Of a stretch of DNA of 39,186 nucleotides, positions 1 through 39,186 are shown in pieces. The stretch covers positions 1 to 39,186 of the forward strand of contig JADGAP010000011.1 in the NCBI GenBank assembly GCA_015231965.1. The letters run 5' to 3'. The notes under the pieces were generated by a model, which saw nothing but the letters and a program-made list of their open reading frames with translations, was not told the DNA's origin and did no database searches. A program made the translations under genes and the position numbers. The DNA comes from Magnetococcales bacterium (GTDB lineage Bacteria > Pseudomonadota > Magnetococcia > Magnetococcales > JADGAP01). The stretch's first letter is position 1. Each line of letters starts with the position of its first letter.

Positions 1-1
1 C

Positions 2-886
2 GCCGCGGGGGCGCGGACGGCCGGGGCGGCGACCGGCGTTGCGGGAGGCGCGGCGGCTCCGGCGGCTTCGGGCGGGTCCGCCCAACAGGCGCTGCTGAAC
101 TCCCTGGACAAGGACAAGGCCGCCGCCAAGGCCGCCGCCAAGGCCGCCGACAAGAAAAAGGCCGAGGCCAAGGACGACAAACCCAAGGACGCCAAGGCGT
201 TGGCGGCGTCCCGGCTCAAGGCGGAGATGGAATATCTGGAAAAACTGGCCGACGAGGGCAACGCCCGGGCGCAAAACGCGCTGGGCGAACGGCGGCTTTC
301 CGGGCAAGGGGTGGAGCAGGATTTCGCCGAGGCGGCGGATTGGTTTCTCAAGGCTTCGAATCAGGGGTTCGCCAAGGCCCGCTACAACCTGGGGTTGCTG
401 CACCGGGACGGTCGAGGCGTGGACAAGGATCCGGAAAAGGCGAAAATGTTGCTGGCCCAGGCGGCGGAGGAAAAACTGGCCGACGCCGCCCACGCCCTGG
501 CCCGGATGAACGAATCCGATCCCGCCCTGGCCCTCTCCTGGTATCGCAAGGGGGCGGAGGGGGGGCATCGGGAAGCCCAGTACCAAAGCGGCATTCGGCT
601 GTTGGAAGGGCGCGGTGCCCCGGCGGATCCGGCGGAAGCGCGGCGCTGGTTTGAAAAGGCGGCGCAGGCTGGGCATCCTGCGGCCCAGCACCGCCTGGGC
701 GATCTGCTGATGCAACAACCCGACGAGGGCGACAACCGGGTGGAAGCCTTCAAATGGTTCAGTCTGGCGGCGGTGGGCGGCGAGTCGGAGGCCAACGACA
801 AGCGCAAGACGGTGGGGGAAAAACTCTCCCGGGAGCAGTTGAGCGCGGTGCAAGAGCGGATTCGCCAACTCCAGTTGCGTTATTGA
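2..886 (+). CDS. Sel1-repeat (TPR-like) protein, 5' end outside window
   Basis: The reading frame is open from the left window edge, so the N-terminus is missing. The visible part starts with an Ala/Gly-rich stretch and then a highly charged Lys/Ala/Asp segment (about residues 36-65 of the visible part), probably a flexible linker. From about position 260 it carries four to five Sel1-type repeats with the usual signature of Ala-x-x-x-LG, G-x-GV, D-x-x-x-A and WF/WY-x-x-A-A-x-x-G. Sel1 repeats are protein-protein interaction scaffolds often found in envelope or signalling proteins; no enzymatic domain is visible. A TTG at 200 could be an internal start, but the upstream frame is uninterrupted, so a longer protein is more likely. 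It ends 62 bases before mreD, in the place where mreC often lies. The specific function is unknown. Confidence 0.8.
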   Translation, partial: AAGARTAGAATGVAGGAAAPAASGGSAQQALLNSLDKDKAAAKAAAKAADKKKAEAKDDKPKDAKALAASRLKAEMEYLEKLADEGNARAQNALGERRLSGQGVEQDFAEAADWFLKASNQGFAKARYNLGLLHRDGRGVDKDPEKAKMLLAQAAEEKLADAAHALARMNESDPALALSWYRKGAEGGHREAQYQSGIRLLEGRGAPADPAEARRWFEKAAQAGHPAAQHRLGDLLMQQPDEGDNRVEAFKWFSLAAVGGESEANDKRKTVGEKLSREQLSAVQERIRQLQLRY

Positions 887-948
887 CGCGGCGAACGGGG
901 GCGAGACCCGGAAAAACGAGGCAGTGAAAGACGAGGCGGGTTTAAGCG

Positions 949-1440
949 GTGTTTTCCTTTCTCACCCCCTGGTTGCCAGCCCTGACGGTTTTTCTCGCCG
1001 CCGCCGTTCAAGAACTGGCGGCGCCTTGGCCGGGTTGGGGAATCTTGCGTCCGGATCTGGTCTCCATCTGCCTGTTTTATTGGCGGCTTTATCGTCCGGA
1101 CCGTTGCGGTGCCCCCCTGGCCTTTGCCGGCGGTCTCTCCCTGGACATCCTTTCCGGACTGCCGCTGGGCATGAACGCCTTCAGCAAAATTCTCCTCGTG
1201 CTGTTGACCGGCACCGTTCGCCGCCGTTTGCGTTCCGCCGATTTTTTCCTGTTGTTGCCCGTGTTGCTGCTCCTGATCGGGCTGGAGGAGTGGGTGCAAT
1301 GGGGGGTGGCGATGCTGTTGCAAGGGGATCACGCCCGTTGGCCGATGCTGGTGGGAAGGCCCATCGCCACCGTGTTGGCGGCGCCCTTGGTGGTGGCGGG
1401 GTTGATTGGCCTTCACCGGCGATTTTTGGAGGATGCGTGA
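949..1440 (+). CDS. mreD: Rod shape-determining protein MreD
   Basis: This 163-residue, very hydrophobic protein has about five predicted membrane segments and the size expected for MreD, the inner-membrane component of the elongasome that works with MreB, MreC, PBP2 and RodA. The GTG start at 949 is chosen because an in-frame TAA lies two codons upstream (943-945). Identification rests on size, hydrophobicity, a Pro-Asp-Leu motif after the first helix, an N-terminal-half Gly-Leu-x-Leu-Asp-Ile-x-Ser-Gly-x-Pro-Leu-Gly motif typical of MreD, and the position directly before mrdA and rodA. Only 3 bases separate its stop from the mrdA start, so they are almost certainly cotranscribed. mreB and mreC are not in the window. 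Confidence 0.85.
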   Translation: MFSFLTPWLPALTVFLAAAVQELAAPWPGWGILRPDLVSICLFYWRLYRPDRCGAPLAFAGGLSLDILSGLPLGMNAFSKILLVLLTGTVRRRLRSADFFLLLPVLLLLIGLEEWVQWGVAMLLQGDHARWPMLVGRPIATVLAAPLVVAGLIGLHRRFLEDA

Positions 1441-1443
1441 CCC

Positions 1444-3285
1444 ATGTTGGATGATGATCGGCAGTTGTTCCGGGTGGACGCCCGCCGTCGCCTGTTGGTC
1501 ATCGGCGGGGTGAGCGGTCTGCTGATGGGGACCATCGGCGCGCGGCTGTTCTATCTGCAACTGCTCAAGGGCGGCCAATATCACGACCTGGCGGAAGACA
1601 ACCGCATCAGCCTGCGACCGATCTCGCCGCCCCGGGGGCGGATTCTCGACCGCTCGGGGTTGGTGTTGGTGGAAAATCGCCCCGACTACCTGCTGACCGT
1701 GATTCCCGAACTCACCGGCGATTTGAAGGAGACGCTCCAAGAATTGCAGCGTCATCTCCATTTGACCGAGGAGGAGGTGACCGACGCCCTCAAGCAGGCG
1801 CGCAATCAGCGGCGGTTTCTTCCCCTGCGGGTGCGGGCTCATCTGGATTGGGACGAAGTGAGTCGGGTGGAGACCCGGCTCTACGACCTGCCGGGGGTCT
1901 CCATTCAAATTCAGGCGTTGCGCCACTATCCCTACGGCAATCTTTGCTCCCACGCGCTGGGGTACATTGGCGAACTCAACGAGAACGAAAAGAAGGATCC
2001 GGAAAATCAGCGGATGCGCCCCGGCGAGATGATCGGCAAATCGGGGGTGGAACGCAGCTACGAAATGACCCTGCGGGGGGTGGAGGGGGTGCGGGAGCTG
2101 GAGGTCAACGCCATGGGGCGGGAGGTGCGGGAGCTTCGTTTCACTCCGCCGACCCCGGGGCGGGATTTGTCCCTGACCATCGACGTGGAGCTGCAGCAGG
2201 TGGCGGTGGACGCCATGGTCGGTCAAACCGGCGCGGTGGTGGCCCTGGATCCGCGCAATGGCGAGGTGCTGGTGATGGCCAGCCTGCCGTCCTACGACCC
2301 CAACGAGTTCATTCGCGGCATCTCGGGCAAGCTGTGGAAGCGGCTGATGGCCGATGACGACCGTCCGATGATCAACAAGGCGGTGCAGGGGCAGTATCCT
2401 CCCGGATCGACGTTCAAGATCGCCACCGCCTTGGCGGCGTTGGAGGGGCGCATCGATCCAGAGCAGCGTTTTTTTTGTCCGGGGGGCTATTTCCGCTACA
2501 ACCACTACTACCACTGCTGGCGCAACGGCGGGCATGGCAGCGTCAATCTGATGCAGGCCATCGAGCAGTCTTGCGATGTCTATTTTTACCACGTGGGGGA
2601 GATCCTGGGGGTCGATTTTATCGACCGGGTGGCGCGCAAGCTGGGGTTGGGTCAACTCTCCGGCATTCCCCTGGAAGGGGAGAAGGCGGGCAGCATCCCC
2701 TCCCGGGAGTGGAAAAAGGCGGTATTGGGCCATCCGTGGTATCCCGGCGAAACCCTGGTCAACGCCATTGGCCAGGGCTATGTGACCACCACGCCGCTGC
2801 AACTGGCGGTGATGATCGCCGCCGTGGCCAACGGGGGGCGCTTGCATCGACCGACGTTGGTGCGGCAGGATGGGCGGCCGTTGCAGGAGCCGCCCAAGGT
2901 CAGCCCGTTTCAGCACGAGCATCTGGTATTGTTGCGTCGGGGGTTGGAGCAGGTGATGCACGGGGCGCGGGGCACGGCCCATCGCGCCAAATTGATGTTC
3001 GAGGTGCAGGCGGGGGGCAAGACCGGCACGGCGCAGGTGATGCGGCATCGTCGCACCGCCGAGGGCAAGATCATCAAGTCCAGCGAACGAAGGCATCAGG
3101 ACCACGCCCTGTTCGTCGGTTACGCCCCGCTGGACGCCCCGGAGATCGCCATTGCGGTGGTGGTGGAGCATGGCGGCCACGGCGGTTCGACGGCGGCGCC
3201 GATCTCCAAAAAAATCATGGATTACTATTTCGCCCGGCAACGGGGGGCGTTGGAGGAGTGGCGTCATGCCGTTGGGCAGGCCTGA
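1444..3285 (+). CDS. mrdA: Penicillin-binding protein 2 (elongasome transpeptidase)
   Basis: The 613-residue protein is a class B PBP that cross-links peptidoglycan during cell elongation, anchored in the inner membrane and acting in the periplasm. An N-terminal membrane helix (about residues 17-40) is followed by the dimerisation/pedestal domain with the RGRILDR motif (about 64-70), then the transpeptidase domain with all three active-site motifs: STFK (catalytic Ser322), SCD (376-378) and KTG (526-528). Length matches the PBP2/MrdA family. The ATG at 1444 is preceded by GGAGG in the end of mreD. Its 3' end overlaps the likely rodA start by 20 bases, consistent with translational coupling of the PBP2-RodA pair, which acts as one synthase complex. 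Confidence 0.96.
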   Translation: MLDDDRQLFRVDARRRLLVIGGVSGLLMGTIGARLFYLQLLKGGQYHDLAEDNRISLRPISPPRGRILDRSGLVLVENRPDYLLTVIPELTGDLKETLQELQRHLHLTEEEVTDALKQARNQRRFLPLRVRAHLDWDEVSRVETRLYDLPGVSIQIQALRHYPYGNLCSHALGYIGELNENEKKDPENQRMRPGEMIGKSGVERSYEMTLRGVEGVRELEVNAMGREVRELRFTPPTPGRDLSLTIDVELQQVAVDAMVGQTGAVVALDPRNGEVLVMASLPSYDPNEFIRGISGKLWKRLMADDDRPMINKAVQGQYPPGSTFKIATALAALEGRIDPEQRFFCPGGYFRYNHYYHCWRNGGHGSVNLMQAIEQSCDVYFYHVGEILGVDFIDRVARKLGLGQLSGIPLEGEKAGSIPSREWKKAVLGHPWYPGETLVNAIGQGYVTTTPLQLAVMIAAVANGGRLHRPTLVRQDGRPLQEPPKVSPFQHEHLVLLRRGLEQVMHGARGTAHRAKLMFEVQAGGKTGTAQVMRHRRTAEGKIIKSSERRHQDHALFVGYAPLDAPEIAIAVVVEHGGHGGSTAAPISKKIMDYYFARQRGALEEWRHAVGQA

Positions 3286-4411
3286 AGGGCTGCTGAGCCC
3301 TTCCTCGGGCAGTGCGGAAGAGACCCGCGTGGGAGAGCGCCTGCGGCGTTTTCCCGTGGCGTTGCTGTTGATGCTGACGGCGCTGGTCTGCTTGGGCGAG
3401 GTGGTGCTTTATTCCGCCGTGGGGGGGATGGAGCAGTTGGACGCCACCTTGCGTCAAGGGGTGCGGTTCATCGTCTCCGCCACGGTGATGATGGTGGTGT
3501 CGGTGACCGACGGGCGTCTTTTCCGGCGATACGCCTATGTATTTTATGGCGGCGTCCTGTTCCTCCTGGTGCTGGTTTTCTTGGCGGGCACCGTGGGCAT
3601 GGGGGCGCGGCGCTGGCTGTCGTTGGGGTTCATGAATTTGCAACCCTCGGAACCGATGAAGTTGGCCATCATTCTGGCCCTGGCGCGCTATTTTCATGAT
3701 CGGGCGGTCTCCAAGGGGATTGGGGTGCGTGATTTTCTGGTGGCGGGGGTCATGATCGCCATGCCCATGGGGTTGATCCTCAAACAGCCGGATTTGGGCA
3801 CGGCGATTTTGCTGCTGGGGGTGGGGGGAACGGTGGTTTTTGTCGCCGGGTTGTCGTGGAAGGCGATCCTGGGGCTGGTGGCGATGGGCGGATCGGTCTT
3901 GCCGGTGGCCTGGAATTTTTTGCACGATTATCAAAAAAAGCGCATCTTCACCCTGTTTGATCCGGAAGCCGACCCCCTGGGGGCGGGCTATCACATCATC
4001 CAGTCCAAAATCGCCGTGGGTTCCGGCGGGTTGTTGGGCAAGGGATTCATGGCCGGGAGCCAGAGCCGGCTGGAATTTTTGCCGGAGCGCCACACGGATT
4101 TCATTTTTTCGGTATTGGCCGAGGAGTGGGGGTTCGCCGGGGCGATGGTGTTGATGACCCTCTACGCCCTGGTGATTGTGCGGGGGTTGGTGATTGCGGC
4201 TTCGGCCAAGGATCGGTTTGGTCTGTTGGTGGCCTCCGGGGTGACGGCGTTGTTCGCCATCCAGGTGGTGGTGAACATGGGCATGGTGATCGGTTTGCTG
4301 CCGGTGGTGGGGATCCCCCTGCCCTTGATCAGCTATGGCGGCAGTTCCATGGTGACGGTGATGCTGGCCATGGGGCTGCTGGCCCACGTCAGCGTGCAGT
4401 CCACGAAATGA
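3266..4411 (+). CDS. rodA: Peptidoglycan glycosyltransferase RodA (SEDS family)
   Basis: RodA polymerises lipid II into glycan strands and partners with PBP2. The protein has about ten membrane segments and typical SEDS motifs: GARRWLSLG, QPSEPMKLA, KQPDLGTA, a PERHTDFIF loop and a C-terminal SYGGSSM. The frame is open further upstream, but I chose ATG 3266 because GGAGG lies at 3252-3256 and the resulting 381 residues match the family, whereas an earlier start would add about 38 residues of mrdA-overlapping sequence with no RodA similarity. It forms an mreD-mrdA-rodA operon, with lpxD following after a 58-base gap that holds a short GC-rich inverted repeat near 4424-4440. Confidence 0.95.
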   Translation: MPLGRPEGLLSPSSGSAEETRVGERLRRFPVALLLMLTALVCLGEVVLYSAVGGMEQLDATLRQGVRFIVSATVMMVVSVTDGRLFRRYAYVFYGGVLFLLVLVFLAGTVGMGARRWLSLGFMNLQPSEPMKLAIILALARYFHDRAVSKGIGVRDFLVAGVMIAMPMGLILKQPDLGTAILLLGVGGTVVFVAGLSWKAILGLVAMGGSVLPVAWNFLHDYQKKRIFTLFDPEADPLGAGYHIIQSKIAVGSGGLLGKGFMAGSQSRLEFLPERHTDFIFSVLAEEWGFAGAMVLMTLYALVIVRGLVIAASAKDRFGLLVASGVTALFAIQVVVNMGMVIGLLPVVGIPLPLISYGGSSMVTVMLAMGLLAHVSVQSTK

Positions 4412-4469
4412 GGATGAGGACCGCCGCCCCGCGGGGCGGGAACGGTTTGGAGGAAGGGATGATGAAAGG

Positions 4470-5432
4470 GTGGAGGTCATGAAGCTTTCGCGCATCGCCG
4501 AGCCATTGGGGTTGGTCCATCAGGGGGGGGATCCGGAAATTTTCGGCGTGGCCCCGGTGGAGGAGGCGGGAGCGGGGGATCTCACCTTCGTGACGGATCG
4601 CAAATTTCTCGCCCGGGGGATGACGGCGGCGGCGATGGTGATCTCCCCCGCCTTGGCCGCCGGGCTTGAGGAGGCGCATCCCCGTTTGTTGAGCGAGGCC
4701 CCGGCCCTGGACGTGGCGGAAGCGGCCAAGCTGCTGGGGTATCGCGAATTGACGATGAGCGGCGTCCACCCCTCGGCGGTGATCGACGACACGGCGGAGT
4801 TGGGGGAGGGGGTGGCGGTGGGGGCGCGGGCGTTCATCGGTCCCCGGGTGCAAATCGGGGCCGGATCGGTGATCCACCCCGGGGTGGTGATCCACGAGGG
4901 AACCCGCATCGGGGCGCGGTGCGTGATTCAGAGCAACAGCGTCATCGGCTCCGACGGGTTTGGGCTGGATGTGAAGGGGGGGCGGGTGCGCAAGATTCCC
5001 CACTTCGGCGTGGTGCGCATCGAGGATGACGTGGAGATCGGGGCCTGCGTCACGGTGGACCGGGCGCGGTTTGGCGAGACGGTGATCGGGGCGGGGAGCC
5101 GCATCGACAATTTGGTGCAGATCGCCCACAACGTGCGGGTGGGGCGGGGCGTGGTGATCGTGGCCCAGGTGGGAATCGCCGGTTCGTGCCGCATCGAGGA
5201 TGGGGTGGTGCTGGCGGGGCAGGTGGGGTTGGTTCCTCACGTCACCGTGGGCAAGGGGGCGCGGGTGGGGGCCTCCACCGGGGTGGCGGGGGATGTGCCG
5301 CCGGGGGCCGTTTGGTCCGGCTGGTGGGGCCAGGAACACCGCCGCAGCATGACCGAGCTGGTCGCCCTGCGCAAGCTGCCGGAGTTCATGAAAATGGTCA
5401 AGGATATGTTCAAGAAGCAGGGGTGGGAGTAA
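4470..5432 (+). CDS. lpxD: UDP-3-O-acyl-glucosamine N-acyltransferase LpxD
   Basis: LpxD adds the second acyl chain, on the 2-amino group, to UDP-3-O-acyl-glucosamine in lipid A synthesis in the cytoplasm. The N-terminal uridine-binding domain (GVAPVEEAGAGDLTF) is followed by a left-handed beta-helix of hexapeptide repeats from about residue 100, the NSVIGSDGFG motif and QIAHNVRVG, which contains the catalytic His. At 320 residues it is slightly shorter than most LpxDs (about 340). The start is uncertain: GTG 4470, or ATG 4479, which has a strong GGAGGT only one base upstream. Unlike in enterobacteria it is not next to fabZ, lpxA or lpxB; here it sits between rodA and arsM. Confidence 0.94.
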   Translation: MEVMKLSRIAEPLGLVHQGGDPEIFGVAPVEEAGAGDLTFVTDRKFLARGMTAAAMVISPALAAGLEEAHPRLLSEAPALDVAEAAKLLGYRELTMSGVHPSAVIDDTAELGEGVAVGARAFIGPRVQIGAGSVIHPGVVIHEGTRIGARCVIQSNSVIGSDGFGLDVKGGRVRKIPHFGVVRIEDDVEIGACVTVDRARFGETVIGAGSRIDNLVQIAHNVRVGRGVVIVAQVGIAGSCRIEDGVVLAGQVGLVPHVTVGKGARVGASTGVAGDVPPGAVWSGWWGQEHRRSMTELVALRKLPEFMKMVKDMFKKQGWE

Positions 5433-5437
5433 AACGC

Positions 5438-6505
5438 ATGACCATGGAGGCCCATGTCTTGTCCCGTTACGCCGAGGGGGCGCGGCGGGTGGAGGCGGAT
5501 CTTTGCTGCCCGGTGAGCTACGACGCCCAACTGTTGGAACTCCTGCCGCGGGAGATCGTGGAGCGGGACTACGGGTGCGGCGATCCTTCCCGCTACGTTC
5601 GTTCTGGCGACGTGGTGTTGGATTTGGGGTCCGGCGGGGGGAAGATTTGCTATTTGGCCGCCGTCTTGACCGGCGCGGCGGGGCGGGTCATCGGCGTGGA
5701 CATGAACGATGAAATGCTGGCCCTGGCGCGTCGGCATCAGCCGGAGATGGCGGCCAAGCTGGGGGGGGATCGGGTGTGTTTCCGCAAGGGGCGGATTCAG
5801 GATCTGGCCGAGGATCTGGAGGGGGTGGCGGACTATCTGGCGGCCCATCCGGTGGTCGATGGGGCCTCGTTGGCGGCCTTCGAGTTGGAGCGGGCGCGGC
5901 GGCGGCGGGAGGAGCCGATGATCCCCGACGGCTCCGTGGATCTGGTCCTCTCCAATTGTGTTCTCAATTTGGTGGACGATGGGGAGAAGCCTAGGCTGGT
6001 TCGGGAAATTTTTCGCGTCCTCAGGCCGGGGGGGCGGGCGGCCATTTCCGACATCGTCTCCGACGGGCCGATTCCCGAGCGGTTGAAGCGGGATCCAGAG
6101 CTGTGGTCCGGGTGCCTCTCCGGCGCTTTTGTGGAGCATGAATTTCTCCGGGCTTTTCGCGAGGCGGGTTTCGTCGGCGCGACCTTGGACAAATGGGACG
6201 ACGCCCCCTGGCGGGTGGTGGAGGGGATTGAATTTCGTTCCGCCACTCTGACGGCGGTGAAGCCCTTGGCGTTCGATGGGCGGGCGGAGCGGGGGCATTG
6301 GGTGATCTATCGCGGGCCGATGGCGTGGGTGGAGGATGAGTTCGGCGGGCGTTATGCGGCGGGGGAGCGGACGCCGGTGTCGGCGGAGGTTTTTGCGCGG
6401 TTGTCTCGGGAGCCTTATGCGGGAATGTTCATTCTCATTCATCCGGGGAGGCCAAAAAGCCAGATTCAGGTGGCGGGGTGCGTCCCGGGCGGCGGATGTT
6501 GTTGA
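5438..6505 (+). CDS. arsM: Arsenite S-adenosylmethionine methyltransferase (ArsM-type)
   Basis: The 355-residue class I SAM methyltransferase has the layout of ArsM, which methylates As(III) to mono-, di- and trimethyl arsenicals. Visible features are a CC pair (23-24), YGCG (45-48), SAM motif DLGSGGGK (62-69), GVDM (86-89), SNCVLNL (Cys174), RVLRPGG and SGCLSGA (Cys226). The three conserved As-binding cysteines of the family therefore have candidates (Cys71 or the CC pair, Cys174, Cys226). The tail ends in GGCC, also common in ArsM. A charged insertion (about 130-160) before SNC resembles, from memory, the branch found with arsenosugar synthesis genes; this is inference. The ATG at 5438 follows GGGAG at 5424-5428. 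No arsR or ars operon is nearby. Base composition matches its neighbours. Confidence 0.85.
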   Translation: MTMEAHVLSRYAEGARRVEADLCCPVSYDAQLLELLPREIVERDYGCGDPSRYVRSGDVVLDLGSGGGKICYLAAVLTGAAGRVIGVDMNDEMLALARRHQPEMAAKLGGDRVCFRKGRIQDLAEDLEGVADYLAAHPVVDGASLAAFELERARRRREEPMIPDGSVDLVLSNCVLNLVDDGEKPRLVREIFRVLRPGGRAAISDIVSDGPIPERLKRDPELWSGCLSGAFVEHEFLRAFREAGFVGATLDKWDDAPWRVVEGIEFRSATLTAVKPLAFDGRAERGHWVIYRGPMAWVEDEFGGRYAAGERTPVSAEVFARLSREPYAGMFILIHPGRPKSQIQVAGCVPGGGCC

Positions 6506-6730
6506 TCCTCGGCTGTTGTTTTTCCTGAAATGGAGAGAGGGGTTGGGGGGGGGGGCGGAGCGGGGGCGTCCGTCCCCTCCCGACCCTGCGACGACGGCGT
6601 CGTGGAAGAGGCGCGGGGTTTCGGTGGTCCCTGCCGTGGTCGTCCTCTGAACGGTTATTCTCCCGGGATAAAACATCTTTAATTGTTTGTTTCGAGGCGA
6701 GGGCAATTCAAAACCCGTCTCTATTTCTGA

Positions 6731-6744
6731 TAGAGTAATTCCAA
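6731..6744 (+). repeat. 14-base direct repeat, left copy
   Basis: TAGAGTAATTCCAA occurs here and again at 7001-7014, flanking the inverted palindrome pair. It could be a target-site duplication, remnants of a longer element, or two copies of a regulator site before perR. Confidence 0.6.
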
Positions 6745-6781
6745 ACCATTTTTACACATTGCTAGCCACAAATTTTACGCT

Positions 6782-6810
6782 CGTCATTCCCGCGAAAGCG
6801 GGAATCCAGG
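6782..6810 (+). repeat. dRS3-like palindromic repeat, copy 1
   Basis: The 29-base palindrome contains ATTCCCGC-GAAA-GCGGGAAT followed by CCAGG. It is in inverted orientation to the copy at 6897-6925 and closely matches a third at 29301-29330. The core fits ATTCCC-N8-GGGAAT, the consensus of the neisserial dRS3 repeat; related palindromes occur in many bacteria and produce spurious SFPRKRES-type translations. Confidence 0.85.
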
Positions 6811-6896
6811 AAAGCCGATAGGCGAAAGGCTCCCTTCAAACAAACGGAAACAGGACTTGGCTCCTCGTGGCGAGGTCTGTATTCCCCTCCCCCGCC

Positions 6897-6925
6897 CCTG
6901 GATTCCCGCTCTCGCGGGAATGACG
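6897..6925 (-). repeat. dRS3-like palindromic repeat, copy 2 (inverted)
   Basis: This is the reverse-complement partner of the repeat at 6782-6810 (core ATTCCCGC-TCTC-GCGGGAAT preceded by CCTGG). The two enclose 86 bases, making a 144-base unit with inverted ends, a MITE-like arrangement. Confidence 0.85.
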
Positions 6926-7000
6926 GTTTCATCGTGGGGGCGTTGGTTGCACACCCAGACGCGGCTTGGCTTGAGGTCAAAATTTCGATTGTAACGACTA

Positions 7001-7014
7001 TAGAGTAATTCCAA
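7001..7014 (+). repeat. 14-base direct repeat, right copy
   Basis: This is the second copy of TAGAGTAATTCCAA (first at 6731-6744). It lies 128 bases before the perR start and runs into the palindrome CAATT-CAA-AATTG, so it may belong to the perR control region. Confidence 0.6.
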
Positions 7015-7141
7015 TTCAAAATTGACCAGGCTGAACGATACGCGGCGTCTGGGGTGCGCGACCAGCCCAATCATGCGTTGACAATCCGCCAAGAGTGGGA
7101 TAGCGTCGAATCAAGTAATGGTTCCTGAATAGGAATTTGTT

Positions 7142-7603
7142 GTGATAATAAAGGACGAATCCCCGGAACGCCGCCTGGACTGGCTGAAAAGCCAGTTGCA
7201 GCAAGCGGGCCACAAAGCCACCCATCAGCGGCTGGAGGTCTTTCGGCAGGTGATCCTGACCGACGAACATCCGGACGCCGAGGCGGTCTATTTGGGAGTT
7301 CGGGAGCGCATCCCGACCATCTCCCGCAACACCGTCTATCAGACCCTGCAATTTCTCATGGACCAGGGTTTCATTGCACCGTTCGGCGTCCATCAGGCCA
7401 GCCACCGCTACGACCCGAACCCTGCGCCTCATCACCATCTGCTCTGTCTGCGCTGCGGCAAGGTGAGCGACTACGAGGCGTCCCCGTTGGAAATCATCCC
7501 CCCTCCCATGGGGGGTGCCAATTGGGGGAAGGTGGATTCCATCCATGTGGAGTTGCGGGGTGTTTGTTCGGATTGTCTCTCGGAGCGCAAGAGAGAACCG
7601 TGA
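7142..7603 (+). CDS. perR: Peroxide-responsive repressor PerR (Fur family)
   Basis: This is a 153-residue Fur-family regulator: N-terminal winged helix (about 15-85, with RNTVYQTL recognition helix) and C-terminal metal-binding dimerisation domain. Compared with Bacillus subtilis PerR, every ligand is present with a constant offset of +6: regulatory site His43, Asp91, His97, His99, Asp110 (PerR His37, Asp85, His91, His93, Asp104) and structural Zn site Cys102, Cys105, Cys142, Cys145 (PerR 96, 99, 136, 139). Asp at position 91 is the residue that separates PerR from Fur (Glu). The start is GTG 7142 with AGGA about 8 bases upstream. The catalase gene begins 33 bases downstream, so PerR probably represses its own operon with katA and releases DNA when His oxidation by peroxide damages the metal site. 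Confidence 0.9.
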   Translation: MIIKDESPERRLDWLKSQLQQAGHKATHQRLEVFRQVILTDEHPDAEAVYLGVRERIPTISRNTVYQTLQFLMDQGFIAPFGVHQASHRYDPNPAPHHHLLCLRCGKVSDYEASPLEIIPPPMGGANWGKVDSIHVELRGVCSDCLSERKREP

Positions 7604-7636
7604 TTTTTCATCATTCAACAGGACGGGAGAAAATTC

Positions 7637-9076
7637 ATGAGCGAGAAATACCTCGCAGCGGCCAACGGCCACCCCATCGCCGACAACCAGAACACCCTCA
7701 CCGCCGGACGCCGGGGACCGGCCCTGTTGCAGGATTGGTGGCTGATGGAGAAGCTGGCCCACTTCGCCCGGGAGCGCATTCCGGAGCGGGTGGTGCATGC
7801 CAAGGGATCGGGGGCCTTCGGGGTTCTCCGCATCACCCACGACATCACCCGTTACAGCAAGGCCAAGGTTTTTTCCGCCATCGGCAAGGAGACCCCGGCC
7901 TTCGCGCGCTTCTCCACCGTGGCCGGGGAGCGGGGGGCCGCCGATGCGGAACGGGACGTGCGCGGCTTTGCCCTCAAGTTCTACACCGAGGAGGGCAACT
8001 GGGATGTGGTGGGCAACAATACGCCGGTCTTTTTTGTGCGTGATCCCCTGAAATTTCCCGATTTTATCCATAGCCAGAAGCGCGACCCCCAGACCAACCT
8101 GCGCTCCAACGTGGCGGCCTGGGACTTCTGGACCCGTCACCCGGAAGCCCTGCATCAGGTGACCATCCTCATGTCGGATCGGGGCATTCCCCAGAACCTG
8201 CGCCAGATGCACGGCTTCGGCAGCCACACCTATAGTTTCATCAATGCGGCCAACGAACGCTTTTGGGTGAAGTTCCATTTCAAGTCGATGCAGGGCATCG
8301 CCAACTGGACCGATGCCGAAGCTGCCCAGGTGGTGGCCCAGGACCGGGAGTCCTCCCAGCGGGATCTCTACAACGCCATCGAGCGGGGGGAGTTCCCCAA
8401 GTGGCGTTTCTGCGTGCAGATCATGCCGGAGAACGAGGCCGCCACGTATCGCCTCAACCCCTTTGACCTCACCAAGGTGTGGCCCCACGCCGACTATCCC
8501 CTGATCGACGTTGGCGTCTTGGAGTTGAACAAGAACCCGGAGAACTACTTTGCCGACGTGGAGCAGGCCGCCTTTACTCCGGCCAATCTGGTCCCCGGCC
8601 TCTCCACCTCGCCGGACAAAATGCTTCAGGGGCGGATCTTCTCTTACGGCGACGCCCACCGCTACCGGCTGGGGGTCAACCATCACCAGATTCCGGTCAA
8701 CGCCCCCCGTTGCCCCTTCGCCCGTTTCTTCCATCGGGACGGCGCGGCGCGGGTGGATGGCAACAACGGCGGACGGATCAACTATCAACCCAATCGTTTG
8801 GGTGAGTTTCCCGAATTTCCCTCCGCCGCCGAACCCCCCCTGGCCCTGGACGGCGAGGCCGATCGCTGGAATCACCGGGAAGACGAGGATTATTACAGCC
8901 AGCCGGGGGCGTTGTTCCGCCTGATGACCCCCGAGTTGCAACGCCAGCTCTGCGGCAACATCGCCCGCCACATTCAGGGCGTTTCCGCCGATATCGTGGC
9001 CAAGGCGCTGGAGCACTTCCGCAAGGCCGATCCCGCCTACGGGGCGGGGGTGGAAGCAGCGATCAAGGCCTTGTAA
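7637..9076 (+). CDS. katA: Monofunctional haem catalase
   Basis: The 479-residue protein is a small-subunit (clade 3 size) haem catalase that dismutates H2O2 in the cytoplasm; no signal peptide is seen. Active-site elements are the distal His54 in [12 protein letters not shown], the distal Asn in VGNNTPVFF (about 125-133) and the proximal haem-ligand Tyr337 in [10 protein letters not shown], with Arg333. The ATG at 7637 is preceded by GGACGGGAG. The short 33-base gap to perR and the shared direction indicate a perR-katA transcription unit controlled by peroxide. Confidence 0.97.
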
Positions 9077-9117
9077 CGAGAACCCGCCCTTCAGGTGAAT
9101 CAGGAACACCCGTTCCC

Positions 9118-9363
9118 ATGAAGACCAAGGACCATCTCAAGGTGGCCTTTTCCGGGATCGAGGACTTTCGGGCTCAAGACCTGCGCCCACCTGCGCTACA
9201 TGGTTGATCACCGCAGGCGCGCCGTCGCCCGAGGTGCGAGACTTGCGGGGTCACAGCACGGTCCAAAGTGACGGAACGTTATGCCCATCTCAATCTGGAC
9301 AACGTTCGGGCCGCAGTGGCACTGCTGGATCGGAGGTCACGTTTTGGTCACGGTGTGGGGTAG
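9118..9363 (+). pseudogene. Degraded tyrosine recombinase (phage integrase) C-terminus
   Basis: No intact ORF is present, but three consecutive frames spell the C-terminal half of a tyrosine integrase. In frame 1 (9118 onward): HLKVAF, GIEDFR, QDLR. After a frameshift near 9190 (frame 3): LITAGAPSPEVRDLRGHSTV. After a one-base insertion near 9262 (frame 1 again): VTERYAHLNLDNVRAAVALL, ending in TAG at 9361. These correspond to box II of the family: H/Q-x-LR, LRGH and the nucleophile Tyr in ERYAH. The N-terminal half is missing. It lies 58 bases from the 3' end of tRNA-Phe, the classical attachment site, so it is probably the remains of an excised or decayed genomic island or prophage. Confidence 0.8.
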
Positions 9364-9370
9364 GAAGCAC

Positions 9371-9403
9371 AAAGGGTTGCCGGTCAATGACGGGCAACCC
9401 TTT
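9371..9403 (-). terminator. Hairpin downstream of tRNA-Phe, probable terminator
   Basis: A perfect 11-base-pair stem (AAAGGGTTGCC at 9371-9381 with its complement at 9393-9403, 11-base loop) lies 17 bases beyond the tRNA 3' end. The T-run is weak on both strands, so intrinsic termination is likely but not certain. It may serve the tRNA on the - strand. Confidence 0.5.
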
Positions 9404-9420
9404 GATTGTACTGTTTTGAA

Positions 9421-9496
9421 TGGTGCCCAGGGGCGGAATTGAACCACCGACACGAGGATTTTCAGTCCCCTGCTCTACCAACTGAGCTACCTAGGC
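9421..9496 (-). tRNA. tRNA-Phe (anticodon GAA)
   Basis: On the - strand the sequence folds as a standard 76-base tRNA. The acceptor stem is GCCTAGG/CCTGGGC with one G-T pair. The D-arm has AGCTCAGTTGGTAGAGC, the anticodon loop is CTGAAAA (GAA complementary to 9461-9463) and the T-arm has GGTTCAATTCC. ACCA is encoded at the 3' end (9421-9424). Its 3' end faces the integrase remnant at 9118-9363. Confidence 0.97.
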
Positions 9497-9649
9497 GTTT
9501 GTTGCACCATCGTCTTCCTCCAGATCGTCGGCCAGAGGCTGTTTTCTTCCGATCCGGGAAGACCCAGGATTCTAGCACTCTCCTGGGGAATTGCAAGGGG
9601 GAATGCGCGGGGTTGGGTGTGAGGGGTGAAAAAGGGGGAAGAGGGAGAT

Positions 9650-10162
9650 TCAGAGGGGCTTTTTCAGGACGCCGATCTCCCAGAATCCCTTGAGGGGTTC
9701 GCCGTTGGGGCGGGTGAACACGCCGTAGCCGTGGCGTTTGTTGAGGATCCATTCGCCGGTGTAGCTTTCGCCGGAGGGCCAACGATAGGTTCCGTAGCCG
9801 CTGAAGCGGTCCTCGGCGAACGCCCCCTCGTAGCGCCCCCCCTTGGGAAAGGTCATGACGCCGCGCCCTTCCATGTGGCCATCCCGCCACTGGCCGACGT
9901 AGGTTCGTCCATCCTGCCAGACGAAGGTTCCCTGGCCGTGTTTTTTCCCCAGATGATACATTCCCTGATAGCGGTTGCCATTGACGAAGGCGGCCTCGCC
10001 GTAGCCCTCCTGGCAATCGCCCCGCAGGCAGTCGAAGGACTCCGGGTCGCGACCGCCGATCCAGCGTCCGTGGCGGCGCATGCGCTGGCGCAGTCTCTCG
10101 AATCCCGCCACCCCCGCCACCAGGAGGGTCAGGGCGAGGGCACCGATCAACAGGGGATCCAT
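9650..10162 (-). CDS. Membrane-anchored MORN-repeat protein
   Basis: The frame is open to 10273 but ATG 10162 is chosen because AAGGAG lies 9 bases upstream and the protein then begins with a hydrophobic helix (residues about 4-22) suited as a membrane anchor. The remaining 148 residues contain about five MORN repeats with the pattern Y-x-G-x-(W/Y/F)-x-x-G-x-x-x-G-x-G, e.g. NRYQGMYHLGKKHGQGTF and RTYVGQWRDGHMEGRGVM. MORN repeats bind proteins or lipids; no enzymatic domain is present, and the function is unknown. It is divergent from the exported protein at 10248, with an 85-base shared control region. The ATG-proximal side is consistent with an inner-membrane protein whose repeats lie in the cytoplasm or periplasm. 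Confidence 0.8.
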   Translation of the reverse strand: MDPLLIGALALTLLVAGVAGFERLRQRMRRHGRWIGGRDPESFDCLRGDCQEGYGEAAFVNGNRYQGMYHLGKKHGQGTFVWQDGRTYVGQWRDGHMEGRGVMTFPKGGRYEGAFAEDRFSGYGTYRWPSGESYTGEWILNKRHGYGVFTRPNGEPLKGFWEIGVLKKPL

Positions 10163-10247
10163 CGTTGGCGAGGCTCCTTGCCGCGAAGGTAGCGGCGGCG
10201 CGTCCACTGGAATGAAAGAGTGTGATAGAGTATCGCCAAAGCAACCC

Positions 10248-10736
10248 ATGCGCGAGGCGAAGCGCTTGAACAAATTTTGCAGATCATGGACGCGGGGGGC
10301 GTGTGGGCTTGTTTCCTGGGCGTTTTTCGCCTGGGCCGGGATGGGCTGGGGAGGGGACGCCGCCGCATCCGCCGCCGAGGCGACCTATCGCCGTTTTGTC
10401 GACGCCTTTGTCATGGGGCGCTTCGACGAGGCGCGGGAGCTGGCGTTGGAGCCGGTGCAACGCATCGTCGGACGCAAGGAGCAGGTGCGTCGGCAAGGGG
10501 AGATTCCACCCGAACACGGCGAAACCATGATCGTCTCCACCACGCCCCAGGCGGGGGCGGGGGCGGAGGCGGAGGCGGTGAAAATCCACGGGGTGCAGGT
10601 GCTGCAATTTTCCCCCAAGGCCGATGGAACCGAGAGCGCCCCCTCGTTTCATCGCCAATTCGTCACCCTGGTGCGACGGGGGGAGGGGTGGCGGGTGAGT
10701 GAATTTCGCGACGAGCAGGAAGCCTGTTGCGACTGA
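10248..10736 (+). CDS. Exported hypothetical protein
   Basis: This is a 162-residue protein if it begins at ATG 10248. The N-terminus is basic (MREAKRLNKF), followed by a hydrophobic stretch (about 20-36) and a possible signal peptidase site in ASA-AEA (around residue 42). The mature part has a helix (YRRFVDAFVMGRFDEAREL) and a beta-rich half ending in ERFDE-like acidic residues and a CCD tail, resembling in outline the small NTF2/SnoaL-like or DUF4878-type exported proteins, but I do not recognise it with confidence. No clear ribosome binding site is seen at 10248, so the start could differ. The stop is 58 bases before the deacetylase start, and it may be in one operon with the XrtA-type genes. 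Confidence 0.6.
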   Translation: MREAKRLNKFCRSWTRGACGLVSWAFFAWAGMGWGGDAAASAAEATYRRFVDAFVMGRFDEARELALEPVQRIVGRKEQVRRQGEIPPEHGETMIVSTTPQAGAGAEAEAVKIHGVQVLQFSPKADGTESAPSFHRQFVTLVRRGEGWRVSEFRDEQEACCD

Positions 10737-10794
10737 TGCGCCGTGGTCGCCCCCTCCCGCCGACCGCCGCGCCGGACCCTTCTGGAGGCCGTTC

Positions 10795-11712
10795 ATGATG
10801 CTTCCCCCCGATTCCCGGGGTATGGGCCGGGTCCACGCTTTCACGGTGGATCTGGAGGAGTATTTTCAGGTGGCGGCGCTGGAGCCGCGCATCCCCCGTT
10901 CGACCTGGGAGGATGAGGCGGAGGAGGGGGGGGAGGTGCCGTGGCCCAGTCGGGTGGAGGAGCCGTGCGACCTGTTGCTCGGGATGCTGGCGGACCACGG
11001 GGCAAGGGCGACCTTTTTCATTCTGGGATGGGTGGCCCGACGGCATCCGGAGTTGATCCGCCGCATCGCCCGGGAGGGACATGAGATCGCCAGCCATGGC
11101 TGGTCCCATCGGCGGGTGAGCGAGATGACCCCCGACGCCTTTCGTCAGGAGACGATGCGCACCAAGGCGGTGCTGGAATCCTTGAGCGGCGCGGCGGTGA
11201 CGGGTTATCGCGCCGCCAGTTTTTCCATCGGACCCCGGGAGGGGTGGGCCTTGTCGATCCTGGCCGAGACGGGGCATCGCTACAGCTCCAGCATCGCGCC
11301 GATTCAGCACGACCACTATGGCTGGCCCGAGGCCTCCCGTCACCCCTGGCGTCCCGTCGCCGATGGCCCCCTGGAAATTCCCCCCGCCGTGGTGGAGCTG
11401 GGGGGGCGGCGCTGGCCGGTGGGGGGCGGGGGATTTTTTCGCTTCTGGCCTTATCCCCTGTTTCGCGGGGCGTGGCGACGGCTGGAACGGCGGGAGGACC
11501 ACCCTTCCGTCTTTTACTGCCACCCCTGGGAGTTGGATCCGGATCAACCGTTGCCCGAGGGGCTGCCCTGGAAAAATCGTTGGCGCCACACCTTGAATCT
11601 GGGCCGCGCCCGCTCCCGCATGGAGCGGCTGCTGGGGGATTTTCGCTGGGGGCGGATGGATGAGACCTTCGCCCCCTGGATCGCCGGGGAAAGGGAGGCT
11701 CCAAGGGGATGA
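10795..11712 (+). CDS. XrtA-system polysaccharide deacetylase (DUF3473)
   Basis: The 305-residue protein carries a NodB-like deacetylase domain followed by the C-terminal DUF3473 extension characteristic of deacetylases encoded with XrtA/PEP-CTERM exosortase loci. Motifs: FTVDLEEYFQV (catalytic Asp19), ATFFILGWVA, ASHGWSHRRV (metal His101 and His105), GYRAASFSI, then PVGGGGFFR and YCHPWELDPDQP. It probably removes acetyl groups from an exopolysaccharide during synthesis or export. ATG 10795 is supported by GGAGG at 10784-10788; the upstream frame extension lacks family similarity. Its stop overlaps the next gene by 4 bases (ATGA), indicating coupled translation. Confidence 0.88.
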   Translation: MMLPPDSRGMGRVHAFTVDLEEYFQVAALEPRIPRSTWEDEAEEGGEVPWPSRVEEPCDLLLGMLADHGARATFFILGWVARRHPELIRRIAREGHEIASHGWSHRRVSEMTPDAFRQETMRTKAVLESLSGAAVTGYRAASFSIGPREGWALSILAETGHRYSSSIAPIQHDHYGWPEASRHPWRPVADGPLEIPPAVVELGGRRWPVGGGGFFRFWPYPLFRGAWRRLERREDHPSVFYCHPWELDPDQPLPEGLPWKNRWRHTLNLGRARSRMERLLGDFRWGRMDETFAPWIAGEREAPRG

Positions 11713-12779
11713 GCGAATCGCCGCCGACGGTGCGGGAGATGACCCCGGGGGATGCAACCGCCTGGGACGCCTTTGTTCAGGCGTCGCCCCAGGCCACCTT
11801 TTTCCATCGGGCGGGGTGGCGGGAGGTGATCCAACGGGCCTTTCATCTGCCCGCCCATTTTCTGCTGGCCGAGGACGCCTTGGGGATTCGTGGCGTGTTG
11901 CCCCTGGTCGAGGTGAAGAGTTGGCTCTTCGGCCACGCTCTGGTCTCCACGCCGTTTTGCGTCTACGGCGGCGCGGCGGCGGCGGATGAGGCGGCGGGGC
12001 GGGCCCTGGTGGCGGCGGCGCTCCGTCGGGCGGAACAGTTGGGCGTCGCCTCCCTGGAGTTGCGCAATCTCCTGCCGGAGCAGCCTCCGGGGGCGGGGCC
12101 GCAGCAGGCGGGGAGTCGGTGGCATGGACGAACCCTCCACGCCACCTTTCGCCAGCCCCTGGCGGCGACGCCGGAGGCGCAACTGGCGGCCATTCCCCGC
12201 AAACAGCGGGCGGAGGTGCGCAAGGGGATGCAGGGGGGGCTGGCGGCGGTGGAGGACGCCTCCCCCGAGCGGTGTTATCGGCTTTACGCCGAAAGTTTGC
12301 ATCAGTTGGGGACGCCGCTGTTCACCCGGCGCTATTTTCCCCTCCTGCGGGAGGTGTTCGGCGCGGACTGTCACATTCTGACGGTGGAGTCGGGGGGGCG
12401 GGCGGTGGGGAGCGTGTTGAGCTTTTTCTTCCGCGATCAGGTGTTGCCCTACTACGCCGGGGCGGTGCCAGAGGGGGCGCGTCCGCCGGGGGTCTATCCC
12501 TATCTGTATTGGCGGTTGATGAACCTTGCGGCCCAGCGGGGGGCGAAGATCTTTGATTTCGGACGGAGCAAGCAAGGCAGTGGGTCGTATGCCTTCAAGG
12601 AGCATTTCGGTTTCACCGCCGAGCCCCTGCCCTACGTTTGTTGGTTGGCGCGGGGGGAGGAGGTTCCCCAGGTCCATCCCGCCAATCCCAAATATCAGCG
12701 GGCGATTCGGTTGTGGCGGCGCTTGCCCCTGGCGGCGACGCTGCTGATCGGTCCGCCGCTGGCGAGAAAATTGGGGTGA
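11709..12779 (+). CDS. FemAB-like GNAT protein, XrtA/PEP-CTERM associated
   Basis: The 356-residue protein matches the FemAB-family acyltransferases that accompany XrtA deacetylases in exopolysaccharide/PEP-CTERM loci. Visible family features are FFHRAGWREVI near residue 32, a PLVEVKSWLFG segment, the KQRAEVRKGM motif (about 163), a second GNAT-fold half with GRAVGSVLSFFFRD and YYAGAVPE, and FDFGRSKQGSGSYAFKEHFG near residue 285. The molecular acceptor is unknown; the fold transfers aminoacyl or acyl groups. It starts on the ATGA overlap with the deacetylase. No exosortase or glycosyltransferase gene is in the window, so this pair is a small outlying part of the system. Confidence 0.85.
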   Translation: MSESPPTVREMTPGDATAWDAFVQASPQATFFHRAGWREVIQRAFHLPAHFLLAEDALGIRGVLPLVEVKSWLFGHALVSTPFCVYGGAAAADEAAGRALVAAALRRAEQLGVASLELRNLLPEQPPGAGPQQAGSRWHGRTLHATFRQPLAATPEAQLAAIPRKQRAEVRKGMQGGLAAVEDASPERCYRLYAESLHQLGTPLFTRRYFPLLREVFGADCHILTVESGGRAVGSVLSFFFRDQVLPYYAGAVPEGARPPGVYPYLYWRLMNLAAQRGAKIFDFGRSKQGSGSYAFKEHFGFTAEPLPYVCWLARGEEVPQVHPANPKYQRAIRLWRRLPLAATLLIGPPLARKLG

Positions 12780-12828
12780 AGCGCGGGGATTCCCCCAGGC
12801 TTGAGGCGGCGGGGGCGGGAAAGGGGGA

Positions 12829-13230
12829 GCCGAAGCAGGCCTGTAAGCCGGGTTTTGTGTCGCGCCGCCCTGATCCCCGGCGGAAGCGGCGCGCAGATCG
12901 CCATTCCTCTAGGATGGATGTCTCCATCCATCTCAAGCGACCAACCCGGGGGCTGAGCGGGCCGCTGTCAGCGCCCCCCTATTCGGTCTTGCTCCAGATG
13001 GGGTTTTCCCAGCCGCTCCCGTTACCGGGAAGCGCGGTGCGCTCTTGCCGCACCGTTTCGCCCTTACCGGCGGGTCTCGGAGGCTGACGCCCCCCCCTGG
13101 CCGGCGGTTTGTTTTCTGTGGCACTGTCCCTGGGGTCGCCCCCGCCGGGGGTTACCCGGCATCTTGCCCTGTGGAGCCCGGACTTTCCTCCCGTTCTTGC
13201 GAACCGGCGGCGATCCGGCCTGCTTCGGCC
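12829..13230 (-). ncRNA. rnpB: RNase P RNA, bacterial class A
   Basis: On the - strand the sequence has the universally conserved 5' P4 element GAGGAAAGTCCGGGCTCC (about 13179-13196) and near the 3' end AAACCCGGCTTACAGGCC (about 12839-12856). Also present is the GGTAAGGGCGAAACGGTGCGGTAAGAGCGCACCG-like J11/12 region near 13030-13070. The P1 helix pairs GCCGAAGCAGGCC (5' end, 13217-13230 side) perfectly with 12829-12841, fixing the ends to within a few bases; outer pairing may extend to about 12815 and 13240. The RNA is about 402 bases and cleaves tRNA 5' leaders with RnpA. Confidence 0.95.
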
Positions 13231-13352
13231 CTTTCCCGCCGGGCATCATGGGTTGCGGCGGGGCGATTGTCAAAGCGTCGAGGCCGATTCGCGCCAGAAA
13301 GCTTGATAAACCCGGATGGTTCATTGAGAGATGAAAAGTGCTTTTATGAGCA

Positions 13353-13410
13353 GAAAAAGGTGAAGGGGGGTATTGGGGGGACAGTTCCCTGTCCCCCCAA
13401 GGTCTTGATT
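13353..13410 (+). repeat. G-run hairpin repeat, copy A
   Basis: An A-run with GGTGAAGGGGGG precedes a perfect 12-base-pair hairpin at 13373-13400 (TTGGGGGGACAG, loop TTCC, complement), then GGTCTTG. Copies B (13613-13790, - orientation) and C (29039-29230) share the same core. Copy A lacks the longer right part that B and C have in common. Confidence 0.8.
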
Positions 13411-13612
13411 TGGACTTTTTTTTTAGGCGCGCTTTCAAGTGAAGCCAAGGCGCTTTTTGCCTTGGCGCAGCGCGCCAAATTGTCGCCGGAGGCGACCAGA
13501 TTTTCGCGGAACCCTGTTTTTGCGGCTATGCCGTGATGTGCATCACTCAATGGAATTGACCACAGCCCCCCGAATCCCGGCGTGGGGTTTGGGTTGGGAG
13601 GAATGGGTAGAA

Positions 13613-13790
13613 CTCGGCGGGATTCGGGGGAAAAGGCCCCCCGGACCCCCGGCGACCCGATGCGACGCGGATAGAGCTCGGTGCGGATGACGGGTTGGGT
13701 TGTTCTGATGGAGCGCATCGGGCCGCAAAAGCCAAAGCAAGACCTTGGGGGGGAGGGAACTCCCCCCCAATACCCCCCTACCTTTTTTGC
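13613..13790 (-). repeat. G-run hairpin repeat, copy B (long form)
   Basis: Read on the - strand it has the A-run, GGTAGGGGGG, an 11-base-pair hairpin (13745-13755 with 13760-13770, loop GGAA on the + strand) and GGTCTTGCTTTGGCTTTTGC. It continues with GGCCCGATGCGC and, further on, GCATCGGGTCGCC followed by CCCCCGAATCCC. The same order of blocks occurs in copy C at 29039-29230. Confidence 0.8.
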
Positions 13791-13831
13791 AAGTGAAATG
13801 CTTTTTCTCGCCGGGGGATGGCCATTTCGCA

Positions 13832-16453
13832 TCAACCGTTTTCTTGCCGCAACGCCCCCAGACGGGCGATGGCTTGCAGCAGGTCGCGCCGTTTCACCGG
13901 TTTGCTCAGATGCAGGTCGCACCCGGCTTGCAGGCTGCGTTGCTCGTGTTCCCGCAGGGCGTGGGCGGTGAGGGCGGCGATGGGGGTGCGGGGACGCCCC
14001 ATCAGCTTCTCCCAGGCGCGAATCTCCCGCACCGCCGACTCGCCGTCCATCACCGGCATCTGGATGTCCATCAACACCGCGTCGAAACGGCCCTCCTTGA
14101 ACTGTTCCAACGCCTCCAGGCCATTTTCCACCACCGTCAGACGATGGCCGGAATCCCGCAGGAAGGCCTGAATCAACAGGATGTTGTCCGGGGCGTCCTC
14201 GGCCAGCAGCAGGGCGAGGGGGCGATGGGGCGCGGCGGGCGCGAGGACGGGGGCGGCGGTGGGGGCGGGCTCCGTCTCGGGTTGTCCGAAGGGGGTGACG
14301 AGAATGAACTGGCTTCCCTCGCCCTGTCGGCTTTCGGCCCACAGGTCGCCGCCCATCCGTTCCGCCAGGCGGCGGCTGATGGCCAATCCCAGGCCGGTGC
14401 CGCCGTAGCGTCGGGTCACCGAGGAGTCGGCCTGGGTGAAGGCGTCGAAGATGGATTCCAGTTTGTCCGGGGCGATGCCGACGCCGCTGTCCCACACCTT
14501 GAAGGCGAGATAGAGCCCCTTTTCGGCTTGCGGTCCCAGATCCACCTCCAGCCGCACCCCGCCGTGATCGGTGAATTTGATGGCGTTGCCCAGCAGATTG
14601 AGCAAAATTTGCCGCAACCGGGCGGCATCTCCCATGAGTTGGCGGGGAATCCGGGAGTCGGAGCGCACCTCGAAATGCAACCCCTTGCGCCGCGCCTGAG
14701 GCTCCAACATGCCGGAAAGCAGGGTCAGAAGCTCCTCCAGATCGAAGGCGGCGCGCTCCACCTGAATCCGCCCCGACTCCACCCGGGAGAGGTCGAGGAT
14801 GTCATCGATCAGCGCCAGCAGCGACTCCCCCGCCTTGCGCAGCACCGCCACCCGGTTTAGCTGCTCCTGGGTCAATTCGGTTTCGCTCAACAACTCGCTC
14901 ATTCCCAGGATGGCGTTCATCGGGGTGCGGATTTCGTGGCTCATCATGGCCAGGAATTCGCTCTTGGCGCGGCTGGCCTCTTCCGCCGCCCGGGTGGCCT
15001 GGCGCAGCAGGGATTCGGTCTGTTTGCTTTGGGAAAGATCGAGAATCGCGCCGACCACGCCGGCGACAGGGGAGGTGGAGCCCGGCGGCTCTTCCGGCGA
15101 GGGGGGCAGGCGGAACGCCGCCTTGAGAAAATGGACCGGCAGTTTTCCCCCCGCCGGGGTGGACATTTCGGTCTCGAAGGATTGGCTCCCACCCTGTTCC
15201 AGCAAGGTGCGGTCGGAGCGGGTGATCACCTCGGCCATGGCCGGGGGAAAGAGATCCTGGGCGGTGCGGCCCAGCATTTTTTCCCGCGTCACGCCCAGCA
15301 ATTGTTCGCAGGCGAGGTTGCAGCCGAGATAGCGGCCCTGGTGGTCCTTGTAATAGATGGGCTGGGGGATGGTGTCCAGCAGCACCCGCAGCAGCGAGGC
15401 CTGCCGCGCCAGGGCCTCCTCGGCCTTGGCCCGTTCGGCCATTTGCACGGTCAACTCCCGGTTGATCCGGTCCGCTTCCCGCCGCCGCTCCTCCAGCCGG
15501 TGGACGATGCGCGCCGCCCGCCGCCGCCAGACCAAAATCACGCTGCCCAGCCCTAGCAGGAACAACGCGCTCTCCCCGATCTGGAAGAAGATCCGGCGTT
15601 GCAGTGCCGCCATTTCGGTCGCCAGGTTTTTGGACACGGAGAAATAGACCGTCTCTCCGGCCCCCTCGCGATGGCAGATGAGGCAGGAACCGTCCCGTTT
15701 CAGCGCCGCCACGGCTTCGAACTGTTGATCGGCTTCCCGCCACCAAAAACCTTCCAAGCCCGCCAGGGCCAGGGCCATGCGCTCCTTTTCCCGGGGTGCC
15801 AGCCAGCCGGATTGCCAGGATTGGAGCTCTTTCAGCCGTTTTTGGTAAGAGGCGGCGTCCAGCCAATCCTTGAATCCCCCCGGTTGATCGCCGGCGTGAC
15901 GACCCAGCCGCTCCAGGGCGGCGAGAAAGGCGATTTCCGTTTGCAGGCCGGGCAGCAGTCGCGGCGGGATGTCCTGGGTATTCTTGGCGCGCACGTTCTC
16001 CATCAGCCGTTCCAGCATCATCATGGAGGGGGCGTCGGCGTGACGTTCGTACCCTGCGGGTTTCTCCATCCAGAGCTTGAACCGCACCCCCTGGCGCTCG
16101 AACATTTGACGGCTCTCCTCCAGCCGTCCGTCGATGCTGGCCACGTTGAGCATGGACATGGCCCCGGACATGCGTTGGGCCGACTCCACGGCGGCGGCGG
16201 CGAGGTTGCGCTTCAACTCCCAGGAGGCGGTCTGGCTTCCCTCCCACTCCTCCCAGATGCGGTATCCGGCGAAGGCGACCAGCAACAGCATCACCACCCC
16301 GATCATGTGGTGGATGGTGGCGAGGATGGTCTGATTTTCCGGATCGTCGTCCATCTCCCCCGGGGGGGGCTCCGCGTCCGGGTGCCAAAGGGGATCGTCC
16401 GCCTCGGGGGAGGCGGCGGCGGGTGGATTCGTCCGAGGGGAGCCATCATTCAT
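13832..16453 (-). CDS. Hybrid sensor histidine kinase/response regulator with c-type haem motif
   Basis: The 873-residue membrane sensor has: cytoplasmic N-terminus; membrane helix 1 (about 48-64); a periplasmic domain (about 65-290) with CLICH (Cys257, Cys260, His261), a CxxCH haem c attachment site; membrane helix 2 (about 292-309); coiled coil (315-350); PAS domain (about 352-470). Then come HisKA with the phospho-acceptor His506 in MSHEIRTPMNAI, HATPase (N box NLLGNAIKF, G1 DSGVGI, G2 GGTGLGL) and a receiver domain with Asp796 in LMDIQMPVMDG and Lys851. The periplasmic part resembles DUF3365/Tll0287-like haem sensors in outline, suggesting redox, NO or O2 sensing. There is no DNA-binding output domain, so another regulator is presumably its target. 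The ATG has no strong ribosome site. Confidence 0.92.
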   Translation of the reverse strand: MNDGSPRTNPPAAASPEADDPLWHPDAEPPPGEMDDDPENQTILATIHHMIGVVMLLLVAFAGYRIWEEWEGSQTASWELKRNLAAAAVESAQRMSGAMSMLNVASIDGRLEESRQMFERQGVRFKLWMEKPAGYERHADAPSMMMLERLMENVRAKNTQDIPPRLLPGLQTEIAFLAALERLGRHAGDQPGGFKDWLDAASYQKRLKELQSWQSGWLAPREKERMALALAGLEGFWWREADQQFEAVAALKRDGSCLICHREGAGETVYFSVSKNLATEMAALQRRIFFQIGESALFLLGLGSVILVWRRRAARIVHRLEERRREADRINRELTVQMAERAKAEEALARQASLLRVLLDTIPQPIYYKDHQGRYLGCNLACEQLLGVTREKMLGRTAQDLFPPAMAEVITRSDRTLLEQGGSQSFETEMSTPAGGKLPVHFLKAAFRLPPSPEEPPGSTSPVAGVVGAILDLSQSKQTESLLRQATRAAEEASRAKSEFLAMMSHEIRTPMNAILGMSELLSETELTQEQLNRVAVLRKAGESLLALIDDILDLSRVESGRIQVERAAFDLEELLTLLSGMLEPQARRKGLHFEVRSDSRIPRQLMGDAARLRQILLNLLGNAIKFTDHGGVRLEVDLGPQAEKGLYLAFKVWDSGVGIAPDKLESIFDAFTQADSSVTRRYGGTGLGLAISRRLAERMGGDLWAESRQGEGSQFILVTPFGQPETEPAPTAAPVLAPAAPHRPLALLLAEDAPDNILLIQAFLRDSGHRLTVVENGLEALEQFKEGRFDAVLMDIQMPVMDGESAVREIRAWEKLMGRPRTPIAALTAHALREHEQRSLQAGCDLHLSKPVKRRDLLQAIARLGALRQENG

Positions 16454-16556
16454 GAGGGGAAGGCCAAAAGACGCTGGGAATCTAAACGTTGACTTTGTAC
16501 TCTAACAAAACGGATGGTTAATCGGAACTGTTGAACCATTCAGGGGAACAATCGAC

Positions 16557-17063
16557 GTGGACGGCGGCTCCTTGCACTTTGCCTCCCCGGTGGGGCGACT
16601 GGAAATTCGCGGTGGGACTGAGGCGGTCCACGCCCTGGCGTGGCGCTCGGACGAAGCCGCCCCCTTCGCGCCGCTTTTCGGGGCGGTGCCCTCGCCGCTC
16701 TGGGGGCGGGGGGTGGAGGCGTGGTTGGCGGACTATTTCGGCGGCCGTTTCCGCGCCCCGGATTTTCCCCTGGATCCGGGAGGGACGCCCTTTCAGGTCC
16801 GGGTTTGGCGGGCCTTGCTCGCCCTACCCGCCGGAAGCGTTCAAACCTACGGCGAGCTGGCCCGAGGCTTGGGCTATGCGGGAGGAAGCGGGGCGCGGGC
16901 CGTCGGCGGGGCGATGCGGGCCAATTCCTTGCCGCTGATCCTTCCCTGCCATCGGGTGGTGGGGGCGAGGGGAGCGTTGGGGGGGTACAGCGGCGTGGGC
17001 GGCATCGAGACCAAACGTCGCCTGCTGGCCTGGGAACGGGGCGAGGAGGGGTTGGGACCATGA
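16557..17063 (+). CDS. ogt: Methylated-DNA-protein-cysteine methyltransferase
   Basis: The 168-residue protein repairs O6-alkylguanine by transferring the alkyl group to its own cysteine. The C-terminal domain is complete: FQVRVWRALLALPAG, YGELARGLG, RAVGGAMRANSLPLILPCHRVVG with the acceptor Cys131, and GGYSGVGGIETKRRLL. The N-terminal domain is short, as in Ogt rather than Ada. The GTG start at 16557 follows AGGGGAA at 16542. The stop overlaps the radical SAM gene start by ATGA. Confidence 0.94.
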   Translation: MDGGSLHFASPVGRLEIRGGTEAVHALAWRSDEAAPFAPLFGAVPSPLWGRGVEAWLADYFGGRFRAPDFPLDPGGTPFQVRVWRALLALPAGSVQTYGELARGLGYAGGSGARAVGGAMRANSLPLILPCHRVVGARGALGGYSGVGGIETKRRLLAWERGEEGLGP

Positions 17064-18160
17064 ACTGGCGGGACGCCCTCTCCTACGGCTGGCGCATCGT
17101 CCACAAGAACGGACCGCCCATCCATCTGATTTTTTTCATCACCTCCCGCTGCAATTTGCGCTGCGGCCACTGCTTTTATTGGAAGGCCCTAGACGCCGAC
17201 CACTCCCACGAACTGACCCTGGAGGAGATCGAGCGGGCGGCCCGGTCGTTGCCCCGGTTGCTGCTGCTCTCCCTCACCGGCGGCGAACCCTTCGTGCGCA
17301 AGGACGTGGGGGAGATCGTGGAGATCTTCGCCCGCCATTGCCGGACCCACATCACCACCCTTTCCACCAACGGGGCCTATCCCGAGCGGATGGAAGCGAC
17401 CATCCCCCGGCTGTTGGAGCGCCATCCGGGCAAGCTCTATGTCTACTTGTCGCTGGACGGGCCGGAGGAGATTCACGACGCCCTGCGGGGGGCGGGGAGC
17501 CATCGGGCGGCGATGAACGCCCTGCGCCTGATGCAGCCCTGGCGCAAACGGTTTCCCCATTTCGGGGTCTCCCTCTCCATGACCTGCAACGCCCTCAACG
17601 AGGCCCATCTGGAGGATTATTTCCGCGAGGTGACGGCCCTGGGGCTGGCGGACAACGTCAACATCGGCTTTGTCCGGGGGGATCCCAAAAATCCCCTGAC
17701 CCGGGAGGTGGGGCTGGAGAGCTACCGCCGACTCACCCGCATGCGCTGGGAGCGGCTGGGGGGGGAGGGGATGCGCTATTTCCGGTTTCTCCTCGGCGGG
17801 GTGGTGGCCAGCAAGGATTACTACGCCTGCCGCATCGTCGAGGAGGTGATCGAGAAGAACCATTTCGTCCTGCCCTGCACCGCCGGGTCGCTGCTGGGGG
17901 TGCTGTACGACGACGGGCGGGTCTCGCCTTGCGAAATTTTGGAACAAGCCGATTTGGGCAATTTGCGGCAGTGGAACGGCGATTTGGCCCGGCTGTGGCA
18001 AGGCGAGGTGGCCCGGACGTGGCGGCGCAAGATTGTCGAGGAGAAGTGCTTTTGCACCTTCGAGTGCGCCATGACGGACAATATTCTGTTTAATCCCAAA
18101 TATTTGGCGAAATGCGCCGGGCGCGCCGCAGCCAAATCCCTCTCCCGTTCAGGGAGCTAA
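17060..18160 (+). CDS. Radical SAM/SPASM-like protein of unknown function
   Basis: The 366-residue protein has the radical SAM [4Fe-4S] motif CNLRCGHC (Cys31, Cys35, Cys38), GGEP (74-77) and the following TIM-barrel strands ([19 protein letters not shown]). Its C-terminal third is rich in cysteines ([25 protein letters not shown]), as in SPASM domains that bind auxiliary Fe-S clusters in peptide- or protein-modifying enzymes. No precursor peptide gene is visible next to it. ATG 17060 overlaps the ogt stop by 4 bases, so the two are translationally coupled, though a functional link to DNA repair is not evident. The substrate is unknown. Confidence 0.85.
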
Positions 18161-18170
18161 AAGAAAAGCG

Positions 18171-18213
18171 AGGGGAAAAAAAAATTAATTTATGCAGATT
18201 TCCCTGTTTTTTT
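18171..18213 (+). terminator. Possible intrinsic terminator after the radical SAM gene
   Basis: GGGAAA at 18173-18178 can pair with TTTCCC at 18199-18204, with further A-T pairing inside the loop, and is followed by TG and a run of seven T at 18207-18213. The stem is weak but the T-tract is strong. Confidence 0.45.
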
Positions 18214-18273
18214 CTCGGAGGTTCGGTCATAGTACGGCCAATCAACACCATCACTTTGAGGACAGACTTCACC

Positions 18274-18483
18274 ATGGCAGAGCGCGAAACCGGAACCGTC
18301 AAATGGTTCAACGATCAAAAGGGTTTTGGATTCATCGAACGTGAGCGGGGCGGCGATGTGTTCGTCCACCACTCCGGCATCAAGGCGCAGGGATTCCGCT
18401 CCCTGTCCGAAGGGCAGCGGGTGGAGTTCACCCTCGCCCAGGGCCCCAAGGGACCCAATGCTGTCGATGTGACCCCGCTCTGA
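18274..18483 (+). CDS. Cold-shock domain protein (CspA family)
   Basis: This is a 69-residue single cold-shock domain that binds single-stranded RNA/DNA. It has RNP1 (KGFGFIE) and RNP2 (VFVHHS) and starts [14 protein letters not shown] as in CspA homologues. ATG 18274 is chosen since the family begins there; GAGG lies at 18258-18261. The 110-base leader contains an A/T-rich part. A strong terminator follows at 18513-18548. Monocistronic. Confidence 0.95.
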
Positions 18484-18512
18484 GTCGCTAAGACCCAAGA
18501 GCAAAGGATCGC

Positions 18513-18548
18513 ATACCGCCCTGGAGTATTCCAGGGCGGTATTTTTTT
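18513..18548 (+). terminator. Intrinsic terminator of the cold-shock gene
   Basis: A perfect 13-base-pair stem (18513-18525 with 18530-18542, loop GTAT) is followed by a run of T to 18548. It separates the cold-shock gene from the nos promoter. Confidence 0.92.
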
Positions 18549-18586
18549 GTCCGATTTTCGGAAAATTGATAGTCATGGGGATAAAA

Positions 18587-18627
18587 TTGATTTGCGTCAA
18601 CCCGATGGAACTGGTTTCTGGCATAAT
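18587..18627 (+). promoter_or_regulatory. FNR/Dnr-type box and -10 element of nosR
   Basis: TTGATTTGCGTCAA (18587-18600) matches the FNR/Dnr/Nnr consensus TTGAT-N4-ATCAA at 9 of 10 positions. CATAAT at 18622-18627 would be the -10 element, predicting a transcript start near 18635. The box centre (18593.5) then lies at -41.5, the exact spacing of class II FNR-type activation. NosR starts 115 bases further down. Confidence 0.82.
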
Positions 18628-18749
18628 GCCAGCCTGTGTGAAAAGACGCGCCTCACGACCGTTTCCTCCGGGGAACGGGCGTCGAGTCGTTTTCGCCATT
18701 GGGGCGACGGCGGGCAACGGGTCGTTCCCTTGATTGAGGAGTGATCGCC

Positions 18750-20933
18750 ATGGGATGGGCGGGATGGTTCTCCTCCCCGAGGTCGGGGTGGACGTCTTGG
18801 ATGCGGGTGGGTTGGCTGGCGGCGGTGTTGGGGATGGTGGGGGGCGTCGGTGACGGTGCCGCCCGGGAGTTCGGGGCCTACGACGTGAAGGTGGAGCCCG
18901 CGGAGGTGTATCCCGGAGCGGATCGCTTCGATCCCTTTGCCGGACAACCCCCCGCCGCCACCGCCTATCAGGGCGGCAAGCCGGTGGGAACGGTCTTTCG
19001 CACCAGCGATATCGGCTATTCGGGCAAGCCCATCGAAATTTTGGTAGGGATGACCCGCGCCGGAGAGATCGTCGGGGCCAAGACGCTCAAGCACGCCGAA
19101 CCCATCTTGCTGGTGGGGATTCCAGAGCAAAAGCTGTTTGATTTCGTCACCCGTTACGTGGGGCGCAATCCGGTGGAGGCGCACCGCAGCGGGATCAAGC
19201 AGGGGGTGGACGCCATCAGCGGGGCCACCGTCACCGCCATCGTGATCAACGACGGCATTCGCAAGGCCGCCCTCAAGGTGGCTCGCCAGGCCGCCGCCGG
19301 AGGGAGCGCCGTCGCCGCCGTTGCCGAGGAGTCGGTGAAGGTGCGTCAAGCTCCCCATCAACCCGCCGACTGGACTACCTTGTTGGGCGAGGGGGCGGTG
19401 CGTCGGCTGAACCTCTCCCATGGCGACGTGGACGCCGCCTTTCAAAAAATGGGGGTGGGTTCCGGCGAACCTTACGTCAAGGTGTCGCCCCCCGATGAAC
19501 TGTTCATCGACCTGTACGCGGCCATGGTCTCGTTGGAGACGGTGGGGCGCAACCTGCTGGGGGAGGCGGAATATCACAATCTTCGGCAGTGGCTGGCCCC
19601 CGATCAACACGCCTTATTGATCATGGCCAACGGCAGCTACTCCTTCCGGGGGTCGGGATTTGTTCGGGGGGCGATCTTCGACCGCTTCAAGCTGAATCAG
19701 GAGGGGGGCAGTCTGCTGTTCCGCGATCAGCACTACCGCCGTCTGGGGCTGCTGGCCACGGGGATGCCCGAGTTCACCGAGGTCGGCCTGTTCAAGATCC
19801 CCCCCAACGCCAGCTTCGACCCCGCCCGCCCCTGGGCCCTGGAACTGCTGGCCTCCCGCCCGCTGGGGCCCATCGAAAAGGCCTACACCAGCTTCATGCT
19901 GGACTTTACCCTGCCGGAACGGTTTCTCGTCCGCACCCCGCCCCCCGTTCCCGCCGCCGCGCCCGCCGCCGCCGGAGCGTCGTTGTCGACCTTGGAGCCG
20001 GAATCGGATCAACCGCCGTTGTGGGAGCGCATCTGGCAGGATCGGATGGGGGATGTCCTCGTCCTCTCCGTCTCCCTGGCCATGTTGACCATGATCTTTT
20101 TCTTTCAGGAGTGGCTGGTCACCCGACCGGTGCTGGTCAACCGCTTGCGCCGGGGGTTTCTGCTCTTTTCCGTGGTGTGGATTGGCGGATACGCCCAGGC
20201 GCAGTTGTCGGTGGTCAACGTCTTCACCTTTTTCCACGCCTTGATGGGGGGCTTCCGCTGGGAATTTTTCCTCATCGAGCCGTTGATTTTCATCTTGTGG
20301 AGCGCCACCGCCCTGTCGTTGCTCTTCTGGGGGCGGGGGGCCTTCTGCGGATGGCTCTGCCCTTTCGGGGCGCTGCATGAGTTGCTCAATTGGGTCGCCC
20401 GCCGCTTCGGGGTTCCCCAATACCGCCTGCCCTTCGCCTGGCATGAGCGGTTGTGGGCCTTCAAGTACATCATCTTTCTCGGGCTGCTGGCGGTCTCCCT
20501 CTCCTCCATGGCGGCGGCGGAGCGGCTGGCCGAGGTGGAACCCTTCAAGACCGTGGTGCTGCTCCGCTTCGACCGGGAGTGGCCCTACGTCCTCTGGGCG
20601 GCGGGGCTGCTCTTCGCCGGTCTGTTCGTGGAGCGGTTTTTCTGCCGCTACCTTTGCCCGTTGGGGGCGGCGTTGGCCATTCCCGGGCGGATGCGCATCT
20701 TCGCTTGGCTCAAGCGTCGTCGTCAGTGCGGCGAATTGTGCCACCAGTGCAGCGACGATTGCCTGGTGCAGGCGATTCAACCCAATGGCGAGATTCATCC
20801 CAACGAATGTCTGTATTGCCTGCGTTGCCAGCTCAACTACAGCAACGAGGCGGTCTGTCCCACCCTGATCATGCGGCGCAACCGGCGGGAGCGGCGGGGC
20901 GGGGCCGAACCCAAGGGCGAATCCGAATCCTGA
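18750..20933 (+). CDS. nosR: NosR, polyferredoxin flavoprotein for N2O reduction
   Basis: This is a 727-residue membrane protein that supplies electrons to NosZ and is needed for its expression. Order: N-terminal signal/membrane anchor (about 19-36); periplasmic FMN-binding domain with DAISGATVTA, where the Thr of SGAT (Thr160) is the expected covalent FMN site; a further periplasmic region; about five to six membrane helices with two CxxxCP motifs (CGWLCPFGA and CRYLCPLGA); a C-terminal domain with Cys-rich [4Fe-4S] motifs around CGELCHQCSDDC and CLYCLRCQ. ATG 18750 has GAGGAG 8 bases upstream and is preferred to GTG 18741. Covalent flavin loading needs an ApbE/NosX, which is not in this cluster. 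Confidence 0.96.
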   Translation: MGWAGWFSSPRSGWTSWMRVGWLAAVLGMVGGVGDGAAREFGAYDVKVEPAEVYPGADRFDPFAGQPPAATAYQGGKPVGTVFRTSDIGYSGKPIEILVGMTRAGEIVGAKTLKHAEPILLVGIPEQKLFDFVTRYVGRNPVEAHRSGIKQGVDAISGATVTAIVINDGIRKAALKVARQAAAGGSAVAAVAEESVKVRQAPHQPADWTTLLGEGAVRRLNLSHGDVDAAFQKMGVGSGEPYVKVSPPDELFIDLYAAMVSLETVGRNLLGEAEYHNLRQWLAPDQHALLIMANGSYSFRGSGFVRGAIFDRFKLNQEGGSLLFRDQHYRRLGLLATGMPEFTEVGLFKIPPNASFDPARPWALELLASRPLGPIEKAYTSFMLDFTLPERFLVRTPPPVPAAAPAAAGASLSTLEPESDQPPLWERIWQDRMGDVLVLSVSLAMLTMIFFFQEWLVTRPVLVNRLRRGFLLFSVVWIGGYAQAQLSVVNVFTFFHALMGGFRWEFFLIEPLIFILWSATALSLLFWGRGAFCGWLCPFGALHELLNWVARRFGVPQYRLPFAWHERLWAFKYIIFLGLLAVSLSSMAAAERLAEVEPFKTVVLLRFDREWPYVLWAAGLLFAGLFVERFFCRYLCPLGAALAIPGRMRIFAWLKRRRQCGELCHQCSDDCLVQAIQPNGEIHPNECLYCLRCQLNYSNEAVCPTLIMRRNRRERRGGAEPKGESES

Positions 20934-20997
20934 AACAGGGCGTCGAGGCGGGGGAGGGGGGTGAACGCCCTTTCCCCGCATCGCGTTCCACGTTGTT

Positions 20998-21016
20998 GAT
21001 AATGATAACAAGCATT
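20998..21016 (+). promoter_or_regulatory. Fur-box-like sequence before nosZ
   Basis: GATAATGATAA at about 20998-21008 matches the left 11 bases of the 19-base Fur consensus; the right half is degenerate. Within TTGTTGATAATGATAACAA it also forms an imperfect inverted repeat. Weak support for metal or Fur control. Confidence 0.35.
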
Positions 21017-21018
21017 AC

Positions 21019-21032
21019 TTGACCGGGATCAA
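21019..21032 (+). promoter_or_regulatory. FNR/Dnr-type box before nosZ
   Basis: TTGACCGGGATCAA matches TTGAT-N4-ATCAA at 9 of 10 positions, with the mismatch in the left half-site. A TAGAAT at 21049-21054 is a candidate -10 element, but the spacing (centre to -10 about 26 bases) is shorter than at nosR, so the exact start is uncertain. It suggests nosZ has its own anaerobic/NO-responsive promoter. Confidence 0.65.
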
Positions 21033-21156
21033 TTTGAATCAATACCGCTAGAATTTTGTAACAAAGTTCAATGAGTTACTAAGTGTCCATGTTGGAGGCA
21101 TGGATAATATCTGGCATTTATTTTGTTGCGTGATATGGCCGAACTATGTCATACAG

Positions 21157-21301
21157 GTGCGTGAAAACACGCACACGCCCCCCGCCGGTGTTGTGAAATC
21201 CACCGCGGGGGAGCTTTTGGGCGGCTCATAAGGAATGGGAGCCGTGGGAGTCAGGGACGGCGCCCCCTCCGCCATGGAGCCCCGGTCTCCATGGCGGAGG
21301 G
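21157..21301 (+). promoter_or_regulatory. Structured nosZ leader with three hairpins
   Basis: Three stems are visible. First, GTGCGTG-AAAA-CACGCAC (21157-21174, 7 base pairs). Second, a C-rich/G-rich stem with GGTG/CACC (about 21178-21216). Third, a perfect 15-base-pair stem CCCTCCGCCATGGAG (21265-21279) with its complement at 21287-21301, followed by CCATTTT. The last could terminate or attenuate transcription 140 bases before nosZ. GCCG-GGGAGTCAGG near 21240-21256 slightly resembles a cobalamin-riboswitch B12 box, but other conserved parts are not seen. Confidence 0.5.
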
Positions 21302-21440
21302 CCATTTTCGGGACGCACCCTGGGGCGGCGTCCTTCCCTCGAAGTTGGGAATATTCGGAAAACAGGGGCGAAGCAAGACGCAAGCCCCGTCGTCATAGGG
21401 TCAATCCACGGGATCTTTCTATTGGGATGGAGGAAACGAG

Positions 21441-23378
21441 ATGTCGGAAAAGCATGGGCAGGGCGTCACTCGGCGTGATCTGTTGGGAACCGGCATCAAG
21501 GTGGCCACCATCGGCGGCTTGGCCGGGGTGGCGGGCCGGGTGGCGGTGGGCGGCGGCGTGGTGACGGCGGCGGGTCTGCCCGGCGCGGCCCAGGCTTCCG
21601 GCAACGCCGACGTGCCTCCCGGTCAGTTGGACGAATATTATGGTTTCTGGAGCGGCGGTCACTCCGGCGAGGTGCGGGTGCTGGGTCTGCCCTCGATGCG
21701 CGAGCTGATGCGCATCCCCGTCTTCAACCGCGAGAGCGCCTCCGGTTGGGGCCTGACCAACGAGAGCAAGAAGATCCTCTCCGAGGGGCTGACCCCCGAG
21801 ACTAAGGAGTATCTCAAGAAGCAGGGCATGGTCACCTTTGACCACGGCGACACCCACCACCCCCGCATGTCCTACACCGATGGGGCCTACGACGGGCGGT
21901 ATGTGTTCATCAACGACAAGGCCAACACCCGCATCGCCCGCATCCGTTGCGACATCATGAAGACCGACAAGGTGCTGGAGATCCCCAACGCCCACGCCAT
22001 CCATGGTCTGCGCCTGCAACGCTTCCCCAAGACGGGCTACGTCTTCTGCAACAGCGAAATGCGCATCCCCCTGCCCAATGACGGTACGAACATGAACGAT
22101 CCCAAGAAGTACGTGGGCATGTTCTCCGCCGTCGACGCCGACACCATGAAGGTGGCCTGGCAGGTGATGGTCAGCGGCAATCTGGACAACAACGACTCCG
22201 ACTATCACGGCAAGTACGTGGCCGCCACCTGCTACAACTCGGAAGAGGGGGTGACCACCGCCGAGATGACCGGCTCCCCCACCGACCACGCGGTCTTCTT
22301 CAACATCAAGGAGATCGAAGCGGCGGTGAAGGCTGGCAAGGTCAAGACGATCAGCGGCGTGCCGGTGGTGGACGGGCGCAAGGAGGCCAAGTCCCAATTC
22401 ACCCGGTACATCCCGGTGGCCAACAGCCCCCACGGCTGCAACGCCACCCCCGATGGCAAGTACGTCGTACTCAACGGCAAGCTCTCCCCCACCGTCACGG
22501 TGGTGGAATGGGCCAAGCTGGACGATCTTTTCGCGGGCAAGATCGCCGAGAAGGATTGCATCGTCGCCAATCCCGAACTGGGTCTGGGGCCGTTGCACAC
22601 CACCTTCGACGGTCGGGGCAACTGCTATACCTCCGTCTTCCTCGACAGCCAGATCGTCAAGTGGAACATGGCGGACGCCATCAAGCAGTACAGCGGCGAC
22701 AAGTCGGTCAATCCCGTCCGCCAGAAGCTGGACGTTCACTATCAGGTGGGCCACACCAACGCCTCCATGGCCGAATCCAAGGAGGCCGACGGCAAGTGGC
22801 TGGTGGCCTTGTGCAAATTCTCCAAGGACCGCTTCCTCAACGTCGGTCCGTTGAAGCCGGAAAATGATCAGTTGATCGATATCTCCGGCGACGAGATGAA
22901 GCTGGTGCATGACGGCCCCACCTTCGCCGAGCCCCACGACGCCATCATCGTCCACAAGTCCAAGGTCAATCCCGTCGAGATCTACAACCCGAACGACCCC
23001 CTCTTCGCCGACCTGCACGCCCAAGCCAAGAAAGATGGCGTGGAACTGGGCAAGGCCAGCGTCGTGATTCGCGACAAGAAGGATTCCAAGAAGGTCCGGG
23101 TCTACATGTTCAGCCAGGCCCCCGCCTTTAGCATGACCGACTTCACGGTCAAGAAGGGCGATGAAGTGACGGTGATCGTCACCAACATCGACGACATCGT
23201 CGACCTGACCCATGGCTTCACCATGGTGGGCCACAACGTCTGCATGGAGGTCGGCCCCCAAGCCTCCGCTTCCATCACCTTCAAGGCGGATCGCGTCGGC
23301 GTTCAGTACTACTACTGCCAGTGGTTCTGCCATGCGCTCCACATGGAGATGCAGGGCCGGATGCTCGTGGAAGCGTAA
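21441..23378 (+). CDS. nosZ: Nitrous oxide reductase, clade I (Tat-exported)
   Basis: NosZ reduces N2O to N2 in the periplasm. The 645-residue precursor begins with a Tat signal (TRRDLLGTG, Arg11-Arg12) typical of clade I enzymes. The beta-propeller holds the CuZ cluster ligands, with the first His pair in [12 protein letters not shown]. The C-terminal cupredoxin domain holds CuA: His591 in LTHGF, Cys626, Trp628, Cys630, His634 and Met637 in [12 protein letters not shown]. Start ATG 21441 has GGAGG about 8 bases upstream. Lys and Asp are frequent and synonymous codon use is more biased than in neighbours, in line with high expression. It is followed by nosD after 10 bases. Confidence 0.98.
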
Positions 23379-23388
23379 GACGATACCC

Positions 23389-24702
23389 ATGAAGATTTTT
23401 CTTCATGGCGGCAAGACGCCGACGGCCGGGATGTTCCTGGCCGTCGGCCTTTTCATGGTCGCTTCTCCAGGCGTCGCGGCGGTGTGGGACGTGGCGCCGG
23501 GGGAGGCGAACCTGCGGCAGGCCATCGCCCAGTCCGCCCCCGGCGATGTGATCCGCCTCGCCCCCGGACGCCACGGCCCCGCCGTGGTGGACCGCCCCCT
23601 CACCCTGGAAGGCCCCCCCGAGGCGATCATCGACGGCGGCGGCCAGGGCAGCGTCCTCATCGTCAACGCCCCCGGCGTGACGGTGCGAGGGATCACCCTC
23701 ACGGGGTCCGGCCTCGTGGAACCCGACCTGGACAGCGGTCTTTTGGCCAACAAAAGCGCCGAAGGGGTGGTGATCGAACAGACCCGGGTGGAGGGCAATC
23801 TCTACGGCATCTCCATCCAGGGACCGCCCCGGGCGGTGGTGCGGGGCAATCGCATCGCCAATCGCACCGACCTGCGGCTCAACGATCAGGGCAACGGCAT
23901 CAATATTTGGGACTCCACCGGATCCCTCTTCGAGGATAACGTGATCGTGGGGGGGCGGGACGGACTCTACCTCCACACCGCCCACGGCAACATCATTCGG
24001 CGCAACCATTTCACCGAGCTGCGCTTCGCCGTCCATTACATGTACGGCAACAACAACGAGGTGCGGGACAACGTCTCCATCGGCAACAGCGTGGGCTATG
24101 CCCTGATGTACTCCAACCGATTGAAGGTGACGGGCAATCTCTCCCTCAACGACCGGGACCACGGGTTGATGCTCCACTCCTCCCACCATTCGGAGATGTC
24201 CGGCAACTACGTCAAGGCGACCCGCGACAAGTGCGCCTTCGTCTACACCTCGTCGCGGAACGCCATTCACGACAACCGTTTCGAGGGGTGCGACATCGGC
24301 CTGCATTTCACCGGCGGTTCGGAAAAGAACGAAATGTTCGGCAATGCCTTCGTCGCCAATCATACCCAGGTGAAATATTCCGGAATGGTCTATTATGAGT
24401 GGTCCAAGGATCGGCGGGGCAACTATTGGAGCGACAACGCCGCGTTTGACCTCAACGGCGACGGCGTGGCCGACGTGGCCTATCGTCCCAACACCTTGAT
24501 GGATCGGGTGGTGTGGCGTTATCCCCTGGCCAAGCTGCTGCTCTCCAGCCCGGTGATGGAGACGTTGCGTTTCGCCCAGAGCCAGTTTCCCGCCCTGAAC
24601 CCCGGTGGCGTGGTGGACAGTTGGCCGTTGATGGCCGCGCCCCCCCTTCCCGTCGCCCTTCCCGATCCCCTCCCCGAACCCCGTTCCGAGCCCGCCGCAT
24701 GA
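23389..24702 (+). CDS. nosD: NosD, periplasmic copper-cluster maturation protein
   Basis: The 437-residue protein has an N-terminal signal peptide (hydrophobic segment about 14-30, ending in VAA) and a right-handed parallel beta-helix (CASH repeats) with many N-G-x-V/I-x-x-N turns, as in NosD. It works with NosFY in building the CuZ site of NosZ. The ATG at 23389 is chosen because it lies 10 bases after nosZ and gives a proper signal peptide; the longer frame overlaps nosZ. There is no strong ribosome site, so coupling to nosZ is likely. Its stop overlaps nosF by ATGA. Confidence 0.94.
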   Translation: MKIFLHGGKTPTAGMFLAVGLFMVASPGVAAVWDVAPGEANLRQAIAQSAPGDVIRLAPGRHGPAVVDRPLTLEGPPEAIIDGGGQGSVLIVNAPGVTVRGITLTGSGLVEPDLDSGLLANKSAEGVVIEQTRVEGNLYGISIQGPPRAVVRGNRIANRTDLRLNDQGNGINIWDSTGSLFEDNVIVGGRDGLYLHTAHGNIIRRNHFTELRFAVHYMYGNNNEVRDNVSIGNSVGYALMYSNRLKVTGNLSLNDRDHGLMLHSSHHSEMSGNYVKATRDKCAFVYTSSRNAIHDNRFEGCDIGLHFTGGSEKNEMFGNAFVANHTQVKYSGMVYYEWSKDRRGNYWSDNAAFDLNGDGVADVAYRPNTLMDRVVWRYPLAKLLLSSPVMETLRFAQSQFPALNPGGVVDSWPLMAAPPLPVALPDPLPEPRSEPAA

Positions 24703-25625
24703 GCGTTCCCGCCCTGGCCGTCGAAGGCGTCATCAAGCAATATCCCGGACGGCGCGCCTTGAACGGCGTCAGCTTCGCCATTCCGCCGGGGGTCTGCGTC
24801 GCCCTGCTGGGGCACAACGGTGCCGGCAAGACCACGCTGATGAAGCTGCTGTTGGGGCTCACCCGTCCCACCGCCGGAGCGGTGCGGGTGCTGGGGGAGA
24901 ATCCGGCGGAGGTTCCCTTGGAGTTCCGCCGTCAGATCGGATTTTTGCCGGAAAACGTCATCTTCCACGACGAACTCACGGGGCGGGACACCCTCCGGTT
25001 TTACGCCCGGCTCAAAGGGGAGCGGCTCTCCCGTTGCGACGAGCTGCTGGCCCGGGTGGGATTGGCGGAGGCGGCGGGTCGGCGGGTCAAGACCTACTCC
25101 AAGGGGATGCGGCAGCGTCTCGGGTTGGCCCAGGCGCTGTTGGGCGAGCCCAAGGTGCTGCTGCTGGACGAGCCCACCACCGGCCTGGATCCCATGTTGC
25201 GCCAGGAGTTCTATCGCATCATCCAGGAGTTGCGGGACGGCGGCTCGACGATTCTGCTCTCCTCCCACGTTCTGACCGAACTGGAGGCCCGCACCGATCT
25301 GGCGGCGATCTTGCGCCAGGGGGAGTTGGCCGCCTGGGGTTCCCTGGATGAACTGCGATGTCAGGCGGATCTGCCGGTGCGGCTGCGTCTCGCCTCCGCC
25401 GACGAGGCCGCCGACGTGGCCCAGCGGCTGGATGGCCTCGCCGCCAACTTGCTGACCCCCCGTTCCCTGGAGGTGGTCTGCGCCGTCTCCGACAAAATGG
25501 CGGCGTTGCGCCAAATCGCCGAACTGGGGGAGGTGGTGGTGGATCTGGAAATTCAACTTCCCTCCCTGGACGACGTGTACGTCCACTTCGGCCATCATGC
25601 CGCTTCCGAAGAGGATCCCCGGTGA
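24699..25625 (+). CDS. nosF: NosF, ABC transporter ATPase for NosZ maturation
   Basis: This is a 308-residue ABC ATPase with Walker A GHNGAGKTT (38-46), signature YSKGMRQRLG (133-142) and Walker B VLLLDEPT (153-160). The C-terminal extension (about 225-308) is typical of NosF and contacts partner subunits. NosF pairs with NosY in the membrane, and the NosDFY complex supplies sulfur/copper for CuZ assembly. ATGA overlap with nosD and GTGA overlap with nosY indicate tight coupling. Confidence 0.96.
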   Translation: MSVPALAVEGVIKQYPGRRALNGVSFAIPPGVCVALLGHNGAGKTTLMKLLLGLTRPTAGAVRVLGENPAEVPLEFRRQIGFLPENVIFHDELTGRDTLRFYARLKGERLSRCDELLARVGLAEAAGRRVKTYSKGMRQRLGLAQALLGEPKVLLLDEPTTGLDPMLRQEFYRIIQELRDGGSTILLSSHVLTELEARTDLAAILRQGELAAWGSLDELRCQADLPVRLRLASADEAADVAQRLDGLAANLLTPRSLEVVCAVSDKMAALRQIAELGEVVVDLEIQLPSLDDVYVHFGHHAASEEDPR

Positions 25626-26449
25626 ATCCCACTCTCGTCATCGCCGGCAAGGAGATTCGCGACGCCCTGCGCAACCGCTGGGTGGTCAGCGCCACCCTGC
25701 TTTTGGCGGGCCTCGCCTTCGCCCTGGCCTTTTTGGGCAGCGCCCCCACTGGGGAGTTGGGGGTCAAACCCCTGGCCGTCACCGTGGTCAGTCTGGCCAG
25801 TTTGACCATTTTCCTGCTCCCCCTCATCGCCCTGATGCTCTCCTACGACGCCCTGGTGGGGGAGGCGGAACGGGGGACGCTGCTGCTTTTGTTCACCTAT
25901 CCCGTCACCAAGACGCAAATTTTGCTGGGCAAGTTCACCGGACACGTGACGGTGCTGGCCATCGCCACGGTGGTGGGCTACGGCGCGGCGGGGGCGGCGG
26001 CGGGACTAAACGCGGGGGGGGCGGATCCCCAAAGCTGGAAGGCCTTCGCCGCCTTGTTGGGCAGTTCGGCGCTGCTGGGCGGGGTGTTCATCGCCCTGGC
26101 CTATCTGATCAGCGCCCTGGTGCGGGAGCGGGGGACGGCGGCGGGGGCGGCCATCGGCGTCTGGCTGCTGTTCGTCGTGCTTTACGACATGGGATTGCTG
26201 GGATTGCTGGCCGCCACCAAGGGGCAGATTCACGAAAAAATTTTTCCCTGGTTGCTGCTGGCCAATCCGGCGGATGTCTACCGATTGTTCAATCTGACCA
26301 CCTTCGACAACGTGCGGGCCTTTTCCGGCCTGGCGGGGTTGAGTGGTCAGATCAGCTTTTCCCCCGCTCTGCTGTTGGGGGTGTTGACGGCGTGGATGGT
26401 CGTCCCGTTGATCCTGGCGGTGGCGGTGTTCAAGCGCCGGGAGTGGTGA
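25622..26449 (+). CDS. nosY: NosY, ABC transporter permease for NosZ maturation
   Basis: The 275-residue inner-membrane protein has six predicted helices and an ABC-2-type permease pattern (KEIRDALRNRW at the N-terminus, ERGTLLLLFTYPV, and a last helix before KRREW). The GTG at 25622 overlaps the nosF stop (GTGA). It forms the transmembrane part of the NosDFY complex. Confidence 0.95.
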   Translation: MNPTLVIAGKEIRDALRNRWVVSATLLLAGLAFALAFLGSAPTGELGVKPLAVTVVSLASLTIFLLPLIALMLSYDALVGEAERGTLLLLFTYPVTKTQILLGKFTGHVTVLAIATVVGYGAAGAAAGLNAGGADPQSWKAFAALLGSSALLGGVFIALAYLISALVRERGTAAGAAIGVWLLFVVLYDMGLLGLLAATKGQIHEKIFPWLLLANPADVYRLFNLTTFDNVRAFSGLAGLSGQISFSPALLLGVLTAWMVVPLILAVAVFKRREW

Positions 26450-26491
26450 TCCCCGCCCTTTTGTTCATGTTGTTCATGGGATGAATCGCAC

Positions 26492-27001
26492 ATGAAATCA
26501 GTGCATTGGATGGTCGCCGCGCTGTTTCTCCTGGCCGCCTGCGGGGCTCCGGAGGAGCCTCCTCCCGCCCCCCGAGAGCCCGGGGCCGGGGTGGTGGGCT
26601 ACTACTGCGGCATGACCCTGGCGGAACACACCGGTCCCAAGGGGCAACTGTTCGTCGCCGGGGAGCCTGGTCCGTTGTGGTTCTCCTCGGTGCGGGATCT
26701 CTTCGCCTATTTGCAACTGGAGGGGGCGACGCGGCGCATCCTGGCCCGTTACGTCAACGACATGGGTCGGGCCGAGGGGGGAAATCCCCCGCCGGACAGT
26801 TGGATCGACGCGCAAAAGGCGGTGTTCGTCGTGGGGTCGTCGCAAAAGGGGGGCATGGGGGGGGCGGAGATCCTCCCCTTCGCCGACCGGACGGCGGCGC
26901 AACGCTTCGCCCAGCAGTGGGGCGGACGGGTGGTCGCCTTCGGGGAGGTGGGGCCAGAGGATGTCTTCCCTCCCAACGCCCAGGAGCCCCCGGCCAAGTA
27001 A
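26492..27001 (+). CDS. nosL: NosL, copper-binding lipoprotein
   Basis: This is a 169-residue outer- or inner-membrane lipoprotein: lipobox LLAAC with Cys17, a short Pro-rich linker, then YYCGM (Cys39, Met41), the Cu(I)-binding motif of NosL, and a later conserved MGGAEILPF segment with Met near residue 124. It delivers copper to apo-NosZ via NosD/NosFY. The gene ends the nos cluster, 42 bases after nosY. Confidence 0.94.
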   Translation: MKSVHWMVAALFLLAACGAPEEPPPAPREPGAGVVGYYCGMTLAEHTGPKGQLFVAGEPGPLWFSSVRDLFAYLQLEGATRRILARYVNDMGRAEGGNPPPDSWIDAQKAVFVVGSSQKGGMGGAEILPFADRTAAQRFAQQWGGRVVAFGEVGPEDVFPPNAQEPPAK

Positions 27002-27034
27002 CGGGGAACAGCGTTGGCGTCATGATTGGCGCGG

Positions 27035-27071
27035 AAAAAAGGCGGTGCCCCCGAGGAAGGAACGCCGCCTT
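27035..27071 (-). terminator. Intrinsic terminator of the DUF1640-like gene
   Basis: On the - strand AAGGCGG (27071-27065) pairs with CCGCCTT (27045-27039) around a 19-base loop and is followed by a T-run (complement of the A-run at 27035-27040). It lies about 40 bases after the stop at 27109. Confidence 0.7.
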
Positions 27072-27108
27072 GGCGTTGGAGGGGGCGCGGCGGGGAGGGT
27101 GAACCGGG

Positions 27109-27378
27109 TCAATGACCGCCGGGCAGCAGCTTGATCAGGGCCACCACGACGCCCGACATGCCGATGACCCACTTGATGATCTCCACCTTGGATCGTTCGA
27201 TCTCCAACTGCAATTCCTGCTTCTGCAATTGCAAATCGCCCTTGGTGGCCAATTCGGTCAATCGGGCCTCCTGGGCGTCCCGGAAGGCGTCGGAAATCGC
27301 TTCGGCCTGGGCTTCCGGAATGCCGGAATCCTTGAGCCGACGGACAAATTTCAGGGTGTCGTAGGTGATGGCGATCAT
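27109..27378 (-). CDS. DUF1640-like coiled-coil membrane protein
   Basis: This 89-residue protein starts MIAITYDTLKFVRRLKDSG, the N-terminal pattern of DUF1640 (MCUR1/CCDC90-like) bacterial proteins. A central charged helix/coiled coil (about 30-65) is followed by one C-terminal membrane helix (about 67-85). Function in bacteria is unknown. It has its own ribosome site (GAGAGGGG upstream), a terminator, and is convergent with the nos operon. Single-gene unit. Confidence 0.82.
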   Translation of the reverse strand: MIAITYDTLKFVRRLKDSGIPEAQAEAISDAFRDAQEARLTELATKGDLQLQKQELQLEIERSKVEIIKWVIGMSGVVVALIKLLPGGH

Positions 27379-27515
27379 GATTTACCCCTCTCTCGAATGT
27401 ATTCTAACCTTGGGAGGATACCATAATCCACCGATTTTTCACCGTTCCTCGCTGACCAGGCGAACTCGGCCATGGGGGAGTTGTGGGTTCCGGTCCGCCC
27501 AGGGTCGCCCGGATG

Positions 27516-29000
27516 TCACCCCGTCGCCGCCCGGACGTCGTTCCCGGCTCGGCGCAATCCCAGGGCCTTCAGCGCCGGACGATCGATCTTGCCATTGGCC
27601 AGCAACGGCATGGACTCCAACCGTTGCAACTCGAAGGGATGCTTGTAGCGGGCCAGTCGAGGATTGAGAAACTCCCGCACCTCCGCCAACGATAAATCCC
27701 CATCCCCCACGTAAAAGGCCAGCCCCACCTCGCCCCACAAGGGATGGGGAATCCCCACCACCACCGCTTGGGCGATGCGGGGATGTTCCATCAAGGGCTT
27801 TTCCACCTCGCCGGGATAGACGTTCTCCCCGCCGGAGATAAACATCTCCTTTTTTCGTCCGACCACGTAAAAATAACCCTCGCGGTCTACCTTCACCAAA
27901 TCCCCGGTGGCGAAGAGCCCCTCCCGCAGGGCGGCGGCGAACAACTCCGGATCCCGCCAGTAGCCCTGGCAGAGGTGCGGCCCGCCGATGAGCATCTCCC
28001 CCACCCGATCCGGCCCCACGTCCTGCCCGTCCTCGTCCACCACCCGCACCCGGGAGTGGGCCATGGGTTTGCCGATGGAGGTGGGACGGCGGAAGGCCTC
28101 CCCGGTCTCCAGCAAAAAACAGTTCGGCCCCACCTCGGTCAGTCCGAACCCCTGCTTGAAGGGGGCTCCCCGCCGATGATAGGCCTGAATCAACGCCGGA
28201 CTCAGCGGTGCCCCGCCGGAGAGGAAAAAGCGGATGGAGGAAAAATCCGTCGCGGCGAAATCCGCATGATCTTGCATCGCCTGGAACATGGTGGGCACGG
28301 CCCAAAAGACGGTGACGCCCCCCTCGCGGATCTCCCGCAGCACCAGACCCGGATCAAAACGTTCGTGGAGAATCAGGGTTCCGCCGATGGAGAGCAGGGG
28401 CAGGCAGAAGACGTTGTATCCCCCGGTGTGGAAAAACGGCGTGTTGACGATGGAAACATCCCCCGGACGCAACACATCCGCCCCCACCGTGCCGGCCATG
28501 TTGGCCATGAGCATGGCGGCGTGGAGCATCACCCCCTTGGGTCGTCCCGTGGAGCCGGAGGTGAAGAGCATCAGCAGCGGCTGGTCGTCGTCGATCTCCC
28601 GGGAGGGAAAGGGGGATTCGGGGGGCGGGTCGAGGGAGTCCAGCCCTTGCCAGGGGAGGGAGACGTCGGGAGGCGGGGTGCCGACGCCCAGCAGCAGGCG
28701 GGGTTCCACCCGGCGCAGGAGGTCGTTCCGCTCTTCGGCGGCCAGTCGATGGTTGAGGGGGACGAACATCGCCCCCAGTTTGGCGCAGGCGAAAAATAGC
28801 GTGAGATGTTCCAATCGGTTGGGGGCCAGCAGCGCCAGCCGGTCGCCCTGTTCCACCCCTTGGGCGTGGAGCCATCCTGCCCAGCGGCGGATTTCCGTTT
28901 CCAATTGGGCGTAGGAGAGGGTTCGGCCGGTGGAGCGGTCGAGGAGGGCGGGGTGGTGGGGTTGGTGGAGAGAGAACTCCCGGATGAAATCCCGCCACAT
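27516..29000 (-). CDS. Acyl-CoA synthetase (AMP-binding, long-chain FACS-like)
   Basis: The 494-residue ANL-superfamily ligase activates a carboxylic acid to acyl-AMP and acyl-CoA. Motifs: TSGSTGRPKGVML (P-loop A3), NTPFFHTGGYN, GFGLTEVGPN (A5), ATGDLV (A7), GRKKEMFISGGENVYP (A8) and the catalytic Lys of NGKIDRPALK near the end. ATG 29000 is chosen: GGGAG lies 7 bases upstream and the protein begins MWRDFIREFS; the longer frame up to 29153 is repeat-derived sequence (repeat copy C), not protein. Substrate is undetermined. It lies apart from the next - strand gene, separated by repeats. Confidence 0.92.
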   Translation of the reverse strand: MWRDFIREFSLHQPHHPALLDRSTGRTLSYAQLETEIRRWAGWLHAQGVEQGDRLALLAPNRLEHLTLFFACAKLGAMFVPLNHRLAAEERNDLLRRVEPRLLLGVGTPPPDVSLPWQGLDSLDPPPESPFPSREIDDDQPLLMLFTSGSTGRPKGVMLHAAMLMANMAGTVGADVLRPGDVSIVNTPFFHTGGYNVFCLPLLSIGGTLILHERFDPGLVLREIREGGVTVFWAVPTMFQAMQDHADFAATDFSSIRFFLSGGAPLSPALIQAYHRRGAPFKQGFGLTEVGPNCFLLETGEAFRRPTSIGKPMAHSRVRVVDEDGQDVGPDRVGEMLIGGPHLCQGYWRDPELFAAALREGLFATGDLVKVDREGYFYVVGRKKEMFISGGENVYPGEVEKPLMEHPRIAQAVVVGIPHPLWGEVGLAFYVGDGDLSLAEVREFLNPRLARYKHPFELQRLESMPLLANGKIDRPALKALGLRRAGNDVRAATG

Positions 29001-29038
29001 GGCGAGGCTCCCGAAAAAAAGTGAAGAGGAGAAAAACA

Positions 29039-29230
29039 AGCAAAAAAAGGTGAAGGGGGGCTTTGGGGGGACAGTTCTCTGTCCCCCCAAGGTTTTGTAT
29101 TTGCTTTGGCCTTTGCGGCCCGATGCGCCCATCCAGCCTGAAAAATCCGTCAACCCCGCCGAATCGATTCAAGCAGCATCGGGCCGCCGGGGGGCAGGGG
29201 GGGCCTTCCACCCCCCGAATCCCTCCGAGG
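29039..29230 (+). repeat. G-run hairpin repeat, copy C (long form)
   Basis: It has the A-run, GGTGAAGGGGGG, a perfect 12-base-pair hairpin at 29063-29090 (loop TTCT), then TTTGCTTTGGCCTTTGC, GGCCCGATGCGC, and later GCATCGGGCCGCC and CCCCCCGAATCCC. Block order equals copy B at 13613-13790. It lies directly upstream of the acyl-CoA synthetase. Confidence 0.8.
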
Positions 29231-29231
29231 C
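29184..29231 (+). repeat. 48-base direct repeat, first copy
   Basis: It is identical over 48 bases to 29341-29388. The similarity continues weakly to a shared TTTCCTCCGAAG. It forms the right end of repeat copy C. Confidence 0.85.
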
Positions 29232-29300
29232 ACGATTTCCTCCGAAGCCATCGCCAGGGGCGGGAGGTTGGATCACGTTCCGAGGATGTGAATTGAGCCC

Positions 29301-29330
29301 CCTGGATTCCCGCTTTCGCGGGAATGACGA
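29301..29330 (-). repeat. dRS3-like palindromic repeat, copy 3
   Basis: CCTGGATTCCCGC-TTTC-GCGGGAATGACGA, the same element as at 6782 and 6897, differs mainly in the 4-base loop. Confidence 0.85.
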
Positions 29331-29340
29331 TTGTGGGGGG

Positions 29341-29388
29341 CCGCCGGGGGGCAGGGGGGGCCTTCCACCCCCCGAATCCCTCCGAGGC
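29341..29388 (+). repeat. 48-base direct repeat, second copy
   Basis: This is an exact copy of 29184-29231, 157 bases downstream. A dRS3-like palindrome ends 11 bases before it. Confidence 0.85.
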
Positions 29389-29487
29389 CACTTTTCCTCC
29401 GAAGGCTCCCACCCCGCCCGGGGGAACGGCATTCTTTCGAGCGAGGTTGGCCTTTATCGTGAAACAACGTCTTCACCTCACCCCCGG

Positions 29488-29511
29488 CCCCTCTCCATGA
29501 ATGGAGAGGGG
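29488..29511 (+). repeat. Short palindrome (CCCCTCTCCAT hairpin)
   Basis: An 11-base inverted repeat with a two-base centre (CCCCTCTCCAT-GA-ATGGAGAGGGG) is preceded by TCACCCCCGGC. This motif recurs in many bacterial intergenic regions and yields no protein. It lies about 60 bases beyond the stop of the hydrolase gene. Confidence 0.7.
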
Positions 29512-29566
29512 AGAAGGGGGCTTTGAAGCCCGTTTCATGCTTCGGGAGGCGCCTATCCCATGCCCG

Positions 29567-30376
29567 TTAGATCTCCCCCAGCCAGCGACGTTGGAAGAAC
29601 TCCCGGATTCTCTCCCCCACCTCGGCGCTTTTTTCCAGGAAAAAGAGATGGTCGGTCCCGGCGATGTGGACCCGTTCGGAGCCTGGAATCCGGCTCCCCA
29701 GCAGATCGACGTTGGCCGGGGGAACCAGCCGGTCCTGGTCGCCGCCCAAAATCAGCGTCGGGGCGGCGATGCGCTCCAGGGGCAGGGGATGACGCAGGAA
29801 GCGCTCCACCGCGTCGTATTGCCGCATCACCTGCTCCAGCCGCTCCTCGTGTTCAAGACGGCGTTGCACGATGTAGCCGTGAACCTCGGGAAAGAAGGAT
29901 TGCAGCAGCGGACAAAAGGTGGGGGCGAGGGCGGCCTGAATCCGGGCCGTCGCCTCCATTTGATAAATATTGCGCACCTGCTCGGCGGGGAGCAGGGGAA
30001 AAATCCGGGCGAACTCGGGGCCGCCGGAGGAGGTTCCCAGCAGGGCCATGGCCCCCAGCCGCTCCGGTGCCCGCAGCGCCAGAAGCTGGGCGACGAACCC
30101 CCCCATGCTCAAGCCGATCACCCCAAAACGGCGATGGCCCAGCCGATCCATCACCCCCAGGGCGTCGGCGGCCAGGTCGTCCAAGGCATAGGGGGATTCC
30201 GCCGGAGGGGCGCGGCCCATCCCCCGGTTTTCCGGCAGAATGAGTTGAAACCACGGCGTCAACGGCTCGATCACCCGCTCGAAAATCCACGCCCCGCTGG
30301 CAAATCCGGGGAGGCACAGCACCGGCGGTCCCTGGCCCGCCGTGGTGAAGGGGATGGGGTTCTCTTCTTCGGTCAT
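29567..30376 (-). CDS. Alpha/beta hydrolase
   Basis: The 269-residue protein has the classical fold: LCLPGF oxyanion region, nucleophile Ser in GLSMGG, catalytic Asp in LGGDQDRLVP and His in GTDHLFFLE. It is close in pattern to the 3-oxoadipate enol-lactonase/esterase-like group, but substrate cannot be inferred. ATG 30376 is chosen because GGGAG lies about 8 bases upstream; a longer frame reaches ATG 30433 and would overlap the small ORF upstream. No signal peptide, so it is cytoplasmic. Confidence 0.87.
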   Translation of the reverse strand: MTEEENPIPFTTAGQGPPVLCLPGFASGAWIFERVIEPLTPWFQLILPENRGMGRAPPAESPYALDDLAADALGVMDRLGHRRFGVIGLSMGGFVAQLLALRAPERLGAMALLGTSSGGPEFARIFPLLPAEQVRNIYQMEATARIQAALAPTFCPLLQSFFPEVHGYIVQRRLEHEERLEQVMRQYDAVERFLRHPLPLERIAAPTLILGGDQDRLVPPANVDLLGSRIPGSERVHIAGTDHLFFLEKSAEVGERIREFFQRRWLGEI

Positions 30377-30413
30377 GATGGATTCTCCCAATTTTTCCGC
30401 CATGGTTTCCGCG

Positions 30414-30605
30414 TCATGCCGGATCATCTTCAAAATAGGGGCGATCTTCCGGCGGTGGATCGTCCCGCTCCCGCATGAAGTCCTCCGGAATCTGGGACGG
30501 GGCGGCGAAAAAATCGTCCCATGGACCCCGGACGGGGGAAGGGGGATCGGCGTCGGAATTCACTCCGGAAGGGGAAGGGGGTGGGGCGTGGCGGTGGATG
30601 GTCAT
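30414..30605 (-). CDS. Small proline-rich ORF, possible leader gene of the hydrolase
   Basis: A 63-codon ORF with ATG 30605 has GGAGG 7 bases upstream, a good ribosome site. The product is rich in Pro, Asp and Arg, with no membrane helix, and resembles no family I know. It ends 37 bases before the hydrolase start, same strand, divergent from dnaE. It could be a genuine small disordered protein or a chance ORF. Confidence 0.45.
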   Translation of the reverse strand: MTIHRHAPPPSPSGVNSDADPPSPVRGPWDDFFAAPSQIPEDFMRERDDPPPEDRPYFEDDPA

Positions 30606-30727
30606 GGCGTCGCCTCCGTTTGACGGAATGGTTGGAACGGCGCGGTCTTGACGGGGCGTCGGGGGAACGGGACAATCGCCCGGCGAGGGGGAGCGTCCCC
30701 TTCCCCTTTTTTCGAGAACTGCGGGCC

Positions 30728-33700
30728 GTGTCCTTCGTCCATCTTCACGTCCATTCCGGCTATTCGCTGCTGGCCTCCACCGCCCGGGTGGAGGCGTTGG
30801 CGGCCCGCGCCAAATCCCAGGAGATGCCCGCCCTGGCCCTGACCGATCAGGGCAATCTGTTCGCGGCGGTGCAATTCTACTCCCTTTGCCTGAAAAAAGG
30901 GATCAAGCCCATCCTGGGGGCGCAAATTTATCTGGTGCCCGACCGGTTCGACAAAAACACCCGCCCGGACAAGGAGGTTCGCGATCAATTGATCCTCCTG
31001 GCGCGCAATCGGGAGGGGTGGAAAAATTTGGTCAAGGTGGTCTCCGCCGGTCATCTGGAGGGGAGCCACGGCAAGCCCCGGGTGGACTGGAAGGTTCTTT
31101 CGGCCCACGCCGGAGGGCTCATCGCCCTCTCCGCCGGGCTCAAGGGGGAGACGGCCCGGCTGCTGCGGGAGGGCAAGGAGGCGGAGGCCAGGGCGTCGGC
31201 CCGCCGCCTCGCCGAGCTGTTCGGCAATACCGAGGGGGCGCCCAATTTTTTCATCGAAATTCAGCGCCACGAGGACCATCCCGACGAGGAGGCGCTCAAT
31301 CAGCAGCTCATCGGGCTGGCCTATGAACTGAACCTCCCCCTGGTGGCCAGCAACGACGTCCATTTTCTCGATCCCAAGGATCAGCGGGCCCAGGACGCCT
31401 TGCTGTGCATCGGACTGGGCCACACCCTGTTCGAGGAGAACCGCCCCCGCCTCACCCCCCGCTATCACTTCGCCTCGCCCCAGGAGATGGCCGCCCTTTT
31501 CGCCGATCTGCCGGAGGCCCTGAGCAATACCGTGATGATCGCCCGCCGGTGCAACGTGCAACTGGTGCTGGGCAAGCCGATGCTGCCGGATTTCCATCCC
31601 CCGGAGGGCCACACCCTGGAGTCGTGGATGCGCCACGAGGCCGAAGCCGGACTGGCCATGCGCCTGGAAACCCAGGTTTTCCCCATCACCCCGCCGGAAA
31701 AACGCCAGGAGACCGCCCGACACTACAAGGAACGGCTGGATTTCGAACTGGACGTCATCGTCCAGATGGGATTCCCCGGCTATTTCCTCATCGTGTCGGA
31801 TTTCATCCGCTGGGCCAAGGAGCAGGGGATCCCGGTGGGGCCGGGGCGCGGCTCGGGGGCGGGATCGCTGGCGGCGTGGGTGCTGCAAATCACCGACCTC
31901 GATCCCATCCGCTACCATCTGCTGTTCGAGCGTTTTCTCAATCCGGAACGGGTCTCCATGCCCGACTTCGACGTGGACTTTTGCATGGACCGGCGGGAAG
32001 AGGTGATCGGCTACGTGCAGCAACGCTACGGCCGGGAGCGGGTGGCTCAGATTATCACCTTCGGCACCCTCCAGGCCAAGGCGGCGATTCGCGACGTGGG
32101 GCGGGTGCTGGAGTTTCCCTACCCCCGGGTGGACGGCCTCGCCAAGCTGGTGCCCAACGTGCTGGGCATCACCCTGGAGCAGGCGATCAAGGACGAGGAG
32201 AAGCTGCGAGAGCTGATGAAACAGGAGCCGGAGGTGCGCGAGTTGATGGAGCTGGCCATGGCGGTGGAAGGGCTGCCCCGCTCGGCGGGCACCCACGCCG
32301 CCGGCGTGGTCATCGCCAACACCGACATCACCGACTCGGTCCCCCTCTATCTCGACCCCCGCTCCCCCATGCCCGTCACCCAGTTTTATATGGGGGACGT
32401 GGAAAAGGCCGGGATGGTCAAGTTCGACTTTCTTGGGCTGAAAACCCTCACCGTCATCGACGACGCCCTGCGCATGATCAACGAACGGTTGCAACGGGAG
32501 GGCGGGGGCGCGCCGGTGGACATCAGCCGCATCCCCTTGGACGACGCGGCGACCTATCGCCTGCTCAAGGAGGGGCGCACCCGGGGGGTGTTCCAGTTGG
32601 AATCGTCGGGGATGCGGGAGATCCTGAAAAAATTGGCCCCCGACACCATCGAGGAGGTCATCGCCCTGGTGGCCCTCTACCGCCCCGGCCCGCTGGAGTC
32701 GGGGATGGTGGACGATTTCATCAATCGCAAGCACGGGCGGGCCCAGGTGGAGTATCTGTTGCCCCAGTTGGAGCCCATCCTCAAGGAGACCTACGGGGTC
32801 ATCCTGTACCAGGAGCAGGTGATGAAAATCGCCCAGTCCCTGGCCAGCTACACCCTGGGCGGGGCGGATTTGCTGCGCCGGGCCATGGGCAAGAAGAAAC
32901 CGGAGGAGATGGCGGCGCAACGCAAAATTTTCCTCTCCGGGACCGAATCCAACGCCCTGGACTCGAACAAGTCGGGGATCATCTTCGACCTGATGGAAAA
33001 GTTTGCGGGCTATGGCTTCAATAAGTCCCATTCGGCGGCCTACGCCCTCATCGCCTATCAAACGGCGTGGCTCAAAACCCACTATCCGGTGGAGTTTCTC
33101 GCCGCCACCCTGACCTGCGACATGCTCAACACCGACAAAATCATGCCCTTCGTCCGGGAGTGCCGGGAGATGGGCATCACGGTGCTGCCGCCGGACGTCA
33201 ACCACTCCGGGGTGGCCTTCACGGTGGAGGCGGGGGCGGTGCGCTACGGCCTGGCGGCGGTGAAAAACGTCGGCCAGGGGGCCATGGAAAAAGTGGTGGA
33301 GGAGCGGCGACGGGGCGGGCTCTTCACCTCGTTGTTCGATCTGACCCGTCGTATCGAGCCGGGGGCGCTGAATCGCCGCTCCATGGAGCAGTTGATCCGC
33401 GCCGGGGGGTGCGATTCGTTGGGTGGACCCCGTTCGGCGCTGCTGGCGGCTCTGCCCGCCGCCATGAGCCAGGGGGCCAAGACGCAGGAAGATCGCTCCC
33501 ACGGGGTGCGCTCTCTCTTCGGCGAGGAGGAGGAGCCGACCCGGGAGAGCCTGCCCCAGGTTCCGGAATTCACCACCACCGAGCGTCTGGCCCAGGAGAA
33601 GGAGGCCTTGGGGTTCTACCTTACCGGCCATCCCCTGCAAAAATACGAGCGGGAGCTTTCGGCCTACGGTCTGGAGGACGCCCAGGGGGTGCGTCAACTG

Positions 33701-34297
33701 GCCGGTCCGGGGCGGGGCGGCGATCCCCCCCGGGTGTCGGTGGCGGGAATGATCTCCGAGCGCAAAACCCACCGCACCCGCTCCGGCGAGCGGATGGCCT
33801 TCATCACCCTGGAGGATCCCTACGGGCGGATCGAGGCGGTGGTCTTTCCCGAGGGGTACAAAAGCAGCCGCGCCGCCATCGACGGCGAAGGCGTGGTGGT
33901 GGTGACGGGCAATCTGGAGGCGGGGGAGGAGGAAGAGGCCAAGCTGATCGATGCCGTGGTTCAGCCGCTGGACGACTACCGCGCCGAACGATGCCGCGAA
34001 GCGCGGTTGGAAATTCCCCACCACGCCCTCACAGAAGAGGCGCTGGATCGATTGCGCGAGGCATTGCGGCAAAACGCCGGGGGAAATTGCCGCGTGGTGG
34101 TGGGGCTCAAGCTGCCCCGGAGCCTGGCGTGGTTCCGTTTGGGCGAGGGGTTCGCGGTCCACCCCCGGGAGGGGTTGCTGGACGCCCTGATGGGGCTGTT
34201 CGGCGAGTCCTCGACCCTGTTCACCAGCGAACGCTCCGCCGCCTCACCGGAAGGGAGTCCTCCCTACCTCGCGCCCCTCTCTTCCACCCGCCATTGA
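30728..34297 (+). CDS. dnaE: DNA polymerase III alpha subunit
   Basis: The 1189-residue protein is the replicative polymerase. Order: PHP domain (HLHVHSGYSLL, residues 5-15), palm with catalytic Asp415 and Asp417 in MPDFDVDFCMD and Asp567 in VKFDFLGLKTL, fingers, tandem helix-hairpin-helix region, OB fold (MISERKTHRTRSGERMAF) and C-terminal tau-binding tail. GTG 30728 is the start that gives the conserved N-terminus SFVHLHVHS; the frame is open upstream but lacks similarity. No strong ribosome site is seen at this GTG. accA follows after 94 bases, the same order as in gamma-proteobacteria. Confidence 0.97.
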   Translation: MSFVHLHVHSGYSLLASTARVEALAARAKSQEMPALALTDQGNLFAAVQFYSLCLKKGIKPILGAQIYLVPDRFDKNTRPDKEVRDQLILLARNREGWKNLVKVVSAGHLEGSHGKPRVDWKVLSAHAGGLIALSAGLKGETARLLREGKEAEARASARRLAELFGNTEGAPNFFIEIQRHEDHPDEEALNQQLIGLAYELNLPLVASNDVHFLDPKDQRAQDALLCIGLGHTLFEENRPRLTPRYHFASPQEMAALFADLPEALSNTVMIARRCNVQLVLGKPMLPDFHPPEGHTLESWMRHEAEAGLAMRLETQVFPITPPEKRQETARHYKERLDFELDVIVQMGFPGYFLIVSDFIRWAKEQGIPVGPGRGSGAGSLAAWVLQITDLDPIRYHLLFERFLNPERVSMPDFDVDFCMDRREEVIGYVQQRYGRERVAQIITFGTLQAKAAIRDVGRVLEFPYPRVDGLAKLVPNVLGITLEQAIKDEEKLRELMKQEPEVRELMELAMAVEGLPRSAGTHAAGVVIANTDITDSVPLYLDPRSPMPVTQFYMGDVEKAGMVKFDFLGLKTLTVIDDALRMINERLQREGGGAPVDISRIPLDDAATYRLLKEGRTRGVFQLESSGMREILKKLAPDTIEEVIALVALYRPGPLESGMVDDFINRKHGRAQVEYLLPQLEPILKETYGVILYQEQVMKIAQSLASYTLGGADLLRRAMGKKKPEEMAAQRKIFLSGTESNALDSNKSGIIFDLMEKFAGYGFNKSHSAAYALIAYQTAWLKTHYPVEFLAATLTCDMLNTDKIMPFVRECREMGITVLPPDVNHSGVAFTVEAGAVRYGLAAVKNVGQGAMEKVVEERRRGGLFTSLFDLTRRIEPGALNRRSMEQLIRAGGCDSLGGPRSALLAALPAAMSQGAKTQEDRSHGVRSLFGEEEEPTRESLPQVPEFTTTERLAQEKEALGFYLTGHPLQKYERELSAYGLEDAQGVRQLAGPGRGGDPPRVSVAGMISERKTHRTRSGERMAFITLEDPYGRIEAVVFPEGYKSSRAAIDGEGVVVVTGNLEAGEEEEAKLIDAVVQPLDDYRAERCREARLEIPHHALTEEALDRLREALRQNAGGNCRVVVGLKLPRSLAWFRLGEGFAVHPREGLLDALMGLFGESSTLFTSERSAASPEGSPPYLAPLSSTRH

Positions 34298-34391
34298 TCC
34301 CGGAACATTGATCCCGGGGCGCGGGAAATGGTATGAAGCGGCGTGACATGGCGTCATCGCGTCGCAACGCCTCGTTCGTGAGGAGCAGGAG

Positions 34392-35351
34392 ATGTCCCAG
34401 ACCTTTCTGGATTTTGAACGCCCCATTGGCGAACTGCTGGCCAAGGTGTCGGAGCTGCGGGATCTCAACTCCAGCGGCAACATGGACATCGCCAGCCAGG
34501 TTTCCAGCCTGGAAGACGAGGTGCAAAACCTCACCCATCGCATCTTTTCCAGCCTCACCCCGTGGCAAAAGACCCAGCTCTCCCGCCATCCCGACCGCCC
34601 CTACACCGGGGATTATCTCAACACCCTGTTCACCGGCTTCTTTGAGCTGCACGGCGACCGCAACTACGGCGACGACAAGGCGATTCTCGGCGGTCTGGCC
34701 CAGTTGGACGGCATCGACGTCATGGTCATCGGTCAGGAGAAGGGGCGGGGAACCAAGGAGAAGGTCTATCGCAATTTCGGCATGCCCAAGCCGGAGGGCT
34801 ACCGCAAGGCCTTGCGGCTGATGCGACTGGCGGAAAAATTTCGCCTCCCCATCGTCTGTCTGATCGACACCCCCGGGGCCTATCCGGGCAAGGGGGCGGA
34901 GGAGCGGGGGCAGGCGGAGGCCATCGCCCGCAATCTCAAGGAGATGATCGCCCTCACCGTGCCGGTGGTGGCGGTGGTGATCGGCGAGGGGGGGTCCGGC
35001 GGGGCCTTGGCCATCGGTCTGGGAAACCGGGTGTTGATGATGCAGTACGCCATCTATTCGGTCATCTCCCCCGAGGGGTGCGCCTCGATCTTGTGGAAGG
35101 ATTCGGCCAAGGCCGAACTGGCCGCCGACGCGATGCGCCTGACGGCGGAAAATCTGCTTGAAATCAGAGTGATAGACGATATCGTCCCCGAGCCGGTGGG
35201 GGGTGCCCATCGGGATCCCATCACCGCCTCCGAACTGCTGCGGGAGCATCTGGCCCGCCATCTGCGCGAACTGATTCCCCTCTCCCCCGAGGAGCTTTCC
35301 CGCTTGCGTTACGAGAAATTCATGGCCATGGGGGTGGTGCTGGAGGGGTGA
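34392..35351 (+). CDS. accA: Acetyl-CoA carboxylase carboxyltransferase subunit alpha
   Basis: The 319-residue protein transfers the carboxyl group from biotin to acetyl-CoA, forming malonyl-CoA with AccD. Family signatures include LDFERPI near the N-terminus, [58 protein letters not shown] and [12 protein letters not shown]. The length equals the E. coli subunit. ATG 34392 has AGGAG just upstream. accD is not in the window. Confidence 0.98.
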
Positions 35352-35679
35352 TGATGCGGCGCGGCCCCCCGGTCTCGGTGCCGCGCCGGGCGAACCCCGC
35401 GTTGGAATGGGCGCGCGGCGACGCAAGAACCGTTCCTCCCTCGCCCGCCAAGGCAAGGGAGGTCGTGCGGTATTACATTTATTATTATGGTGATCGACCC
35501 CCCTGGGGGCGGGGGATGTTCGGTGATCGGCCCGAAAAGGCTCAACCTTTGGGAAATCCGCGTCGATGGATTGCCAAGGGCGTTTTCCCTGGTTACACTG
35601 CGGGGATCGGGTGTCGGAATGACGGGGGGGCGCCGGTTCCGTTCGATGCATTGATCTCACGTTTTTGGGGAGACTTCCG
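35352..35679. other. Intergenic gap after accA
   Basis: No gene is visible in these 328 bases. A 9-base-pair GC hairpin (CGGCGCGGC near 35356-35364 with GCCGCGCCG near 35379-35387) lies just after accA, without a T-run. An AT-rich patch at 35472-35490 may be part of a promoter for the small membrane protein or fba. Confidence 0.5.
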
Positions 35680-35841
35680 ATGTCCGACAATATGATGATC
35701 GGGGCGGGAATTATTTTGGCGGGCTTGGCGATTTGGGGCATCGCCTTTTCCGTGATTCAAGCGCGCAAGATCAAAATTCCACCCAAGGACACCCGTCCGG
35801 CGCTGGACAAGTTCATGGACGTCAAAAAGAGCAAGAGTTGA
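35680..35841 (+). CDS. Small single-pass membrane protein
   Basis: The product is 53 residues: short N-terminus, one membrane helix (about residues 6-27, MIGAGIILAGLAIWGIAFSV) and a basic cytoplasmic tail ending in VKKSKS. ATG 35680 has GGGGAG at 35666-35671. I recognise no family; small membrane subunits of respiratory enzymes look similar in outline, but no partner genes are next to it. It is 116 bases before fba. Confidence 0.6.
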   Translation: MSDNMMIGAGIILAGLAIWGIAFSVIQARKIKIPPKDTRPALDKFMDVKKSKS

Positions 35842-35957
35842 CGCCCCTCCTTCGTCGCCGGGGTTGACCGGTCGGCGGACTTTGGGCGATCGATCAGGGA
35901 TCCTTGATCCAAACAAGAGCGCGCCGTCGCGCCGCCTTTTTTCAGGAGGAGCAGGAG

Positions 35958-37022
35958 ATGCCGCTGGTTTCCATGCGCCAATTGCTGGATCACGCCGCCG
36001 AGTTCGGTTACGGCATTCCGGCGTTCAACGTGAACAACATGGAGCAGGTGCGGGCGATTTTGCGCGCCGCCCAGGAGACCGACAGCCCGGTGATCCTGCA
36101 AGCCTCCGCCGGGGCGCGGAAGTACGCCGGGGAGCCCTTTTTGCGCCATCAAATCCTGGCGGCGCTGGAGGCCTTTCCCGAATTGCCGGTGGTGATGCAT
36201 CAGGACCACGGCCAGAGCCCCGCGGTCTGCACCGCCGCCATTCGCAGCGGCTTCACCAGTGTGATGATGGACGGTTCGTTGCGGCAAGACGGCAAGACCC
36301 CGGCGGATTACGCCTACAACGTGGAGGTCACCCGCCGGGTGGTGGAGATGTCCCACAGCATCGGCGTCACCGTCGAGGGGGAGCTGGGGGTGCTGGGCTC
36401 CCTGGAGACCGGAATGGCGGACAAGGAGGACGGCCACGGGGCGGAGGGAACCCTGGAGCGCGAGCGTCTGCTCACCGATCCCGAGGAGGCGGCCCGTTTC
36501 GTCGCCGACACCAAGGTGGACGCCCTGGCCATCGCCATCGGCACCTCCCACGGGGCCTACAAGTTCAGCCGCAAGCCCACCGGCGAAATTCTCGCCATCG
36601 ATCGGATCAAGGCGATTCACGCCCGCATCCCCAACACCCACCTGGTGATGCACGGCTCCTCGTCGGTGCCCCAGGAGCTGCTGGCCCAGATCAACCAATA
36701 CGGCGGCCAGATGAAGGAGACCTACGGCGTGCCGGTGGAGGAGATCCAGACCGGCATCCGGCACGGGGTGCGCAAGATCAACATCGACACCGACCTGCGG
36801 CTGGCCATGACCGCCGCCATCCGCAAGGTCTTCGCTCAATCGCCCGGCGAGTTCGACCCGCGCCAATATCTCCGCCCCGCCGAAGACGCCGCCCACGCCA
36901 TCTGCAAGGCCCGTTACGAACAATTCAATACCGCCGGGCAGGCCTCGAAAATCAAGGTCGTTCCCCTGGAGGAGATGGCCAAGCGGTACGCCTCGGGCGT
37001 CTTGGATCCCCGCATCCAATGA
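35958..37022 (+). CDS. fba: Class II fructose-bisphosphate aldolase (Calvin-cycle subtype)
   Basis: The 354-residue enzyme condenses or splits FBP using a divalent metal. Ligands and motifs: QDHGQSP with the metal His, [20 protein letters not shown] and MHGSSSVP. The sequence follows closely the CbbA/Calvin-cycle subtype as I know it (start [17 protein letters not shown], end [18 protein letters not shown]). ATG 35958 is supported by AGGAGGAGCAGGAG immediately upstream; the longer frame from 35904 is not. Its stop overlaps the next start by ATGA. Confidence 0.95.
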
Positions 37023-38629
37023 GCGGGGTCGCCCCCGTGAACCGTTCCGTGCGGGGCGCGCTCCGGCGGCTGGGGGTGGCGCTGCTTGTGCTGGCGGTTT
37101 GGATCGGCGGTGGCGGGATCTCCCCCGCCCTGGCCCTCCAGATGAACACCTGCCCCATGGCCCGGGAGATGGCGCTCAAGGGGGTGGATCTCTTCGACTC
37201 CCAACCGCAAAAGGGGCTGGCGGCGTTGCAAGAGGCCTTTGGCTTCTGCCCCGCCGATCTCTCCATCCGCTACAACCTGGGGTTGGCCCACTACCTTTCC
37301 GGCGACAAGCCCAAGGCCCGGGATCTCTGGAGAAAACTTTTAGAACCTCGTCCGGAAGATGTCAAAACCATCGCCAATCTGGCTTGGACCCATTTCGACC
37401 TGGGGGACGACGACAGCGCCCACATCGTCGCCTTTCGCGGGCTGGCCAAGTTTCCCGACAACATGGCGCTGGCCCATACCAAGGTGTTTTCGCTGTTTCG
37501 CATGGGGCGCTATCTGGAGGCTTTCGACTGGCTGACCCGCTCCAAGCTCACCGGCATTCAGGTGGGACGGTGGCGGGAGCAGGCGGGTCATTACGTGGTG
37601 GAGACGGTGTGGCGGCAGTTTCGCGACGGCGAGCGCAAGGAGGCAGTGGCCCGGGCGGTGCAACTCGCCAAGGACTACACCGACTTCGTGATCCTGGAGG
37701 CCAAGAATAAAATGGTCCAGGCGATGGTCGATCCGGATGCGGAAGTTCCCTATCCCATCGCCCTGCCCCATGAAAGTTGGGCCAAGTCCGGCGACATCCT
37801 GGAAGGCCAGGAGACCCTGGACGAGTTGATCCAGGCCCAGCCCACCCTGAATCCCTGGGTCAAGCGGTTCGACGCCTTCGCCATGGTGTCGGGGATCTAT
37901 CAATACCAGAACATGCGGGGGCGGCCCTTCGCCGACCGGGACGCGGTCAATCTGCAAAAATTGCTGGTGCGGCGCGGACAGTTCATCGACGACAACGACC
38001 ATGTGCGGCTGCGGATCAACAAGGAGGCTACCCACCGGGTGCTGGCCTCCGATCTGGAGTGGTTGATGGGGCAGGGGAGGATCAATCCCAACGCCTTGCT
38101 GCTCTTCTATTTTTCCGGCAACGGACTGGTTTGGAAAGATCCCGCCGGGGGAAAATCCGAGGTGCTGCTGGCCCCGGTGGAGGTTCGTCCGGAAGAGATC
38201 TCCCCCACCAACGCCTTGTCGTTGAGCCGCATCAAGCAAGAGTTGGACACCCTGCCCAACAAGGAGGTGATCCTGCTGGTGGAGTCGTGCTTCAATCCCA
38301 AGCCCGGTTGCGCCTGGCCGGGAGAGGGTCCATCGACCGCGCCGCCGCCGGAATTTTTGGTCAGCGCCAAGCCCTTCGGCCTGGCGGCCCAAAACGCCGA
38401 GGCGGGGGTGTGGGGTCCGGGACGGCAGAGCGCCTTCACCTACTTTTTGCTCAAGGGATTGCTGGGGGCGGGGGACGGGCGGGCCAAGCAGCCCAAGGAT
38501 GGCTGGGTGGATCTGCGGGAGGCGGTGGATTACGCCCAGCAGCAGTTGAGCGAGCGCAACATGAGCAACGACGCCCTCTTTTCCCAAATCCTGCCCTTGC
38601 GACTCATCCACATCGGGGGGGAGCGGTGA
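37019..38629 (+). CDS. Exported TPR protein with degenerate caspase-like domain
   Basis: The 536-residue protein has a signal peptide (about 1-41, ending in ALA), TPR-like repeats (about 60-210, e.g. [20 protein letters not shown]) and a peptidase C14/caspase-fold domain (about 290-520): [29 protein letters not shown] and [10 protein letters not shown]. In active members the motif is YFSGHG; here His is Asn368, while Cys424 is kept. The protease dyad is thus broken, and the domain is probably non-catalytic. It starts on the ATGA overlap with fba and touches the FGE-like gene (TGATG), so three genes share one transcript. Function is unknown. Confidence 0.8.
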
Positions 38630-39186
38630 TGGGCGGGCGGCAGCGGATTTTCGGACGCGGGCGGAAGCCGACGATGGTCGGAATGTTGGCGCTGTTGGCG
38701 GGGCTTCCGGCGTGGGGCGGGGCGGGGCTGATCAACGAATGGGAGCCCATCGAAATTGGTGAAGTGGTGGAAAAGGCGGCGGTGGAGGTGCAGCCGGGCA
38801 AACCCTGGACCGAGCCGGTGAGCGGCATGGCGATGGTCTGGATCGCCCCGGGCTGTTTCAAGATGGGCAGTCCTCCCCGGGTGGAGGGGCGGGACGCCGA
38901 TGAGGGGCCGGTCCATTCGGTCTGTCTGTCGGGATACTGGATCGGCAAGACCGAAGTGACCCAGGGGGCGTGGCGGCGGGTGATGCGCAACAATCCCGCC
39001 ACCTTCCGCAAGGGGGATGAATATCCGGTGGAGCATGTCTCGTGGGAGGATGCGGAAGGTTTTATCCGCAAACTCAACACGATGCATCCGGGGGATTTTT
39101 TCTTTCGCCTGCCCACCGAGAGCGAATGGGAGTTCGTCTGCTCCGACCGGGGGCAGGGGGCGCGCTACCCCGGGGGCAACGATCCC
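38629..39186 (+). CDS. Formylglycine-generating enzyme (SUMF1)-like protein, 3' end outside window
   Basis: The first 186 codons are present; the frame is open at the right edge. The N-terminus is basic then hydrophobic (about 14-31, ending in AWG-GAG), a likely signal peptide. A linker (32-65) precedes the FGE-sulfatase domain with MVWIAPGCFKMGS, SGYWIGKTEVTQG, VSWEDAEGFI and LPTESEWEFV. Such domains are either true FGEs or binding modules; the active-site cysteines would lie in the missing part. The ATG overlaps the caspase-like gene stop (TGATG), and bacterial caspase-like and FGE domains are frequently paired. Confidence 0.85.
   Translation, partial: MGGRQRIFGRGRKPTMVGMLALLAGLPAWGGAGLINEWEPIEIGEVVEKAAVEVQPGKPWTEPVSGMAMVWIAPGCFKMGSPPRVEGRDADEGPVHSVCLSGYWIGKTEVTQGAWRRVMRNNPATFRKGDEYPVEHVSWEDAEGFIRKLNTMHPGDFFFRLPTESEWEFVCSDRGQGARYPGGNDP

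Follow-up and report, generated by a model that had tools for sequence, protein, structure and literature searches.

A conserved palindrome beside FNR/DNR-type boxes as a candidate operator of nos and copper genes in Magnetococcales

The nosR-nosZ gap and its hairpins

The window, by which we mean the whole stretch of 39,186 nucleotides that was analysed, contains nosR and, downstream of it, the gene for a TAT-dependent nitrous-oxide reductase, NosZ, the copper-requiring enzyme that removes nitrous oxide (table 1). The two genes are separated by a gap of 507 bp (nosR stop at 20933, nosZ ATG at 21441). Among named loci, those nearest in NosZ belong to Magnetococcales, which places the genome of the window in this order. 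The comparison set holds 21 further nosZ loci (19 or 20 from Magnetococcales); in it the gap is mostly 2-300 bp where nosR was found upstream, with longer gaps in two relatives (523 bp in L016 and 1274 bp in L015); at two of the compared loci an upstream nosR was not found.

Table 1. Genes and sequence features around nosR and nosZ in the window
Feature	Positions	Strand	Basis or remark
nosR	18741..20933	+	NF046105, 802 bits (under the 1000-bit cut-off)
nosZ, TAT-dependent nitrous-oxide reductase	21441..23378	+	TIGR04244, 1060 bits
FNR/DNR-type box TTGATTTGCGTCAA before nosR	18587..18600	+	Followed after 21 nt by CATAAT
-10-like CATAAT before nosR	18622..18627	+	21 nt 3' of the box, class II-like spacing
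Second palindrome copy TGTGTGAAAAGACGCG	18635..18650	+	Second-best matrix match; spans about +2 to +17 relative to the predicted start of nosR
FNR/DNR-type box TTGACCGGGATCAA before nosZ	21019..21032	+	Sequence; many relatives have a box in this position
Possible weak promoter TTGCGT-17-TCATAC directly before the palindrome	21126..21154	+	By eye, coordinates
Hairpin 1, GTGCGTGAAAACACGCAC = GTGCGTG-AAAA-CACGCAC	21157..21174	+	Smallest hairpin
Palindrome before nosZ, core TGCGTGAAAACACGCA	21158..21173	+	Best window match, relatives' matrix
Hairpin 2, GC-rich, arms CCCCCGCCGGTG...CACCGCGGGGG	~21178..21213	+	This genome only (folding, comparison with relatives)
Hairpin 3, GC-rich, single copy	21248..21340	+	This genome only (inverted-repeat and genome searches, relatives compared)

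An earlier note on this DNA had described a long nosZ leader with three strong hairpins, and folding together with an inverted-repeat search found them all. The perfect 15-bp stem that it placed about 140 bases before the ATG is likewise present, at 21265-21301 with its 3' end 139 bases ahead of the ATG, within the imperfect outer stem of hairpin 3 (21248-21266 pairing with 21322-21340); it is the longest perfect inverted repeat of the window, where 10 shuffles give at most 9-11 bp. For the leader a fold of -163 kcal/mol (z = -4.4) is predicted, and 3' of the palindrome described below the fold energy amounts to -0.46 kcal/mol per base, against -0.08 to -0.33 in the leaders of relatives. The leader has no Rfam match at gathering scores, and nothing in 20900-21500 comes near any such score; the same searches yielded no cobalamin element in the leader, where the earlier note had pointed out a resemblance to a B12 box without taking it as sufficient evidence. 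A GC stem followed by a T-run, as in an intrinsic terminator or attenuator, was not found in the leader either.

The large hairpins have no counterpart in the 21 other nosZ loci. A dispersed repeat was considered and rejected, as the rest of the genome matches them just weakly and in part, and a search for homology between the leader and those of relatives gave only the ribosome-binding region of L006 above chance-level pieces. Being single-copy, missing from relatives and without leader sequence in common with them, the hairpins are therefore probably lineage-specific, and we regard the large GC-rich ones as probably an insertion without conserved regulatory role. Dispersed GC-rich palindromes, TTGGGGGGACAGTT.CCTGTCCCCCCAA and one similar, occur in the window at 13373, 13745 and 29063.

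A palindrome conserved within Magnetococcales

When the gaps of relatives are read, TGTGTGAAATCACACA recurs ahead of nosZ. Hairpin 1, the smallest of the three, appears to be a diverged copy of a conserved 16-bp DNA palindrome, TGTGTSAWWTSACACA, which we propose as an operator. At ≤2 mismatches this palindrome lies within 300 bp upstream of nosZ in 13 of the 22 loci (shuffle control, n = 200: mean 0.025, at most 1), and at ≤1 mismatch in 10 of the 22 (shuffle mean 0); the window's own nosZ copy has 3 mismatches. TGTGTSAWWTSACACA was found at 20 places in 17 of 47 Magnetococcales genomes, its reversed-pattern control at 0, and among 398 Pseudomonadota genomes those with the exact palindrome are 10 Magnetococcales and a single further one, which has it in a ferredoxin-like reading frame. 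In named genomes from outside the order, the loci compared have none at ≤2 mismatches. Most nosZ-bearing Magnetococcales carry the palindrome upstream of nosZ or nosR, usually next to an FNR/DNR box, and in some with short nosR-nosZ gaps none lies upstream of nosR at ≤3 mismatches. The string TGTGTSAWWTSACACA was not found in the literature searched.

A matrix built from relatives only and run over the 39-kb window placed the nosZ site first (14.5 bits) and the nosR site second (12.0 bits), the third match scoring 3.2. Sixty random sequences scanned with the same matrix gave best single matches of 14.1 and 13.7 and a best second match of 10.1. The window sites are diverged and chance single matches score nearly as high, so these two sites rest partly on their position.

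The genes that follow the palindrome extend beyond nos. The genome of the window holds four copies at ≤1 mismatch from a relaxed form, one each before nosZ, a CuA-type haem-copper operon, haem O synthase and a TonB-dependent copper receptor. In relatives the targets are nosZ, nosR (L156), copper and other TonB receptors, TonB/ExbBD and PCuAC-Sco1; the copper receptor with a site scores about 700 bits against TIGR01778 in the own genome, L152 and L155, and several TonB and PCuAC promoters have paired palindromes about 20-23 bp apart. Sites without a clear target occur in L148, L154 and L162, and that of L160 is inside a reading frame. The haem-copper operon just mentioned (L169:13128-15421, contig C33) encodes a CuA-like subunit II and a subunit I whose closest PDB entries are ba3-type oxidases; GHPIVYFW reads GHSSQQIN in this subunit I, so the active-site tyrosine is missing, and the enzyme could be a NO reductase. 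A related Magnetococcales genome yielded no norBC (PMC6783814). At L015 a reading frame sits between nosR and nosZ, and a similar frame lies ahead of nosZ in L017; at these frames palindromes flank an FNR-type box on either side.

FNR/DNR boxes, promoters and the search for a factor

The FNR-type box that the earlier note had assigned to nosZ itself is TTGACCGGGATCAA, with equivalent boxes in relatives. It occurs in this exact form nowhere else in the genome and agrees with TTGAT-N4-ATCAA at 9 of 10 positions; judged as a motif it does not stand out in the window, 0.47 occurrences being expected by chance at ≤2 mismatches. By the criterion of a class II FNR/DNR promoter, a -10 about 22 nt after the box, the spacing fits at nosR, and the nosZ box has no good -10 there. 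At nosR the order is box, 21 nt, CATAAT, 7 nt, palindrome; with the palindrome over the predicted start, a factor bound there would most simply repress by blocking initiation. At nosZ the distance from box to palindrome is 125 bp, compared with about 17-53 or 105-120 bp in relatives. A promoter pattern scan of the leader found none, and for a sigma-70 promoter before the palindrome, assessed over the whole set, 19 of 300 shuffles were equally good.

A single Crp/Fnr member was found in this genome; it has no N-terminal cysteine cluster like that of FNR and is therefore more likely DNR-like; two relatives also have a cysteine-bearing FNR-like protein. In five relatives (L003, L004, L005, L012 and L015) a long inverted repeat encloses the FNR-type box that follows nosR; in L015 a T run comes next, as if the box sat inside the nosR terminator. 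The Fur-box-like stretch at 20998-21016 matches the 19-bp Fur box at 14 of 19 positions, the best in the window, a score reached by 1 of 30 whole-window and 5 of 300 local shuffles; no such stretch was seen in the nosR-nosZ gaps of relatives.

We searched for the factor that would recognize the palindrome among the Rrf2, Fur, Crp/Fnr, ArsR and BlaI/CopY families in six genomes and did not find it among these families. CopY/BlaI was rejected, as the six genomes have no member of this family, and an autoregulation-type site at ≤2 mismatches was absent beside the Rrf2, Fur, Crp/Fnr and ArsR genes examined. Neither does the palindrome match the HcpR/CRP or the NsrR site: its half-site, TGTGT, differs from that of HcpR/CRP (wTGTGA-N6-TCACAw), and only one Crp/Fnr member was found in the genome, while comparison with the NsrR consensus (gATGyAT-N5-ATrCATc) gave no match. 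An ArsR-family protein with conserved cysteines (L219, with orthologues L216, L217, L218 and L223) is present in at least 5 of the 6 genomes; in G018 it lies about 5-6 kb from PCuAC-Sco1, and it is a candidate for the missing factor.

A proposed two-input control of the nos promoters

In regulatory terms, this arrangement raises a question: What would a palindrome found beside FNR/DNR boxes contribute to nos expression? Comparison shows that it is conserved in sequence, specific to the order and placed ahead of a set of nos and copper genes. Its role as an operator is well supported; from there we infer binding by a protein, copper status as the signal and repression as the outcome, the factor being probably a repressor. 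On balance we favour a nos promoter with two inputs, an FNR/DNR-family activator and a putative transcription factor of a copper regulon. A Crp/Fnr-family activator at the FNR/DNR-type box would switch the nos genes on in response to low oxygen or NO, and the putative factor at TGTGTSAWWTSACACA would govern the acquisition and delivery of copper, along with respiratory enzymes that contain it, across Magnetococcales; at nosR, class II activation would be combined with a repressor over the start. We suggest more tentatively, at somewhat less than an even chance, that nos, the uptake of copper across the outer membrane and its delivery in the periplasm are controlled in Magnetococcales by an undescribed copper-responsive factor acting via this palindrome.

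A factor sensing a signal other than copper (NO, redox, oxygen or haem) could occupy a real operator, copper genes belonging to the set because copper is needed by NosZ and related enzymes. The sites at nosZ, nosR and the own haem-copper operon, whose enzyme without the active-site tyrosine may be a NO reductase, adjoin FNR/DNR boxes, and Brucella nosA belongs to the NnrR regulon (PMC1274295); yet in the loci scanned no FNR-type box lies within 400 bp of the sites at PCuAC-Sco1, TonB/ExbBD and the copper receptors, and the common denominator of the targets is copper handling, which makes such a signal rather unlikely. If the palindrome acted as RNA, forming a hairpin within the leader of nosZ, this would agree with its frequent position downstream of the predicted FNR/DNR start at nosZ and with the joint variation of its arms (e.g., TGTGTCATATGACACA), but a DNA dyad explains the symmetry of the arms equally, and inverted (L016) and paired copies exist. 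In L014, moreover, the palindrome is 17 bp from the box, and a start at -41.5 would leave it before the transcript. Because both orientations occur and the L014 site would precede the transcript, we read the palindrome as DNA and consider its working as RNA very improbable.

More improbable still is the proposal of the earlier note that the long leader is a structured RNA, an attenuator or riboswitch tuning nosZ to copper or cobalamin. The strength of folding and a perfect stem longer than chance provides speak for it, but relatives lack the hairpins and their leaders fold far less per base, Rfam gives no match and no terminator-like site was found. No conservation of the large hairpins was found in relatives, which by the note's own criterion leaves the riboswitch part unsupported. 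The link to copper made in the same note is plausible, not via RNA but via the DNA operator to which its smallest hairpin points.

The two-input promoter has partial parallels in known systems. As in the enterobacterial hcp-hcr promoter, where an NsrR operator lies downstream of an FNR site (PMC1274295), the nos promoter has an FNR-type box and a second palindromic operator downstream of it; the operator, however, is TGTGTSAWWTSACACA rather than the NsrR consensus, and it lies ahead of nos and copper genes. DNR/NnrR control of denitrification genes, with the consensus CTTGATnnnnATCAAG (PMC1274295), is matched by the FNR-type boxes before nosR and nosZ and by a Crp/Fnr member that, as for DNR, has no cysteine cluster, but here the box is coupled to a second operator, and that of nosZ stands 125 bp from the palindrome and lacks a good -10 at class II spacing. 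In Bradyrhizobium diazoefficiens low copper lowers nos expression with the direct regulator unsettled, and CsoR acts indirectly on nirK and nor; as far as the available text of this source goes, no operator is seen in common with the Magnetococcales palindrome (PMC10457146). A defined operator offers a handle for finding the regulator that would tie nos to copper.
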